Origin: Acaryochloris sp. CCMEE 5410
GTDB lineage: Bacteria > Cyanobacteriota > Cyanobacteriia > Thermosynechococcales > Thermosynechococcaceae
Assembly (NCBI RefSeq): GCF_000238775.2
Contig: NZ_AFEJ02000001.1
Location: 3,596,001 to 3,660,000 of the forward strand
DNA: 64,000 nt
Direction of reading: 5' to 3'
How positions within the stretch are numbered: the stretch's first letter is position 1; the number at the start of each line of letters is the position of its first letter. The notes below the pieces were generated by a model, which saw nothing but the letters and a program-made list of their open reading frames with translations, was not told where the DNA came from and did not search any database. Positions 1 through 64,000 of the stretch are shown here, one piece after another. The translations under genes were made by a program, and so were the position numbers.

Positions 1-2
1 TT

Positions 3-2618
3 CTGTGGAATCTAATTAGTAGTCCCTTTGGCGGCACTGTATTCCCTGTTAATCCCAAGCGCTCTAGTGTGCTTGGGATTAAGGCTTATACAGATATTCT
101 CTCGATCCCTGAGCAAATTGATCTGGCTGTTATTGCCATCCCTGCCCCCCGAGTACTGTCTGCAGTCCAGCAATGTATCCATGCTGACGTCAGAGGAGCG
201 ATCATCATTTCTGCGGGTTTTAAGGAAACTGGTGAAGCGGGACAGCAATTAGAGCAGGAAATTTTGCAAACGGCTCGTCAGGGCAATTTACGAATTATTG
301 GACCAAATTGTCTGGGTCTCATGTGTCCACCCTATGGTTTGAATGCCACCTTTGCCAGTACGATGGCGCGTCCAGGAAACGTTGGGTTTTTGAGTCAGAG
401 TGGCGCATTATGCACCTCAATTCTGGACTGGAGCCTGCGGGAAAATGTGGGGTTTAGTGCCTTTGTCTCCATTGGCTCCATGCTAGATATCAGTTGGGGA
501 GACTTAATCTACCATCTGGGTGACGACCCTCACACCCACAGCATTGTTATCTATATGGAAGCGATTGGGGATGCCCGATCTTTCCTCTCGGCAGCACGGG
601 AAGTTGCCCTCAGTAAGCCCATTATTGTGATCAAAGGGGGGCGAACCCAAGAAGCTGCTAAAGCAGCTGCCTCCCATACAGGAGCGCTGATGGGCAGTGA
701 CGATGTTTTAGACGCTGCCTTCCGTCGATGTGGGGTGTTGCGGGTGAATACCATTGATGAACTCTTTAATATGGCCGAGGTGTTGGCGAAGCAGCCGCGA
801 CCTCAAGGCAATCGCTTGACCATCGTCACCAATGCAGGGGGACCCGGTGTCCTAGCGACAGATTCCTTAATTCGCGGAGGTGGGCATCTCACCCCCCTGT
901 CACCCGAAACCCACCAGGCTTTAGATCGCTTTTTACCCGCTGAATGGAGTCACCATAATCCCATTGATATTTTGGGAGATGCTACCCCCGAACGCTATGC
1001 CCAAGCCCTTGAAGTTGCCGCCCAAGACCCAGGCAGTGATGGCCTGTTGGTGATTCTCACACCTCAAGCCATGACCGATCCCCAGCAAACTGCCCAAACC
1101 TTAATCCAAACTGCCCAAGGTATTACCCATAAGCCCCTCTTGGCAAGCTGGATGGGCGGTGAAGATGTCGCGGCAGGGGAAGCCCTGCTCAATCAAGCGG
1201 GTCTGTTTACGCTGCCCTATCCCGATACAGCGGCTCAGGTCTTTAACTTAATGAGTCAATATAGCTATCGGCTGCGGTCCCTTTATGAAACCCCTGTCAT
1301 TGAAGACGCGGAGGAGCTGGATCGGCAGCACATGGAGCAGATATTAGGGGATGCTACGGCATGTGATCGCACCCTCCTGAGCGAATGGGAATCCAAGCAA
1401 TTCCTCCAGTCCTACGGCATTCCGACTGTGCCCAGCCATTTGGCCCAAACCCCAGAACAAGCCGTCGCGTTTGCGGAGACCCTCGGTTATCCCGTTGTCC
1501 TCAAACTCCACTCCCACACCATTACCCATAAAACGGATGTGGGGGGTGTCCATCTCAATCTCCCTAATGCTGCCGCAGTGCAAGGGGCCTTTGCTTTGAT
1601 TCAGCAGAATATGCAGTCCTATGGTGAGCAAGCCTTTTTAGGCGTAACCGTCCAACCGATGTTAGACCACAATGGCTATGAACTGATTCTCGGCAGTAGT
1701 CCCGATCCTCAATTTGGCCCCGTCATCCTCTTTGGGTTGGGTGGACAGTTAGTAGAAGTCTTCCAAGACCGGGCCTTAGGATTACCGCCTCTTAATTCCA
1801 CACTAGCTCGTCGCCTGATGGAACAGACTAAAATCTATCAAGCACTACAAGGAGTGAGGGGACACCAATCCGTTAATTTGGATCAGCTGGAGCAGATTTT
1901 AATTAAGTTTAGTCATCTTATCGTTGAGTATCCCCAGATCAAGGAAATTGATATTAATCCTCTGCTTGTCTCAGAGCATCACATCGTAGCCTTAGATGCC
2001 CGGATTATTCTCTATCCCCAAGCCGAAAAGCAGCCCATTCGCACTGCCATTCGACCCTACCCTTCTCAATATGTCCACCAGTGGACCATGGGTAATGGCT
2101 GGCCAGTGACGATTCGGCCTATCCGTCCTGAAGATGAACCTCTGATCGTTCAATTCCATCAAAATTTGTCAGAAGAGAGTATATACTTTCGCTACTTTCA
2201 TCTGATGAAATTACAAACTCGGGTCTCCCATGAACGGCTCACTCGCATTTGTTTTGTTGATTATGACTGTGAAATCGCTTTGGTCGCTGAGTATGCAAAT
2301 CCCCAATCCCTAGATCATCAGATCTTAGGCGTCGCCCGATTGAGTAAACTGCATGGTACTCAATCGGCGGAGTTTGGGATGCTGGTTCAGGATCAATTTC
2401 AAGGGCAAGGATTAGGGACAGAGCTGCTCAAATCACTGCTACAGGTTGGAGAAGTGGAAGGTTTGGAAGCCATCAAGGCTGATATTCTCCCGGACAACAG
2501 AGCGATGCAGTCTCTTTGCAAAAAGATGGGATTTCAGCTCAAGTACCAAGGAGATTCGATTGAAGCTATCCACCAGAAGCTGCCAACCTCAGTGAATCTA
2601 TCAGGGTTGAATTGCTAA
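3..2618 (+). CDS. Acyl-CoA synthetase (NDP-forming)-like / GNAT acetyltransferase fusion, 5' end outside window
   Basis: The frame is open to the left edge, and the first codons already encode a CoA-binding fold, so the true start lies upstream; the GTG at 69 is internal. Domains in order: the end of a CoA-binding Rossmann domain, a succinyl-CoA-ligase-like domain (SQSGAL, and SHTGAL with the conserved His), an ATP-grasp domain from about residue 440 (YPVVLKLHS), and a C-terminal GNAT domain with the acetyl-CoA loop QGQGLG near residue 775. This is the layout of Pat/YfiQ-type protein lysine acetyltransferases, which acetylate and inactivate acetyl-CoA synthetase. Whether the ligase half is active cannot be judged here. 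The last few residues may be altered by the adjoining transposase fragment. Confidence 0.9.
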
Positions 2619-3420
2619 ACAATCCTTCTACTCGTTCCATTCATGTGTTTGACCGAGAAGGAGACATCGCCGAAGTGTTTGAGTAGTTCAACCATCTCAA
2701 CAACACAGAGGTTGTGGTTAGAGCCTCACATAATCGTCGGCTTGAGCAAGCCCCCCATCGGCTGTGGGAAAAATTGGAAGCCCAAAGGGTTCAATTCGAG
2801 TATGAAATTGACTTACCCACAACGAAAGACCGGAGTGCACGTACAGCCCGCTGTTGTCTCGTTCAACTGCAGCGACCCACCCGTCTAGCTGATAAGGTCT
2901 ACACCGTCTATGCCGCAGAAGTAGATCCCCCAGAGGACGAAGACCCAGTGTCCTGGATGTTGCTCACGAGTGAAGCGGTCACCACTGTGGAGATGGCCCA
3001 GACCATTTTGCGCTGGTACACGTACAGATGGAGAGTGGAGGAATATCACAAAATTCTCAAATCGGGAACTCAAGTGGAGCGGTATCGTTTGGCTGCTGAG
3101 GGGATGAAAACCTTATTAGGATTCCTGTGTGTCACTGCTGTAGAACTGTTACGCTTGACCTACTTAGAACGCACATCCCCTCAACGGCCTGCTCAAGATG
3201 TCGTCACACCTTTACAGATTAAAGTTCTCAGTGCGAAGACACCGAAGGTTCCCAAAACCCTCACTGTTTCATGGGCCGTGAAAGCGGTTGCACGCCTTGG
3301 AGGATACCTGGAGCATCGTCGCAACACACCGATTGGGATTCAAGTGCCATGGAAAGGATGGGCTAAGTTAAATCTCCTAGTCGAGGGCTGGCAGTTAGCG
3401 ACCCAGGAGGCTTCGCGGGA
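2618..3420 (+). pseudogene. IS4-family (Tn5-like) transposase, 3' fragment with nonsense codon
   Basis: Only the C-terminal half of a DDE transposase is present. The frame begins right at the end of the preceding gene with a DREGDIAE block, which carries the second catalytic Asp. It then meets an in-frame TAG at 2684-2686, probably from CAG, and resumes. Near 3020-3065 lies YTYRWRVEEYHKILK, an exact Y-(2)-R-(3)-E-(6)-K signature of IS4/Tn5 enzymes. Similarity to the family ends at about 3415, although the frame stays open to 3580. The N-terminal half and the left terminal repeat are missing, so this is a dead remnant. Confidence 0.85.
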
Positions 3421-3525
3421 AAAGTCAGGACGAGCACGAGAGTCCGGTTCGATCTTGTGGATACACTCCAACAATAAATCTAGAGTCAAAGAGCGCTCTG
3501 AAGGTAACTTGTTAAAAACCTGGCG

Positions 3526-3912
3526 TTATACCTTCCAAGTATTCTGGCTACTGACTGTCTTTTTCCGCCGCTTCCAGTAGCCATCTTCAAACTGAGCAAT
3601 CCAATCTTTCACTATCTTGGGTTGCTCATCCTTATCTTGAACAGCAAGATAAGGCTCCCAAGTAAACTGTCCCAAACTGAGTTCGGCTCCAATCAGCTTG
3701 GCTTGCCGTTCTGCTTGCTGCAGTCCTACTGTATTGACTGGCAGCCTGAGTGAAAATCGCTGTTGATAGGGCTTGGTTTTGTGGGTGATGTGAGGCTTAG
3801 GCGGAAAAGTGCCTTGCAACCAAAACGTATTGCCACGGCGATAGATGGAAACCCGCAGTTTAGCTTGTTTCAAACGCGCATTCGCTTGAGTCAGACTGTC
3901 TTCAATATCCAA
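3526..3912 (-). pseudogene. Integrase (tyrosine recombinase) N-terminal fragment
   Basis: The 128-residue frame has the basic Arm-type DNA-binding region seen at the N-terminus of cyanobacterial phage-type integrases. It opens with SLTQANARLKQAKLRVSIYR and includes a block of the type W-L-x-G-T-F-P. The frame stops at TWKV, just where the core-binding domain would begin and where the IS4 remnant region ends. No catalytic domain (R-H-R-Y) follows. The only start visible is TTG, since a stop lies just upstream. It sits 125 nt from the 3' end of tRNA-Cys, a common integration site, so it is probably the relic of an integrated element. Confidence 0.65.
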
Positions 3913-4037
3913 AGCAAGGTGTACTTAGAAGTGTACTTAAAATCTTGAATCAACCTGACCTATTCTGAGTCAACCAGACATCATCTGAAACAATCCCAGA
4001 TCGCCCTGCAACTTGCTTCTAGCGGTTATTTTGTCAA

Positions 4038-4108
4038 AGGCGGCACCCAGATTCGAACTGGGGATAAAGGCTTTGCAGGCCCCTGCCTTACCACTTGGCT
4101 ATGCCGCC
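4038..4108 (-). tRNA. tRNA-Cys (GCA)
   Basis: On the minus strand the acceptor arms GGCGGCA (4108-4102) and TGCCGCC (4045-4039) pair over seven bases. The T arm holds GTTCGAATC. The anticodon loop reads CTGCAAA, giving GCA (Cys). The discriminator base is T, an identity element of tRNA-Cys. The molecule is 71 nt and CCA is not encoded. Its 3' end faces the integrase fragment. Confidence 0.95.
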
Positions 4109-4266
4109 GTTGGAGAACTTTAAGCTACTACCCTTTAGGTTAGCAAGATTACGAAAAGCTCAGCAACCACCAACCATATCATGGTTTAGAGAAGAATGGC
4201 TGCCTAGAAGCCAGTGCTTAAGGATGACTCAAGCAGACTCAACTCAGCAGCCTATGATGTCATGCC

Positions 4267-4494
4267 TTATAAGCCTTCTTTGGGAACCAATTCCCACCAC
4301 CCAAAGGACGGTCCAACAAACCGCACCACTAACCAGGAGGCCAGCACAATGAATACACCAACCCAACTCCCTTTCATTACCAAGTTATAAATTTTTTCCA
4401 GCTGGCTCTTGGTCAAAGGGAACCAAGACACCATTTTGGATTCTTTACCGTAGTCGCTTCCTAATGCTTCTTGACGACGTTTTGCTTCACCCAT
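4267..4494 (-). CDS. DUF2839 family small membrane protein
   Basis: The 75-aa product starts MGEAKRRQEALG and contains WFPLTKSQ followed by one hydrophobic segment (about residues 40-60). This matches the small cyanobacterial DUF2839 family as I remember it. No function is known. It stands alone between tRNA-Cys and the helicase-like gene. Plus-strand frames across it are shadows. Confidence 0.8.
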   Translation of the reverse strand: MGEAKRRQEALGSDYGKESKMVSWFPLTKSQLEKIYNLVMKGSWVGVFIVLASWLVVRFVGPSFGWWELVPKEGL

Positions 4495-4608
4495 TTCTTT
4501 TCCCTAATCTAGACCACTAAAGTCGCAAACAGTACTGCCTAAATCTTATCGACAAAATGGGGATGGATAACAGAGGGATCATCCTGATTTAAGATACGGT
4601 CCCGTTCA

Positions 4609-6150
4609 CTAGAGCCGCTGCTGACCAGACGACGTCGCGAACAAGCTGTCATCCAAATAGTTAATGCGCGAATAGGGACTCATGGCTGTTAAGACTTGTT
4701 GGCCATAACTGCGATGTAAGACCCGATTATCGAAGAGCGCCACGATACCTTGATGACGTCTGATGGGTGCGATCGCAGCCTGTAGCGTTCTTAAGGCAGT
4801 GGGTAATAGGTATAGTCGGAACCAATCTTGGCGATGGTGCTTATAGTAAGCCACTCGACCCGCTACCCGCGGATCTTCCAAGGAGGGGATGGGCAGAGTA
4901 GCCACAACCAGCAGGGCAGGAATTGGCAGGGTAGCCTGATGCTGTAACCAATAGTCCCAGCCGGTAATCAGAATCGTTTCTGCATCCAGATCCGACGTTT
5001 CCAGTTGGACCCGGGAGCCAAATTCCGAGGCCATCGCTGTCGCCATTTGGCGCTGCATCGGTGTGTCTTCGATAATAATGACCGTCGGTCCCCCAGGCTG
5101 GGCATTGGCGACCATCAGGAGATGCAGCTGCTTCAGTAAGGCCCCTTGAAAGGAAGGGGTATTGGGCATAGGTAAGCCATCAGGGAGGTACAGCTGCACC
5201 GCTTCCGCCTCTCGATGGGCTCCAAATTGAACATAGGTCATGTCTTCAAGGCCCAGTTGCTGTCGAAACAGCTTCGCCTCAGGTTCAAGGTCAAAGCCAC
5301 TACCCATCAGCACAACCGGCTGTCGCGACCATAGCCCCTGCAAGCTGAGATTGACTTCATTGGGAGCACAGTACAACGTAAAAGCACCATTGTCGCGGTT
5401 CAGGCCACTCCACAATAGATGATGATCCGATTGATAGGCCTGCCAAAACTGCTGCCAATTCGACGGACTAAGGGCCATACCATGAGCCAGAATCGCTTGA
5501 TGTAGCTGGGCTAGAATTTGACGTTCTTTCTGCTCAATCAGGGTGTGGCCATAGGGATTCTCAGGGTGCTGGAAAAGCGCACGAGTTAGCTTAACCCGAG
5601 TTTCCCGAATCAACTCTAGCAGCGGCGGGTAACACCAAATCAGTTGCTCCCAGTCCGGTGGGTGGAGCGACAGGGTGAGCTGTTGCTGAGCCCAACCTTC
5701 AAGCTGGTCAGCATTATCAATCAGGGTAGGAATATCAGTGGGAAATTGATAGGCCTGGGTCAGGTAGTCTCGTAACCATACCTCTGGAGTGACCAGTAAA
5801 ACGCCTTTAAAGTGACTTCCGGGCCAATGGTCAGCAGCCAAAATTGGCTTTTTGATCTGCATCCATTCGTGAAGGTGGGGCATCTCAGCCCGGAGCAATT
5901 GCTGTTGTGCAGCCAGAGGGGCAACTAAGATCACCGCCTCTCGCCAAATCATCAGGGGAGCTAAATAGCTCAGCCGATGGAGTCCCTGGTGTTTGGCGGC
6001 AGCACTAATTTGAATCAGGGCACTCCGTCGCAGCCGAAACGCCCGAGCGACGAGGCGAGCAATGGTGAGGTGATGAGGCCATTGGTCAGATCCTTGCTCT
6101 CGCAAGAAAGCATGGAGTTGGCGGTGGACTTCGACCTCAATCACAATCAA
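4609..6150 (-). CDS. DinG-like helicase-family protein, ATPase motifs degenerate
   Basis: The C-terminal third (about residues 440-500) has the DinG/XPD helicase C arrangement: a LLPTALRTLQAAIAPIRRHQ block, then VALFDNRVLHRSYG, equivalent to the usual motif VI region and D-x-R-V. The N-terminus (about 1-130) resembles cyanobacterial DinG-like proteins. No Walker A (GxGKT/S) can be found; that position reads SYLAPLMIW. The DEAH position appears to be LIDNADQL. No Fe-S cysteine set is evident. The protein is therefore probably a catalytically dead or strongly diverged paralogue with a structural or DNA-binding role. It is transcribed in the same direction as trpD, 64 nt away. Confidence 0.75.
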   Translation of the reverse strand: MIVIEVEVHRQLHAFLREQGSDQWPHHLTIARLVARAFRLRRSALIQISAAAKHQGLHRLSYLAPLMIWREAVILVAPLAAQQQLLRAEMPHLHEWMQIKKPILAADHWPGSHFKGVLLVTPEVWLRDYLTQAYQFPTDIPTLIDNADQLEGWAQQQLTLSLHPPDWEQLIWCYPPLLELIRETRVKLTRALFQHPENPYGHTLIEQKERQILAQLHQAILAHGMALSPSNWQQFWQAYQSDHHLLWSGLNRDNGAFTLYCAPNEVNLSLQGLWSRQPVVLMGSGFDLEPEAKLFRQQLGLEDMTYVQFGAHREAEAVQLYLPDGLPMPNTPSFQGALLKQLHLLMVANAQPGGPTVIIIEDTPMQRQMATAMASEFGSRVQLETSDLDAETILITGWDYWLQHQATLPIPALLVVATLPIPSLEDPRVAGRVAYYKHHRQDWFRLYLLPTALRTLQAAIAPIRRHQGIVALFDNRVLHRSYGQQVLTAMSPYSRINYLDDSLFATSSGQQRL

Positions 6151-6214
6151 AAACGCAATGACAATGCATGACCTTCATTCTGGCACAGTCTCTAGATTGT
6201 TCCGAAAACGGAAC

Positions 6215-7258
6215 TTAAGCCTGCTGTAAAAAGGCCACTAACGCTTGTAGCTTCTGCCAAGCAGCACCGCTAGCCAGAATGGCTTTGGCTTGGGTTACTC
6301 CCTCACCATAGGTCTCTACAGCATGACCGACAAATAAGGCCAATGCTGTATTCAGGGCCACAACATCCGTTTGGGCGGCTGTGCCTTTGCCTTGGAGCAC
6401 TGCTTGCAAAATAGCGGCATTTTCGTCCACGTCACCCCCTTGTAAGGCCGTCAGAGGCGCTGCAGTCAACCCTAATTCTGCAGGCTCTAAAATATCCTGG
6501 CTGACCTGTTGATGATCAACCACTGCGATATCCGTCAGATCGCCTAATCCGGCTTCATCTAAGTTTTCTCGCCCATGCAAAACGACCGCTCTTTGCACAC
6601 CCAGAGTCTTAAGTGCCGAGGCGAGGGGATACAGCAATGCTGGATCGTAAACCCCTAGGACCTGCCCCGTGGGTCGGAGAGGATTCACTAAAGGCCCCAA
6701 TAGATTGAAGATGGTGCGTACTTTTAGGGTTTTACGCAGGGGCACCACTGCTTTCATGGCCGGGTGCCAGCCCGGAGCGAACAAAAATGTAATCCCGACT
6801 TCTGCCACAGCAGCCTGAATTTTTTCCGGTGGAGCAGCCAGATTGATGCCCAAGGCTTCCAGCACGTCAGCAGAACCAACCCGACTAGAAGCAGAGCGGT
6901 TGCCATGCTTGGCCACTGGGAGCCCAGCAGCGGCAGCCGTAAAGGCAACGGCAGTGGAGATATTAAAAGTTGAAGCGCCATCGCCTCCAGTCCCACAGGT
7001 ATCAATCAAGGGGCTGGGCATTGCTACCCCTGACTCCACCGATTGCTGCAAGAGCACGGTGGCCATCCCTGATAGCTCGTCTGCTGACACGCCTTTGGCT
7101 TGCAGGGCGGCCAAGATCGCTCCCGACAGGACAGGAGGCACAGCGTCTTGAAGCCAGCCTTCCATTAATTGCGAGGCTTCTGCTTGGGTCAAGGACTGAC
7201 CGTCTAGGAGTTGTTGGAGGAGTTGAGACCCGTCTAGGGTATCTGGTGCTAACGTCAT
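6215..7258 (-). CDS. trpD: Anthranilate phosphoribosyltransferase
   Basis: TrpD transfers phosphoribosyl from PRPP to anthranilate, the second dedicated step of tryptophan synthesis, in the cytoplasm. The protein is 347 aa, normal for the family. The PRPP-binding loop [15 protein letters not shown] (about residues 87-101) and the anthranilate-site block [21 protein letters not shown] (about 117-137) are intact. The gene starts 4 nt after the stop of the GNAT gene and is the last of three closely spaced minus-strand genes. No leader peptide or trp attenuator was seen. Confidence 0.97.
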
Positions 7259-7262
7259 AACA

Positions 7263-7751
7263 CTATCCTGAGGCTAGAGTGGTGAGAGCAGCCCCCGTAA
7301 CTCGGCAAGTTCGCCAGTCGGGGAGAACGGTTGCTCCTAGTGTTTCATAGAATGCGATCGCAGATTCGTTCCAATCCAAAACACTCCATTCCAAGCGGCC
7401 ATAATTCCGCTCTGCCACTAGCTTTGCCACGTGTTTTAACAAAGCCTTACCCACCCCTTGGCCTCGATGGTGCGCTTGCACATACAAATCCTCCAAGTAC
7501 AACCCCGGCCGCGTTAAAAAGGTCGAGTAGCTGGTAAAGAACAGCGCATAGCCCACAATCTGCTGATCGATTTCAGCCACCAGAGCTTCCACATAGCATT
7601 GATCTCCAAACAAATGCTCTCTTAAGGCATCTGCATTCCCGGTGACTGCATCTTCTAAATGCTCATACTGGGCCAGTTCAATAATCAACGCAAACAATGC
7701 AGAGACATCGCCCTGTTCGGCAGCTCGAATTGAAACCATTGTCTTCGCCAT
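7263..7751 (-). CDS. GNAT N-acetyltransferase, SSAT-like
   Basis: The 162-aa single-domain protein fits the GNAT fold and resembles the spermidine/diamine acetyltransferase branch. It has an N-terminal RAAEQGD helix, then [22 protein letters not shown] with the acetyl-CoA pyrophosphate loop (R-G-Q-G-V-G), and a C-terminal [13 protein letters not shown]. The substrate cannot be told from sequence. A second ATG four codons in is an alternative start. It lies 2 nt downstream of the ABA4-like gene and 4 nt upstream of trpD, so the three are probably cotranscribed. Confidence 0.9.
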
Positions 7752-7753
7752 TT

Positions 7754-8239
7754 CTATTCCTCAGCCGCTACTGTCTCAGCAGATGAGAAACGCTCCGAGA
7801 TCGCCGCCGTCATAATATGGGACAGCAGACCAATGGGACCCACTAACAGACAGAGCACCAAGGAGTGGCTGGTCCAGATACCTGTGCGCTGACCTTCCCA
7901 GTAGATCCAGCGTCCTACAAACAAATCCATCACCAAAAAATGCACCCAAGCTGCCGCTGCGATCTGCTCTTGACCAAACAACTGAGCAATATCAGCAAGG
8001 GTGGGATTCGCTAAGACCTTGGCAGACTCAGGTGTCAGCGCTACAGCAAATAGGGAGGTGTACACAATGGCCAAGCCCACAAAGGGCAAATAGGACGTGA
8101 GCATGCGACGGGTCCAATCCCATTGGGGCAAAATAATCATTAATGCCCAGAAGGGCAGCACAAACACGTTGGCAATCGTAAACCACTGAGAGATCGTCAT
8201 TATCAAGACTGTTACAACGACTATTGTCCCTATTGTCAA
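7754..8239 (-). CDS. ABA4-like (DUF4281) membrane protein
   Basis: The 161-aa protein has four predicted membrane segments and the family block HFLVMDLFVGRWIYWEGQRT. Plant ABA4 is needed for neoxanthin formation; the role of cyanobacterial homologues is not established. The annotated start gives an N-terminal hydrophobic run. An internal ATG 13 codons later (MTISQWFTIANVFVLPFW) matches the usual family start better. It is the first gene of the run that ends in trpD. Confidence 0.85.
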   Translation of the reverse strand: MTIGTIVVVTVLIMTISQWFTIANVFVLPFWALMIILPQWDWTRRMLTSYLPFVGLAIVYTSLFAVALTPESAKVLANPTLADIAQLFGQEQIAAAAWVHFLVMDLFVGRWIYWEGQRTGIWTSHSLVLCLLVGPIGLLSHIMTAAISERFSSAETVAAEE

Positions 8240-8332
8240 CGGATCAGGGATCTTCTGCTCAAAAAGTTCTCAGGGTTATGGTCTAAGATAAATGAGTCTT
8301 GCGTCTATCAATATTCAACTTAGGGAACACCT

Positions 8333-9337
8333 ATGCCACGCCGTCGTACAAAGACTTCTGGGTTACATCGTTGGTCACGACCACTGATTGGAGCCCTTGC
8401 TGTTTTGGGGGCTACGAATACAGGATATTTGACGGCCACCAAACTGGCAGGTGGAGAAGCAGCCTGTCCTACAGAGGGATGCGATCTGGTTCTGTCTAGT
8501 CCCTATGCCACCGTCTTAGGTCAACCCCTAGCATTGTTTGGCCTGCTGGCTTATATTGCCATGGCTATTTTTGCCTTGGCCCCCCTGGCCATCGGTAGTG
8601 ACAATAAAGAGTTGCGAGCAACCGCTGAGAACACCACCTGGTTCCTGTTATTTATGGGATCCACTGCCATGATGTTCTTCAGTTGGTACCTGATGTACAT
8701 CATGTACGCTAAGTTTGTGGTGCCCTTTGGCGCTGGCGCTATTTGCATCTATTGCATTGCCTCAGCGACTCTGGCCACCTTGATGTTCCTCCTCACCATT
8801 CTGGGACGGTCATGGGAGGATGTCGGTCAGATTGTCTTTACAGGCATTATTGTTTCAGTGGTGACGTTAGTTGGCACTTTAGGTATCTACTCACATATCG
8901 ATAAGCCTGCAACAGCCAATTCAGACACAGAGTACAAGATCACATCTGCAACGGGCCAGGTATTCTTTACCATCACCGATTCCTCTGGAGAAGCTGAGCT
9001 GGAGCTAGCTAAACATCTCAAACAAACGGATGTCAAAATGTTTGGTGCCTTTTGGTGTCAACATTGTGCAGCTCAGAAACAGCTGTTTGGGGTCCAAGCC
9101 ATTTCTGAAATGCCTTATGTTGAATGTGCACCGGAAGGTCCTAGTCCACAAGTGGATTTATGTACAGCAGAATTAGGCAAAGCCAGCGAAAAACTACGAC
9201 CTATCATTGGCCGAGATGCCGGATTCCCAACGTGGAAGATTGGCGATAACTACTATTCGGGTCAGCAATCTTTAATCGATTTAGCAGAATATTCCGGTTA
9301 TCAGGGTCCCAAAAACTTCAAGAATGCACTGCAATAA
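8333..9337 (+). CDS. Vitamin K epoxide reductase-thioredoxin fusion (VKOR)
   Basis: The 334-aa protein couples quinone reduction to formation of disulfide bonds in proteins exported to the periplasm or lumen. The VKOR domain (about 15-200) has membrane helices, the loop cysteines CPTEGC (about 44-49) and the active-site CIYC (about 138-141). The C-terminal thioredoxin-like domain has CQHC (about 243-246) plus further cysteines. This natural fusion is the cyanobacterial form whose structure was solved from a Synechococcus. The ATG at 8333 puts a short basic stretch before TM1. It converges on the MoCo oxidoreductase gene, with stops 3 nt apart. Confidence 0.95.
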   Translation: MPRRRTKTSGLHRWSRPLIGALAVLGATNTGYLTATKLAGGEAACPTEGCDLVLSSPYATVLGQPLALFGLLAYIAMAIFALAPLAIGSDNKELRATAENTTWFLLFMGSTAMMFFSWYLMYIMYAKFVVPFGAGAICIYCIASATLATLMFLLTILGRSWEDVGQIVFTGIIVSVVTLVGTLGIYSHIDKPATANSDTEYKITSATGQVFFTITDSSGEAELELAKHLKQTDVKMFGAFWCQHCAAQKQLFGVQAISEMPYVECAPEGPSPQVDLCTAELGKASEKLRPIIGRDAGFPTWKIGDNYYSGQQSLIDLAEYSGYQGPKNFKNALQ

Positions 9338-9340
9338 TTT

Positions 9341-9934
9341 TCAGCGACTGCTGTAGCGTTCTTCTGCCCATGGCTCTCCTCGGCGATGATAGCCATTTTC
9401 TTCCCAAAACCCGAGCTGTTCGTGATCCAAAAATTCTAAACCGTTCAGCCACTTTCCACTCTTCCAGGCATAGAGGTGGGGCACGACCAACCGTAAAGGC
9501 CCACCATGATCAACGGGGAGTGGTTGTCCATCTAAGGTATGGGCAAAAAAGGTTTGCTCATGTAGGAAATCGTCGAGGGTGAGATTCGTGGTGTAACCCC
9601 CATAACAATGCTGCATCACATGGGTAACACCTGGCTGCAGCTCGAGAAGCTGCATCAGTTCAGACACAGCAAAACCGGCCCAGCTTACATCTAGCTTGGA
9701 CCAGTGAGTCACACAATGAAAATCAGCGGTGAAATTCGATTGAGGTAAGGCTAAGATATCAGACCAGGCAAAGGTTTGTTCCTTAACTAAGCCCCAAACC
9801 TTCAATTGCCAATCTTGGGGGGTAATGTGCGGCGTTTCACCATAGGTCAGCACTGGAAACCGATTCGCCAGATGCTGCCCTGGAGGAACACGCTGCTTTT
9901 CGCTCATGTTGGGTTTGCGAAAATACTTACCCAC
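9341..9934 (-). CDS. Sulfite oxidase/MsrP-like molybdopterin oxidoreductase
   Basis: The 197-aa protein carries the molybdopterin-binding fold of the sulfite oxidase superfamily. FHCVTHWS (about residues 72-79) supplies the Cys that ligates molybdenum, and DHGGPLRLVVPHLYAWKSGKW is the conserved C-terminal block. It lacks the dimerisation domain, like YuiH-type soluble members. No signal peptide is visible, so it is probably cytoplasmic, and the substrate is unknown. An internal ATG at 9907 (MSEKQRVPPGQ) could be the real start. It lies 5 nt downstream of rpmF. Confidence 0.9.
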   Translation of the reverse strand: MGKYFRKPNMSEKQRVPPGQHLANRFPVLTYGETPHITPQDWQLKVWGLVKEQTFAWSDILALPQSNFTADFHCVTHWSKLDVSWAGFAVSELMQLLELQPGVTHVMQHCYGGYTTNLTLDDFLHEQTFFAHTLDGQPLPVDHGGPLRLVVPHLYAWKSGKWLNGLEFLDHEQLGFWEENGYHRRGEPWAEERYSSR

Positions 9935-9939
9935 ACTCC

Positions 9940-10119
9940 TTACTCATCATCGTCTTCGTCGTCATCCTTAGTCGGATATTCAAAGCCTTTGGCTCGGCCT
10001 GTGAGAATAGATTTGCCAGTAGACAGCGCTCTTTGAGCAGCTAAATTTGCTTTGCGGTTCCAATGGGCTCGACGAGAATCGCGCTTAGAATTGGATGTCT
10101 TTTTCTTTGGGACAGCCAT
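9940..10119 (-). CDS. rpmF: 50S ribosomal protein L32
   Basis: The 59-aa product starts [20 protein letters not shown], which is diagnostic for L32. It continues with the basic [25 protein letters not shown] segment and an acidic tail of Asp/Glu. The start is the ATG at 10119-10117 and the stop TAA is at 9942-9940. The zinc-ribbon cysteines present in some L32 proteins are absent, as in other cyanobacteria. It is followed directly by the MoCo oxidoreductase gene. Confidence 0.97.
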
Positions 10120-10353
10120 GGGTATCGATTAGGAAATAAAAATACAGCTTTGCCATCTTAACATTGAACTCTTGAGCAAGCCTCAATCATGCTAGGAGAC
10201 ATGGAATAGCGATCGTCTCAAGCAGGCACCAGAGTCAAATTTAGCGCCTAGAGGTCAACAAATCCTCATTTTTCACTGGATATCCTCTCACTACTACAAA
10301 AGAATGCCGCTCTCTTCCGATAAAATTGCTGAAGTTTCTAAAGATACACGCCG

Positions 10354-11340
10354 TTGACTCGCCACTCCCCCCAGCAGGCTCACGATTTTTTACATCAATC
10401 ATCCCTAGGTCTAGCGATTGTCGGCATTGTGCTGATGACACCGTTTTCCATCAACAATTTTCTACAAGGGCGGTATTTACTCGGCGTAGGTGGACTATTA
10501 ATCAATGGGATTTTTGCCTTCAATACCTGGACCATCACGAAGCGCAATTATTACTCTGATACCCTCACCCTGTGGGTACTGGTGCCCATCGTCATCTTCT
10601 TTCTCAACCTGGCATTTATTCAACAGGGGATAATTGGAGTTTTTTGGTGTTATCCCTCTGTTATTGCCTGCTACTTTATGCTGCCAGAGCGAAAAGCCTG
10701 GCTTGCCAACCTCACGCTATTGTCAATCACGTTTCCCATTGCCTGGCACATTATTGAGCCCGCCTTGGCCTTGCGGATGATCTCGACGGTAGTGATGGTG
10801 AGCATTTTTTCCGCGATTTTTGTTCGAGTGATCAATGCTCAACAACAGAAACTCAAGCTTCAAGCCATCACAGATCCACTGACTGGGTTACTGAACCGAA
10901 CGTCTCTCCATGAGACCCTTGAGCAAGCTATCGCCCAAAGTAAGCGGATGGGCATTTCTATGACGCTTGCTTCCCTAGATATCGACCATTTTAAGGCCAT
11001 TAATGATGCCTTTGGCCATGCTACTGGCGACCAAGTGCTGCGGGATATCAGCGGCTTGCTCAAAGAACGATTGCGCCGTGTCGATCAGGTCTTTAGAATT
11101 GGAGGCGAAGAATTTCTGTTGCTCTTTTATGGGTCAGATACCGAGAGTGGATATCTGGTCGCGGAAGAACTACGCCATTTAATTGGAAGCCAACCATTTC
11201 TCCCGGATCATTCCGTAACGGTCAGCATTGGTGTAGCCACCCTACATCCTAAAGAAGACTGGACGACCTGGATGCAGCGAAGCGATGATTATCTCTATCG
11301 GGCCAAATCGGCAGGGCGCAATCAAGTGATGTGCATGTGA
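10354..11340 (+). CDS. Membrane diguanylate cyclase (GGDEF)
   Basis: About five membrane helices (residues 17-155) are followed by a GGDEF domain (about 168-325). The active-site loop is GGEEF. Five residues before it is RRVD, the RxxD inhibitory I-site that binds product c-di-GMP, so the enzyme should be active and feedback-inhibited. The substrate-binding region [12 protein letters not shown] and the metal site [14 protein letters not shown] are intact. The N-terminal sensor is not a named domain that I recognise. TTG at 10354 is the first start in frame; a later ATG at 10435 is an alternative. Confidence 0.92.
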
Positions 11341-11366
11341 TCTCTTTTTCCAGGTATAACCAAAAT

Positions 11367-11921
11367 ATGAAACCGCTACGTCATCATTTAACCCGTATCT
11401 GTCTTGTTCTGGGGCTAATTGTTTCCCTAGTTGTGGCTGCCCCTGCAGCTTTTGCCATGGGGGGTGACCCACCGCCTCTGGATCAACCTGCACCCACATT
11501 CACATTGCCTAGCAATACAGGGGATGGGGAGGTGTCATTATCGGACTATCGAGGTCAGTGGGTGGTTTTATACTTCTACCCCCAAGACTTTACGCCAGGA
11601 TGTACTGTCGAAGCCCAACGGTTCCAGCAGGACCTACCGAAATATATCGAGCGCAACACCCAAGTCATTGGCGTTAGCGTTGACTCTGTAGACAGTCATG
11701 CTGAGTTTTGTGATTCTGAAGGCTTGAAATTTCCCTTGTTAGCCGATGAAGATGGCAGTGTGAGTAAAGCCTATGGATCTTGGATGAGCTACTTTTCCCT
11801 ACGGCACACTTATTTGATCGATCCAGAGGGAATTCTGCGACAACAGTACGTCAAGGTGCGTCCTGTGATTCATAGCGAAGAAGTGTTAGCCCGCTTAGAC
11901 GAACTCCAAGCCGCGAGTTAA
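11367..11921 (+). CDS. Exported peroxiredoxin, BCP/PrxQ type
   Basis: This thiol peroxidase reduces H2O2 and alkyl hydroperoxides. DFTPGCTVEAQRFQQ contains the peroxidatic Cys in the PxxxTxxC setting; a second Cys (HAEFCDSEG) lies farther downstream than in typical PrxQ. The ATG at 11367 starts a basic stretch plus a hydrophobic run ending AAFA, a Sec-type signal peptide, so it acts in the periplasm or lumen. An upstream in-frame ATG at 11331 overlaps the cyclase gene and would spoil the signal peptide. The mature domain begins around PLDQPAPTFTLP. Confidence 0.93.
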   Translation: MKPLRHHLTRICLVLGLIVSLVVAAPAAFAMGGDPPPLDQPAPTFTLPSNTGDGEVSLSDYRGQWVVLYFYPQDFTPGCTVEAQRFQQDLPKYIERNTQVIGVSVDSVDSHAEFCDSEGLKFPLLADEDGSVSKAYGSWMSYFSLRHTYLIDPEGILRQQYVKVRPVIHSEEVLARLDELQAAS

Positions 11922-11940
11922 ACCAAAACCCTAATGCACA

Positions 11941-11972
11941 AAAAAAACGCCCCCTTTCGGGGGCATATTTGT
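11941..11972. terminator. Bidirectional rho-independent terminator
   Basis: GCCCCC (11949-11954), loop TTTC and GGGGGC (11959-11964) form a strong hairpin. On the minus strand it is followed by a run of T (the A-run at 11941-11947), so it best fits the end of petH. On the plus strand the T-tract is weak, but the hairpin also follows the peroxiredoxin gene. Confidence 0.85.
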
Positions 11973-12108
11973 TGGAATGCACGTATTGGGTTGATGACGA
12001 CCCAACGCGCTAATGAGGTTTAAAGGGTTTGCTTATCTCTGGAATTAAAGATATCAGTCAAAAGTGAAGATATCGCGAATGCCAAAGAAATGATTAATTG
12101 ACCTCACT

Positions 12109-13071
<963 letters not shown>

Positions 13072-13323
13072 CTAGGAGTATTCATTGGATCCCATTGTCG
13101 CTATCGGTACAATTTCCAAGAGTCTTTAGATTTCTGGTCGAAGTGATCAATCATTCAGTTTGGGTGATCTGGCGTTGGAAAACTGAGTGTTTCAAATTTT
13201 CCAAGGACCTGATCACTGATCTCGAATACTGCCTTTTTGCAGGTAAAGCTGTGTAAAAAACAGTATTCCTTATGCACAATGGGCAAAGGGTTAGCACATA
13301 TTCAACTAGAGCAGGCTTACACT

Positions 13324-14625
13324 ATGAAACTCCAGCACAAAAAGTATTGGCTACAACCTGGACTGTTGTGCTTGATTCTCTCCATATCTAGTGCGTATCA
13401 TTGGATGACCAGTCAAGGTGCAGAACTAGATGTTTCCCCTTCTCTGACTGCACCAGCACCGCTTACGGCTTCACAACAAAAAGGCTATCTCAAAGCTCAG
13501 AAACGGATTCAAGCTGCCCACGAGACAAAAGCGACAACCCTAGATCTTCAGGGGTTAGGTTTGGCTGAACTCCCACCAGACATTGGTCAATTGCGACATG
13601 TTCAAATCATCTACCTTGTGGGCAATAGCTTACAAACGCTACCACCCGAGATCGGGCAGCTCAAACAACTCAAAACCCTCAATCTGTCTGGCGGCAACCT
13701 CAATCGCCTGCCTCCAGAAATAGGTCAGTTGTCGAATTTGCAGTCGCTAAACCTCTATAAGAATCAGCTCAGAACCCTTCCACCCGAAATCGGGCAGCTT
13801 AAACAACTCCAAAGGCTGGATATTCGCAATAATCGGTTGAGCGCTCTACCCCCAGAGATTGGAGGCTTACAGAACCTAAAACGACTCACTCTGCACCACA
13901 ACCAACTCAAGACTCTTCCACCAGAGATCGGTGAACTCAAAAACTTACAAAAATTAGCGGTTGATTACAATCAACTACACCGTCTGCCTGTGGAAATCGG
14001 TCAACTTGAGAATTTAGTGTCCTTAGGCCTGCCATACAATAAACTCAAGCATCTGCCGGTCAGCATCGGTCAACTGAACAACCTTCAAGTGTTGGGGCTC
14101 AATTTCAATCAGTTAACACATCTGCCACCAGAAATTTCACAACTGCACCGCTTAGAAGTACTGAGTCTAACGAGCAATAAACTGCAGCGTTTCCCCACTG
14201 AGATTATCCACCTGACCAATCTGGAAGTCCTTCACCTGGGTGCTTCACCAGAAAGCTTGGCATTTAGTGTGCAATTTCACCTCAAGGAAGAATATGCAAC
14301 TACCTTCAACCAAGTCAGTTCACTCCCTCCCGAGATTGGCCAACTCACTCAGTTGCAGGATCTTAACCTTGGATCTTGTACGTTGCTTAATCTACCCCCC
14401 GAAATCGGCCAACTCGTTAACCTACAAATGCTAGGCCTCAGTAATAACGGACTGATGAGCGTACCTCACGAGATCGGCAGACTCGCTAACTTACAGGGAC
14501 TAGAGCTAAGTTATAACCAACTGAAAAGCTTACCTCCCGAGCTGAAAGCACTCACACGCCTAGAGTATCTAAATTTGTCCAATAATCCTTTACCCGCTGA
14601 AGTGATGAAACAACATCAGCAATAA
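13324..14625 (+). CDS. Exported leucine-rich repeat protein
   Basis: The protein has a basic N-terminus and a hydrophobic helix (LLCLILSISSAY), then a linker with QKGYLKAQKRIQAA. About 14 LRR units of 23 residues follow, of the form LPPEIGQLxxLxxLxLxxNx. One unit (near residue 300) carries an insertion of about 20 residues (from ASPESLAF). This repeat type is the same as in plant intracellular Ras-group LRRs and bacterial adhesion-like proteins. ATG at 13324 is preferred; the frame extends upstream to a possible start at 13237. No partner is known, and a role in protein-protein contact outside the cytoplasm is inferred. Confidence 0.85.
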   Translation: MKLQHKKYWLQPGLLCLILSISSAYHWMTSQGAELDVSPSLTAPAPLTASQQKGYLKAQKRIQAAHETKATTLDLQGLGLAELPPDIGQLRHVQIIYLVGNSLQTLPPEIGQLKQLKTLNLSGGNLNRLPPEIGQLSNLQSLNLYKNQLRTLPPEIGQLKQLQRLDIRNNRLSALPPEIGGLQNLKRLTLHHNQLKTLPPEIGELKNLQKLAVDYNQLHRLPVEIGQLENLVSLGLPYNKLKHLPVSIGQLNNLQVLGLNFNQLTHLPPEISQLHRLEVLSLTSNKLQRFPTEIIHLTNLEVLHLGASPESLAFSVQFHLKEEYATTFNQVSSLPPEIGQLTQLQDLNLGSCTLLNLPPEIGQLVNLQMLGLSNNGLMSVPHEIGRLANLQGLELSYNQLKSLPPELKALTRLEYLNLSNNPLPAEVMKQHQQ

Positions 14626-14637
14626 CTACTCTTGGCG

Positions 14638-15474
14638 TTATAAGAATTTAGGTCGTTCTGCCTGAGTTTGATTCAAAAGATCTTCTAAAGCTGACCAGTC
14701 TGACCGTTCAATAACATCTGTAAGCTGATCGAGACTGTGGCGGTATTGGTGGAGCGATCGCAACAGTTCTTCCCGGTTGTACTGAGCCATCATGCAGCCC
14801 AGTTCCGGGTTGCCACCCCCCACGCGACTGGTATCTCGAAAGCCAGAGCTGGCAAAAGATTGGGCGAGTTGTAGAATCTCTGAATCTGCTTCACTTAAGC
14901 AAGCGGTAATTAAAGCTGCACTAGTCATTTTAGGCAGGTGGGAAATCCACGCCACCGCCCGATCATGAACCGTAGGCGAGCATTCATGGAGGTTGCAATC
15001 TAGCTGGCTGACTAGCTCTTTCATCGTCTCGATCACATCGGCTGGCGTTTCAGCCGTCGGCGTCAGGATATAGGGATTTCCTGCAAAAAGTCGGGACTGG
15101 GCTGCATGAATACCCGTTTCTTCGCTGCCCGCCATGGGGTGGCCGCCAATAAAGCAGGGCCATAAGGGGGTTAAGCGTTTCACCACGGATCCTTTGACAG
15201 AGCCGACATCTGTGAGAATCGCATTTTGAGACAAATGAGGAATTAAACGGGCTGCGATCGCATCTATCACACTCACCGGGGTACAGATAAACACGACATC
15301 CACGGGAGCCAGAGAAGTGAGATCGCCACTGGCAACATCGACAGCTCCCAGTTTGACGGCATCCTCACAGGTTTGGGGCTGGCGACTCACGCCTAGCACT
15401 TTATATCCCAAGGCCCGGAAATCATAGGCCAAGGAACCACCAATTAAACCGAGGCCAACGATGCCAATGTTCAT
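14638..15474 (-). CDS. tyrA: Arogenate/prephenate dehydrogenase
   Basis: TyrA makes tyrosine (or 4-hydroxyphenylpyruvate) by oxidative decarboxylation; cyanobacterial enzymes usually act on arogenate. The N-terminal dinucleotide fold is GIVGLGLIGGSLAYDF. GGHPMAGSEETGIHAA holds the catalytic His region, and an all-alpha C-terminal domain follows. The ATG at 15474 overlaps the TGA of the upstream gene (ATGA), so it is chosen over the frame start at 15546. The protein is 278 aa with no ACT domain, normal for the group. Confidence 0.95.
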   Translation of the reverse strand: MNIGIVGLGLIGGSLAYDFRALGYKVLGVSRQPQTCEDAVKLGAVDVASGDLTSLAPVDVVFICTPVSVIDAIAARLIPHLSQNAILTDVGSVKGSVVKRLTPLWPCFIGGHPMAGSEETGIHAAQSRLFAGNPYILTPTAETPADVIETMKELVSQLDCNLHECSPTVHDRAVAWISHLPKMTSAALITACLSEADSEILQLAQSFASSGFRDTSRVGGGNPELGCMMAQYNREELLRSLHQYRHSLDQLTDVIERSDWSALEDLLNQTQAERPKFL

Positions 15475-15758
15475 CCTGCCAAACTCATAAACTCTATGCG
15501 GGGAATCAGAGGATCTTTTACCATACCGATGCCTTGAAATTGCCAACGGTCCATAATTCCTCGTAGTTGGCTTTTACCAATCGATTCGACACTAAACTTA
15601 GAGGCGGCGGCTTGAGCATGGGTATTGAGATAGCTGAGGGCATCATAATGCTCAGGGAACAGCAGCAAATAGCACTGGGTCGTGTCTGGGTCAGGCCGAG
15701 CAGCTAAATAATTGCCATCGGCCCGAGAGCGGAGCGTGTAGTAGAGGGCAGTGTTCAT
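15471..15758 (-). CDS. Conserved hypothetical protein
   Basis: This is a 95-aa soluble protein starting MNTALYYTLRSRADGNYLAAR. I do not recognise a named domain. It contains several aromatic residues and a C-terminal PRIEFMSLAG, and has no membrane segment or signal peptide. It overlaps tyrA by 4 nt (translational coupling) and follows the WD40-permease gene by 4 nt, so all three are probably on one mRNA. Confidence 0.75.
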   Translation of the reverse strand: MNTALYYTLRSRADGNYLAARPDPDTTQCYLLLFPEHYDALSYLNTHAQAAASKFSVESIGKSQLRGIMDRWQFQGIGMVKDPLIPRIEFMSLAG

Positions 15759-15762
15759 GGGC

Positions 15763-17640
15763 TTAATTCAGATTACTGAGCTTAATGCGCGGATCGACGA
15801 CGGCTAAGAGGATATCTGCCAGTAGGTTGCCCACAATCAGCATCACCGCTCCCATCATCAACCCCGCCATCACCAAATACAGGTCTTGGGCTTGGACGGC
15901 CTTGAGCAAGAGCTGCCCCAAGCCGGGCCAGTTGAAAAAGAACTCAGCAATAAAGGCACCCCCCAGTAAACTGGAAAATTCAAACCCCAACAGGGTAATC
16001 AGGGGATTGACGGCATTGCGCAGGGCATGGGTATAGATCACCTTATTTTCTGGTAAGCCTTTGGCCCGGGCCGTTTGAATATAGTTTTGGCGGAGGACAT
16101 CCAGCATATTGCCGCGCGTGATTCGTTGTAGACCCGCAAATCCCGTGACGCTGAGGGCCAACGTCGGCAGAATCATATGCCAGCCCACATCCAAAATTTT
16201 GCCGAACCAGTTGAGATCCGCATGATCGATGCTGGTCATATCACCTACGGGAAACAGGGGCGTACTCTGAGCCAAAAATAGCAGCAGTAAGGCGGTGATA
16301 AAGCTGGGAAAGCCCTGGCCGATATAGCTGAAGATACGGAGAATGCGATCGCTCCACTGATTCTGATTCACTGCCCCAACAATCCCCAAGGGAATGGCAA
16401 TGCTCCAGTTAATCACTAGAGAGGCAATGGCCAACAGCAGGGTATTGGGAATCCGCTCCCAAATTAAAGCGGTAACGGGGCGCTGATAGCTAAAGCTTTC
16501 GCCAAAATTCCCTTGATAAACCTGTCCCCAGTGGCCTTTCCAGATCTGAGATAAATCAAAGGTAAAAATATTTTTGAGCCAGAGGCCATACTGCTTAATT
16601 AAAGACCGATCCTTTTGCCACACCTGCACAGACTGATCGGCATTGATCAGGACCAATCGTTCCCCATTATCGGCAAACTGGAGCCCTTTGAGAGGGCCTT
16701 GCTTACCTTCGAAATTTCCCAAAGGCTGATTCTCGTTTTGGGACCATAGGCGCACCGTTTTGCCAGCGCTGGTGGCAAAGGTGGTTCGATCCGGACTAAA
16801 GGCAGCTTCAGTGATGGGTTGAGAATGGAGTTGATTTAAATCCTCCGTTTTCAGAGATTTACCCTCTAAATTCCATTGCTGCCAGGTCTGATGATTGGCA
16901 ATGGTATTGAGCACCAGCCCGTCTGAATTTTGATTAAATTGTAGGGCCGTAATCGCCCCTTTATGGGTCAAGGTTTGCTGGAGGGTGCCAGAAGTTTTCC
17001 ACAGGCGCACCGTTTTATCCCCACCGCCAGAGGCTAAAAGACTACCGTCTGGACTATAGGCCAGAAAAGAGATTGAGCCTGCATGCCCTGTCAAAGTTTG
17101 AAGGAGACCCCCTTCAGTTTTCCACAGGCGCACCGTTTTATCCTCACTCCCGGAGGCCAAGGTTTTCCCATCACTACTAAAGGCTAAACTTGTGACCGTC
17201 CCTTGATGACCTTCTAGGGTATTTACCAGGGTGCCATCGGCTTTCCAGAGCTTGATGGTTTGATCCGCACTACCGGACGCGATCACCTCGCCATCGGCAC
17301 TAAACGCGAGGGTGGTAATCGCCCCTTGATGACCTTTTAGGGTCTTGAGAACAGTACCCTGGTCATCCCAAAGGGCAACGGTATTCGCCTCCCCGGTCAG
17401 GATCTGGCTGCCATCGGGCTTGATGGCTACGGCGGTAATGTCTTTGGCGGCAAATGTGGTTACGGCACTGCGATCGCCCCAGGTATTGCCCAACCCAAAT
17501 TCTTGGCGCAGCTCTTCTAGACGCTCTTGCGACATCTGGGGATTATTTTTGAATTGATCGAGGTAGTCCCCAGGGGCTAGATCGACAATATAAAAAGTCA
17601 ATAGCGACGCCAAAAATAGGGTGATCAGACCTTGAAACAC
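15763..17640 (-). CDS. Peptide-type ABC permease (DppB/OppB) with WD40 propeller inserted after TM1
   Basis: Residues 1-50 are TM1 and the start of a DppB-type periplasmic loop (LAPGDYLDQF, LRQEFGLG). Residues about 62-345 form seven WD40 blades, ending at VALWDD, IKLWKAD, VRLWKTE, VRLWKTS, WQQWNLE, VRLWSQN and VQVWQKD. Residue 345 onward resumes the loop (NFGESFSYQRPV) and five more helices with the coupling motif ARAKGLPENKVIYTHALRNAV. Without the propeller the length is about 340 aa, normal for DppB. By family topology the propeller would face the periplasm. GTG at 17640 is the only start in frame, but the codons just upstream still read YTIKR, typical of a permease N-terminus, so an unusual start is possible. 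No ATPase or binding-protein gene lies nearby. Confidence 0.9.
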   Translation of the reverse strand: MFQGLITLFLASLLTFYIVDLAPGDYLDQFKNNPQMSQERLEELRQEFGLGNTWGDRSAVTTFAAKDITAVAIKPDGSQILTGEANTVALWDDQGTVLKTLKGHQGAITTLAFSADGEVIASGSADQTIKLWKADGTLVNTLEGHQGTVTSLAFSSDGKTLASGSEDKTVRLWKTEGGLLQTLTGHAGSISFLAYSPDGSLLASGGGDKTVRLWKTSGTLQQTLTHKGAITALQFNQNSDGLVLNTIANHQTWQQWNLEGKSLKTEDLNQLHSQPITEAAFSPDRTTFATSAGKTVRLWSQNENQPLGNFEGKQGPLKGLQFADNGERLVLINADQSVQVWQKDRSLIKQYGLWLKNIFTFDLSQIWKGHWGQVYQGNFGESFSYQRPVTALIWERIPNTLLLAIASLVINWSIAIPLGIVGAVNQNQWSDRILRIFSYIGQGFPSFITALLLLFLAQSTPLFPVGDMTSIDHADLNWFGKILDVGWHMILPTLALSVTGFAGLQRITRGNMLDVLRQNYIQTARAKGLPENKVIYTHALRNAVNPLITLLGFEFSSLLGGAFIAEFFFNWPGLGQLLLKAVQAQDLYLVMAGLMMGAVMLIVGNLLADILLAVVDPRIKLSNLN

Positions 17641-17678
17641 CCGCTTAATGGTGTACCCGAGGAGTTCGCTACCGATAA

Positions 17679-18191
17679 CTAGTACTCCACCAACACATTA
17701 ACGGAACAATCGGGCAGCTTTTGTCGCCCTGCTAAGCCCGTCAGCTCGATAATAAACCCAAATCCGACCAGCGTGCAGCCTAGGGGTTCGAGAAGCTGAG
17801 CCGTTGCCGCAGCCGTCCCTCCGGTGGCGAGGAGGTCATCCACAACCAGCACGCGACTACCTGCAGGACAAGCATCTTGGTGAATTTCCAGGCGATCAGT
17901 GCCGTACTCCAGTTCATATTCTTGGGCATGGATGGCGGCAGGGAGCTTGCCGGGTTTGCGAACCGGGACAAAGCCAGCCCCAAGTTGATAGGCCAACGGG
18001 GCACCAAAAATAAACCCCCGCGACTCTATCCCCACCACATAATCAATGGATTGATCACTATAATCATCCGTAAATTGATCGATGACATAACGAAGACCAT
18101 CAGGATTTTGCAACAAGGTCGTAATGTCCCGAAACAAAATGCCAGGCTTGGGAAAATCGGGAATATCGCGAATCAGTGATTTGAGATCCAT
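17679..18191 (-). CDS. apt: Adenine phosphoribosyltransferase
   Basis: Apt salvages adenine to AMP with PRPP. The protein shows the N-terminal [19 protein letters not shown], the family hood [14 protein letters not shown], and the PRPP loop [19 protein letters not shown] at 18191 (MDLKSLI) matches the usual start; an in-frame ATG at 18212 would add seven residues. Its stop lies 38 nt before the WD40-permease start, so the two may be cotranscribed. Confidence 0.96.
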
Positions 18192-18479
18192 AGGGGTTGT
18201 GATTTTACGCAAGGTGAACAGATGGGATGACCTTTTATCCTGATTAAAGGACAGGGGACGGTACGTCAGAAATCGTACACTAATGTGGTTGACAATCTGG
18301 ATGGCTCCCGCTGATTCCCTCTAATACCCTGCCAAATCAGGCCGGGTTGGGTGTGAACTTTTAGAGCAACGCATCGTCGAGGGGCTTTTTCGGGCAGTCT
18401 AGATCTGGATGCCAATGCTAAGGTTTCTTCAGCCGTTGATTCAAAATCTCTTCCGTATTCTTGTCGTAATGGATTCGTA

Positions 18480-19085
18480 ATGCAAGCCGATAGCCCCACT
18501 GAACAATTTACTTCCCCTATTCTGAAGGCGTTGCCAGACCCAGATGTCCCTGCCCAGGTCTGTCCGCGACGAACCCGAATTCAGCTCGATTTTGTGTTGC
18601 TGGCCATCGAAGCATTAGACCTCTATGCCTCGGAATTAATGTTGATGAGCTTGGAAGAACTGCAGCTCCAAGATGTGATCGAAAATCGGGTGGACTTTTG
18701 GCAGTCTCGCAATACCAATCCCCTACGGCGCTCTCATCAGCGCGACTCCCTGAGCTTAGATAAAGCCAAAGCCTTGGTGGCCGTAGGATGTCACATCGCT
18801 CGTCGCCAAACCGCCCAGGTCCGACAGCTTTTAAATGTACAGCGGCAACTCGCTGAGAAACAGCTGACGCCCGATCACAGTGTGCCGTTAGCCAATTATT
18901 TAGAACGATTTCGCCGTCATTTCCGCAGTCGGATGAATCCCAATCGTACGGCTATTGCGGCTTACAAAGACAATGACCGGCTGGATGAGCTGGCTTTGAG
19001 TCTGCTGGAACAAGTGCTATTTTGTACCGGAACAGCCGGAATGGAACGATTTTGGTCTAGTCTGTTTGATGGAGAAGTGGCCTAA
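18480..19085 (+). CDS. DUF3038 protein
   Basis: The 201-aa soluble protein has the DUF3038 core RIQLDFVLLAIEALDLYASE and later DSLSLDKAKALVAVGC. The family is known only from cyanobacteria and has no assigned function. It is followed after 5 nt by a DUF4335 gene; as I recall the two families are usually neighbours, which supports a shared process. The ATG at 18480 is the first in frame. Confidence 0.88.
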   Translation: MQADSPTEQFTSPILKALPDPDVPAQVCPRRTRIQLDFVLLAIEALDLYASELMLMSLEELQLQDVIENRVDFWQSRNTNPLRRSHQRDSLSLDKAKALVAVGCHIARRQTAQVRQLLNVQRQLAEKQLTPDHSVPLANYLERFRRHFRSRMNPNRTAIAAYKDNDRLDELALSLLEQVLFCTGTAGMERFWSSLFDGEVA

Positions 19086-19090
19086 CCCCA

Positions 19091-19870
19091 ATGACCATCC
19101 AACGCCCATTTATTCTGCCCAACTGCACCCTCAACCTCGAAGGCATTAGTAACTCAATCACAGATGCCGCCCTCGGAGAATCCTTAGATGTGCTCCTACG
19201 TCTAGAGTGCCAATTTGGGGATTTAAAAAAACCCCTGATCGGCGGTCTGGATCTGCTCAATAGCCTGATTCAAGCCACGAATCAATGTACTCAATCCTGG
19301 ATGAGTGGTGTCCCCCATCGTCGCTTGGCAAAGCTGAACCAAGATCAGTCTGCGGTTCACCTGTTACCCAAGGAAGAAGATGGGTTTGAACTGACCATTC
19401 CCTTAGAACTCCTCAACGAAGCCCCCAGCGATACCGACGATCCAGTGCGAGTGGGCTTAACCACGATCCAGCTGTTTGATCTCGTGGAAGCCTTAGATCA
19501 ACTCTTGGCCGATCAACAAACCCTGCCCAATCTATCCCTGGCTGTACGACCCTTGTCTCGCTCAGAAGCAGTGTCGGGCCAAGCCCTGCAAAAATCCACG
19601 TCTGCCGTATTGGGTGCAGCCAGTGTTGCGATCGCAGCCTCGATCTTCTACCTCCTACCCGTTCCCAAAGCCAGCCCACCGCCGAAGGATCCTCCTAAAA
19701 CCGCACCCACCAGCACAGAAAGCCCCGCACCAGGGACCGCACCTCCTGGCGTTCCACCAATACAGGTCTCCCCCTCTCCAGGTGAATCCCCTGCCGCCTC
19801 TCCCAGTCCGGAGAATACGGAGGCATCGCCAAGTCCAGAGGCTTCGCCCGAACCAGAAGCATCTCCTTAA
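19091..19870 (+). CDS. DUF4335 protein with Pro/Ser-rich tail
   Basis: The 259-aa protein starts MTIQRPFILPNCTLNLEGIS, the conserved DUF4335 N-terminus. One membrane segment follows near residue 180 (AVLGAASVAIAASIFYLLPV), and the last 65 residues are a low-complexity tail of Pro, Ser, Ala and Glu. Topology suggests a cytoplasmic N-domain and an exported flexible tail. Function is unknown. It forms an operon with the DUF3038 gene. Confidence 0.87.
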   Translation: MTIQRPFILPNCTLNLEGISNSITDAALGESLDVLLRLECQFGDLKKPLIGGLDLLNSLIQATNQCTQSWMSGVPHRRLAKLNQDQSAVHLLPKEEDGFELTIPLELLNEAPSDTDDPVRVGLTTIQLFDLVEALDQLLADQQTLPNLSLAVRPLSRSEAVSGQALQKSTSAVLGAASVAIAASIFYLLPVPKASPPPKDPPKTAPTSTESPAPGTAPPGVPPIQVSPSPGESPAASPSPENTEASPSPEASPEPEASP

Positions 19871-19917
19871 CTTCTTTTCCTACCTATTAAAGCTGCACCT
19901 ATAAATTCGCGAGCGTC

Positions 19918-21879
19918 ATGAATCGATCTGTCTGGGCAATCGTTACGGCTCTCTGGAGTCTGGGAGGCGTCTCTGCTCTAGCAGCACCTCGCCCGATTGA
20001 TCGCATGGTGAACTGCGACATTCTAGTCGTGGGGGGTGGCCTGGCAGGGGTGGCCACTACCTATGAAGCCTTACTAGCTGGCCGTGAAGTGTGCATGACG
20101 GAGCTAACCGACTGGTGGGGCGGCCAGATTTCTTCCCAGGGCACTTCAGCCTTAGATGAAACTGTAGGACAACGCACTCGCGGGATTTTCCCCAGGGGCT
20201 ATGCCCAATTTCGCCAGCAATTAATTGAGGTATCAGGACGCGATCGCCCCGGTGATTGCTGGGTGAGTCTAGTTTGCTTTTTACCCCAGCAGGGACATAC
20301 CCTGCTTTTGGACATGCTGAAAACAGCGGAGGCCGACGGGAAGGGTAAGCTCCATTTATTTCCCAATACGGTGGTTAAGTCCCTAGAAACCAATCCTGAG
20401 GGTGATTCAATCACTTCAGTCCGAGGTATTCAACATCAGCCTGCCCCCGGAGCCCCCCCTCTCAATACCTATCCCCTTTCCCAAACCCTAGTCGACAGCT
20501 ACACCGAAGAAGATTCAGACCGCTTTACCAAAACGATTCTGCAATTTCAGCCACCCACTACCGGACAATGGATCGTGGTAGAGGCAACAGAGACGGGGGA
20601 ATTGCTGGCGCTAGCCGACCTCCCCTATCGCCTGGGCATCGACCCCCGCTCCCATCTAGAACCGTCTTCCTCCAGTGACCAGGCTGACCCTTACTGCACC
20701 CAGGCCAGCACCTATACCTTTGCTATGCAGGCCACTGCAACGCCGCCAGTGCATCAGCCGCCTGCGTTCTACCCTGAATACGAGCCGTTCTATAGTTTTG
20801 ACAAACCTCGCTATGCCCAAACGCCCAACTTAGTCTTTAGCTATCGCCGTATTTTTAGCGTTAAACCGGGTACTGCTGATGAGGAGGTAAATGTAGGCGA
20901 TATTTCCATGCAGAACTGGGGGGGAGGCAATGACTACGGACCTGGCACCGCCCAAGACAACCTGATTTTGACCCGAGACCAGCTACTGGCGGAAGGGCAA
21001 CTACAAGATTGGCAGGGGGGCTTACGGATTGCCAGTTTGCAGGGAGGCGAAGAATTGGCCCAGGGCTATTTCTATTGGCTGGTAGCCGGGACCACAGATT
21101 CTAAGGTGGCAGATCCTCCCAAGCAGCCTTGGCCCAATCTCAAGTACTTAAAAGGGCTAGAGTCACCGATGGGCACCGCCCACGGTTTGTCCAAGTTTCC
21201 CTATATGCGAGAGAGTCGGCGCTTAATTGGCCGCTATAGCTATGGCTATCCTCAAGGCTTTGTGATTACGGAAACAGATGTCTCTAAGCAGAACTTTCGG
21301 TTGCCTTATTACCGCAACACTTTATCGGGACCGGATTATCGAAATTTGATCACCCGGATGGCGGGGTTAAAAACCCTGGATGTGATTTTAGATCGCGTGC
21401 CGCTAGCAGAGGTGGAGTTGCGAACCAGATCTCGTATCTACCCGGACAGTGTGGGCATTGGTCACTATCCAATTGATTTTCATCCCTGTATGCAGCTTAG
21501 TCCTCCCCAAGCGCCGGGCAATCAAGAACGGCCTGGAGAACGCCAGGGGGCGACGCAAACCTATCCTTATCAAATTCCTCTGCGGGCGATGATTCCACCT
21601 CGGATTAATAATTTGCTGGTGACGGGGAAGAGTATTGCCACGAGTCACATTAGTGCGGCGACCTATCGGGTCCATAGTTTTGAATGGTCGTCGGGGGCGG
21701 CAGCGGGAACAACGGCGGCGTTTGTGCTGGATCAGGGGGTATTGCCCTATCAGTTGGTGGAGAATTTGCCAAGACGAAGCCCGAAGTTGGAGAAACTGCA
21801 GGCGATTTTGAATCGAAATCAAAATCCAACGGCGTTTCCAGATATGTCGATTTTTAATCTGAACTGGAAGAATTGGTGA
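19918..21879 (+). CDS. Exported FAD-dependent oxidoreductase
   Basis: The 653-aa protein has a signal peptide (hydrophobic run ending ALAAP) and then the FAD Rossmann motif DILVVGGGLAGVATTYEALLAG. TDWWGGQISSQGTSALDE resembles the PF12831-type FAD oxidoreductase family. The C-terminal TGKSIATSHISAATYRVH is the second FAD-contact region. The substrate is unknown. ATG at 19918 gives a proper signal sequence. The 3' end lies next to the HicB-like gene, which starts 11 nt later if read from its second ATG. Confidence 0.85.
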   Translation: MNRSVWAIVTALWSLGGVSALAAPRPIDRMVNCDILVVGGGLAGVATTYEALLAGREVCMTELTDWWGGQISSQGTSALDETVGQRTRGIFPRGYAQFRQQLIEVSGRDRPGDCWVSLVCFLPQQGHTLLLDMLKTAEADGKGKLHLFPNTVVKSLETNPEGDSITSVRGIQHQPAPGAPPLNTYPLSQTLVDSYTEEDSDRFTKTILQFQPPTTGQWIVVEATETGELLALADLPYRLGIDPRSHLEPSSSSDQADPYCTQASTYTFAMQATATPPVHQPPAFYPEYEPFYSFDKPRYAQTPNLVFSYRRIFSVKPGTADEEVNVGDISMQNWGGGNDYGPGTAQDNLILTRDQLLAEGQLQDWQGGLRIASLQGGEELAQGYFYWLVAGTTDSKVADPPKQPWPNLKYLKGLESPMGTAHGLSKFPYMRESRRLIGRYSYGYPQGFVITETDVSKQNFRLPYYRNTLSGPDYRNLITRMAGLKTLDVILDRVPLAEVELRTRSRIYPDSVGIGHYPIDFHPCMQLSPPQAPGNQERPGERQGATQTYPYQIPLRAMIPPRINNLLVTGKSIATSHISAATYRVHSFEWSSGAAAGTTAAFVLDQGVLPYQLVENLPRRSPKLEKLQAILNRNQNPTAFPDMSIFNLNWKNW

Positions 21880-21890
21880 GGGAGCGAACG

Positions 21891-22112
21891 ATGAAACACA
21901 AATATCGCGTCAACATCGTTTGGTCCGAGCCAGATGAATGTTACTTGGTAGAACTCCCAGAATTTGCCCATGAGCTGCAACGCTATTGCACCCATGGCGA
22001 TACTTACACAGAAGCAGTTACCAACGCCCAAGAGGTCTTAGAACTATTAATCGAAGATTATACGGCTGTAGGCAAACCCTTACCTGAACCACACATTTTG
22101 AAAGTTACTTAA
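21891..22112 (+). CDS. HicB-like antitoxin-family protein, apparently without HicA
   Basis: The 73-aa product MKHKYRVNIVWSEPDECYLV... has the HicB partial RNase-H-like fold: a strand with W-S-x-P-D-E, then HGDTYTEAVTNAQEVLELLIE. It has no C-terminal DNA-binding helix-turn-helix. The following gene is not a HicA (no dsRBD-like fold with the catalytic His). Stand-alone HicB-like genes are common in cyanobacteria. ATG at 21891 is chosen; a GTG at 21873 would overlap the oxidoreductase gene. Confidence 0.8.
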   Translation: MKHKYRVNIVWSEPDECYLVELPEFAHELQRYCTHGDTYTEAVTNAQEVLELLIEDYTAVGKPLPEPHILKVT

Positions 22113-22115
22113 CGG

Positions 22116-22436
22116 ATGACCCTCGCCAAAAAAGGTTCTAGAAAAATCGTTGTGGATGGTGTGGCATATCGATGGTCCATTCGCCACAAACCAACCTATC
22201 CCCAAGCCTTATGTCAAAGCAATCTAACCACTGCCGTAGAACTATATGATCAACCTGGTACGACGTTAATCATCACTTGGTCAGAACCCAGACCTGATAA
22301 CTGGTTGATGGCAACCAGTACCAGCATTACACCTCAACACATTACAAATGCTATTCGCCAGGCTCTTCGACAAGGTTGGGAACCTGCTTTATCCGGTGCA
22401 ACTTATCCCTTGCGTCTAGATGTGTTGCCTGGATGA
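22116..22436 (+). CDS. Conserved hypothetical protein paired with HicB-like gene
   Basis: The 106-aa protein starts MTLAKKGSRKIVVDGVAYRW and ends with RQALRQGWEPALSGATYPL. I recall similar short proteins in other bacteria but no named domain. It begins 3 nt after the HicB-like stop, so the two are translationally linked. The basic, Trp-rich make-up does not match known HicA toxins. Confidence 0.7.
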   Translation: MTLAKKGSRKIVVDGVAYRWSIRHKPTYPQALCQSNLTTAVELYDQPGTTLIITWSEPRPDNWLMATSTSITPQHITNAIRQALRQGWEPALSGATYPLRLDVLPG

Positions 22437-22534
22437 TAAGAATCGATTGAACCCACATAAACTTATTCCGAATTGATAATGCTGTGAATTGCTGCTCATC
22501 TGGCTAAGATCAGGGTAGCTATCGAGAGACTGTC

Positions 22535-23128
22535 ATGACCACTTTCATACCATCACCAGCTGCTACGGAAGATCAGCGTGTGATTCTCCCAAGTGTGTCT
22601 TGGCAGCAGTATGAGGGGTTGTTATCGGCGCTGGGGGACTATCCTGGGCTGCGCTTGTTGTACTTGCAGGGAAATTTAGAGATTTTTATGCCTTCGCCGG
22701 AACAGGAAATGCTGAAGAAGGTGATTGCTCGCTTGCTGGAGCGATATGCGGAGGAGGTGGATATTCCGCTGCATGGATATGGTTCGACGACGTTTCGACT
22801 GGAGGCGAAGGCACGAGGGTTGGAGCCGGATGAGTGTTATTGTGTGCAGGCGTTAAAAGATTTGCCTGATTTTGCGATTGAGGTGAATTTGACGAGTGGT
22901 GGGGTGGATAAGCTGGCGATTTATCAGGGGTTGGGAGTACCGGAAGTTTTGATTTGGCAGGATGATCGGCTGCAACTTTTTGATTTGCATGATGGGATAG
23001 AAGTTGTGACTCGCAGTCAGTTTTTTCCTGAGCTGGATTTTGCGTTGTTGGCCCAGTTTGTGCGACCTCAGGATCAACCGCAGGCCGTGAAAGATTTTCT
23101 GGCTACTCTTCGTGATTTAAGCCGTTAA
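22535..23128 (+). CDS. Uma2 family (DUF820) PD-(D/E)XK nuclease-like protein
   Basis: The 197-aa protein resembles the Uma2/DUF820 family, which has a restriction-endonuclease-like fold and is greatly expanded in cyanobacteria. Recognisable blocks are LLYLQGNLEIFMPSPEQE (N-terminal strand with the conserved Glu), EPDECYCV (catalytic Asp region) and PDFAIEVNLTSGGVDKLAIY (E-x-N ... K). Biological role and target are unknown. It stands alone with about 100 nt on either side. Confidence 0.87.
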   Translation: MTTFIPSPAATEDQRVILPSVSWQQYEGLLSALGDYPGLRLLYLQGNLEIFMPSPEQEMLKKVIARLLERYAEEVDIPLHGYGSTTFRLEAKARGLEPDECYCVQALKDLPDFAIEVNLTSGGVDKLAIYQGLGVPEVLIWQDDRLQLFDLHDGIEVVTRSQFFPELDFALLAQFVRPQDQPQAVKDFLATLRDLSR

Positions 23129-23248
23129 ATAGGGTGTTTATCTTCAGTGAACCTGGCTAAAATCTAGTCATAAACATGAGTAAAAAGCCTAATTTAAGGA
23201 CCCATGCCATAGAATTGCAGCAAGGTATGGTTTGCCGGGAGTCAGGAC

Positions 23249-24598
23249 GTGGCTGACGATTTCGAAATTTTACGGGGAATTTACAACTCCTTTGATCCTT
23301 TTCGGCCTTTGCCCGCGAAAGACCCAGTATATGTGGATTGCCAGGAAGTAAGGGGGGATGGAGACATCTTGGTGGAACTGGGCAACCAGATTCTCCTAGC
23401 GGAGCGCTTTACCCACCAACTGTATACCGGACATCGCGGGGCAGGGAAATCAACAGAGCTACTGCGATTAGCCAAGTTTTTGGAAGAGCATGGCTTTCAG
23501 GTGGTTTATTTTGCCGCGGATGATGAGGATATTGATGCGGAGGATGCTCAATATACAGATATTTTGCTGGCCTGTACCCGCCATTTGCTGCAAGTCTTGA
23601 AAGGACCGCAAGAAAACCCGGTTTGGCGTTGGGTGCAGTCGCGGATGCAAGCTTTAAAGGAGCTGCTGCAAAGCGAAATTACCTTGGACAATATTTCCAT
23701 TGAGTCTCAAATTACTCAGTTTGCCAAACTGACGGCAACGCTGAAGGCTAGCCCCGATACCCGCGCCAAAATTCGCCAGATTGTCGAACCTCATACAGTG
23801 TCTTTGATTGAGGCGCTTAATCAGTTTATTGAGGAGGCAATGACCAACTCGCCGCAACAATCGACTCAAAAGCTGGTGGTGATTGCTGATAACTTAGACC
23901 GAATCACGCCTGTAATTGCTAGGGAAGGGGCACGTAGCAACCATGAGCAGATCTTTATTGACCGCAATGAACAGCTCAAGGCGCTTAATTGCCATGTGAT
24001 TTATACGGTGCCGATATCTTTGGTTTATTCAGGTCGAGTCACAGACCTGCGGGATATTTACGATACCGATCCGCAGGTGCTACCCATGATTATGGTGCGT
24101 GAGTCTGATGGGGACGTGTACCAGCCAGGTTTAGACACCATGAAAGAAGTCATTGCTAAGCGGGTCTATCAGACCGAAGCTGTGAGTCCTAGTTTAGGAT
24201 TAGACTCGAAGATTTTTGATGCTCCAGAAACCTTAGATCAACTTTGTTTGATGAGTGGAGGACATGTCCGCAATTTGATGTTGTTGGCCCAGTCTTCAGT
24301 GCGGCGAACTCAAGCATTGCCGATCACAGCCCGAACGGTAAAACGAGCGATTACAGAAGCTCGCAACACCTATCGGAATGCAGTCTATGAACGCCAATGG
24401 TCAGTTTTAGCCCAGGTTGCCCGAACGAAGAAAGTCTTGAATGATGAGGTTCATCGAGAGCTATTGTTTAACCGCTGTATTCTGGAATATCGGTTTCTAG
24501 ATGAGGACGAGGAATTGCGATGCTGGTATGATGTGCATCCTTTAATTCGTGGGATTCAAGAGTTTAGAACTGCTTTGGCTGAGGGCGAGACATCATGA
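23249..24598 (+). CDS. P-loop ATPase, partner of TPR protein
   Basis: The 449-aa protein has Walker A GHRGAGKST (about residues 63-71) and Walker B KLVVIADNLDRI (about 208-219). An arginine-rich helical region follows, then a C-terminal winged-helix-like segment (NDEVHRELLFNRCILEYRF). This looks like the STAND/AAA ATPase module of bacterial signalling or conflict systems; that placement is inference. The start is a GTG. Its TGA overlaps the ATG of the next gene (ATGA), so the two proteins are made together. Confidence 0.8.
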   Translation: MADDFEILRGIYNSFDPFRPLPAKDPVYVDCQEVRGDGDILVELGNQILLAERFTHQLYTGHRGAGKSTELLRLAKFLEEHGFQVVYFAADDEDIDAEDAQYTDILLACTRHLLQVLKGPQENPVWRWVQSRMQALKELLQSEITLDNISIESQITQFAKLTATLKASPDTRAKIRQIVEPHTVSLIEALNQFIEEAMTNSPQQSTQKLVVIADNLDRITPVIAREGARSNHEQIFIDRNEQLKALNCHVIYTVPISLVYSGRVTDLRDIYDTDPQVLPMIMVRESDGDVYQPGLDTMKEVIAKRVYQTEAVSPSLGLDSKIFDAPETLDQLCLMSGGHVRNLMLLAQSSVRRTQALPITARTVKRAITEARNTYRNAVYERQWSVLAQVARTKKVLNDEVHRELLFNRCILEYRFLDEDEELRCWYDVHPLIRGIQEFRTALAEGETS

Positions 24599-26382
24599 CT
24601 CAATCACTGACAGATTGGGATGAAGATGTAGTTGTCGATCCAGAGGCAGAGTATCAAGCACTGCTAAGGACTATACGCTGGACTAATGGCTTTGGCCTAT
24701 CGTTTGTGCGGTGCTCACCCGCAGAAGCAGATCGCTTAATTGAGCGAATACAACAAGATTTAGGGAGTCAAAAACCACCGTCTGAATCACAAAAAAAGAT
24801 CGATGTTTTAAGGCTCGAACAACCTATTGATAACCTGTATGAAATTGTGGTGGCACTGCCCAATAAAGACCAAATAGATGTTCTATTTATTACGGGCATT
24901 GATAAGTCTCTGATTGCTGATATCAAGCCTGGTTATCAAGGGGAAGGTGAATATTACAACCTCAACACACTGCCTCGGATCTTAGGTCACCTGAATTTAC
25001 AGCGGGAAAGATTCCGGGATGATTTTGATATTTGTTTCATCTTTTTGGTGCCGCTGTTTGCCCTGAAATACTTTACGCGACGGGCACCGGACTTTTTTGA
25101 TTGGCGATCGGGGGTGTGGGAATTTAGAACTGACGCTAAATTACTTCAGCAGGAAGCGTCAAAGCTTCTTCTGGAAGGTAGTTTTCAGGAATATGTAACT
25201 CTCTCCTCACAAGAACGCACTCACAAAATCTTAGAGATTCGAGAGTTGCTTGATGAGATTCCATCTAGTTCTAATCAACGGTCTGGTTTGTTTTTTGAGT
25301 TGGGAACCCTTTTTGCTGCGGAGGCTGATTATCAATCGGCAATTCGAGCTTATGATCAAGCTTTAAACTTCAAGCCTAACTATCACCAAGCTTGGTACAA
25401 CCGAGGTATTGCTTACAATCATTTAGAGATGCATCAAGAGGCAGTTGCGAGTTGTGATAAAGCTTTAGAGCTTCAGCCAAGCAAATATGAAGCTTGGAAT
25501 AACCGGGGGGTTGCCCTAGTAGATTTAGGGCGATATACAGAGGCAGTTGAAAGTTTTGACAAAGCCCTAAAATATAGACCAGATTACCCTGAACTTTGGA
25601 ATAACCGGGGAGTTGCCTTTGAGAATTTAGGTCAGTATGCAGAGGCAATCTCAAGTTTTGACAGAGCCTTGGCAATCAACTCGAATGACATACAGGCTCA
25701 TTACAACCGGGGCATTGCTTTTGGGAAATTAGATCAACATGAAAAAGCAATCTCTAGTTGGAACAAAGTTATAGAAATTAAACCAGATGAACATAAAGCC
25801 TGGTACAACAAAGGAGTTGCCCTTTTTAATTTAGGAATGTATGAGGAGGCACTAGAAAGCTGGGAGCAAACTATTGAAATTGAACCTAATTTCCATGAAG
25901 CTTGGACCCACCGAGGTAGCGTCTTAGGTCATTTAGGCCTATATGAAGAGGCAATCACTAGTTATAACAAAGCCTTAAAGATCAAACCAGATCTATACGA
26001 AACCTGGAATAAGCGGGGCATTGCTCTAGGACATTTGGATCAGAATAAAGAGGCGATTTCTAGCTTTGATAAGACCTTAGAAATCAAACCTGATTTTTAT
26101 GAAGCTTGGAATAATAGAGGGGCTGCTCTAGATAATATAGGTCGGCATAAAGAAGCAGTCTCAAATTATAACAAGGCTCTAGAGCTGAAACCTAATGATC
26201 CAATGATTTTTTATAACAAAGCCTGCTGCTATGCATTGCAATCTAATACTGAAGATGCAATTGAATACCTCAGTCTTGCCATTGCCCTAGCACCAGATGA
26301 ATATCGAGAAATGGCAAAAACTAACTCCGATTTTGATTCGATTCGAGACAACGAAGCCTTTGAAGCTTTATTAACGTCCTAA
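24595..26382 (+). CDS. TPR protein with N-terminal unassigned domain
   Basis: Residues 1-200 form an alpha/beta domain with FGLSFVRCSPAEADRLIERI and RAPDFFDWRSGVWEF. This domain is found at the front of many cyanobacterial and chloroflexal TPR or ATPase proteins, and I know no agreed name for it. About ten tetratricopeptide repeats of 34 residues follow from about 225, each with A-W-N-N-R-G-x-A and Y-x-E-A-I-x-S-x-x-K-A-L. There is no signal peptide. The 4-nt overlap with the ATPase gene argues for a complex in which the TPRs sense or scaffold and the ATPase switches. Confidence 0.85.
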   Translation: MTQSLTDWDEDVVVDPEAEYQALLRTIRWTNGFGLSFVRCSPAEADRLIERIQQDLGSQKPPSESQKKIDVLRLEQPIDNLYEIVVALPNKDQIDVLFITGIDKSLIADIKPGYQGEGEYYNLNTLPRILGHLNLQRERFRDDFDICFIFLVPLFALKYFTRRAPDFFDWRSGVWEFRTDAKLLQQEASKLLLEGSFQEYVTLSSQERTHKILEIRELLDEIPSSSNQRSGLFFELGTLFAAEADYQSAIRAYDQALNFKPNYHQAWYNRGIAYNHLEMHQEAVASCDKALELQPSKYEAWNNRGVALVDLGRYTEAVESFDKALKYRPDYPELWNNRGVAFENLGQYAEAISSFDRALAINSNDIQAHYNRGIAFGKLDQHEKAISSWNKVIEIKPDEHKAWYNKGVALFNLGMYEEALESWEQTIEIEPNFHEAWTHRGSVLGHLGLYEEAITSYNKALKIKPDLYETWNKRGIALGHLDQNKEAISSFDKTLEIKPDFYEAWNNRGAALDNIGRHKEAVSNYNKALELKPNDPMIFYNKACCYALQSNTEDAIEYLSLAIALAPDEYREMAKTNSDFDSIRDNEAFEALLTS

Positions 26383-26448
26383 CCTCAACTGCTCAACCCA
26401 CCCTGAACTCTTGTCTATGATTGAGGCAGGTCATTCAGCAGGGCTACC

Positions 26449-27036
26449 ATGCAAACCGCAGCAGCCAAAATCCGATATACCCCAGAAGAATACCTGGCTT
26501 TAGAAGAACAAGCTGAGTTTAAAAGTGAATATCATAATGGCGAGATTATCCCCATGACGGGAGTGTCCTTTAGCCGCGATCGCATCATCACCCGCCTATG
26601 TGCCTACCTCTTGCAAGCCCTTCAAGACAAAAACTACGAACCCTTTAGTAGCGATGTGCGCCTGTGGATCGCCAAATATCATAAATTTACCTACCCCGAC
26701 TTGATGGTAATTCAGGGCCAACCCCAACCCTATCAAGATCGCACCGACACCCTTACCAACCCCAAACTCATCATTGAAGTTCTGTCCAAATCAACCCAAG
26801 ATTATGACCAAGGCGATAAATTCAAGTACTATCGCTCCATCCCAGACCTACAAGAATATCTGCTGATTAATCAATACGAGCTAGACGTCCAGCAATACAC
26901 CAAAACCGACAGTGACTTCTGGATGTTTCGTGCTTATGAAACCGCTGCAGATACCCTCTCCCTAACTTCCATTAACGTCGAACTCACAGTTGCCACCCTC
27001 TACGAAGGCATCACCTTTGAACCCGCAAAGTCTTAG
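26449..27036 (+). CDS. Uma2 family (DUF820) PD-(D/E)XK nuclease-like protein
   Basis: The 195-aa product begins MQTAAAKIRYTPEEYLALEE and has the usual Uma2 blocks: FKSEYHNGEIIPMTG, YPDLMVIQG (catalytic Asp) and PKLIIEVLSKSTQDYDQGDKF (E-x-x-S-K-S-T, catalytic Glu). It belongs to a different subgroup from the Uma2 gene at 22535 (the E-Y-L start and the S-K-S-T-x-D-Y-D block). Target and role are unknown. It lies 66 nt after the TPR gene, on the same strand. Confidence 0.9.
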   Translation: MQTAAAKIRYTPEEYLALEEQAEFKSEYHNGEIIPMTGVSFSRDRIITRLCAYLLQALQDKNYEPFSSDVRLWIAKYHKFTYPDLMVIQGQPQPYQDRTDTLTNPKLIIEVLSKSTQDYDQGDKFKYYRSIPDLQEYLLINQYELDVQQYTKTDSDFWMFRAYETAADTLSLTSINVELTVATLYEGITFEPAKS

Positions 27037-27083
27037 CCCCAGAAACACCAGCGAAACCTCACCCAAACATCCCAGCAACCCAT

Positions 27084-27171
27084 CCCCTCTCGGGAGGGGT
27101 GCCCAACGGGCGGGGTGGGTCAGAAAAACAGCGCCAACCGCCAACCCACCCCTAACCCCTCCCAGGAGGGG
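27084..27171. repeat. Composite palindromic repeat (REP-like)
   Basis: Two GC-rich hairpins, CCCCTC/GAGGGG (27084-27099) and CCCCTCC/GGAGGGG (27156-27171), flank an inner stem of GGGGTGGGT (27112-27120) pairing with ACCCACCCC (27144-27152). The CCCACCCCTAACCCCTCC type of sequence is a widespread intergenic repeat in cyanobacterial genomes, as I recall. It sits between convergent genes and could also end transcription. Confidence 0.7.
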
Positions 27172-27204
27172 AAAGTATCGCCCATTATTCGGTGACTCGC
27201 CTCA

Positions 27205-27693
27205 CTAATCTGGCCGCAAAACCTTCGAGTAAATCAAATCGCAGCGCTCTGTCTCAATACCTGTCGCTGGCAAATACCCACTACTCTCATATAGTTTCAC
27301 CGCCTCCTTCAACACCGAAGCCGTCTCAATCCAAACCTCTCGAAACCCTTGAGCCACAATTTCCTGCTCCAACCGCTGCAATAACCAACGCCCTAAACCC
27401 TGCCCTCGCACCTGGGGCAACAAATACATCTTGCGAATCTCTACCGTGCTGACCCCACGCTTGACCGGGTAAAACGCCGCCGTTCCCACCACCTGGCCCT
27501 GGTACTCTACCACCCAGAACGCACCCCCCACCTGAACATAGGCCGTCTCCACTTCATAAACATCACGATCCGCCCCATCTGGCTCCCAGCCAATTCCATA
27601 CTCCGCCAGCACCGATCGAATCACCTCTGCCGCCACCTGACGATCTTTAAGCTGCCAGGCGCGAATCACAAAATCACGAAATTGGTCCTGCAT
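27205..27693 (-). CDS. GNAT N-acetyltransferase
   Basis: The 162-aa protein has the GNAT core: VVGTAAFYPV, then VEIRKMYLLPQVRGQGLGRWLLQ with the acetyl-CoA loop R-G-Q-G-L-G, and VKLYESSGYLPA. This resembles the branch that contains small-molecule acetyltransferases, but the substrate is unknown. Its ATG overlaps the TAA of miaE by one base, so translation is coupled. Confidence 0.9.
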   Translation of the reverse strand: MQDQFRDFVIRAWQLKDRQVAAEVIRSVLAEYGIGWEPDGADRDVYEVETAYVQVGGAFWVVEYQGQVVGTAAFYPVKRGVSTVEIRKMYLLPQVRGQGLGRWLLQRLEQEIVAQGFREVWIETASVLKEAVKLYESSGYLPATGIETERCDLIYSKVLRPD

Positions 27694-28319
27694 TAGCTAT
27701 GAATCCGGGGGTGAGGGTGGAGGGTCGCTAACAGCTCACTTTCAACCGTGGCTAACTCCTGCAGGCGAGCCGTCACCACATCTACTTCAAAATAAGTCGT
27801 TGCCAAGACCCAATAGGCCCCATAGTGCCGGGCTTCCGACGCCATTAAACTGCGATAAAACTTCGCCAACTCTGGATCTGGCAAATGCTGGGCCAGCAGC
27901 CCCAACCGCTCATGGCTGCGGGCTTCAATCAGGCCTGAGACCAGCAGCATATCCAGCAAGCGCTCCGGTTCATCTCGGCGAACTTGGGCACTGAGCTTCG
28001 AGCCATAGGGCGGGGCCGGGAGAGGTGCTAAAGCAATCCCCCGGAGATCGAGCCACTGATTCACCAGCTCAAAATGCTCCAGCTCCTCCCTGGCAATCGC
28101 CGTTAGCGTCCGCACCAGCTTGGTATAAGACGGATAGCGAAACATCATATTGACCGCCACCCCCGCCGCCTTACGCTCGCAGTGGGAGTGATCCAGCAAA
28201 ATCGTATCTAGATTCTGCAGGGCCTGGTCAATCCAGTCTGGGCGCGTGGGTTGCTGCAAAAACTTGATTTTGGGTTGCGCCCGCTCAAGCGTATCAGTGG
28301 GCAGCGTTGAATCAATCAT
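27693..28319 (-). CDS. miaE: tRNA-(ms2io6A37) hydroxylase
   Basis: MiaE is a di-iron monooxygenase that hydroxylates the isopentenyl group of the modified A37 in tRNAs reading UNN codons. The ferritin-like helices carry HCERKAAGVAVNMMF, AREELEHFELV and SEARHYGAYW, which supply the iron ligands (E-x-x-H pairs). Length (208 aa) is normal. It is transcribed divergently from the sugar-binding-protein gene and coupled to the GNAT gene. Confidence 0.92.
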   Translation of the reverse strand: MIDSTLPTDTLERAQPKIKFLQQPTRPDWIDQALQNLDTILLDHSHCERKAAGVAVNMMFRYPSYTKLVRTLTAIAREELEHFELVNQWLDLRGIALAPLPAPPYGSKLSAQVRRDEPERLLDMLLVSGLIEARSHERLGLLAQHLPDPELAKFYRSLMASEARHYGAYWVLATTYFEVDVVTARLQELATVESELLATLHPHPRIHS

Positions 28320-28446
28320 CGTGTTGGCATTGAATTTACCCTTCTTTACCTTAATCGCTGGCAGACAGCTTGCCTACCATCGGATTTTGATTTTTACCCA
28401 CGGGGGATCTAGAGTGTTGGGAACGCCTGCTAAGGGACTCATCAAC

Positions 28447-29760
28447 ATGAACATGCGATCACCACAACTCTGGCGCACCCTGAATCCGTTCCATCGCCTG
28501 TCGAGACGACAACGCTTTATAGTGCTGAGTCTGCTGGTTTGCTTGAGCGTCATCGGCAGCTATTGGGTGTGGGCCCAACAGCCCGTTCGCCTATCCATGA
28601 TGCTCCAGGGTCAGGAAATTCCCAACTGGCAGCTGATTGTTGATGACTTTGAAGCCCAAAACCCTGATATCAAAATTGACCTGATTGAAGGCCCCAACGC
28701 CACCAATCTTCGAGAAGACCTCTACACCACGTCTTTTCTACTCGGCGATTCCCCCTACGACTTGATCTATATGGATATTGTCTGGGCCCCCAAATTCGCT
28801 GCTGCAGGATGGCTACTAGACATTTCTAATCGCATTTCTGATGAAGAACTCGCTGAATTCATGACCGGCGACGTAGATGGAGGACGTTACGAGGAAGGGC
28901 TTTATCGGATGCCCTTCCGTTCCGATGGCGGCATGCTCTACTATCGCCAGGATTTGCTGTCTGAGGCTGGCTTTGACCCACCTGAAACCACGGCTGAACT
29001 GATCAAAATCTCCAAAGCTCTGCAATCCCAAGGCAAGGCTCAGTGGGGATATGTCTGGCAGGGCAAGCAGTACGAAGGGGCTGCTGCCATGTTTGTGGAA
29101 ATGTTAGAAGGCTTTGGTGGCTATTGGGTCAATCCTGAAACCAAAGAGGTGGGACTCGATAGTCCAGAAGCTATTGAATCCCTCAAATTCCTGCAAACCA
29201 CTGTTGCCGATAAGATTTCTCCCCCAGGAACAACCGCCACGGATGAAGAAGTGGCTCGCCTGCAGTTCCAAAGTGGCAACACGGTGTTTATGCGCAACTG
29301 GCCCTATGCTTGGAAGCTCGGCAACACCGAACCCAGCTCCACAATCCAAGGCAAGTTTGGGATTAAGCCTATGGTCCATGCTGCAGGGCTAGGGAGTGGT
29401 GCTTGTCAGGGGGGCTGGGGCGTCGGCATTGCCAAAACCACACGCCATGCCGATGAAGCCTGGCGAGCCGTCCAATACTTCAGCAGCACGGAAGCCCAGC
29501 GTAAGTTTATTCTGGCCTCCGGGTTTGTGCCCAGCCGCAAAGCGCTGTTTACCGACCCCACCCTAGTCAAGGAATATGAGTATTTACCTGACTTACAGAA
29601 GGTGATTGAGAGTTCAGTCCTACGACCTCCGATTGCCCAGTACGCCCAGGCTTCCGATATTTTGCAGCGCTATCTCAGCGCAGCCTTAACAGGACGGCAA
29701 ACTCCCGAGGAAGCTATGCAGGCTGCGGCACAGGAAACCCGACAGCTGTTGAAAACCTAA
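28447..29760 (+). CDS. ABC sugar transporter, solute-binding protein
   Basis: The 437-aa protein belongs to family-1 extracellular solute-binding proteins (maltose/trehalose/glucosylglycerol type). The ATG at 28447 gives a basic start, a hydrophobic helix (FIVLSLLVCLSVIGSYWVW) and no lipobox Cys, so a signal anchor or uncleaved peptide is likely. SPYDLIYMDIVWAPKFAAAGWL and FRSDGGMLYYRQDLL are typical family blocks. A frame start at 28246 overlaps miaE and is not used. The matching permeases lie downstream beyond an opposing kinase gene. The exact sugar is unknown. Confidence 0.9.
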   Translation: MNMRSPQLWRTLNPFHRLSRRQRFIVLSLLVCLSVIGSYWVWAQQPVRLSMMLQGQEIPNWQLIVDDFEAQNPDIKIDLIEGPNATNLREDLYTTSFLLGDSPYDLIYMDIVWAPKFAAAGWLLDISNRISDEELAEFMTGDVDGGRYEEGLYRMPFRSDGGMLYYRQDLLSEAGFDPPETTAELIKISKALQSQGKAQWGYVWQGKQYEGAAAMFVEMLEGFGGYWVNPETKEVGLDSPEAIESLKFLQTTVADKISPPGTTATDEEVARLQFQSGNTVFMRNWPYAWKLGNTEPSSTIQGKFGIKPMVHAAGLGSGACQGGWGVGIAKTTRHADEAWRAVQYFSSTEAQRKFILASGFVPSRKALFTDPTLVKEYEYLPDLQKVIESSVLRPPIAQYAQASDILQRYLSAALTGRQTPEEAMQAAAQETRQLLKT

Positions 29761-29772
29761 TTACCCCACCTT

Positions 29773-31656
29773 TTACAGGGTCAAGGCAACCCGAAATCCA
29801 ATATCATTGACGCGGTTATTGGGGGTATAACGGCTGCGATTGGCGGCGCGACAATACCGAGGTTTGTTATACCAAGATCCACCCCGAAGAACCCTGGGAT
29901 CGCCCTCTCTTGTGGTCATCCAGGGACTGCCGTCGACTGGGGCCCCATCATAGTTTTTATGCCAGCAGTCTAAGCACCATTCATAGACATTGCCATGCAT
30001 GTCATAGAGGCCAAAGTTATTGGGCGAGAACCGTCCTACGGGGGTTGTCGATTCTCGATAGACTCCTTTGGGGCCATTGCCATACACAAATTGCCCCTGA
30101 TAATTGGCCTGTTGAGAAGAGAGAGTCGGTCCATAGGAGAAAGGGGTCGCTGTGCCTGCCCGACAGGCATATTCCCACTCGGCTTCACTAGGTAACCGAT
30201 ATTCGCGACCTGCCTTTTGCGATAGGCGAGCGCAAAACTCGATGGCTTCTCGCCATGAAATTTGCTCGACAGGGTAGGTGGCTCCCTTAAATTTGGAGGG
30301 GTCGTAATGGAGGTCCTGAGATACTTTCGGCAGAGATGCAATCGCCCGCCACTGCAGTTGGGTAATCACAAACTTACCCATAAAAAACGGGGCAATCTTG
30401 ACGGAATGGTAAGGGCCTTCATTGGCATCCCGATTCAGTTCATGGCTGGGGGAGCCCATCATAAACTGTCCTCCAGGAATCGCCACCATGTCTAACTTGA
30501 CGCCATTGCCCAAACTTTCTTGAAAGAACTCGGCATTTTGCTGCCGACGCTGGGCCACCTCGCCTTTACTGTTAACGGTCACCACCTCAAACTGAAACGT
30601 TTTCAGCAACGGATGTTCGGCAGTGAGAATCGTTTGGGGCGGAATGGGGACGGGTTTAGGAGTGGGAACAGGTTTGTTATGGGGCTGGCTGGTCACCAGC
30701 TTAGTGGGGGCGATCGAAAGCTGGGAGACGGTTTTGGCAGGCGTTGGCGTTGACAATTGGACCACATGCTGAGCTTGCAAGTCTGCGAGAACAGCAGCAG
30801 CAGAGCCATAGCGCTGGCGCAAATCGTTTTGCAAGAGTTTATCCAGAATCGTCCGAAATCTCGAACTCAAAGGAATCTGAACATACTGCTGCCACTGACT
30901 GATCCAGCTATAGCCGTACTGCAAAAAGAAGGTATAGGGGACCTTGTTCGTCATTAACTGAAAGCAAGACACTCCCAGACTAAAGAGATCGCTCGCGGGG
31001 ATAGACTTGCCTTCCTGCATTTGTTCTAAGGCAGCATACCCCTGGGATCCTAAAGTCGTGCCCGTTTTCATCAGCATCGACTCTGTAAAGCGTCGGGACA
31101 CCCCAAAATCAATCAAGACCAGTTTGCCGTCATCATCTCGTCGCATGATGTTTTCGGGCTTCAGATCCCGGTGAATCACCCCCTGAACATGAATATCTCG
31201 CAAGACGGGCAGAATATTCAGGAGTAATTCACGAATTTTAGGCTCGCCAAATACGCCCGTGGTTTGAAGTTCTTTGAGGAGGGTATGGCCTTTGACAAAT
31301 TCTTGGGCCAGGTAGAGATTGGCTCCTTCCGTAAAGTAGGCATATAACGTCGGAATCTGAGGATTTTGGCCCAGTTGCTGAAGTTGTTGGGCTTCTTGGG
31401 CAAATAGCTCTTCTGCTCGCTGAATGGCCCAGGTTCCCTGGGACTGATAGGCCAGCTGCTTTACCACACAGCGTTGATGGTGGTTATGGGTATCTTCTGC
31501 GAGGTAGATTTTGCCAAATCCGCCCCGGTCCAAGGGGTTCAGGATCTTAAATCGATCGCTTAATAACGGAACTAAGCGCAGACCACATTGCTGACAATGC
31601 TTGTGATTGTCAGGGTTTAGGGGCTTTTCACAATCTGGATTCAGGCAGCAGAGCAT
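29773..31656 (-). CDS. Ser/Thr protein kinase fused to FGE-sulfatase (SUMF1-like) domain
   Basis: Residues 1-28 form a zinc ribbon (CLNPDC...CQQC). A Hanks-type kinase (about 33-290) shows the glycine loop GGFGKIYLA, VVKQL (ATP Lys), HRDLKPENI and DFGVSRR. A proline-rich linker follows. Residues about 385-627 are a formylglycine-generating-enzyme-like domain (MVAIPGGQFMMGSP, RLPSEAEWEYACRAG, NVYEWCLDCW, VLRGGSW). FGE domains of this cyanobacterial type probably act as sensor or binding modules rather than oxidases. The gene opposes and separates the sugar-binding-protein and permease genes. Confidence 0.95.
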   Translation of the reverse strand: MLCCLNPDCEKPLNPDNHKHCQQCGLRLVPLLSDRFKILNPLDRGGFGKIYLAEDTHNHHQRCVVKQLAYQSQGTWAIQRAEELFAQEAQQLQQLGQNPQIPTLYAYFTEGANLYLAQEFVKGHTLLKELQTTGVFGEPKIRELLLNILPVLRDIHVQGVIHRDLKPENIMRRDDDGKLVLIDFGVSRRFTESMLMKTGTTLGSQGYAALEQMQEGKSIPASDLFSLGVSCFQLMTNKVPYTFFLQYGYSWISQWQQYVQIPLSSRFRTILDKLLQNDLRQRYGSAAAVLADLQAQHVVQLSTPTPAKTVSQLSIAPTKLVTSQPHNKPVPTPKPVPIPPQTILTAEHPLLKTFQFEVVTVNSKGEVAQRRQQNAEFFQESLGNGVKLDMVAIPGGQFMMGSPSHELNRDANEGPYHSVKIAPFFMGKFVITQLQWRAIASLPKVSQDLHYDPSKFKGATYPVEQISWREAIEFCARLSQKAGREYRLPSEAEWEYACRAGTATPFSYGPTLSSQQANYQGQFVYGNGPKGVYRESTTPVGRFSPNNFGLYDMHGNVYEWCLDCWHKNYDGAPVDGSPWMTTREGDPRVLRGGSWYNKPRYCRAANRSRYTPNNRVNDIGFRVALTL

Positions 31657-31867
31657 TGTGGGATCAGTGAGGAGGGAGAAAAATCTTTCTCTAGCCCACT
31701 TTAGCCTTGAATCATAAAAATTGAGAGGAGGATCTTAATGTTTTTTATCTGACGACAAAAACAAGGGCCAAGGCCAGATAACGGAGGCAGGTAATGCTGA
31801 CTCGCAGTGGGTGGGACATTGTCTACTATTCTAGAGGGAAGTCTGACCCACTCATTTAGTGCCGAGT

Positions 31868-32785
31868 ATGCCTATGTCCAACCTCAAAACGGTTCGAGAT
31901 CGGGAGAAATTGACGGGTTGGTTACTGATTACCCCCGCTTTGCTCCTCTTACTGCTGGTCTTTGCCTATCCCATTGGTCGGGCCATTTGGTTGAGCTTGT
32001 TTACCAAAAACTTAGGCACTAACTTACAGCCTGTTTTCACAGGCATCGGCAACTATAGCCGCATGATGGGCGATGGACGATTTTGGCAAAGTATTGGCAA
32101 TACCACGATTTTTACTGCGATCGCAGTCAGTATTGAACTGATCCTGGGCATGGGCGTGGCCCTGGTTCTTAACCAGAGTTTTCGCGGTCGAGGACTGGCC
32201 AGAACCATTGCCATTTTGCCCTGGGCCTTACCCACCGCCCTGATTGGCTTGACCTGGACCTGGATTTTTAACGACCAGTACGGGGTATTGAACGATATCC
32301 TGCTGCGACTGCATTTGATCCCAGAAGCCATTAACTGGTTAGGGGATCCAACCTTGGCTCTGTTGGCCACCATCGCCGCTGATATTTGGAAAACCACCTC
32401 TTTCGTCGCCATCTTGCTATTGGCAGGATTACAGTCCATCTCAGAAGATCTGTACGAAGCCCATGCCATTGATGGGGCAACGCCCTGGCAGAGCTTTCGT
32501 CAAATCACCTTGCCCCTGTTGATGCCGCAAATATTAATTGCCGTCTTGTTCCGGTTTGCTCAATCCTTTGGTGTCTTTGACCTGATTAAGGTGATGACGG
32601 AAGGGGGACCTGCTGGGGCGACGGAAATGGTGTCGATTTATATCTATGCCACGGTGATGCGTTACCTCGACTTTGGCTATGGGGCAGCGTTAGTGGTGGT
32701 TACATTTCTAGTCTTGATTGTCGCCGTTGCCATCTCAACCTTTATCCTTTCTAAACTCCGCACCAATATCTCGGGAGCCCAGTAA
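31868..32785 (+). CDS. ABC sugar transporter permease 1 (MalF/GgtC type)
   Basis: This membrane protein of six predicted helices has the EAA coupling loop EAHAIDGATPWQSFRQITLPLL, which contacts the ATPase. It starts at ATG 31868; 31859 (GTG) and 31874 (ATG) are alternatives. It overlaps none of its neighbours and is followed after 3 nt by the second permease gene. The kinase upstream runs the other way, so this pair needs its own promoter within 31657-31867. No ATPase gene is present in the window. Confidence 0.92.
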   Translation: MPMSNLKTVRDREKLTGWLLITPALLLLLLVFAYPIGRAIWLSLFTKNLGTNLQPVFTGIGNYSRMMGDGRFWQSIGNTTIFTAIAVSIELILGMGVALVLNQSFRGRGLARTIAILPWALPTALIGLTWTWIFNDQYGVLNDILLRLHLIPEAINWLGDPTLALLATIAADIWKTTSFVAILLLAGLQSISEDLYEAHAIDGATPWQSFRQITLPLLMPQILIAVLFRFAQSFGVFDLIKVMTEGGPAGATEMVSIYIYATVMRYLDFGYGAALVVVTFLVLIVAVAISTFILSKLRTNISGAQ

Positions 32786-32788
32786 ACC

Positions 32789-33646
32789 ATGACCACCGAT
32801 TCACCGTCCAAGCCCTCCGGGTCGCTCAAAGGGCTGCTGTTAACCGGCTCAGTTATTCTGGTGGTTTTGTTCAGTTTGGCCCCAGTGCTGTGGCAGCTTT
32901 TAACCTCTTTAAAAGTAAACGAAGATATTTCCCAGGTTCCCAATATCTACATTCCCCTGCGGTATACCCTGGAGCACTATACCGAACTGCTCAGTCGTCG
33001 CCCCTTTGCCAGCTATCTCTTCAACAGCAGTTTAGTGGCGATCACCTCAACCCTTTTGTGTTTAGGCATTGGCTCCCCCGCTGCCTATGCCTTAGCCCGA
33101 TTGCGACTACCGGGAGAGCAGATTATCCTCTCTGCCGTATTAATTGTCACCTTATTTCCCTATATTTTGCTGTTTCTCGGGCTCTTAGAAATTGTTCAAG
33201 TCTTACACTTGGCGAATAACTATTTAGCCCTGATTATTCCGTATACCGCTATCAATTTGCCTTTAACCATTCTAGTCATGCGCAGCTTCTTTCAACAGTT
33301 ACCTAGAGACTTAGAGGATGCTGCCAAAGTCGACGGCTACAACACGGTGCAAATGCTCTGGCAAATCGTCCTACCCACCACATTACCGGCCCTCGTAACG
33401 ACTGGCATTCTGGCTTTTATTTTTGCCTGGAATGAGTTTATTTTCGCCCTCACTTTTATTACCCGAGAAAGCATGAAAACTATTCCCGTGGCAGCAGCTC
33501 AAATTGGTGGATCATCCATCTTTGAGATTCCCTATGGCCCGATTGCTGCCGCTACAGTGCTAGGTACGATTCCCCTTGTACTGCTGGTTCTATTTTTCCA
33601 ACGCAAGATTATTCAAGGGCTTACTGCTGGAGCCGTCAAAGGGTAA
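32789..33646 (+). CDS. ABC sugar transporter permease 2 (MalG/GgtD type)
   Basis: The 285-aa protein has six predicted helices and the EAA loop EDAAKVDGYNTVQMLWQIVLP. The closing stretch FEIPYGPIAAATVLGTIPLVLLVLFFQRKI is typical of MalG-like subunits. It is cotranscribed with permease 1 (3-nt gap). It should pair with that protein and with a shared cytoplasmic ATPase encoded elsewhere (as with the msiK/ggtA type). Confidence 0.92.
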   Translation: MTTDSPSKPSGSLKGLLLTGSVILVVLFSLAPVLWQLLTSLKVNEDISQVPNIYIPLRYTLEHYTELLSRRPFASYLFNSSLVAITSTLLCLGIGSPAAYALARLRLPGEQIILSAVLIVTLFPYILLFLGLLEIVQVLHLANNYLALIIPYTAINLPLTILVMRSFFQQLPRDLEDAAKVDGYNTVQMLWQIVLPTTLPALVTTGILAFIFAWNEFIFALTFITRESMKTIPVAAAQIGGSSIFEIPYGPIAAATVLGTIPLVLLVLFFQRKIIQGLTAGAVKG

Positions 33647-33810
33647 CAATCTCACTCAATTCACACCCCACCATGACGGCTATCTTTTTTCATTAAGCAT
33701 AAGAAAATTGGAGAAAACTTATTTCTTGAATACTACGAAAAAAAGGAGTAGTCCCAGGCGACCGCTATCTGATTTAATGCAAGAACTGAGGACTTTTTCG
33801 GGTGTAAGTT

Positions 33811-34560
33811 ATGCGGTTTCGATTCTCCAATACGCTTCTAGTGATCGTTATGTTCGTCAGCGTGGTGACCTGGAATGCCATGCAGCCTGCTGCATGGTCT
33901 CAAGCATTGACGGACTCTCCAGATAGCAATCTGATTGCCCAGGCCGATGAAGGCTTTACAGTGCCTCCCCTTCCCTATAGCTACTTTGCCCTGGAAAAAT
34001 ACATCGACACCAAAACCATGAAAATCCATCATGATAAGCATCATGCTGGGTATGTCAATAATTTGAATGCTGCCATCGCCAAGCACCCCAACTTAGCGGG
34101 TAAATCCGTTGAAGATCTCCTGACAGATTTGAATGCCGTGCCCGAGGATATTCGCACCGCAGTCCGCAATAATGGGGGCGGCCATGCCAATCACACCCTA
34201 TTTTGGGCCAGCATGACCCCGAAGGCCGAAGGCAAACCGACGGGCAAACTCGCCGACGCGATTGAGGAAAGCTTTGGCAGTTTTGTGGCCTTCCAATCCG
34301 AATTCAAAAAAGCGGGTTTAACGCGATTCGGGAGCGGTTGGGCTTGGCTTGTGCTCACCAAAGATGGCGAACTAGCCGTCACCAGCACTCCCAACCAAGA
34401 CAGCCCTCTTCTAGACGGAAATATTCCGCTACTGGGCAATGACGTCTGGGAACATGCCTATTATCTGAAATATCAAAATCGACGAGGCGACTATTTGGAT
34501 GCCTGGTGGAATGTCGTTAACTGGGCCGAAGTAGAATCCCGCTATCAGGCTGCAACCTAA
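33811..34560 (+). CDS. sodA: Exported superoxide dismutase (Mn/Fe family)
   Basis: The protein has an N-terminal signal peptide (hydrophobic [11 protein letters not shown], cleavage near AWSQA) and a full SOD domain from about residue 48. Metal ligands are visible in [19 protein letters not shown] and [24 protein letters not shown] and NQDSPL favour the manganese type. Export would place it in the periplasm or thylakoid lumen, or attach it to a membrane. The mature part is about 210 aa, normal for the family. Confidence 0.95.
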
Positions 34561-34588
34561 TCCATTCTCCGACCCCTCAATGGGTCAG

Positions 34589-34978
34589 TTATTCCAGCTC
34601 GTTGGGGTCCGTCGAAAAATGAATATGTCGGATTTTCCAGGCGTGTTGATCGCGCTCTAGGAAAAAGGTAGACCGCACGCCGGGTCGGGGCTGGTTGCTA
34701 TATCTCACCTTGGCAATCACACAAGCGGCCTCTCCAACTTGAAAAACATGCATCCCTTCAGTTACAAGTTCAACAATGGTACCCGTCGCAAAAAACTGGC
34801 TGACTTGCTGGAGGTGATGGTCTAAATCCGTTGCGTCGCAACCTGCATGGTTATCGAAATAGGTGATCTGACCATCATCAACATACAGATTTCGCAGTGC
34901 TGCCAGGTTGCGATCGTAAAAGCACTGATTATATTGCCGTAGGAACTGCTCAAATTCTTCTAAGGTGGGGAGAGTCAT
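34589..34978 (-). CDS. NTF2/SnoaL-like small protein
   Basis: The 129-aa protein has the cone-shaped NTF2-like fold pattern: a helix with FLRQYNQCFYDRNLAALRNLYVDD, then strands, ending AWKIRHIHFSTDP. Such proteins range from ligand binders to isomerases; nothing identifies a substrate. It stands alone, converging on sodA with 28 nt between. Confidence 0.75.
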   Translation of the reverse strand: MTLPTLEEFEQFLRQYNQCFYDRNLAALRNLYVDDGQITYFDNHAGCDATDLDHHLQQVSQFFATGTIVELVTEGMHVFQVGEAACVIAKVRYSNQPRPGVRSTFFLERDQHAWKIRHIHFSTDPNELE

Positions 34979-35069
34979 GGAAGCGTTTTAGAGTGGCGGG
35001 CTTATAAAGTCTCACTGGATATCCTGTGGGGACACAGCTTTGCCGAGAACTCTGGGCAGGCCCCAATCC

Positions 35070-35525
35070 TTAAGATGCTTTGGCCATCATTTGATTGAAG
35101 ATGGCGATCGCATCCTGAGGCGGCACTTCTTTCACTTGAGTCGCCAGGGTCCAGGTATAGCCAAAGGGATCAGCGACAGTGGCTGTGCGATCGCCCCAAA
35201 ACATGTCCTCTGGTTCACTTACACTGGTCAGCCCAGCGTCTATCGCTTGCTGATAGCTAGCATCTACATCAGGCAAGTAAAGGTAAAAGGCCACGGGTGA
35301 TTGAGGATCAGGAGCTTGTCGGGGTGAGCCTTCAAATTCATCACTCATAAACAAATGGGAATCCCCAATCATTGCGGATACATGCATCACTGTGCCATCT
35401 GGCGTTTCCAACAAAGTATCCACGGCTAACCCAAAAGCCTGTTTATACAATTCAATGGCTGCTTTGGTATCGCGATACGTCGCGTTCGGTGTCATCGTAT
35501 GAAAACCAGCAGGCCTGTAATCCAT
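35070..35525 (-). CDS. VOC family (PhnB/glyoxalase-like) protein
   Basis: The 151-aa protein contains two beta-alpha-beta-beta-beta units typical of the vicinal oxygen chelate superfamily, PhnB-like branch (AIELYKQAFGLAV, MHVSAMIGDSHLFMSDE, FWGDRTATVADPFGYTWTLAT). Function is not predictable. A palindrome lies just upstream of its start. Confidence 0.88.
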   Translation of the reverse strand: MDYRPAGFHTMTPNATYRDTKAAIELYKQAFGLAVDTLLETPDGTVMHVSAMIGDSHLFMSDEFEGSPRQAPDPQSPVAFYLYLPDVDASYQQAIDAGLTSVSEPEDMFWGDRTATVADPFGYTWTLATQVKEVPPQDAIAIFNQMMAKAS

Positions 35526-35559
35526 AGGACATTGCTCCAGTAGTGAGGCGAATTTTTAT

Positions 35560-35573
35560 AGTACGTTTGTACT
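35560..35573. promoter_or_regulatory. Palindrome upstream of VOC gene, candidate operator
   Basis: AGTAC-GTTT-GTACT is a perfect 5-bp inverted repeat 35 nt upstream of the VOC start codon, in an AT-rich setting that could hold a promoter. It resembles the short GTAC-type operators of small winged-helix repressors. No regulator gene is adjacent, so this is only a candidate. Confidence 0.35.
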
Positions 35574-38261
<2,688 letters not shown>

Positions 38262-39393
38262 CTCTACAACAAACACATTAGAGCAATTTGTTTTTTTAGA
38301 TTCTTTAAGAAAAAATCTACTTCCTTTAGCTGATGATTATGATTACATTCTGATTGATACCCCACCTAACTGGAATTTTTTTGCTCAACGGGTAATCTAT
38401 GCAACTGATGTAGTTCTTATTCCTACAAAACATAACAATATCTATTCTCTAAAAAATGCCGTAGATGTTGTTCACAAATTTATTCCTGAAATTCAAACCT
38501 ACAGAAAAGAACGAGCGAAAGGCAAAAAGATCTTAGACAATGGTCCTATTGCTTTACCTATCTTCTGGAATGGAGAAAGAAGATCTAATGCACGAGAAGA
38601 CGAAGCAAATGCAAAGATCAAAGAACTGATAAGCCATGACAGTGAAAGTTTAAGACCTTACTTTTTCCCAGATAAAGCAGATAAAGTGATGCACGAAATT
38701 CCTGAATACGCCAACATAGCTAATGCCGCTTTCTCATCAACACCTGCTGTCTTTATTAATAGACAAGCCAGACAGCATTATGCCAATTTAGCTAGAGACT
38801 ATTTTTTACAGTAACAACCATGAAAGAATCTATTGGGTCGCTGAAATATATTTATCTTGACGAAATTGAGATGAAGGAGACTTCTACAGTACATTCCTTC
38901 ATAGTTAATGCAATAGCTGAAGAGTTAGCTAAATCTAATGAACATAACTATATCCCAATCATCATTAAAGAAACCAGTGCCGACTCATATGAAGTTATCG
39001 GCAACTCATTTATCTATGAGGTAGCTCAAGAAGCAGGTCTGGAGAGAGTTTGGTGCATTGTAACTGACGGTTTAGAAAAGACTATCTCAACTACAAAGTT
39101 ATTAGCACGAGAAAAATCTCCAAAAATAAACCTTTCAATCGCAGAAAGAGACGACATTATTCAGGCACTAGATTATGTGATTAATCTGTCTAGTAGCCCA
39201 TTAAAGAAATTAGATAAATCAAAAGCTACTACCAAGATTAGTAATTCTCCTACAAGAAAGTATTGGAAAAATCTAGATGAAATTTCTAAATTAAAGTGTG
39301 GTATTACCAAGGGCAAAAAATTAAAAATATTTGAAGAGATCTTTTATTTAACCCCAGAACCATTTCCTGCAGTGATAAAAGACCCAGCGATAC

Positions 39394-40875
39394 GGGCGTA
39401 GCTAATGGATCGGGGATGCCTTAGACTTCGGAATGGTTACCCCTGGGAATAGGGAGTCAAACCGTTGATTGACCCAGGCAAGCCGCAGCATGAGTAGATG
39501 ATTGAAACCATCCTCACTCCAGCGCATACCAACCCCCTTAAAGCGCTGTTGAATCAGCCACTTACAAGCACTTTCGACCATTCCTGACCCCAGCGGTATC
39601 TGTAGTTGTTCAAAGTGGCGATATTGGATGTGTCGCAGATGGCGCTGGAAATAAGCCTGTACCTGGAGCAACGTCGTAAAAGATTTGCCCGTAAACAATT
39701 GTGAGTGAATCAACATCGTCAAGGACCGCAATACTAATAGGTGTTGCCCATGTCGCAATTGGTGTCGCCAGCGCCGAAACCAGGCTTGGGCTTGAGCAGA
39801 GCGAGCATCCCCAAACATCACTTTTGTTGCTCGTGCAAGATGGCCTGCTGCATGAAAAAATCGAGAACTGCCACAGCACAGTGAGAGAACAAGGTGCGGT
39901 AGACTCGCCAGAAGCCTCGCCCCCATCACTCAACCAGATGACGCTTGGGGCCGATTCAAAGTCTTGTTTGCGGGCTTCGAGTTGCAGTAAGGGGATGAAC
40001 TGGTCGATATCGCCCAATACTGCTACCAGTCTTCGACGCAGTAGTTGGGGGACACTCTTTTTAGCTCGGGTGAGCCGTGTTCCCAGGCGGGCTAAGATAG
40101 CGACTTTAACTTCTCGCCACTGGATTTTCCCTTGGGGGTTTTCGGAGTGGGGCGAAAGGGCACCATCACACCGTCAGCAGCAATGGCCAAAGGCAGAGCA
40201 GACAACACCTCTGAAATCGCTTCACTAGGAGCCTGTTCACCTGATGCTTGAGCTTTGAGTTGAGCCTCTAGCTCCTGATAAGCTTTGTTGCCCATGACTT
40301 GCACCCAATTCCACAAGCTTGATGAACTGACGGATAAACCACTCCACTGACTCAGCATCCAACTGGCCAGTTCATAGGGCATAAATAGACTTAACAAGCA
40401 GCCTAGACGCACCAGTTCTTTACTGCTGTGCTGGTAAGAGGTAATCCCAATGGATTGGTCCAGAGGAGCTGATAGACTACCTGGACACCCTTTTGGACAA
40501 CGACCCACCCGTCGCTTTCAGTAAATATTTCCCACCAGTGTCTGCATCTGACGAGATTCCCATCCCTTCGAGTGCAAGCGGGTTCCGCAGGTGCTACACC
40601 TAGGCCATTCAAATACTGTTTTGCTCGCCGTGAGAGTTCATCCTCCAGAAGCCATCGAGCCAAATACAAACCCATTTGCAGAACGATATAAACCATCTGA
40701 CTCAGGCTGGGTGATTCTTTGAGTGCTTCGACCTGTTCTAGAAATTCGTGATGCTCTAGTACGGTTGGCAATTGCGATGTTAGGCTCATGACAAGTTTTT
40801 GATTCGGGTACAGGATCTATTGTCCTTGACCCGTTTTTCTTTGAGCCATACATCCCCGATTCTGTGCTTACGCCC
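39394..40875 (-). mobile_element. Insertion sequence copy A, 1482 bp (ISKra4-like)
   Basis: The terminal repeats are GGGCGTAGC...TCGGGGATG at the left and CATCCCCGA...GCTTACGCCC at the right (about 26 bp, imperfect). The 9-bp target duplication CAGCGATAC lies at 39385-39393 and 40876-40884. It is nearly identical to copy B at 51413-52897 and in the same orientation. The transposase is on the minus strand and disrupted. Confidence 0.95.
39402..40789 (-). pseudogene. Transposase of IS copy A, multiply frameshifted
   Basis: Against copy B this gene has lost single bases at four places: near 39856 (AAAGAAA to AAAAAA), near 39920 (C run), near 40127 (T run) and near 40618 (T run). An in-frame TGA shared with copy B lies between LVGNI and KRRVGRCPKGCPG. 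The C-terminal blocks IPLGSGMVESACKWLIQQRF and GMRWSEDGFNHLL are typical of ISKra4-like transposases. It cannot make a full protein as written. Confidence 0.88.
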
Positions 40876-41061
40876 CAGCGATACTAGATAGTATGACAAC
40901 ATCAGATCTTAAAGCTTTAGCTAAGACACGAGAGTTATCAGGATACTCGAAGCTAAAAAAAGCTCAACTGGTTGAACTCTTAAGTCAGTAGTTGTAGATA
41001 ATCTTTCCCTAAGAATATTGATTGGCCTCAAAAAGCAATATTCCCCACAGCACCAAAATAT

Positions 41062-41724
41062 CTACTGAGGTACTTGAGGCGGCGGTAGGGGAATTGAGGG
41101 GCCAGGATCAATAGATGGGGTGGGAGGCACGGCGGGAGCTGCGGGCTGCTCCGTTTTAGTTGGGGCCTGCCATTCTGTTAAGGGTCGGTCGATGGCACTC
41201 ACAAAAGACGTCGGCACAAGAACCACTTGCAGATTTTGACCAGAATCGACGTCAGGATCGACCTGAGCATAGATAAAACTTTCCGTTGGATCTTGGCCAC
41301 CCAACACTAGCGTATGAGTTTGCTTATTTTTGAGAACGACCTTGACATTGCCTGGAGACTTCTCAAAGCCAAATTCTTTTTGGCGCGTCGGTTCTACCGA
41401 TAACGTTCTAGGGCTCTTCGTTGTTGCTAGAAGGTTGAGCAAAAAGGCAATCGCCGCTTCATCAGCAGGCTTATCTTGCGGCTTCTTCATCCGCCACGTA
41501 TGGGGAAAACTCTGTTTCGAACGCTCAAACACTAGCGCCAGTTGAGGCGTCCTTACCGTTAGGGTAGCCACCTGATCTTCATCGAACTGGAATAGCTTGA
41601 GGACTTGCTCTTGCTGCTCTGTAATTTCTTCTGGGGTATCTTGAGAGCTGATCCACAGAAAGACACCCACCCCACCGATGATAGCCGTACAGAGCAAGAT
41701 CATCGTTGTCGATTTAAGCTTCAT
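41062..41724 (-). CDS. DUF4340 protein, Gld-type exporter accessory
   Basis: ATG at 41724 starts MKLKSTTMILLCTAIIGGVG, a signal anchor as in other DUF4340 proteins. An in-frame ATG at 41805 overlaps the upstream gene. The body has the repeated beta structure of the family (FQFDEDQVATLTVR, EFGFEKSPGNVKVVLKNKQTHTLVLGG), and the last 35 residues are rich in Pro. DUF4340 genes usually follow gldG-like genes. It is the last gene of the four-gene ABC operon. Confidence 0.87.
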   Translation of the reverse strand: MKLKSTTMILLCTAIIGGVGVFLWISSQDTPEEITEQQEQVLKLFQFDEDQVATLTVRTPQLALVFERSKQSFPHTWRMKKPQDKPADEAAIAFLLNLLATTKSPRTLSVEPTRQKEFGFEKSPGNVKVVLKNKQTHTLVLGGQDPTESFIYAQVDPDVDSGQNLQVVLVPTSFVSAIDRPLTEWQAPTKTEQPAAPAVPPTPSIDPGPSIPLPPPQVPQ

Positions 41725-41767
41725 CCCTTTATTGACAGTCAAAATTAGTTCGTTTTCCTCTTCTTTC

Positions 41768-43564
41768 TTATCGTCGTTGCCACCATAGAGCAGCTGCCGT
41801 CGCAAACGCGGTTAACGGCAATAGCACAATCCCAAACACGCTCAGCAGCATATTCACTTGGTCAGAAATGGCTAGGGTTCTTTGAATCACTCGCTTAGGA
41901 CGAATAGACAGGGTCGGATCATCGCCATCCATAATCAGCCAAGACACCGCATTGACGAAAATATCGCGATTCACCGTCTGCTCAAAGTAGGGGTCATCTT
42001 TGGCAAAATCAGAGTCGCCAATAATCACCACTCGAGCGGCCTCACCTTTAATTTCAGGTTGGAGAGACTCCGCCGTCGGGGGGGATACCGATTCTGTGGT
42101 TAGGGGAGGCGTAGGAGCCAAGGAAGGGCTAGGAGCCGCCTCCGTATTAGGCGTAACACTAGGGCTAGGAGCTGCCTCAGCAGCTGGAGAGGCTGTCGGG
42201 GTTGGTGATGAACTCGAAGGGGACGGAGAAGAAGAGGGTTTCGGTGCAGGCTTTGTTTTGGCAGGGGGAGCAGAGATAGACCGTTTAATCGCAACCCCAA
42301 TGGTTAATGGACCTTTGCGATCGCGTCCTTGATCCAGCTGAATTTGCTGGCCCGTCAGATCCGTCTCCGCCCATGACGCTTCACTTGTTTGTAAGAGAGG
42401 CGTCACTTGTTGACCGGGCTGTTCTTGCACATCCACGGCTTGGGCAAAGGGAAAGAAAGACAGCTTTTGACTAAAGCTCTCCGTAATGGGATGTTCACCA
42501 TAGGTCAAGGCAGCGGGCCAAGCCAAGCGGGCATGTTTGGGATCAACAATCAGCCGACCATCTAATGTGGCACCCATGACTTCGAGAATAGGCTTTAAGC
42601 CGACATCCACCTCGGGATCCAGCATCAAGAATAAATTGCCACCCTCTTTGAGGAAATCCCGAATTAGGGTCACTTCTGCTTCTAGCAATGGTAATTTCGG
42701 CCCCGCAATCACCAACACATCTGCATCATCAGGAATTTGTTGCTGGAGGGATAGATTCAGAGGTTCGACGGTAATCCCTTCCATCTTCAATTGATTAATT
42801 GCCCCTGCCAAGCTCTCTGTAAACCCCGATAAGGGCACTTCATTATGCCCCTGAATCACGTAAGCTGTAGCTTGTCGCTCATTCGTTAACAATGCGATCG
42901 CAGGAGTTAACGTGACCTCGGACAGCCCCGAAGACAGCAACTTCATACGCTGGTCATACACCAAGCTAATATCACCCAAATTTCGAATATTATGCTTGCG
43001 GGCTAAGCCGGGTTCCGCTTGGGGATCGATAAACCGGAACTTGAACTTATCGGGCTGCTGTCGTTGGTATTCCTTCAGCAGTAACTGATTCTGCAACACA
43101 ATCTGACTTTGAGAATCGGAAGCAGATGGATCATTGCCGATAAAGACCAACACTTCCACAGGTTTAGGGAGTGCGGACAACACATTCCGAGTTTGGGGCG
43201 CGAGGGAGTAGGTTTTCTGTTCTGTAAAATCTGCTCGATAGGGATAACGCACAACAATAAAGTTCACCAAGCCCAAAATCACCAACACCGCCAGGGTTGC
43301 CACCAAGGCATTGGTACCGGATTGGGTGGATCGCCACTGCCACCATTGATTGGAGGGCGATAGTCTTTGCCATCGCCACATTAAAGAGATGCCCAACAGC
43401 GCCACCCCACTCAACATCACCCCCAGGGGTAGCGAAAACCACTGACCAGAGACAAACCCAGCGGAGAAGCCTGCAACCATTAAGGCCACACTAAACCAGC
43501 TCAGCAAATTGATGACTTTAGAGCCCACCCTTGTCACGTCTGCACTTCCATTCTGAAACTTCAA
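41768..43564 (-). CDS. GldG-like ABC transporter auxiliary protein
   Basis: The 598-aa protein has N-terminal membrane segments, a large exported domain (RADFTEQKTYSLAPQTRNVL, the hallmark of GldG/ABC-type_uncharacterised proteins), a low-complexity Ser/Pro/Ala linker (about 430-490), a segment VVIIGDSDFAKDD, and a C-terminal membrane helix. It partners the ATPase and permease upstream. The first third resembles the GldG part of gliding-motility exporters, but the substrate in cyanobacteria is unknown. Confidence 0.9.
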   Translation of the reverse strand: MKFQNGSADVTRVGSKVINLLSWFSVALMVAGFSAGFVSGQWFSLPLGVMLSGVALLGISLMWRWQRLSPSNQWWQWRSTQSGTNALVATLAVLVILGLVNFIVVRYPYRADFTEQKTYSLAPQTRNVLSALPKPVEVLVFIGNDPSASDSQSQIVLQNQLLLKEYQRQQPDKFKFRFIDPQAEPGLARKHNIRNLGDISLVYDQRMKLLSSGLSEVTLTPAIALLTNERQATAYVIQGHNEVPLSGFTESLAGAINQLKMEGITVEPLNLSLQQQIPDDADVLVIAGPKLPLLEAEVTLIRDFLKEGGNLFLMLDPEVDVGLKPILEVMGATLDGRLIVDPKHARLAWPAALTYGEHPITESFSQKLSFFPFAQAVDVQEQPGQQVTPLLQTSEASWAETDLTGQQIQLDQGRDRKGPLTIGVAIKRSISAPPAKTKPAPKPSSSPSPSSSSPTPTASPAAEAAPSPSVTPNTEAAPSPSLAPTPPLTTESVSPPTAESLQPEIKGEAARVVIIGDSDFAKDDPYFEQTVNRDIFVNAVSWLIMDGDDPTLSIRPKRVIQRTLAISDQVNMLLSVFGIVLLPLTAFATAAALWWQRR

Positions 43565-43581
43565 CCCCCCTGTATCGCATC

Positions 43582-44352
43582 CTAGCGTCGCTGGAACCGT
43601 AATAAATCAATGGATTGGGCTGTGAGAAATAAACCCAAAATAATGTAACTCACAAATAAGATCACACTGCTCATATCCAAAACGCCTTGGGTTAAGGTGA
43701 CGTAGTGTTTCACCAGCGACAGCTGATCAAAAATAGCCACCCAAGGCTCTCCCCAGCGTTCTCCCAGCAAAAAAAGCAGCGATAAGATCAAAATCAAAGC
43801 ATAGGTGAGGATAATAGCCAAAATAGAGCTATCGGCCAGGGATGAAATAAACAGTCCCAGGGATAAAATGGCCGCCGCCAACAAAAAGAGTCCCAGATGA
43901 CCCACGATAAAAACTCCGGTGGTAATCGGTGGATCCGCATGACTCAAGAACAAAATCTCGAGGACACCCACTGGCACCATCAAAGTCACAAATAGGGTCC
44001 ACACCGCTAGGAGTTTCCCCAACGCTACGGCCCAATTGGTAATCGGGGAGGTAGCCAGCAACTCTAACGTTCGATGGCGGCGTTCTTCGGCATAGAGCCC
44101 CATGGATAAGCTGGGCATGATAAACATTACCAACCACCACATGCCGGATAAAAAGGATTTCAGGCTTTCTTGGGGCACATCTACCACCTGTCCAGCGGTT
44201 TTTTGTGCCGTCCAGAGCTGAACTTCACTCACAAATAAGCTACAGGCCAATAGCCAAAAGACACCAGCAATCACATAGGCCAACGAAGATTTAAAGTAAC
44301 CCTGTAGTTCTTTGCGAAAGATGGCCACGATATTGTTAAAAATCAAAATCAT
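43582..44352 (-). CDS. ABC-2 type permease (GldF-like)
   Basis: This is a 256-aa membrane protein with six helices. IVAIFRKELQGYFKSSLAYV at the N-terminus and YAEERRHRTLELLATSPITNW in the cytoplasmic coupling region are typical of GldF/NosY-like permeases. Its ATG overlaps the TGA of the ATPase gene (ATGA). It lies 17 nt before the GldG-like gene. Confidence 0.92.
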   Translation of the reverse strand: MILIFNNIVAIFRKELQGYFKSSLAYVIAGVFWLLACSLFVSEVQLWTAQKTAGQVVDVPQESLKSFLSGMWWLVMFIMPSLSMGLYAEERRHRTLELLATSPITNWAVALGKLLAVWTLFVTLMVPVGVLEILFLSHADPPITTGVFIVGHLGLFLLAAAILSLGLFISSLADSSILAIILTYALILILSLLFLLGERWGEPWVAIFDQLSLVKHYVTLTQGVLDMSSVILFVSYIILGLFLTAQSIDLLRFQRR

Positions 44353-45404
44353 GACAGGTCCTCGGCATTGAGTGGATCGGCCTCTTCCGAAGATGGAGTG
44401 GGATGTCTGTTAGCGTCAGAAACAGGTAGTTCAGCTGGGTCGATCTCTGACTCCGTAGACGTATCCACATCTTCTTTCGTGGTTAACTCTAAATAAATTT
44501 CTTCCAAACTCGTTCCTAACCGCCGCATCTCATACATGGCCACTCCGGCATGCACTAGAGTATGGGTCAGTTGTTGTCCCACTTGAGGATCGGGGTTACA
44601 GGTGACTCGAACTTTACGACGTTCAGAGGGCTGGGCTGATAACCATTGCCAAGTCAGGACACCTTCTAGAGATTGTAAGGAGTGTTCAACGCTATCGAGA
44701 TCCCCCTGCACATCCAGCTCATAGATCAGCTGCTCTGTTTGCTGGGCTTTTAGATCGGCCAGGGTATTGGTAGCCACTACTTTGCCATTGTTGATAATAG
44801 CTACTCGCTGGCAGGTCATATTCACTTCTGGCAGAATATGGGTCGATAAAATAACGGTTTTATCGGCGGCCAAGGATTTAATCAAATTGCGCACATCAAT
44901 AATTTGGCGAGGATCCAGGCCAATGGTAGGCTCATCCAAAATAATCGCTGGGGGATTATGGACAATCGCTTGGGCAATCCCGACCCGTTGGCGAAAGCCT
45001 TTGGAGAGTTTATGAATGAGCGTTTTTTGCACATCCTGCAAATTGCACTGCTCCATGGCCCATTGCACTCGCTGGGGGCGATCGCCTGCGGACAGTCCTT
45101 TCAAACGTCCCACAAAATGTAGATAGCCCTCTACCGTCATATTGGGATAAAGGGGTGGCACTTCTGGCAAGTAGCCAATCCGCTGGCGGACAGCCATAGG
45201 ATTCTCATGAACTTCAAACCCTGCAACGGAGGCGGTGCCCTTGGTTGCGGGTAAATAACCGGCCAGAATACGCATGGTGGTGGTTTTACCTGCACCATTA
45301 GGTCCCAGCAGCCCTAGAATCTCTCCAGGCTGGGCCGCGAAGCTGACATCTTGCAGGGCTGTGGTTGAGCCGTACACTTTACTGAGGTGTTCAACCTCAA
45401 TCAT
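44349..45404 (-). CDS. ABC transporter ATPase (GldA/CcmA-like)
   Basis: This nucleotide-binding subunit has Walker A GPNGAGKTTT, signature LSKGFRQRVGIAQA and Walker B AIILDEPTIGLDP with a switch His (LSTHILPE). A C-terminal extension of about 120 residues follows the NBD, ending in acidic Glu/Asp/Ser-rich sequence. It is the first gene of the operon that continues with permease, GldG-like and DUF4340 genes. The complex exports or remodels something at the envelope; the substrate is unknown. Confidence 0.95.
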   Translation of the reverse strand: MIEVEHLSKVYGSTTALQDVSFAAQPGEILGLLGPNGAGKTTTMRILAGYLPATKGTASVAGFEVHENPMAVRQRIGYLPEVPPLYPNMTVEGYLHFVGRLKGLSAGDRPQRVQWAMEQCNLQDVQKTLIHKLSKGFRQRVGIAQAIVHNPPAIILDEPTIGLDPRQIIDVRNLIKSLAADKTVILSTHILPEVNMTCQRVAIINNGKVVATNTLADLKAQQTEQLIYELDVQGDLDSVEHSLQSLEGVLTWQWLSAQPSERRKVRVTCNPDPQVGQQLTHTLVHAGVAMYEMRRLGTSLEEIYLELTTKEDVDTSTESEIDPAELPVSDANRHPTPSSEEADPLNAEDLS

Positions 45405-45522
45405 GGCATTTTTGCACTGAGTTACGATAATCGAAATTCCCCCACCAACCTAGCTTATCGCCCGTTTGCATTCCCTGACACTCCTCAGTGTGACCCAGTC
45501 AATATTCTTTCGTTCCCAGATT

Positions 45523-46359
45523 ATGCAAAATATCCATCAGCCCATCTGGCAACTCTCCCAAGGTCATCTCAATCTGTTGGAATCTTGCCCTCGCAAGTTT
45601 CAGCATCGTTACTTGGACCGCCTTGACACATCCGTGGGGATCGATGCCCATCCCCATCAACAGCTCGGCTCTCAATTTCACCAGCTGATGCAGCAGCAGT
45701 CTTTGGGACTCCCCATCACTCCCTTGCTAGAAACAGATGATCGATTACAAGCGTGGTTCGATGCCTTTCTGCAGTACCCACCCCAGATGATCGAAGGAGA
45801 ACAGGAGAGTGAACACCAGCGCCTGTACTGGCAAGATGGGTTTGTGCTGGTGGCCATCTACGATCTCTTGATTCAAAATTCTCACCAGGCCCAGATTGTG
45901 GATTGGAAAACCTATCCGCTCCCCAAACAGGCTGATCGTCTGCGGACCCATTGGCAAACTCAGCTCTACCTATACGTGTTAGCCGAAACCAGCGAGTATC
46001 CGCCTGACCAACTTTCTATGACCTACTGGTTTGCTGAAGCCTCGGCCCAATCCGGTGGCAAGGCCAGCTTTCTCACCTTCCCCTACTCCAAAGCCCAGCA
46101 TCAAAAAAACCAGCAATCTTTGGCTGATCTACTCGCTAAATTACGGCAGGAATTGACGGATTACGAAACGGGTGGAGCAATGCCACAAGTAGCCTTAAAC
46201 GATGGCAAATGCGTTTCTCCTAACCATCAATGTGAATTTGCAGAGCGATGCCAAAGACGCCTGGAAGAAGAGGCTGCGATCGCATTGCAAGATACATTAG
46301 CCGATATTGAAGCGATGCCAGAGATTCCTTTAGCGGAAACTGAACCTCTCTCAGATTAA
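45523..46359 (+). CDS. RecB-family PD-(D/E)XK exonuclease with Fe-S cysteines
   Basis: ATG at 45523 (MQNIHQPIWQLSQGHL) is preferred over 45466. The nuclease core is IYDLLIQNSHQAQIVDWKTYP (Asp ... D-W-K) with QTQLYLYVLAE. CPRKFQHRYLD near the front, together with KCVSPNHQCEFAERCQ near the end, supplies one plus three cysteines (C-x6-C-x5-C). This is the arrangement that binds a 4Fe-4S cluster in AddB and Cas4. No Cas genes or CRISPR array are in the window, so general DNA repair is more likely than CRISPR adaptation. Confidence 0.88.
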   Translation: MQNIHQPIWQLSQGHLNLLESCPRKFQHRYLDRLDTSVGIDAHPHQQLGSQFHQLMQQQSLGLPITPLLETDDRLQAWFDAFLQYPPQMIEGEQESEHQRLYWQDGFVLVAIYDLLIQNSHQAQIVDWKTYPLPKQADRLRTHWQTQLYLYVLAETSEYPPDQLSMTYWFAEASAQSGGKASFLTFPYSKAQHQKNQQSLADLLAKLRQELTDYETGGAMPQVALNDGKCVSPNHQCEFAERCQRRLEEEAAIALQDTLADIEAMPEIPLAETEPLSD

Positions 46360-46392
46360 AGTTCTAAACGTTTTGACGACATGTACTCTGAT

Positions 46393-47001
46393 CTACACCA
46401 ATTTAGGAAGCGTCGTTTGCAGCCAGTCCTGAATTTGGGGCAGGTAGTAGGCACAAAGTCCCCCAGTGAGCACTCCAAATAAATGGCCTTGCCAAGACAC
46501 CCCTCGTTGTAGCGGCAGAATACTCCAGAGAGTGCTGCCGTAAAGGAGGCCGACTAGAGTTGCCGTTGCGATCGCAACCCCGCTTTGCTCTACATAACCA
46601 TTCATCAGCAGAAATCCCAGATAGCCAAACACCAAGCCACTCGCTCCAATATGGTTGGATTTAGATCCCGCAAACAGCCAAATCCCTAACCCGCCAATCA
46701 GCCAAACAGCAGCAGTAACCACCACAAATACTTGGGTCGAGCGCACCAGAATTAACCAGCCCAGCACCACCAGCGGCACTGTATTCATGGACAGATGCCG
46801 GAGATTGCCATGGAGCAGCGGAGCCAACACAATGCCTCGCAAGCCAATCCATCGCCGTGGCAAAATGCCAAATCGATTCAGCCAGCCTTTCAATATCAAC
46901 GTATCTGCAATCTCTAGAACCCAGAGCACGCTGATAAAACCACCCAAAATCCGAACATGCAGTGCCCAGTCTGGATACGTCACAAAGGCATCGAAGTGCA
47001 T
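46393..47001 (-). CDS. Rhomboid intramembrane serine protease
   Basis: The 202-aa protein has six predicted helices, the catalytic Ser in NHIGASGLVFGYLGF and the catalytic His in WQGHLFGVLTGG. HGNLRHLSMNT matches the H-x-x-x-x-H-x-x-x-N region. These residues make it a likely active protease that cleaves membrane-anchored substrates. It converges on the RecB-type gene. Confidence 0.95.
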   Translation of the reverse strand: MHFDAFVTYPDWALHVRILGGFISVLWVLEIADTLILKGWLNRFGILPRRWIGLRGIVLAPLLHGNLRHLSMNTVPLVVLGWLILVRSTQVFVVVTAAVWLIGGLGIWLFAGSKSNHIGASGLVFGYLGFLLMNGYVEQSGVAIATATLVGLLYGSTLWSILPLQRGVSWQGHLFGVLTGGLCAYYLPQIQDWLQTTLPKLV

Positions 47002-47084
47002 AAACGTTTTAACCCAACCCTATTGATTCAGTGAGGAGGTTCAACAGCCCCTTCCACAACCTAGCAATCCTTAGGAGAAACATC

Positions 47085-47564
47085 ATGAAAAAGCAACTTC
47101 TACTCGCCTTAGCCCTGAGCGGTACCGTCACCGGAGCCATCACCATCCTTCAAACCCCCGCTCAAGCCCAATCCCTCAATTGTGCGCAAGTCCAGAACCT
47201 GGGTACTCGGTACAACGATCAATTACTGAATGCTGTCAATCACAAAGTGGCCGGTAAAACCCACCGCATTAATAAACGCAAAAAGCTACGGATTAATCGC
47301 GTAGACGCTGTGCAATTTAATGGCTGTCGCATGAAAGTCAGAGCCAATGTTACCCTCAAACGCAAAGTCCGCCGGGATGCCCATGGCACCGTCAAAATGC
47401 AGGCTAGAGTGTCTTCTTTAGATTTAGCCCAACGGAAAATCTGCTATGACAGCGCCCGCGTCACCGATGTCAACCTCAGTCGCACCCTAGGAATTGGCGA
47501 GCGCGTTTACAAGTGGGTCGCTAATATCGTTCTTCCCAACCGTGGCTGTTACACCCTCCGTTAG
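47085..47564 (+). CDS. Exported basic hypothetical protein
   Basis: The start MKKQLLLALALSGTVTGAIT, followed by AQAQS, is a clear Sec signal peptide, and TAGGAG upstream is a good ribosome binding site. The mature part (about 135 aa) is strongly basic with four Cys, possibly two disulfides (LNCAQV, NGCRMK, KICYDS, NRGCYTL). I recognise no family. Confidence 0.8.
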   Translation: MKKQLLLALALSGTVTGAITILQTPAQAQSLNCAQVQNLGTRYNDQLLNAVNHKVAGKTHRINKRKKLRINRVDAVQFNGCRMKVRANVTLKRKVRRDAHGTVKMQARVSSLDLAQRKICYDSARVTDVNLSRTLGIGERVYKWVANIVLPNRGCYTLR

Positions 47565-47588
47565 TGAGAAAATCATGCTGCATCGAGA

Positions 47589-47633
47589 CTCTCAAGAGTG
47601 GACTCGTTACCACACAGAGCGAACTCTTGAGAG
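47589..47633. repeat. Perfect 11-bp inverted repeat (hairpin)
   Basis: CTCTCAAGAGT (47589-47599) and ACTCTTGAGAG (47623-47633) are exact complements around a 23-nt loop. They sit between the exported protein gene and the CPBP protease gene. No T-run follows, so it is not a typical terminator; it may be a regulatory stem in the CPBP leader or a protein site. Confidence 0.55.
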
Positions 47634-47680
47634 AATAAAGATCCTGCGACTTCACAACCCACATCAGACCATCCTTGAAG

Positions 47681-48331
47681 ATGATAAACCCGTCTTCACC
47701 GATACAAACATTCTTTGGATTACTCCTGGCGCTGGGTAGCTTGCCCTGTTTGGCTCTTCTACAAAGATCACCGCCAGATACTTGGATCGCTTATATTGTC
47801 GGACCTTTATGTCTGATACTTGCAGGCAGCTCTCTCCTGGCGCTCGTTCTCATGTGGGAACGTCTACCTTTAACCAGTATTGGTTTGAAATCGCCTAAGC
47901 TTGAAACCCTCGTTTGGGGTTTAGTCATGGTAGGTCTTCAACTGTATATCGTTACGCCTATCGGGACTGATCTCATCACCCTCCTCAATTTACCCAGTTT
48001 GAATACAGGCATTGATAAACTTCAGGCTTTTCCAAAGGGGTACTTATTACTCTTGGGCATCGTCTCTGGCTGTGTAGAAGAGTTATTCTACCGGGGATAT
48101 GCCACCGAACGCCTCGGAGCATTAACTGGCAAGATAGAACTAGGCGGATGCTTGGCCTTAATCGCTTTTGCCTTATCTCACCTACCGTTTTGGGGTTTGG
48201 GTGGCGTCTTTTTTACGCTGTTTGGGGGAAGCATTTTCACGGTTTTTTATCTTTGGCGACGTGATTTGTTAGCCAATATGATGGCCCATGCAGCCGTTGC
48301 CAGTATTCAACTCCTATCTATTAGTGGTTAG
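47681..48331 (+). CDS. CPBP family intramembrane metalloprotease
   Basis: The protein of about 216 aa has several helices and the CPBP/Abi motifs: EELFYRGY (EExxxR), FALSH and NMMAHA (HxxxN/B type). Such proteases act in membrane protein processing or bacteriocin immunity. ATG at 47681 is chosen; the TTG two codons upstream is an alternative. Confidence 0.92.
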   Translation: MINPSSPIQTFFGLLLALGSLPCLALLQRSPPDTWIAYIVGPLCLILAGSSLLALVLMWERLPLTSIGLKSPKLETLVWGLVMVGLQLYIVTPIGTDLITLLNLPSLNTGIDKLQAFPKGYLLLLGIVSGCVEELFYRGYATERLGALTGKIELGGCLALIAFALSHLPFWGLGGVFFTLFGGSIFTVFYLWRRDLLANMMAHAAVASIQLLSISG

Positions 48332-48411
48332 GATAAGCAACCAGCGACCGCTTAACCGAACCTTCCATTGAGCCATTCTGGGCACAAGGCCACCGTCCAC
48401 ACTCTGGTCAT

Positions 48412-48792
48412 CTACGGCAACAGAAACTCAGGAATGTCTAGAATATGCCAATGGACAAGGCCAACAATAACGATGGTATAGAGGGTTGAACTGCCCAGTC
48501 CTATCCAGAGTTCTCGCTGCCAGGATCGAGGTTGATCGGCCATCACCATATCCAACGCGCCGGACTGCATCATCAAGATGCCTAAAACATTAGAGAGCCA
48601 ATATCCGGCAACAGTTGCTGGCAAAAAGGCATCAGGATAAGCCCAACTCACGGCATACCCAAAGACATAGGCAATGGGCAAATTGAAAAATAGATCGTTC
48701 CACCAAGATAGGGGCGAAAGCATATAGCCCACCCCAATCAACAGAGTATTTTTGATCGTCTTGCCATTGAACAGTTGCGTTAGAAAAGGCAT
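48412..48792 (-). CDS. Small membrane protein, unknown
   Basis: The 126-aa protein starting MPFLTQLFNGKTIKNTLLIG has about three hydrophobic segments and the stretch GYMLSPLSWWNDLFFNLPIAY. I recognise no named family. It converges with the CPBP gene. A frame start nine codons upstream (48819) is also possible. Confidence 0.7.
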   Translation of the reverse strand: MPFLTQLFNGKTIKNTLLIGVGYMLSPLSWWNDLFFNLPIAYVFGYAVSWAYPDAFLPATVAGYWLSNVLGILMMQSGALDMVMADQPRSWQRELWIGLGSSTLYTIVIVGLVHWHILDIPEFLLP

Positions 48793-48819
48793 TAAACAGA
48801 TAAAACACTGCTCACACAC

Positions 48820-49539
48820 GATATCAAATCAGCTCAGATTGAACGCAAGTGCCACAGCAGCCTCTCTCATGGTCTGGCCCGAGATCCTGTAACAAGGTTG
48901 CTTGGGTGATAGTCGAGATCTATGTCAGCCGACGCTTGAACGATGACAGCTTCTCTAGCAAAGGACGTTAGATAACATGCAAAATCTGCACCATATCGAT
49001 GGCTAAAGCGGATATTGATGCGCGGAATGTTTATATAGAACAACTACCGTAAGGCTTGGCATGAGACTTTAACCCTTGCACACCGCCATTTTGGTTTAGC
49101 ATTCCGCCCCAATGTCTTATCTAGTGCTGATGACGCCGACGCGATTTTCATACTGCACTAGGGCGTTGAGTTCAGTTCATCTAGCGGGTCTCAGAACAAC
49201 TTATGAGCTATATCCAGGTTCTATGAGAGTATTTAATTAGCCAGTTCCCCTGCTTGCAAGGGTGCCAATTACAATACGACCCTGGCCCCAAAACCCTCTA
49301 TGTAGACTGCCAACATCTCACCATTCAAGAATTTATCGTCAAGGAAATAGAAACCATTTCTCTCCTAGATATTGGGGTAGCCCATTTCATCATCACAGTC
49401 CCTCATGCCACCGATATTGTCCGAGACTAACATTTCAGCATCTTCACAAAGACGCTTGAATCTAGCTAGCGCAAATTCTTAGGAGACAAGCTTAGGTACT
49501 GCAAAAGATATCCCTGACAGGCTCGTTTAGATTGAAGCA
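48820..49539. other. Decayed stretch with a 67-codon open fragment
   Basis: There is no intact gene over 720 nt. An open frame without a start codon runs from 49227 to TAA at 49430. It encodes YDPGPKTLYVDCQHLTIQEF and then IETISLLDIGVAHFIITVPH, which reads like real protein but matches nothing I can name. It is probably a truncated relic. The rest shows no strong hairpins or RNA gene. Confidence 0.4.
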
Positions 49540-49803
49540 TTATGCGAGGGATTCTGTGTTGTGCTCTGCCAGAAAGCATAAGGCTTGAAATCTTAAGCAT
49601 ATAAGCTGCTCATAGAACGGATTCAGCTTACATAACGGCGGAATGCGCATCACTGGATGTCCAAATACGGCAATGGTCCGCGCAAACGGACACTGGGCAG
49701 GTATGAATCGACACAATAGATTGGCTTGGCGGCGATCATTAACATGAATGGCTTCCAGCCAGTGGCGTATGCCATCTAGGGGATTGATATTGAGTTTTAT
49801 CAC
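49540..49803 (-). CDS. Mo-dependent nitrogenase C-terminal-domain-like small protein
   Basis: The 87-aa product has LDGIRHWLEAIHVNDRRQANL, then CRFIPAQCPFARTI, IPPLCKLNPFYEQLICLRFQ and ALCFLAEH. These match the small cyanobacterial family named after the nitrogenase C-terminus (Mo-nitro_C), with its conserved cysteines. Despite the name these proteins occur in strains without nitrogenase, and their role is unclear. No nif genes are present in the window. Confidence 0.75.
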   Translation of the reverse strand: MIKLNINPLDGIRHWLEAIHVNDRRQANLLCRFIPAQCPFARTIAVFGHPVMRIPPLCKLNPFYEQLICLRFQALCFLAEHNTESLA

Positions 49804-50205
49804 GTCTGTAGGCTCCTAATCACAGAACACAATGGTTACGTCTGTGAAAATTGAGAATAAATGATGAGGCTGAGTCTAAACCTGTAGCATTTAGCTTGGA
49901 AAGTAGCGTGACTGACTAATCGCTATCGTCACGTTCGTGGGTTACCACAGGAAAAATAGCCACCCCTCATCCTATAATTAAGCCCAAAAAATTCAGTAGT
50001 TTTTACTACAGAGTGCAAAAGAATTTCTTGACATGTAGATCTCGCATTCAGTGTATGTAGCTCTTGCTTACAGGCTGCTGTCTCGGTGTTTATGGATACG
50101 AAAGTCAAGGAATATCCTCCGTAATCTGCCTAAATACGCTTTCAAAGCAAAGCACTTGTATTGGCAGTTATCCACTGCCAATCGGTAGATGGAGATTCAG
50201 CATTA
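49804..50205. other. Non-coding region upstream of ClC gene
   Basis: No gene is visible. TTGACA at about 50034 lies in an otherwise AT-rich stretch but has no convincing -10 at the usual distance. This interval should contain the promoters of the ClC gene and of the divergent small gene. Confidence 0.3.
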
Positions 50206-51412
50206 ATGACACAAACGCTAGCCAGTGGTCCAGAAGAACAGCATGCGCTGTCGGCACCATTCGAGATAGGAAAACGTGAGCTGACCTACTCACAATTGGT
50301 TATGTGTGCCGCACTGATTGGCGTATTCGGGGGATTGGTGGCCACAGCATACTACTTTGTTCTCGAAACCTTGATGCATGGTGTCTGGCACACCGTGCCC
50401 AATCGGGTTGTGCCCTATTTTCCCAGTTGGCTCCCTCAACAACATTACGTCTGGATTGCCTCGACCATTGGTGGTTTCTGTGTCGGGTTGGTCCTATTCT
50501 TAATGGGCTTGCCAGGAGAAATGGCCCAGGTTGTCGATAAAATCCACAGCCCCGGCAAAATTGATATTCGCAAAACCCCAGCCATGATTATTGCGTCCTT
50601 AGTAGCGATTACCTCCGGGGGGAGTGCTGGCCCCGAAGCGCCTTTGGTGCAGGTCAATGGTAGCTTTGGCAGTTGGCTAGGAGAAAAATTGCAGCTCACC
50701 ACCACTTCGGTTCGGGTGCTGACCTTTTGTGGCATGAGTGCCGCTTTGGGTGCCTTTTTTGGTGCACCGATTGGGGCTGCTCTATTCGCTTTAGAGATTC
50801 CCCATCGCAAAGGTTTGGAATACTACGAAGCCATTGCTCCTGCCGTCGTTTCTGCAATTTTTTCCTTTGCAGTTTTTCGCATCAATACTGGCATGACCAT
50901 TGGCGGTTTCTATCATTTCGAAACGGTGCCGCCTTTAACCCCCACTAACTTACTGGAAGGATTAGTACTAGGCGGGATTGGGGCAGGCGTTGCGGTGATG
51001 TTCATTGGCGTATTTCGTTTGGTGGGCCATTTACTCGCTCCCCTAGAGCATTATCGAATTCTTTTAGCCACTTTGGGGGGACTCACCATTGGCTTGATTG
51101 CCTTAGCCTTTCCCCAAACGCTGTTTTTTAGCGAAGAGCAAATTCATACGGTGATCGAAACGGGGGCAACCCTGGGCATTAGCTTTTTGCTGATGATTGC
51201 AGTGGCTAAAATGTTTGCCATTAGCGTGACGCTTCACTCTGGCTTTTTAGGTGGATTTATTTTTCCCCTCTTTTTTATTGGCGCCAATGTGGGTCTCGCC
51301 ATTTCCCTGATGGTGCCTCAGGTCCATCCCACGCTAGGCATGGTCTGCTTAATGGCTGCCGTTAATGTGGCAGTGACTAAGACTCCTGTAAGCACCAGCA
51401 TTATTCTGAGTG

Positions 51413-52897
51413 GGGCGTAGCTAATGGATCGGGGATGCCTTAGACTTCGGAATGGTTACCCCTGGGAATAGGGAGTCAAACCGTTGATTGACCCAGGCAA
51501 GCCGCAGCATGAGTAGATGATTGAAACCATCCTCACTCCAGCGCATACCAACCCCCTTAAAGCGCTGTTGAATCAGCCACTTACAAGCACTTTCGACCAT
51601 TCCTGACCCCAGCGGTATCTGTAGTTGTTCAAAGTGGCGATATTGGATGTGTCGCAGATGGCGCTGGAAATAAGCCTGTACCTGGAGCAACGTCGTAAAA
51701 GATTTGCCCGTAAACAATTGTGAGTGAATCAACATCGTCAAGGACCGCAATACTAATAGGTGTTGCCCATGTCGCAATTGGTGTCGCCAGCGCCGAAACC
51801 AGGCTTGGGCTTGAGCAGAGCGAGCATCCCCAAACATCGCTTTTGTTGCTCGTGCAAGATGGCCTGCTGCATGAAAGAAATCGAGAACTGCCACAGCACA
51901 GTGAGAGAACAAGGTGCGGTAGACTCGCCAGAAGCCTCGCCCCCCATCACTCAACCAGATGACGCTTGGGGCCGATTCAAAGTCTTGTTTGCGGGCTTCG
52001 AGGTGCAGTAAGGGGATGAACTGGTCGATATCGCCCAATACTGCCACCAGTCTTCGACGTAGTAGTTGGGGGACACGCTTTTGTGCTCGGGTGCCCCGTG
52101 TTCCTAGGCGGGCTAAGATAGCAACTTTGACTTCTCGCCACTGGATTTTTCCCTTGGGGGTTTTCGGGGTGGGGCGAAAGGGCACCATCACACCGTCAGC
52201 AGCAATGGCCAAAGGTAGAGCAGACAACACCTCTGAAATCGCTTCACAAGGAGTCTGGTCACCTGAGGCTTGAGCTTTGAGTTGAGTCTCTAGCTCCTGA
52301 TAAGCTTTGTTGCCCATGACTTGCACCCAACTCCACAAGCTTGATGAGCTGACGGATAAACCACTCCACTGACTCAGCATCCAACTGGCCAGTTCATAGG
52401 GCATAAATAGACTTAACAAGCAGCCTAGACGAACCAATTCTTCACTGCTGTGCTGATAGGAGGTAATCCCAATGGATTGATCCAAAGGAGCGGATAGACT
52501 ACCTGGACACCTGTGGGACAACGACCCACCCGTCGCTTTCAGGCAATATTTCCCACCAGTGTCTGCATCTGACGAGATTCCCATCCCTTCGAGTGCAAGC
52601 GGGTTCCGCAAGTGGGACACCTCGGCCATTCCAATACTGTTTTTGCTCGCCGTGAGAGTTCATCCTCCAGAAGCCAGCGAGCCAAAAACAAACCCATTTG
52701 CAGAACGATATAAACCATCTGACTCAGGCTGGGTGCTTCTTTGAGTGCTTCGACCTGTTCTAGAAATTCGTGATGCTCTAGTACGGTTGGCAATTGCGAT
52801 GTTAGGCTCATGACAAGTTTTTGATTCGGGTACAGGATCTATTGTCCTTGACCCGTTTTTCTTTGAGCCATACATCCCCGATTCTGTGCTTACGCCC
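51413..52897 (-). mobile_element. Insertion sequence copy B, 1485 bp (ISKra4-like)
   Basis: It has the same terminal repeats as copy A (GGGCGTAGC ... GCTTACGCCC). The target duplication is TTCTGAGTG at 51404-51412 and 52898-52906. It differs from copy A by five single-base indels and scattered substitutions. The transposase is on the minus strand. Confidence 0.95.
51421..52811 (-). pseudogene. Transposase of IS copy B, one frameshift plus in-frame TGA
   Basis: The N-terminal frame (90 aa, with the zinc-ribbon start CPTCGTRLHSKG) ends at the same TGA as copy A, after LVGNI. The C-terminal frame is open for 402 codons up to the stop at 51421, covering LAIAADGVMVPFRPTPKTPK, VIWLSDGGRGFW, VAVLDFFHAAGHLA and LGSGMVESACKWL. 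A single missing base near 52513 puts GRCP and GCPGS in different frames relative to copy A. It may be mobilised by an intact copy elsewhere. Confidence 0.88.
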
Positions 52898-53244
52898 TTC
52901 TGAGTGTGTTGTCTGGGACGGCGATGTTGCCAGTGATTGTGATTTCAAGCTTTGTGAGCTTTCTACTCACCAGTCAAATTGCCATGATTAAAACTCAACG
53001 GTCCCGAGAGTTAGAAGGCTTTCCCACGTCTGCTCCTCAAACTTCTGAGGCTTCTCCTAGATTAGTATCGAGCCCTGCCTCGTTGGCCATTGAATAAGAT
53101 CGCTCACTTCTCATATCCACTATGCTGGAATTCGACATTGCAAACTTTCATGTTGATAGACAGTCATTGCTGAACGACTCGATCTAGCTTGACGATAATA
53201 GCTGTATCCTCTCAAGTGGTCGGCAGCTCACCATTCAATGCGTC

Positions 53245-53448
53245 ATGTCAGATTCCATTTTTGCGCTATTTCTAGGATTTGGATTCATCTGGATCCTCAT
53301 GGGTCTGGGGGGTATGGCTTTGCTGATGAAGTCTCAAAACCAACCCCTCCGCTTTAATCGGGATGGTATTCTCGTCTTCCTGCCCATTGTTTTAGTGTTT
53401 TTGATTGCCCTCAGCTTTGGGGCAGTGGTGTTAGCCAAAAGTGGTTAG
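53245..53448 (+). CDS. Small two-helix membrane protein
   Basis: The 67-aa product MSDSIFALFLGFGFIWILMG... has two hydrophobic segments (about 5-27 and 42-65) joined by a short polar loop, KSQNQPLRFNRDG. No family is recognised. It lies 18 nt upstream of the HAD gene on the same strand, so cotranscription is likely. Confidence 0.65.
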   Translation: MSDSIFALFLGFGFIWILMGLGGMALLMKSQNQPLRFNRDGILVFLPIVLVFLIALSFGAVVLAKSG

Positions 53449-53466
53449 CTGCTGAGAGTGCGTCAT

Positions 53467-54144
53467 ATGGATGCTGTAATCTTTGATCTTGATCAGACGC
53501 TGCTAGATCGTGACCGGTCTTTACGAGACTTTATCCATTGGCAATGTCACGGCATGCTAAGACCATATCTATCGAATAAAGCAGATTTCATCGCCCGCTT
53601 TATGGAGCTGGATGCGAATGGCACCCTTTGGAAAGATAAAGTCTATGCAGCACTAATCGAGGAATTCTCGTTGACAGAGTGGTCTGTTCAAGAGTTACTG
53701 AACGTCTATGAAAGCTGTTTTTGTGCGTTTGCTATACCTAGATCGGGGGTTATTGAGGCGATCACCCACCTCTCTCCACACTACAAACTGGGTTTAATCT
53801 CTAATGGCAAGTCCCCTTTTCAGGAACGCAATTTCACCGCGTTGGGAATCGCTCCATTATTTAAGAGTGTGATCGTGTCTCAGGCTGTTGGCCTTCGTAA
53901 ACCAGACCCTAAGATTTTTCTACTTGGGTGTCAGGAACTCGGGGTATCGCCGCAACAAGCGATTTATGTTGGAGACAATCCAATTGCAGATATCAATGGG
54001 GCAATCAATGCGGGATTGCATACCATTTTTGTGACAACTTCCTTATACGCTGAGTGTAACAATGCTCATGCGGCTTGTTCGGATCTCAAAAGCCTGCCAT
54101 CTATTGTGGAATCACTTGCCGTTTGGAACGGGTATCCACCTTAG
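53467..54144 (+). CDS. HAD-family hydrolase
   Basis: The protein of about 225 aa has the nucleophile motif DLDQTLLDRD (motif I, Asp-x-Asp), LGLISNGKSPFQ (motif II), LRKPDPKIF (motif III Lys) and YVGDNPIADINGA (motif IV), with a helical cap. It resembles phosphatases of the PGP/L-2-haloacid-dehalogenase class, but the substrate is unknown. ATG at 53467 is preferred over the GTG three codons earlier. Confidence 0.92.
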   Translation: MDAVIFDLDQTLLDRDRSLRDFIHWQCHGMLRPYLSNKADFIARFMELDANGTLWKDKVYAALIEEFSLTEWSVQELLNVYESCFCAFAIPRSGVIEAITHLSPHYKLGLISNGKSPFQERNFTALGIAPLFKSVIVSQAVGLRKPDPKIFLLGCQELGVSPQQAIYVGDNPIADINGAINAGLHTIFVTTSLYAECNNAHAACSDLKSLPSIVESLAVWNGYPP

Positions 54145-54150
54145 ATTAAC

Positions 54151-55338
54151 TCACCATTCTTGTAGTGCGATCGCAACTCCGTCTCGCACATTTTGATCCA
54201 CAGTATCGTTGTCCGCTAAAGCCTGAAGCTGAGTGTAGGCAAGCTCTGGAGAGATTTGCTTCAGGGCTGCGATCGCATGCAGTCTCACCCCCATATCCGG
54301 TATTCCTAAAAGCTGAATCAGCTCCGGTATCGCTTGTGGCTGACCGGACTGTCCCAAGGCACTCGCAAGGGTTTTCTGCAGAGCTGGATCAGACACCGGC
54401 TGGTGGTGCAGGCAATAAATCAATGCCTCTGTCGATCGATCCACTTGCCGATTCAGGGCTAATGCTTTAACAATCACTGCTGCAAGGGTCTGATCCTCAT
54501 CATCTACCACCTGCAGCGAAGACCTGGGATGAGGCCATAGTTTTTGTAACATCTGCACAGACTGATCATTACCAATCTGTCCTAGGGCTTGGACAATCGT
54601 TAGCTTCAAGGGGAGAGGGACCGTCTCAGCCCCAGCAGTTATGCTTAAGGCCTCAACCGCTTCCTTCGTTCCTAGACGTCCTAGGGCCAACGCTGCCGTC
54701 TGACAAACTTGCACATCAAAATCATTCAGGCACGGCACAATCAAGGCCACCGGGTCATGATCATGCATTTGGAAGAGAGGGGCACGATAGCTGATCCCAG
54801 CGATGGCAACCTGGCGAACCTTGCCATTCAGATCAGACAATCCTTGCAGTAACGCCGAGATGACCCTGACATCATGGAATCGGCTCAGGGTTTCCACCGC
54901 CATCACACGAACAGATACATCTGTATCCGCTACGACCTTGAGCAAGATAGGCACAATGATCGGATCTTGCATTTGAGCTAACGCCGAGACCACCCGAAGA
55001 CGTGATGGGGATGATTCAAGCAATGCAGCTAATGCATCCACAGACTGGGGCCCAATTTGGGCCAACATTTGGGCTGCAATTTCAGCAACATCATCTTCTT
55101 CGGCATTTTGCATCAGCTGAGCCAAGGCGATGACCGCATCTGCATGATTGAACTCACCCAACACCCGAGCCACAAACCATTGCAGTTCTGGATCATCAGA
55201 CTTGTTGTGGAGTAAATCCACCAAAAATTCAATGGCGGGTTCACCAAAATCAGGAATCTGCTTAGCAGTTTCCCAGCGAGATTGAAAATCTCCTGTCTCT
55301 AGCTCAGATAAGACGGATACAAGTTCACTCACGATCAT
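54151..55338 (-). CDS. HEAT-repeat protein
   Basis: The 395-aa protein consists almost entirely of HEAT-like helical repeats (AVIALAQLMQNAEEDDVAEIAAQML, PVALIVPCLNDFDVQVCQTAAL). Such proteins act as scaffolds; some cyanobacterial ones are bilin lyase relatives, but no lyase motif is evident here. It converges with the HAD gene. Its 5' end lies about 220 nt from nirA, on the opposite strand, so the nirA promoter region is also its upstream region. Confidence 0.88.
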   Translation of the reverse strand: MIVSELVSVLSELETGDFQSRWETAKQIPDFGEPAIEFLVDLLHNKSDDPELQWFVARVLGEFNHADAVIALAQLMQNAEEDDVAEIAAQMLAQIGPQSVDALAALLESSPSRLRVVSALAQMQDPIIVPILLKVVADTDVSVRVMAVETLSRFHDVRVISALLQGLSDLNGKVRQVAIAGISYRAPLFQMHDHDPVALIVPCLNDFDVQVCQTAALALGRLGTKEAVEALSITAGAETVPLPLKLTIVQALGQIGNDQSVQMLQKLWPHPRSSLQVVDDEDQTLAAVIVKALALNRQVDRSTEALIYCLHHQPVSDPALQKTLASALGQSGQPQAIPELIQLLGIPDMGVRLHAIAALKQISPELAYTQLQALADNDTVDQNVRDGVAIALQEW

Positions 55339-55448
55339 TAGCAGTTACATGCCACTGCCATTCTCTCCAAACAATTCAAAAACTTTGTAGGGTTCTATGC
55401 AGCTTTAGCATGAATCAATTGCAAGAACTACATTTAGCCTATCACTTT

Positions 55449-55490
55449 GTAACGACTGATACGAACGATCCCAATGGGAGTCGCTAAGTT
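55449..55490 (+). promoter_or_regulatory. NtcA-activated promoter of nirA-nrtP
   Basis: GTAACGACTGATAC at 55449-55462 is a perfect GTA-N8-TAC NtcA box. TAAGTT at 55485-55490 fits the TAN3T -10 element at exactly 22 nt, the canonical class II NtcA spacing. It lies about 100 nt before the nirA GTG. Confidence 0.88.
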
Positions 55491-55561
55491 AGTATCCCAA
55501 TCGCAGAAATTGAATTTAATCAATTCTCTATTGGTAAGACGCGAGCTCAAGAGGAATCTAA

Positions 55562-57499
55562 GTGACTAACACCGCACCAGCTGCGCCCAAAATGAATAAG
55601 TTTGAGCGCTTTAAAGCGGAAAAAGATGGTTTGGCCGTTTTACCAGAGCTTTCCCACTTTGCTCAGATTGGTTGGGAAGCCATGGACGAAACTGACCTGA
55701 CGCAACGTCTCAAATGGTTAGGGTTATTCTTCAGACCCGTTACACCTGGCAAATTTATGCTGCGGATGCGGATGCCCAACGGCATTCTCAGTGGTGGACA
55801 GATGCGCGTCCTGGCTGAAGTGATTCAACGATACGGCGAAGATGGCTATGCCGATATCACCACTCGTCAAAATATTCAGTTGCGCGGGATTCGCATCGAA
55901 GATATTCCCGATATTTTTAATCGGTTTCAGCAAGCCGGTCTAACCAGTGTGCAATCTGGGATGGATAACGTCCGCAATATTACCGGATCCCCTGTTGCGG
56001 GTCTGGATGCTGATGAGCTGATCGATACCCGAGGTCTAGTCCGCAAAGTCCAGGACATGATTACCAACAACAGTCAGGGTAATCCAGCGTTTACGAATCT
56101 GCCTCGGAAATTCAATATTGCGATCGCAGGGGGTCGTGATAACTCCGTCCATGCTGAAATCAACGACATTGCCTTTGTCCCAGCATACAAAGATGGCAAG
56201 CTTGGCTTTAACGTTCTGGTTGGCGGTTTCTTCTCTGCTAAGCGCTGCGCTCCTGCCATTTCCATGAACGTTTGGGTAGACCATACCCAAGTCGTGGATA
56301 TCAGCGAAGCCATTCTCATTGTCTATCGGGACAACGGTTCCCGGGCCAATCGCCACCAATCTCGGATGATGTGGCTGATCGACGACTGGGGAGTCGAACG
56401 CTTCCGGGCCGCCGTCGAAGCTCAGATGGGGGTTACGCTCCAAACCGCTGCCGACAAGGATGAATTTGACTGGGACAAACGAGACCATCTCGGTGTCCAT
56501 GCTCAAAAGCAGCCTGGCTTGAACTTTGTAGGCATTCACGTTCCCGTTGGTCGGTTTTATGCCAACGATATGTTGGAATTAGCCCGCATGGCCGAGGTTT
56601 ACGGTAGTGGCGAAATTCGTCTGACTGTCGAACAAAACGTCATTATTCCGAATATTCCTGACTCCCGCTTAGAATCTTTCTTGGCAGAGCCTTTACTAGA
56701 AGTGTTCTCCATCAATCCTGACCCATTGGCCCGTGCCTTAGTCTCCTGTACTGGCAATCAGTTCTGTAAGTTTGCACTGATTGAAACTAAAAATCGAGCC
56801 GTGGCGTTGATCGATGAACTAGAAGACGAATTAGAGGTACCGAAACCAGTTCGCTTTCACTGGACCGGATGTCCCAATTCCTGCGGTCAGCCCCAAGTCG
56901 CTGATATCGGCCTGATGGGCACTAAAACTCGCAAGGATGGCAAAACCGTCGAAGCGGTGGACTTATTTATGGGCGGCAAAGTCGGTAAAGATGCTGTCCT
57001 CGGTGAAAAAGTCCAAAAAGCCATCCCTTGTGATGACCTCAAAGACGTCTTAAAAGATATTCTCATTCAGCAGTTTGACGCTCAACCCCGATCCACTCCG
57101 CGTTCACCCAAAGGAACCACCAGACTCGCCCGTCAACGCACTGTGCAAGACACTGTGAGTCCAAACGGTTTTGCGCCTCCTGCGCCAGTTACTCCGGCAG
57201 CCCCGCCTGCCCCCACCCCGGCAGCCGCGGCCCAGCCGGCTGTGGTGACCTTTGCAGCGTCTGGCAAGGAAGTCAATTGCGATGACAGCCAATCCTTATT
57301 GGAAATTGCGGAGGCTGCAGGCGTTGAGATTGAAAGCAGTTGCCAATCTGGAAGCTGTGGCACCTGCATGGTCAAGCTGATTGAAGGTGAATTTCGATAC
57401 GAAGCCGATCCAGACGGCCTAGAAGATGCAGATGCAGCATCAGGGCATATCTTGACCTGCATTGCCTATCCAGTCGGAAAAGTGGTGCTGGATGCCTAG
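55562..57499 (+). CDS. nirA: Ferredoxin-nitrite reductase with C-terminal 2Fe-2S ferredoxin domain
   Basis: NirA reduces nitrite to ammonium with six electrons from ferredoxin. Siroheme/4Fe-4S ligands are CTGNQFC and TGCPNSCGQPQ (about residues 398-404 and 437-447). Residues 1-510 form the usual reductase. A linker rich in Pro and Ala follows, then about 80 residues of plant-type ferredoxin with CQSGSCGTC (C-x4-C-x2-C) and a fourth Cys in HILTCIAYP. Fusion with a ferredoxin has been described for NirA of Plectonema/Leptolyngbya. GTG at 55562 is the start. nrtP follows after 75 nt. Confidence 0.96.
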   Translation: MTNTAPAAPKMNKFERFKAEKDGLAVLPELSHFAQIGWEAMDETDLTQRLKWLGLFFRPVTPGKFMLRMRMPNGILSGGQMRVLAEVIQRYGEDGYADITTRQNIQLRGIRIEDIPDIFNRFQQAGLTSVQSGMDNVRNITGSPVAGLDADELIDTRGLVRKVQDMITNNSQGNPAFTNLPRKFNIAIAGGRDNSVHAEINDIAFVPAYKDGKLGFNVLVGGFFSAKRCAPAISMNVWVDHTQVVDISEAILIVYRDNGSRANRHQSRMMWLIDDWGVERFRAAVEAQMGVTLQTAADKDEFDWDKRDHLGVHAQKQPGLNFVGIHVPVGRFYANDMLELARMAEVYGSGEIRLTVEQNVIIPNIPDSRLESFLAEPLLEVFSINPDPLARALVSCTGNQFCKFALIETKNRAVALIDELEDELEVPKPVRFHWTGCPNSCGQPQVADIGLMGTKTRKDGKTVEAVDLFMGGKVGKDAVLGEKVQKAIPCDDLKDVLKDILIQQFDAQPRSTPRSPKGTTRLARQRTVQDTVSPNGFAPPAPVTPAAPPAPTPAAAAQPAVVTFAASGKEVNCDDSQSLLEIAEAAGVEIESSCQSGSCGTCMVKLIEGEFRYEADPDGLEDADAASGHILTCIAYPVGKVVLDA

Positions 57500-57574
57500 T
57501 TTAAGTTTGCTCTTGGCTTATCGCGTTGTTTTTGGCTGATTTAGTTTTTTTATTTCTGTTTTGGAGAAGAATGC

Positions 57575-59173
57575 ATGTTAACGGAAATGTGGTCCTTTAA
57601 GGGCCGCTACAAAATTCTACACATGACTTGGTTTGCGTTTTTCTTGACCTTTGTGGTCTGGTTTAACTTTCCACCCTTTGCTACCACAATCGCTCAAGAT
57701 TTAGGGCTTTCCAAGCCGCAAATGGGAACCATTGGTCTTTGTAACGTCGCCCTCACGGTCCCTGCCCGGATCATTATTGGCATGGTCTTGGACCGTTATG
57801 GCCCCCGCTTGACCTATTCCTTACTGTTAATGTATGCAGCGATTCCTTGCTTAATTTTTGCCACGGCTCAAGGCTTTACCCAGCTCGTGATTGCTCGTTT
57901 GCTGATGGGGATTGTCGGTGCAGGATTCGTAATTGGTATCCGCATGACCGCTGAGTGGTTTCCTCCCAAAGAAGTCGGAACAGCCGAAGGCATCTATGGT
58001 GGATGGGGCAACTTTGGTTCTGCCTTCTCTGCCTTCACCATGGTTTTGTTTGCCACTGCATTAAGTTTCATTCCTGGTGCTTTCAACTTTGGTGAAGCTC
58101 AAACCTTTACCGTTTTGGGTCTATCATTTTCCAGTGCTGTTTTGAACTGGAGAGCGGCCATTGCGGGTTCAGGTATTATTGCTGCCATTTATGGCTTTAT
58201 CTACTACGCCAATGTTCGCAATACTCCGCCAGGAAAAGTCTATCAACGGCCTAATAGCGCTCGGGGTTTAGAAGTCACATCAGTTCGAGACTTTTACTTC
58301 CTGATGTTGATGAATATTCCTTTAACTGCAATCTTGATGGTGTTGGCTTGGCGCTTAAATAAGGTCAATTTCTTGACACCGTCCGCCATGTATATCACAT
58401 GGGTTGCTCTCCTGGGTCTATACGCTTTCCAGTCTTACAACTGCTGGAGTGCCAACAAAGAGCTCCTCTCTGGTCGCAAGCGCTATGCTCCTGAAGATCG
58501 TTATAAGTTCAAGCAAGTTGCCATTCTGGAACTGACTTATATTGTTAATTTCGGTTCTGAGCTCGCGGTGGTCACCATGCTCCCTGCTTTCTTCGAAGGG
58601 ACCTTCGGTTTAGACAAAGCCATGGCCGGTATTATCGCTTCTAGCTATGCCTTTATGAACTTGGTCTCTCGTCCAGGTGGTGGCATTATCTCCGACAAGA
58701 TGGGCAGCCGGAAATGGACAATGGTTATTCTCACTGCCGGTATGGGAATTGGCTATCTGTTGATGAGCCAAGTCACCAGTAACTGGTGGTTGCCTGGTGC
58801 CGTTCTATTGACCATGGCCTGCTCTTTCTTCGTGCAAGCCTCTGAAGGATCGACCTTTGCGATTGTGCCCTTAGTGAAGCGCAGAGTCACGGGTCAGATT
58901 GCTGGTAACGTCGGTGCTTACGGTAATGTTGGCGCTGTTGCATATTTGACCACTCGCCTTCTATTTGTAGATGGCGCTGGTGCAGAACCTAACATGGCTG
59001 CCGTTAACGCTAGCTTTTTCCAAGTCCTGGGTACAACCGGTTTGATTGTTGCTTTCCTATGTATCTTTTTCCTAGAAGAACCCCAAGGCTCTTTTGCCGA
59101 ACACCATGAAGGTGAGACAGAAGCATCATCAACCAATAGTCCAATCGGTGCCAAGTATCCTACAACTCTTTAG
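57575..59173 (+). CDS. nrtP: Nitrate/nitrite permease, MFS (NrtP/NarK type)
   Basis: The 532-aa protein has 12 predicted helices. The nitrate/nitrite porter signatures are GGWGNFGSAFSAF (about 148-160) and GQIAGNVGAYGNVGAVAYL (about 438-456). MVLDRYGPR is the MFS loop 2-3 motif. It replaces the four-subunit NrtABCD transporter of freshwater strains and is typical of marine or NrtP-type species. A hairpin terminator follows directly, so nirA and nrtP form one unit. Confidence 0.95.
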   Translation: MLTEMWSFKGRYKILHMTWFAFFLTFVVWFNFPPFATTIAQDLGLSKPQMGTIGLCNVALTVPARIIIGMVLDRYGPRLTYSLLLMYAAIPCLIFATAQGFTQLVIARLLMGIVGAGFVIGIRMTAEWFPPKEVGTAEGIYGGWGNFGSAFSAFTMVLFATALSFIPGAFNFGEAQTFTVLGLSFSSAVLNWRAAIAGSGIIAAIYGFIYYANVRNTPPGKVYQRPNSARGLEVTSVRDFYFLMLMNIPLTAILMVLAWRLNKVNFLTPSAMYITWVALLGLYAFQSYNCWSANKELLSGRKRYAPEDRYKFKQVAILELTYIVNFGSELAVVTMLPAFFEGTFGLDKAMAGIIASSYAFMNLVSRPGGGIISDKMGSRKWTMVILTAGMGIGYLLMSQVTSNWWLPGAVLLTMACSFFVQASEGSTFAIVPLVKRRVTGQIAGNVGAYGNVGAVAYLTTRLLFVDGAGAEPNMAAVNASFFQVLGTTGLIVAFLCIFFLEEPQGSFAEHHEGETEASSTNSPIGAKYPTTL

Positions 59174-59220
59174 GCCTAAATCAGTCCATTACGGACTAAA
59201 AAATTAGGTTTTCACTCACA

Positions 59221-59264
59221 AAAGACCGCAGATTCATCGACTGAATGAACCTGCGGTCTTTTTT
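59221..59264 (+). terminator. Rho-independent terminator after nrtP
   Basis: AAAGACCGCAG (59221-59231) pairs with CTGCGGTCTTT (59251-59261) over 11 bp with a 19-nt loop, and a run of T follows. It ends the nirA-nrtP transcript. Confidence 0.92.
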
Positions 59265-59451
59265 ATATCAAGCCAAATTATTTTTGGATTTATGGCGTGA
59301 GAAGCCACACATTGGACGCCGATTATTAGAGGATTCATTTAGACCTAATCAAAGATTATTATCTTTACCTCAAGATTTCTAAAATGGACAGATAATTCAT
59401 GCGATTCATGCATATAATCCATGTGAATTATTCATAATTCTCGTCCTTATT

Positions 59452-59493
59452 GTACGAAGAGATACAAATCTAGGAACAGGTATTCATTAAACT
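59452..59493 (+). promoter_or_regulatory. NtcA-type promoter of the SLH porin gene
   Basis: GTACGAAGAGATAC at 59452-59465 is GTA-N8-TAC. TAAACT at 59488-59493 matches TAN3T at a spacing of exactly 22 nt, the same as at nirA. The porin ATG lies 70 nt downstream of the -10 element. Confidence 0.85.
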
Positions 59494-59563
59494 GAGCGGA
59501 CGTTGAACGGAGGTTCTCCCTACATGTTCAGCTCATTAATCGGTGTGAGGTTACTGAAACAAT

Positions 59564-61375
59564 ATGTCCAAATTTTTATCCTGGTACCGGCTGCTTTTAA
59601 GTACCAGTATGTTGGGAATTGCAATGGTGAATTGCATCCCTGCTCAGGCAGTTACGGAGACATCCAGCGCTGATGTCACTGCAGAAGAATTAGAGATCAC
59701 TCCCAGTGATGATGCCCCTTCAGCAGTAGAACTACCGTCTACAGACGGCGAACTGGAACTTGCCCAGGCAGTGGAACCATCCACCTTGACAACACCCCCG
59801 ACTTCGATTACAGACCTTGCAGGGACTCAAAGCGACCCCTATTTCCCTGCAGACCCCAGTTTGCATACCTCTGAGGCATCCTTAGGTCAGGTCACTTCTG
59901 TTTCCCAACTATCAGATGTTCAGCCGGATGACTGGGCCTTCCAAGCGATCCAATCCTTGGTGGAACGCTATGGTTGTGTCGCCGGTTACCCCAATGGCAC
60001 CTTCCGTCCAAGCCGAGCCATGTCCCGTCGAGAAGCTGCAGCTCTCGTCAACGCTTGTTTAGATAACCTCAGCAATCGATTTGCAACTAAAGAGGACCTG
60101 GATGCTCTCAAGGCTCTGCAAGATGAGTTTGCCGCCGAACTGGCCACCCTCCGGGGTCGGGTAGACGGTTTAGAAGCAAGAGTCGCAACTGTAGAAGCTC
60201 AGCAGTTCTCAACCACCACTAAATTAAACGGGGAAGCTATTTTTGCGTTTAGCGGTGTTGCTGGCGACAATGCCACCACCGGTGCTGACATTAGTGGGCG
60301 CGTCTCCCTGAACCAAAGAACTCGTCTCAACTTCATTACCAGTTTTACCGGTAAGGATCGGTTATACACCCGACTACAAACCTCTAATCGTCCTGTCAAC
60401 TTTAGTGATGGTGCCATCCCTGGAATTATTGATAATACAGGGACTTTGCAAACTCGGATTGCCTTTGACACGGGCAATACCAACAACAATGTTATCCTCG
60501 ATCGCTTAGACTACAAATTTCCCATTGGTGACAAATTAAATGTCACGGTCTTTGCGAATGCAGCCTTCCATCACTACTATGCCACCACTGTTAACCCTTA
60601 CTTTGAAGGATTCGGTGGCGGTAAAGGCGCGCTTTCCTTCTTTGGTGAGCGTAACCCTATCTATCGGATTGGTACGGTTGCTATTCCCAGTGTTGCGGGC
60701 GTCGGCACCTCCTATATGTTCAATAAGGAAAATGATTTCCGGCTGGACTTAGGCTACTTAGCGGGTCGTGCTAACCAAGCAACAACCACAGCTTTGGCCA
60801 ATGGCGAAAATGAAGGTGGGTTATTTGGGGGAACCTATAGCGCGTTAGCCCAACTCAGCATCAAACCGTCAGAAGGGTCTCAAATCGGCTTAACCTATAT
60901 CCGTAATGAAGCCCCAGATGGCTTAATGAGATTTGGCACTGGAACGGTCTTTTCTAATAATCCCTTTGGCGGTGCCAACAATATTACCGGTGATTCCTTC
61001 GGCTTTGAAGGAACGCTCAAAGTAACAGATTGGCTAGCGGTAGGCGGTTGGTTTGGCTACACGATTGCTCGTGAAGACAATACCAATAACAAAGCAGATA
61101 TCATCAATGCTGCCATTAACTTTGCCTTTCCAGACCTAGGTATTGAAGGCGCCACGGGTGGCCTGATCTTCGGTGTCCCACCCACAGTGATTGATAACGA
61201 TGTCGCTGCTCGGGAAAACCCAGATCAAACGTTTCATTTAGAAGCACTGTATTCTTTCCCAGTTAACGATTTCATCACCATTACACCGGGTGTTATTTAC
61301 CTCATTGATCCGGAAGGTAACTCTGCCAACAGTGACATCTTAGTGGGAGTCATTCGAACTACATTCAAGTTCTAA
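59564..61375 (+). CDS. SLH-domain outer-membrane porin (cyanobacterial OprB/Som type)
   Basis: The 603-aa protein has a signal peptide (ends AQAVT), an acidic linker and an SLH domain (about 118-165; VQPDDWAFQAIQSLVERYGCVAGYP), which anchors to pyruvylated cell-wall polymers. A coiled coil (about 175-215; ALKALQDEFAAELATLRGRV) and a beta-barrel ending in Phe (TTFKF) follow. Family members are general outer-membrane pores, sometimes labelled iron-uptake porins. Its position between nrtP and narB with an NtcA box argues that this one lets nitrate through; that is inference. Confidence 0.92.
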   Translation: MSKFLSWYRLLLSTSMLGIAMVNCIPAQAVTETSSADVTAEELEITPSDDAPSAVELPSTDGELELAQAVEPSTLTTPPTSITDLAGTQSDPYFPADPSLHTSEASLGQVTSVSQLSDVQPDDWAFQAIQSLVERYGCVAGYPNGTFRPSRAMSRREAAALVNACLDNLSNRFATKEDLDALKALQDEFAAELATLRGRVDGLEARVATVEAQQFSTTTKLNGEAIFAFSGVAGDNATTGADISGRVSLNQRTRLNFITSFTGKDRLYTRLQTSNRPVNFSDGAIPGIIDNTGTLQTRIAFDTGNTNNNVILDRLDYKFPIGDKLNVTVFANAAFHHYYATTVNPYFEGFGGGKGALSFFGERNPIYRIGTVAIPSVAGVGTSYMFNKENDFRLDLGYLAGRANQATTTALANGENEGGLFGGTYSALAQLSIKPSEGSQIGLTYIRNEAPDGLMRFGTGTVFSNNPFGGANNITGDSFGFEGTLKVTDWLAVGGWFGYTIAREDNTNNKADIINAAINFAFPDLGIEGATGGLIFGVPPTVIDNDVAARENPDQTFHLEALYSFPVNDFITITPGVIYLIDPEGNSANSDILVGVIRTTFKF

Positions 61376-61407
61376 GCACCTCCACAGAATAGATAGAAGT
61401 TGATGAC

Positions 61408-61446
61408 CTAGGGAGCAAAATCACACTTGTTCCCTAGTTTTTTTTG
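61408..61446 (+). terminator. Rho-independent terminator after porin gene
   Basis: CTAGGGAGCAA (61408-61418) pairs with TTGTTCCCTAG (61427-61437) over 11 bp, including one G-T pair, with an 8-nt loop followed by a run of nine T. It separates the porin transcript from narB. Confidence 0.92.
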
Positions 61447-61573
61447 TACAAGAGATAGCGCTTTTTCAGTCCTCACCTCAACCAATTGAGGATTTGAAAT
61501 CTGCCCCTTCTTTAGGGGAATGATTAAATTGCATACACACTATGTTGAGATTGCATCAGATAGATCCACAACC

Positions 61574-61618
61574 GTAGCCAATCTTACAATTCTTGCTGGA
61601 AATATTGATAATTATATT
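61574..61618 (+). promoter_or_regulatory. NtcA-type box upstream of narB
   Basis: GTAGCCAATCTTAC at 61574-61587 is GTA-N8-TAC. The best TAN3T match, TATATT at 61613-61618, is 25 nt downstream, slightly more than the usual 22. GATAAT at 61607 is an alternative -10. The narB ATG is at 61672. Confidence 0.72.
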
Positions 61619-61671
61619 GTTGGACAATTATTTCGATTTTTTTCTCTGCTCCTTTTTTATTCAAAACGTTT

Positions 61672-63897
61672 ATGACAAACCCCGTCAAAACTTTGTGTCC
61701 TTATTGCGGTGTGGGCTGCGGATTAGAAGTCTTACCTCCGGCTTTGCCAGGTAAGCCTGTCAATCGCGATAGTGCAGGAACACCCATCTGGCGGGTACGA
61801 GGCGATCAAGCTCACCCCTCCAGCAAAGGACAAGTTTGTGTCAAAGGAGCAACAGTCGCTGGTGCATTAGATAAAGACCGATTGCGCTATCCGATGATGC
61901 GAGATTCCCTCGACCAACCGTTTCGCCAGGTCACATGGGAGGAAGCGTTACAACGGATGGTGAGGGAACTTAAGACAGTACATGCCAATCAAGGGCCAGA
62001 TGCCATTTGTATGTATGGATCTGGGCAGTTTCAGACGGAAGATTATTACATTGCTCAAAAATTACTGAAAGGGTGCCTAGGCACTAATAATTTTGATGCC
62101 AATTCTCGTCTGTGCATGTCTTCAGCCGTGGCTGGGTATATCCAAAGTTTTGGCTCTGATGGTCCACCGGCTTGCTACGACGACTTAGAGCTGACGGACT
62201 GTGCCTTTTTAATTGGAACGAATACAGCAGAATGTCATCCGATCGTTTTTAATCGGTTGCTCAAGCATCACAAGAAAAATCGCCACGTCAAAATGATTGT
62301 GGTTGACCCGAGGCGCACTAAAACTGCAGAAAAGGCCGATTTACATCTGGCGATTAAACCCGGTACCGATATTAATTTGCTCAATGGCATTGCCCATTTG
62401 CTGATGCGGTGGGGCAAGTTTGACTCTTTATTTATTGATGAGTGTACGTCGGGCTTCGCCAGTTTTGCTGGCGTTATTAGCCAATATCCACCGGAATTAG
62501 TTGCCCGAGACTGTGGCATTCGCGTTGATGAACTGGAAAAAGCAGCGCGTTACTGGAGCGAATCCCAGCGAGTTCTCTCCTTATGGTCCATGGGCATTAA
62601 TCAATCTTCAGAAGGAACGGCCAAATGTCGCACCATCATCAATTTGCATTTGATGACGGGCACTATCGGTAAACCTGGCTGTGGACCGTTTTCTTTAACC
62701 GGGCAACCCAATGCCATGGGAGGCCGAGAAGCGGGGGGCTTGGCTCATATTCTGCCCGGATACCGGGTCGTTAAAAATCCCCAACATCGACAAGAAGTGG
62801 AGCAAGCTTGGCAACGCCCCCCAGGCAGTATCTCTTCTCAGCCCGGTTTAGCCGCTTGGGATATGATTTTGGGACTAGAAAATCAAAATGTGGGCTTTTT
62901 CTGGGTGGCAGCCACCAATCCTGCCGTTAGTATGCCGGATATTAAGCGCACTAAAGCTGCTTTACTCAAATCCCGGTTTACGATCTGTCAGGATGCTTAC
63001 TATCCAACCGAAATGGCCGACTATGCCCATGTTCTTCTCCCCGCAGCTCAGTGGGGTGAAAAAACAGGGATTATGACCAATTCTGAGCGGGTGGTGAACT
63101 ACTGCCCGGCCTTTCGAGATCCAGTAGGAGAAGCCCGAGCGGACTGGGAAATTTTTGCCGAAGTCGGGCGACGCTTAGGATTTGAAAAGGAGTTTGCCTT
63201 TGCCAATTCCGCTGAGGTCTATGCCGAATTTGTGCAACTAACCCGCGATCGCATCTGCGATATGAGCGGCCTCAGCCATGATCTGCTGAAAAACGGCCCT
63301 ATTCAATGGCCCTTCCCCGCTTGTGCCCTAGGGGATACCATCGATGCCACCGCAACGGGTAAACGCCTCTATACCAATCACCGATTTCCCACCGAAGATG
63401 GCCGGGCTAAGTTCGCAGCGTTTCATGCTAAAGGATTAGCCGAAGCCCCCGATCCGAACTATCCGTTTGTGCTGACCACAGGTCGACTCTATGGCCATTG
63501 GCACACCCAAAGCCGTACGGGACGGATTGAGAAAGTGGCGGGGCTGCATCCCAATCCCTTTGTCGAGATCCATCCTCGGGATGCAGCCCGCATTGGTATT
63601 CAGGACGGGGAAGTATTGGAGGTGCGATCGCGCCGAGGTTTCGCCCGCGTCCCCACCAAAATTACGAAAGCGATTGCGCCTGGCACCGTCTTTATCCCTA
63701 TGCATTGGGGAGCCTTATGGGCAAAACATGCTGAGGTGAATGCACTAACCCATCCAGAAGTCTGCCCCATTTCCTTAGAACCTGAGTTAAAAGCCTGTGC
63801 CGTACAGCTGATCCCGACTAAAAATTTATCTATCGACTCTGACAAAGATACTTCTGATCAACTGGCTTCCTCTCTAGTCACTCCTTCTCATTCTTAG
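61672..63897 (+). CDS. narB: Ferredoxin-nitrate reductase
   Basis: NarB reduces nitrate to nitrite with ferredoxin electrons. The N-terminus has the 4Fe-4S ligands CPYCGVGC (C-x2-C-x3-C), with the fourth Cys in [20 protein letters not shown] holds the Cys that ligates molybdenum. The bis-MGD binding domains follow, and the C-terminal domain ([17 protein letters not shown]) closes the molybdopterin site. At 741 aa it matches NarB and lacks the extra domains of NapA/NasA. It lies 296 nt after the porin gene with its own promoter. The last 100 nt of the window hold no gene. Confidence 0.96.
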
Positions 63898-64000
63898 AAC
63901 AATACATCTAAGATATTTGCAGAAATTTTTTGCATCTGAGGGCTTGAGCATCCATCAGGAAAGAGCCAACCATCATCCTACCCAGACAGCTTGTGTCGTT

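Follow-up and report, generated by a model that had tools for sequence, protein, structure and literature searches.

A DppB/OppB-type ABC permease with an inserted WD40 propeller in Acaryochloris

In Escherichia coli the dppABCDF genes form one operon, and residues 32-62 of the membrane subunit DppB make up a periplasmic scoop motif that joins the first transmembrane helix (TM1) to the alpha-3 helix, is disordered in the lone translocator and lies inside the cleft of DppA upon docking (PMC12136057). In the maltose importer, the P2 domain of MalF moves as a rigid body around MalE (PMC8134467), and the WRAP-type protein of Nostoc punctiforme (2ymu) is a 14-repeat protein with two propellers (PMC8458387). 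The gene described here lies in a 64,000-nucleotide stretch of DNA from Acaryochloris sp. CCMEE 5410, referred to as the window. Its product has the same order of TM1, scoop, alpha-3, core and coupling motif as the type I permeases E. coli DppB (8z1v) and OppB (8z21), but unlike them it contains a WD40 propeller, and in contrast to the dppABCDF operon the subunit genes in Acaryochloris are scattered. The architecture is real, conserved in the genus and apparently undescribed. No description of a permease with an inserted WD40 propeller was found in a literature search conducted outside the subscription journals; in the initial annotation the architecture had been called unusual and no described function was known.

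Gene structure and the inserted domain

The gene is a single uninterrupted open reading frame of 625 codons on the minus strand, read from a GTG at 17640 to 15763 (15763-17640, stop included), and the plus strand across this interval is full of stops. The initial annotation had described one uninterrupted frame and left its strand unstated. In Pfam searches with the 625-aa protein, WD40 (PF00400) scored 190.7 bits against a cut-off of 27 (9e-58) and BPD_transp_1 (PF00528) scored 144.8 bits against a cut-off of 26.4 (3e-42) over residues 415-620. Alignments to uninserted orthologues and to E. coli DppB showed that TM1, scoop, alpha-3 and permease core are all present and in order. TM1 and the scoop motif occupy residues 1-54 (17479-17640, minus strand), as assigned from a hydropathy peak at residues 1-19 (TM1) and from alignment with the uninserted orthologue and with 8z1v. 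The propeller occupies residues 55-347 (16600-17478, minus strand; Pfam, orthologue alignment, AlphaFold2 and Foldseek), with no hydrophobic segment found within it by hydropathy, and the alpha-3 helix, the remaining TM helices and the coupling region occupy residues 348-625 (15766-16599, minus strand; Pfam and alignment). With permease sequence on both sides, the insertion is internal and not terminal, as annotated; the annotated size of about 285 residues was refined to about 293 (~55-347), starting after the scoop motif. The alignments revealed a second insertion of 15 residues (~361-375; 16516-16560, minus strand) in the same loop, directly after the alpha-3 helix, which is absent from other cyanobacteria and from Acaryochloridaceae SU_2_1. 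The best NCBIfam matches were OppB-type permeases, the top one being Opp2B with 247 bits against a cut-off of 350, and the insert lowers these scores. No substrate was assigned to the permease, since the DppB, OppB, NikB, Opp2B and Opp4B equivalogs of NCBIfam all scored under their curated cut-offs.

The insert is, according to the structure model, a closed seven-bladed WD40 propeller, and the seven blades counted in the initial annotation were seen with both AlphaFold2 and Foldseek. The AlphaFold2 model has 28 strands in the propeller (7 x 4), and a long stretch of sequence separates its first strand (model residues 73-76) from the last three (331-354), which fits a closed seven-bladed propeller whose last blade is completed by that first strand. 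The pLDDT of the propeller is ~77-95 nearly throughout and 52-73 at its N-terminal edge; that of the permease part is poor (~40-70), and the model consequently does not fix the orientation of the propeller. The top Foldseek match was the designed seven-bladed WRAP propeller 7big (TMt 0.87, rmsd 2.8), and the natural seven-bladed WD40 propeller 5yzv was also matched (TMt 0.82-0.85). The nearest matches in both fold and sequence, the N. punctiforme protein 2ymu and the designed WRAP-T 7big, likewise have near-consensus repeats, although blades 2-4 of the Acaryochloris protein are only 53-65% alike in amino acids. Where 2ymu has two propellers, the Acaryochloris protein has one, embedded in a membrane protein.

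The insertion point was mapped by aligning an uninserted orthologue with 8z1v_A by phmmer and carrying the result to the Acaryochloris protein through the orthologue alignment; the uninserted orthologue aligns with 8z1v over its whole length. W54 of the Acaryochloris protein is opposite DppB residue 62 and the insertion point follows residue 62, so the propeller begins at the end of the scoop. Across the junction, uninserted orthologues read FGL-DKSW-xxQY-xxWL and inserted ones FGL-GNTW-[propeller]-QKDRSLIKQY-GLWL, with DKTW in place of GNTW in SU_2_1. A target-site duplication was considered, as DKTW on the N side in SU_2_1 and DRSL on the C side both resemble DKSW; the resemblance is suggestive, though a match of four codons is not long enough for proof. 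The scoop is intact and highly conserved in the Acaryochloris permease, and conservation within and around the insert is highest in TM1, the scoop and the linker WQKDRSLIKQY. The scoop residues E41 and R42, which contact DppA in E. coli, stand opposite N33 and P34 of the Acaryochloris protein, so that the scoop contact with the binding protein may differ.

Translation probably begins upstream of the GTG at 17640 and not at this codon. The probable additional N-terminal codons, IGSELLGYTIKR (17641-17676, minus strand), were assigned from synonymous-biased change, homologous N-termini and the sequence itself: in the Acaryochloris comparisons the 11 codons 5' of the GTG have changed mostly synonymously, and they are homologous to the DppB N-termini of other cyanobacteria. 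The sequence GGAGTACTAGTTATCGG is common to the four genomes whose apt gene ends within about 40 bases. Between 17641 and 17700 there is no ATG, GTG or TTG ahead of the conserved N-terminal permease codons. In four Acaryochloris genomes an ATC, here at 17676, follows closely after apt, GGAG precedes it by eight bases, and translation of the permease perhaps starts at this non-standard codon. In Acaryochloris sp. CRU_2_0 and in SU_2_1 the N-terminus is longer and extends upstream to an ordinary start codon.

A cytoplasmic location is common among WD40 domains, and the form that starts at the GTG has no K-R pair ahead of TM1, both of which would suit a cytoplasmic propeller with TM1 inverted or uninserted. 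This arrangement is nevertheless very unlikely: the upstream residues with the K-R pair appear to be translated, the homologous loop of the solved DppB is periplasmic, and inversion of TM1 would disrupt a strongly conserved permease fold. The propeller is placed, by homology, in the periplasm, and the loop lies outside the cytoplasm, as annotated, by homology to the solved DppB.

Distribution, origin and selection

The comparison covered 39 related genomes and 29 genomes of the family (7 of the same genus, including that of CCMEE 5410, and 22 others). All six Acaryochloris-lineage genomes with a match to the gene, CCMEE 5410 included, carry the insert at the same junction; the seventh same-genus genome (82% complete) had no such match. 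The other named insert-bearing records are Acaryochloris sp. IP29b bins 137, 148 and 176, CRU_2_0 and SU_2_1. In four of these relatives the insert-bearing gene is full length at 75-88% identity; the SU_2_1 copy has the same junctions, lower identity and a frameshift within the insert. This last copy (L032:2254-3977) has six WD40 units, on a contig with ~2.3-fold coverage, and its unit number and frameshift may be assembly errors. The 22 other family members all have the gene without the insert, their frames being 333-387 aa and their matches beginning only at about residue 353-376. Across the phylum an orthologue was present at 1e-60 or better in 320 of 386 genomes, and among roughly the 150 best of these 320 a frame longer than 424 aa occurred only in the Acaryochloris CCMEE 5410 genome. 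The insert was also absent from 73 other cyanobacterial loci.

In the initial annotation a chimera of misassembly, or homologues in relatives without the propeller and with no reads across the joins, had been named as grounds against the architecture. Its absence is indeed the rule outside the genus, but within the genus every genome in which the gene was found has the insert, so that the propeller was gained in this lineage and is no artefact. The named insert-bearing relatives are metagenome assemblies, and this could be taken to favour an assembly or frame artefact that fused two genes, but such an artefact is extremely improbable. Six genomes share the junction, four relatives retain full-length identity of the order given above even though the SU_2_1 copy is more divergent and frameshifted, the accession prefixes point to at least three separate data sets, and change is synonymous-biased throughout. 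The chimera was rejected on the identical junction in six genomes together with dN/dS.

The gene adjoins apt (adenine phosphoribosyltransferase; 17679-18212, minus strand), the upstream neighbour kept in cyanobacteria, in most of the cyanobacterial loci compared, and its downstream neighbour in many cyanobacteria is a conserved open reading frame of 95 aa (15471-15758, minus strand) with no match in Pfam or NCBIfam. This conserved apt-permease order, with the 95-aa frame in many genomes, identifies the insert-bearing gene as the native orthologue. Also near the locus, on the plus strand at 13237-14625, is a gene for a leucine-rich-repeat protein of ~460 aa (judged by eye from the translation). 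In the proposed history a vertically inherited cyanobacterial DppB-type permease would have received a whole WD40 propeller once, in an ancestor of Acaryochloris, in the TM1-TM2 periplasmic loop between scoop and alpha-3. A duplication with retention of a normal copy was considered and rejected, because no uninserted orthologue was found in the genome and its other DppB paralogue is ~35% identical and lies beside another binding protein. No near copy that could be the parent gene of the propeller was found among the listed WD40 matches in the same genome (~40-53% identity), and plasmid records contained nothing that covered at least 80% of the query.

Pairwise dN/dS values among Acaryochloris (Nei-Gojobori), which are rough as dS was often near or above 1, were 0.01-0.03 (about 0.02) for the permease core, at most 0.07 for TM1 and scoop where computable, and 0.10-0.17 (about 0.13) for the propeller. 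The order is clear: the permease is under very strong selection and the propeller under selection that is evident and weaker. On these values the propeller is maintained open and folded, under a constraint looser than that on the permease.

Partner subunits and possible roles of the propeller

The neighbours of the permease gene are apt, the 95-aa frame and tyrA, and no linked transporter or operon partners were found at the locus. An orphan DppC-type permease at C2:1867791-1869062 (L110:3792-5063), in which ~160 residues separate the N-terminal domain from the core domain, is conserved alongside it in almost every cyanobacterial relative searched. The genome encodes four SBP_bac_5 proteins as well as oligo_HPY ATPase domains, none of them linked to the permease gene. 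One of the four, an orphan solute-binding protein at C1:2482297-2483943 (L107:2298-3944), belongs to a clade with a member in each of the seven Acaryochloris-lineage genomes (that of SU_2_1 in two pieces) and with none in the other family members searched. The family's native binding protein, which lies beside the second DppB, is also present in Acaryochloris, and in the tree the orphan clade stands apart from it and nearest to that of a more distant cyanobacterium. The coincidence of orphan binding protein and propeller is only a correlation, as it rests on a single branch of the tree and as another genome (G028) has both types of binding protein and no propeller. The orphan is accordingly named as a candidate partner of the propeller-bearing permease, as a lead only.

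The proposal for the locus as a whole is that of a single ancestral insertion into a permease that still works, with the periplasmic propeller as an accessory domain for docking or gating, and is put at a probability of about 0.45. The permease would still transport notwithstanding the insert, the propeller would fold in the periplasm beside the docking site of the solute-binding protein, and near the scoop it would hold or select the binding protein or what that protein carries. The initial annotation had suggested that the propeller could bring a solute-binding protein, a peptide or the cell wall to the transporter, and the position at the end of the scoop sharpens this idea: a propeller of ~290 residues at the scoop hinge would be next to the binding protein in its docked state and may contact it. 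P2 of MalF, too, is an additional domain with a fold of its own, set in a periplasmic loop of a membrane subunit of a type I importer, the periplasmic side of the propeller being assigned by homology. The fold and the loop of P2 differ from those of the propeller and the two are not homologous, so that the propeller is most likely comparable to P2 in working principle and unrelated to it in fold. A dN/dS several times that of the permease, and the fact that most cyanobacteria do without a propeller, were both counted against the docking proposal, and no conserved patch was demonstrated on the exposed surface.

The same looser constraint and the restriction to one lineage would be expected if the propeller were a tolerated ornament, an insert in a permissive hinge that has no partner and is kept folded since misfolding of the loop would be harmful to an important permease. 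Blade number may also vary, as the six units and frameshift of SU_2_1 suggest, but at ~2.3-fold coverage these defects may be errors of assembly, and the propeller has been retained in every gene-bearing genome of the lineage despite near-saturated synonymous sites. A tolerated ornament is possible, though somewhat doubtful. WD40 domains are general docking platforms, and the propeller might bind another target, such as peptidoglycan, an envelope scaffold or a protease, and so place the importer at a site in the envelope. Slr1410 of Synechocystis, listed as a 'periplasmic WD-repeat protein' (PMC3479031), was counted in favour of this, but the position right at the scoop favours contact with the binding protein and no envelope gene is linked, and a target of this kind is considered unlikely. 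A version of the docking proposal in which the propeller is a second docking site, through which a permease with scattered partners accepts an additional lineage-specific binding protein (that at C1:2482297), is likewise judged improbable. If true, it would mean that a WD40 platform was grafted beside the scoop, widening or switching the binding-protein specificity of the importer.

Should the propeller touch the binding protein, the permease would be a case in which a general docking domain has naturally been grafted onto the substrate delivery of an ABC importer at the scoop hinge. It would show that this DppB loop can take up a large folded domain and still function, a property useful for importer engineering. 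Acaryochloris and its relatives provide a natural comparison with and without the propeller. Even as an ornament, it would be a clear case of the entry of a whole propeller, in a single lineage, into a strongly conserved membrane protein.

Follow-up and report, generated by a model that had tools for sequence, protein, structure and literature searches.

An AAA+/STAND-fold ATPase and a TPR protein with a predicted dead AAA+ domain form a recurrent gene pair in cyanobacteria and may constitute a split NTPase switch

Related two-protein systems and the locus

The closest published system to the locus described here is the nSTAND2 two-gene operon. According to Kaur et al. 2021 (PMC8195603), this is a mobile counter-invader operon of two genes with an active and an eroded STAND-type NTPase, the eroded one being fused to variable modules, mostly GT4 or HEPN effectors, and a mixed toroid with arginine fingers has been proposed for it. 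VMAP, iSTAND and iSTAND2 belong to the MoxR-vWA ternary systems (Kaur et al. 2020, PMC7159879; Kaur et al. 2021, PMC8195603).

The pair studied here lies on the forward strand of a 64,000 nt stretch of Acaryochloris sp. CCMEE 5410, hereafter the window. Its features are as follows.

23249-24598, + strand: gene A, ATPase, 449 aa, GTG start (ORF)
23429-23455, + strand: Walker A GHRGAGKST, A residues 61-69 (sequence)
23873-23905, + strand: Walker B region LVVIADNLDRI, A residues 209-219 (sequence)
24254-24277, + strand: SGGHVRNL with the sensor-2-like arginine R341 of A (conservation)
24595-24598, + strand: start/stop overlap ATGA of A and B, four bases (sequence)
24595-26382, + strand: gene B, 595 aa, ATG start, with a predicted dead AAA+ domain followed by a TPR array (ORF, Pfam)
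24595-25275, + strand: B residues 1-227, predicted AAA+ fold domain lacking a P-loop (AlphaFold2, PDB matches)
25003-25005, + strand: B R137, an arginine of the LNxxR helix that never varies and is a candidate for action in trans (conservation)
25087-25113, + strand: PDFFDWRSG block, B residues 165-173, directly before the last core strand (conservation)
25285-26373, + strand: array of about ten TPRs in B with a TPR end-of-group region (Pfam TPR_1)

Adjacent genes for an active and an eroded NTPase are common to nSTAND2 and the A-B pair, B being judged dead by sequence and predicted fold. The modules differ: GT4 and HEPN are the usual ones of nSTAND2, whereas B and its relatives carry TPR, CHAT, NACHT-HEAT or nSTAND1-WD40 parts, and neither GT4 nor HEPN occurred among the matches listed for the Pfam-scanned B proteins. 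It should be noted that A and B are likened to nSTAND2 by description and are unaligned with it, no nSTAND2 entry being present among the best 25 of 108 and the best 25 of 46 Pfam families. Candidates for arginine fingers such as those proposed for nSTAND2 would be the conserved R137 in B (124/124) and R305 (124/124) and R341 (123/124) in A.

In the MoxR-vWA systems, as the two papers by Kaur et al. describe them, the dead NTPase is constant in the iSTAND forms and caspase-like, STAND and repeat modules are swapped, as with B; a further likeness is an A-type ATPase seen once beside VMAP and MoxR. They differ from the window pair in that A itself is the switch. MoxR, vWA and VMAP were all lacking among the scanned window neighbours, so the ternary set is not present at this locus. 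Avs/bNACHT/NLR-type STAND proteins (PMC10907252) combine an AAA+-type switch with a C-terminal repeat receptor as in A-B, and the B-nSTAND1-WD40 and B-NACHT-HEAT relatives contain a whole protein of this type, whereas in the window switch and receptor are two proteins with no fused effector. Compared by description, B also resembles the BrxB-type inactive STAND of BREX, which according to PMC12839542 has an AAA+ core with lost Walker motifs, occurs alone or fused and evolves fast. BREX partners were absent from the scanned window neighbours. In ORC and clamp-loader assemblies active and inactive AAA+ subunits work together; the fold match and the active/inactive subunits are alike in A-B, but the pair showed no replication context and the function is not comparable. 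Our literature search found no paper on the A-B pair, although it may stand in the neighbourhood tables of PMC7159879 or PMC8195603, whose figures and supplements lay outside the search.

An intact ATPase and a predicted dead AAA+ domain

As modelled by AlphaFold2 (mean pLDDT 92.4), gene A encodes a complete AAA+/STAND-fold ATPase with a winged-helix-like C-terminal end. PDB matches of the model include Cdc6/Orc1, archaeal SSO1545, TnsC, CED-4 and NRC4, and those to 2fna (Z 14.8, 297 residues, 4.5 A), 2qen, CED-4 (Z 13.9, 288 residues, 4.5 A) and NRC4 (Z 14.2, 285 residues, 4.9 A) span about 285-302 residues; a sequence search of the PDB with A gave little beyond P-loop stretches. In the model the nucleotide-binding domain (NBD), helical and winged-helix parts of a STAND-type AAA+ fold are in place and both Walker motifs are intact. 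The Walker A motif picked out by the sequence-only reading, an earlier model-written note on this DNA, is indeed found at 23429-23455, and a GK[ST] motif is present in 142/145 A ORFs. Among paired full-length A proteins conservation is near complete, with K67 of Walker A and D214 of Walker B in 124/124, D217 in 122/124, and G337 and G338 in 124/124.

STAND proteins are marked by a TTR-type sensor 1 and by a GxP replacing sensor 2. At these positions A has YTVP and SGGxxR, and the arginine of the latter, R341, is well conserved and sensor-2-like. Judged from its sequence, it appears AAA+/ORC-like rather than classically STAND. Further, A ends past its winged-helix-like part and the TPRs sit on B, hence switch and repeats do not share one polypeptide as they do in STAND proteins.

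Profile searches of the N-terminal regions, proposed by the same note, assigned window A to no STAND family at the Pfam cut-off and B residues 1-227 to no Pfam family, and a sequence search of the PDB with B gave no relative. The AlphaFold2 model of B 1-227 (mean pLDDT 84.5) matched Drosophila ORC 7jk6_C (Z 10.6, 134 residues, 3.3 A), TnsC 8fcu_Q (Z 10.5, 164 residues, 4.1 A) and Cdc6/Orc1 2qby_A (Z 10.2, 144 residues, 3.6 A), and a P-loop was present in 0/139 relatives of the domain. This part of B is thus predicted to be an AAA+ fold without a P-loop and is judged dead. The N-terminal domain seen by the sequence-only reading therefore stands, and its generic alpha/beta label gives way to this predicted fold, by which the switch itself would consist of two halves, one active and one dead. 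Origin of B as a decayed copy of A was not established, as hhalign of A against B gave a probability of 4% (P 0.01); the alignment was in register at the P-loop and not significant.

Two conserved stretches of the dead domain deserve mention. R137 is an arginine in every paired B domain, as given above. Around the PDFFDWRSG block, RAPDFFDWRSGVWEF (B residues 163-177), D166 is found in 124/124 paired B domains and R171 in 86/107 of the TPR, CHAT and short forms and 0/17 of the nSTAND1/NACHT forms. As none of the 17 B domains that are joined to a second NTPase has R171, an arginine finger at R171 would not be general to all members.

The TPR identity of the second gene, also part of the earlier note, is unambiguous (Pfam TPR_1 2.8e-91, 10 stretches; NF047558 at B residues 539-593). 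At the DNA level 86/141 B genes hold tandem arrays of 95-130-bp with a median match of 86% and up to 97%. The Pfam scan of window B revealed no recognisable effector.

Pairing, distribution and exchange of modules

Both ORFs lie where the sequence-only reading placed them, the ATGA overlap was confirmed at 24595-24598, and the genome-neighbourhood check suggested along with it showed the pairing to be conserved. The A-then-B order is more than chance, because B lies downstream of A for 135/145 A ORFs from fetched loci of many cyanobacteria (ORFs interrupted by a stop or cut off by the end of a contig included), with a spacing of exactly -4 in 37/135 pairs; overlapping or abutting genes make up 75/135. 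Sixty of the loci were hand-picked among the listed matches of a phylum-wide ATPase profile search. In a search with both profiles in 12 genomes, hand-picked and mostly of the many-copy kind, B was within 3.5 kb of 54/59 A matches; here the weakest 5/64 A matches (E 3.5e-18 and weaker) and the weakest 6/73 B matches (E 1.2e-7 and weaker) were left out, one B match at E 1.4e-14 being kept. Orphan B made up 13/67 B matches in these genomes, and A copies with no B neighbour occurred as well. The distances of A and B co-vary (r 0.84 for 96 pairs of the close group and 0.91 for the other 28), a correlation reached by 0/999 permutations. Since shared inheritance gives the same pattern, this is no proof of partnership and was not used as such.

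Genomes can hold several copies of the pair, its distribution is patchy, and it is plasmid-borne in some cases. The ATPase profile, with at most 5 candidates scored per genome, matched 92/291 genomes in the phylum, with strong matches in 67, and 9/12 of the chosen genomes held 5-8 A matches. A plasmid-borne pair adjoins recombinases, and an A-B-TPR pair is found on one Acidobacteriota plasmid. The B domain alone gave no tblastn match on plasmids; the profile finds B-type ORFs there, hence tblastn misses them. A WD40 form of B was also seen on a plasmid.

In Acaryochloris the alleles of the pair can diverge far more than the surrounding genes at the same site. Between the window and genome G001 the flanking genes share 91.7% (FAD oxidoreductase), 91.5% (Uma2b) and 93.1% (MiaE) nucleotide identity, as against 55.9% for A and 66-69% for B. 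At the protein level A is 48% and the B domain 71% identical, and this unequal divergence indicates that the two genes sometimes move separately. No pair was found in the stretch adjoining the FAD oxidoreductase in G002, nor next to GNAT-MiaE in G003 and G006. The variability expected by the sequence-only reading is hence seen in patchy presence and in turnover of the locus within the genus. A core, non-variable housekeeping pair, which that reading had named as its refutation, is rejected on the 92/291 genomes, the turnover and the allele divergence. A phage-borne module is likewise rejected, as 50,697 phage records gave no match and IMG/VR no confirmed match.

The C-termini of B relatives vary between TPR arrays, CHAT, NACHT-HEAT and nSTAND1-WD40, and the full forms behind the B domain are TPR-CHAT, TPR-NACHT-HEAT and TPR-nSTAND1-WD40. 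Pfam detected CHAT (3.8e-54), NNH2-NACHT-HEAT and nSTAND1 (8.1e-32, 1.2e-27) as well as WD40 in relatives, and nSTAND1 and WD40 are joined in a single B-type protein (Pfam WD40 and NTPase motifs). By simple motif patterns the 139 B proteins fall into 93 TPR, 15 nSTAND1, 1 other P-loop, 15 short and 15 other forms; among these last, 6 that were Pfam-scanned were all TPR, and 1 is CHAT. Such exchange of the receptor, with caspase-like or NLR-like parts in its place, hints that the pair may be a modular switch for cell defence.

One tie to a known conflict system comes from the Nostoc plasmid p057_J, where an A-type domain (192 bits) forms the end of a protein encoded beside VMAP (VMAP-C 1.1e-33) and MoxR; the locus is a VMAP-MoxR ternary conflict locus. 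PADLOC gave no strong match of A or B to a component of a known anti-phage system, the matches of window A being weak (best PDC-S20 3.3e-5), the best among 79 A members 1.4e-9 and those of B TPR-driven only. We infer a defence role for the A-B pair.

A proposed split switch and its alternatives

With a probability of roughly 0.55, we suggest that A and B work together as a modular NTPase switch made of two proteins, of the type that serves bacterial conflict (immunity or cell death). A would be the sole working ATPase and the nucleotide-driven engine, and the N-terminal domain of B would have kept the AAA+ fold and lost nucleotide binding. The B domain might dock beside A in a mixed dimer or ring, bearing the variable receptor, which in the window would be the TPR solenoid. 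A trigger on the receptor could then shift the seating of the dead domain on A, B perhaps donating one of its arginines, R137 or the WRSG-block R171, for turnover or nucleotide exchange by A. Next the complex may remodel or assemble, and the fused versions would fire their C-terminal CHAT or STAND module. As no effector is visible in window B, this TPR version may have as its output a partner that the TPRs bring in. The complex, the donated arginine, the trigger and the output are all parts of the switch that we infer. The STAND-like pair of the sequence-only reading thus survives as a conserved pair of a switch ATPase and a TPR sensor half, but not as an intact switch in one protein, the switch being apparently divided into active and dead parts.

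By analogy with plant sensor/helper NLRs, A could further be a common helper ATPase of cyanobacteria, used in trans by many receptors that share the dead-AAA+ plug, with even the B-TPR-nSTAND1-WD40 forms dependent on it. This extension is tentative and we think it rather unlikely; if true, orphan B and the A copies with no B neighbour would be one network. If the two-protein switch is real, cyanobacteria would have a widespread module of immune type whose dead AAA+ domain connects one ATPase to receptors that can be exchanged. A large set of TPR and WD40 proteins that lack annotation in Nostoc-like cyanobacteria would then be accounted for, and the control of active NTPase subunits by inactive ones could be studied in a compact system of two proteins.

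A and B might instead be a non-immune signalling or scaffold module that senses a cue from within the cell or from its neighbours (stress, development or kin recognition), the TPRs assembling a regulatory complex. In its favour, TPR solenoids serve widely as scaffolds, no effector domain is present in the window pair, the strong positives are all in genomes of at least 3.8 Mb, and two genomes (L082, L085) have an A copy with no B next to one and the same aroE-like gene, as if that copy had a fixed job in the cell. The patchy presence and the 5-8 divergent copies in most of the chosen genomes nevertheless fit conflict systems better, as do allele replacement at one site, plasmid carriage beside recombinases, the CHAT/NACHT/nSTAND1 fusions and the VMAP-MoxR tie, and we therefore consider signalling possible but improbable. 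Less probable still, and in our opinion distinctly unlikely, is a nucleic-acid-bound module of the ORC/Cdc6/TnsC type, in which the AAA+ and winged-helix parts of A would bind DNA or RNA and B would be a targeting adaptor, like inactive ORC subunits, with TPRs that recruit partners. The best PDB matches of both models do include Cdc6/Orc1, ORC subunits and TnsC, and Kaur et al. 2021 (PMC8195603) argue that inactive STAND domains keep nucleic-acid binding; however, CED-4 and plant NLRs share the fold at close Z, and fold alone gives no function. The idea is compatible with the switch, as its trigger could be a nucleic acid.

The sequence-only reading had also listed two Uma2 nuclease-like genes and a HicB-like gene at the flanks, which raises the question of a larger local defence unit. 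The scanned window neighbours are an FAD oxidoreductase, the HicB-like gene, a 106-aa unknown, Uma2, GNAT and MiaE. Pfam confirms both Uma2 genes (5.7e-14 and 1.1e-30), and HicB shows a weak likeness (E 0.0015) whose 19.1 bits fall short of the cut-off of 27. These genes lie at most 1.5 kb to either side of the pair, Uma2b is retained beside it in G001 and G004, and HicA/HicB also adjoin one plasmid pair. Against a common unit, which we regard as highly improbable, stand the sub-threshold HicB match and the Uma2 counts: near pairs, with the window's own two left out, 8 Uma2-like ORFs were found in 8/139 loci (0.58 per 100 kb), as compared with 48 in the 8.1-Mb genome of the window itself (0.59 per 100 kb). 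Uma2-like ORFs are therefore no commoner near pairs than genome-wide, it is unlikely that the system includes the flanking nucleases, and we rejected them as components; the Uma2 and HicB neighbours look incidental.

Pairing of the two genes

The positions and the ATGA overlap that the sequence-only reading had given for the two genes held when checked on the sequence:

23249-24598, gene A, ATPase with Walker A GHRGAGKST and Walker B region ADNLDRI (from the sequence)
24595-26382, gene B, N-terminal region of about 227 residues and about ten TPRs (from Pfam)

The A/B pair is a real unit. Our locus sample of 141 sources (60 picked from the phylum search, 79 named loci, one more locus from the own genome and the window) held 145 A ORFs, and 135 of these had a B-domain ORF at most 5 kb downstream. 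The two genes overlapped or abutted in 75 of the 135 pairs, the -4 overlap of the window occurring in 37. Among the ten A ORFs lacking a downstream B, those of L143, L172, L174 and L179 stop at or near a contig end, L050 has B directly upstream of A, and no B was found within 5 kb downstream at L082, L085, L087, L098 and L175. When 12 hand-chosen genomes were searched with both profiles, B lay within 3.5 kb for 54 of the 59 matches to the A profile, and 13 of the 67 matches to the B profile had no A directly upstream; nine genomes each carried between 5 and 8 A matches. Two A/B pairs are present in the own genome (8.1 Mb). Across the phylum, 92 of 291 genomes matched the ATPase profile at E 1e-3; as listed, strong matches (E < 1e-20) came from 67 of the 92 and were confined to genomes of at least 3.8 Mb. 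B-domain relatives were found in 20 of 58 relatives searched, own genome included.

Some arrangements depart from the pair. In L043, L044, L049 and L109 a B-TPR gene is followed by A and then by a short TPR-less B, which places one ATPase between two B proteins. In two genomes the same aroE-like gene is directly preceded by a B-less A-type ATPase with GHIGSGKS (L082:1989-3341; L085:1983-3359). A stand-alone B domain (open frame of 167-193 aa) without an A neighbour was seen once each in 8 of the 12 genomes, and could act as a common regulator or adaptor:

G084:C51:22079-22555, stand-alone B domain
G166:C1:4843719-4844171, stand-alone B domain
G113:C1:6083063-6083536, stand-alone B domain
G208:C3:1336525-1336998, stand-alone B domain
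G134:C3:3413239-3413682, stand-alone B domain
G079:C78:64925-65359, stand-alone B domain
G142:C1:433935-434360, stand-alone B domain
G232:C117:509-982, stand-alone B domain

Motifs and predicted folds of A and B

The gene A protein matched no Pfam family above cut-off, the score for AAA_16 being 25.6 bits (1.9e-5) with 32.6 required. Its structure model (pLDDT 92.4) matched SSO1545 2fna (Z 14.8, 297 residues, 4.5 A), TnsC 7mbw_D (Z 14.8, 292 residues, 4.3 A), NRC4 (Z 14.2, 285 residues, 4.9 A) and CED-4 (Z 13.9, 288 residues, 4.5 A), and also Cdc6/Orc1 with Z 15.1 over 278 residues, but at 8.5 A. Judged by the model, A is an AAA+ ATPase within the ORC/Cdc6-to-STAND range; the matches are too close to rank, hence the fold alone does not decide between a replication-type and an NLR-type protein. 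The SGGxxR motif of A, with R341 present in 123 of 124 proteins, is similar to AAA+ sensor 2, a motif not known from classical STAND proteins.

A Pfam scan gave no match for the N-terminal 227 or so residues of B. AlphaFold2 modelling from 84 aligned relatives gave an alpha/beta core with five strands (mean pLDDT 84.5), which Foldseek and VIA-align grouped with the AAA+ proteins Pex1/Pex6, ORC, ClpB and TnsC, the top Z being 10.6 for Drosophila ORC (134 residues, 3.3 A). A P-loop was found in none of 139 B domains, as against 142 of the 145 A ORFs, and this part of B is predicted to be a dead AAA+ domain. Sequence comparison of A with B gave no significant link. G101 (118 of 124) ends the strand expected to bear the Walker B acid, a placement read from strand order, and R137, in the LNxxR helix after that strand, is arginine in 124 of 124. 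The WRSG block, already singled out from the sequence, immediately precedes the last core strand in the model; this is roughly the position of arginine fingers in clamp loaders and p97-like AAA+ proteins. The arginine R171 is present in 86 of the 107 B domains of TPR, CHAT or short type and in none of the 17 from proteins bearing a second NTPase.

Variable C-termini and turnover of the locus

B has an interchangeable C-terminus. TPRs were detected by motif in 93 of 139 B proteins and by Pfam in at least six further ones. Four long B proteins were scanned; L083 and L097 carry nSTAND1 (8.1e-32 and 1.2e-27), while L081 and L086 have WD40 repeats as leading matches along with a second P-loop and an FDQFEEFFF motif. 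By these motifs 15 of 139 B proteins fall in the nSTAND1 class. The B of L151 carries CHAT (3.8e-54) and that of L164 NNH2-NACHT-HEAT, and 15 of 139 stop at most 60 residues past the domain, with contig ends truncating some of these. Tandem arrays of 95-130 bp occur in 86 of 141 B genes (median match 86%, maximum 97%), with 11.5 copies at 90% in the G001 allele versus 2.0 in that of G004; for the repeats of the window B no such array was called. Similar repeat turnover is known in the recognition repeats of fungal NLR-like proteins.

Within the genus, G001 and G004 have the pair at the same site, with the FAD oxidoreductase on one side and Uma2b-GNAT-MiaE on the other. Between the window and G001 the flanks are near-identical at the nucleotide level (FAD oxidoreductase 91.7%, Uma2b 91.5%, GNAT 89.8%, MiaE 93.1%) and the pair is strongly diverged (A 55.9%, B domain 69.4%, rest of B 66.5%), hence G001 holds a different allele. 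The more distant G004 (flanks 79-87%) gave 87.2% for A, 77.7% for the B domain and 63.1% for the rest of B. The retrieved stretches of fragmented assemblies showed no pair and other genes after the FAD oxidoreductase in G002 and next to GNAT-MiaE in G003 and G006; G005 carries the pair elsewhere. G004 has an additional 464-aa ORF between the FAD oxidoreductase and A (L196:8075-9469), in the place taken in the window by the HicB-like, 106-aa and Uma2 genes. Uma2-family matches number 48 in the own genome.

Proposed mechanism and related systems

The motifs, predicted folds, pairing, swapping and turnover were shown by computation; we infer a contact between A and B, the donation of an arginine, a trigger, an output and an immune role. 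Most likely A and B would form a mixed assembly of active and dead AAA+ domains, in which B would link receptor binding to the nucleotide cycle of A. We count the weak PADLOC matches against this mechanism and the immune role; the lack of an effector in the window's own B by Pfam scan, the unequal divergence of A and B of G001 from the window and the absence of R171 from all 17 B forms fused to a second NTPase also weigh against the proposal.

In Kaur et al. 2021 (PMC8195603), nSTAND2 is a mobile two-gene operon that pairs an active STAND NTPase with an eroded partner; variable modules, GT4 or HEPN for the most part, are fused to the latter. iSTAND and iSTAND2 are described there as well. The nSTAND2 operon and the A/B pair follow the same plan. 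Two further papers describe BrxB of BREX as an inactive STAND (PMC12839542) and assign nSTAND1, CHAT and NACHT to conflict systems of multicellular bacteria (PMC10907252). The A/B pair was not found described in our literature searches, with figures and supplements outside their scope.

A matches were found on nine plasmid records. The conjugative plasmid pREC1 of Acaryochloris marina MBIC10699 carries A and then a B-WD40 protein of 1,920 residues, surrounded by HicA/HicB, tyrosine recombinases and a NACHT protein, and on an Acidisarcina plasmid a relative of A is followed by an overlapping B-like TPR protein (8.6e-10). In the p057_J plasmid of Nostoc, a protein annotated as SAV_2336-related ends in an A-type domain (192 bits, GHRGGGKT); its gene adjoins, in this one instance, genes for VMAP (VMAP-C 1.1e-33, VMAP-M1 1.6e-18) and a MoxR ATPase. 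The window also encodes, at a distance of about 3.4 kb from the pair, a Pkinase domain (7.8e-38) fused to FGE-sulfatase (3.6e-57), at 29773-31656 on the reverse strand; FGS domains are named as cyanobacterial conflict-system effectors in PMC7159879.
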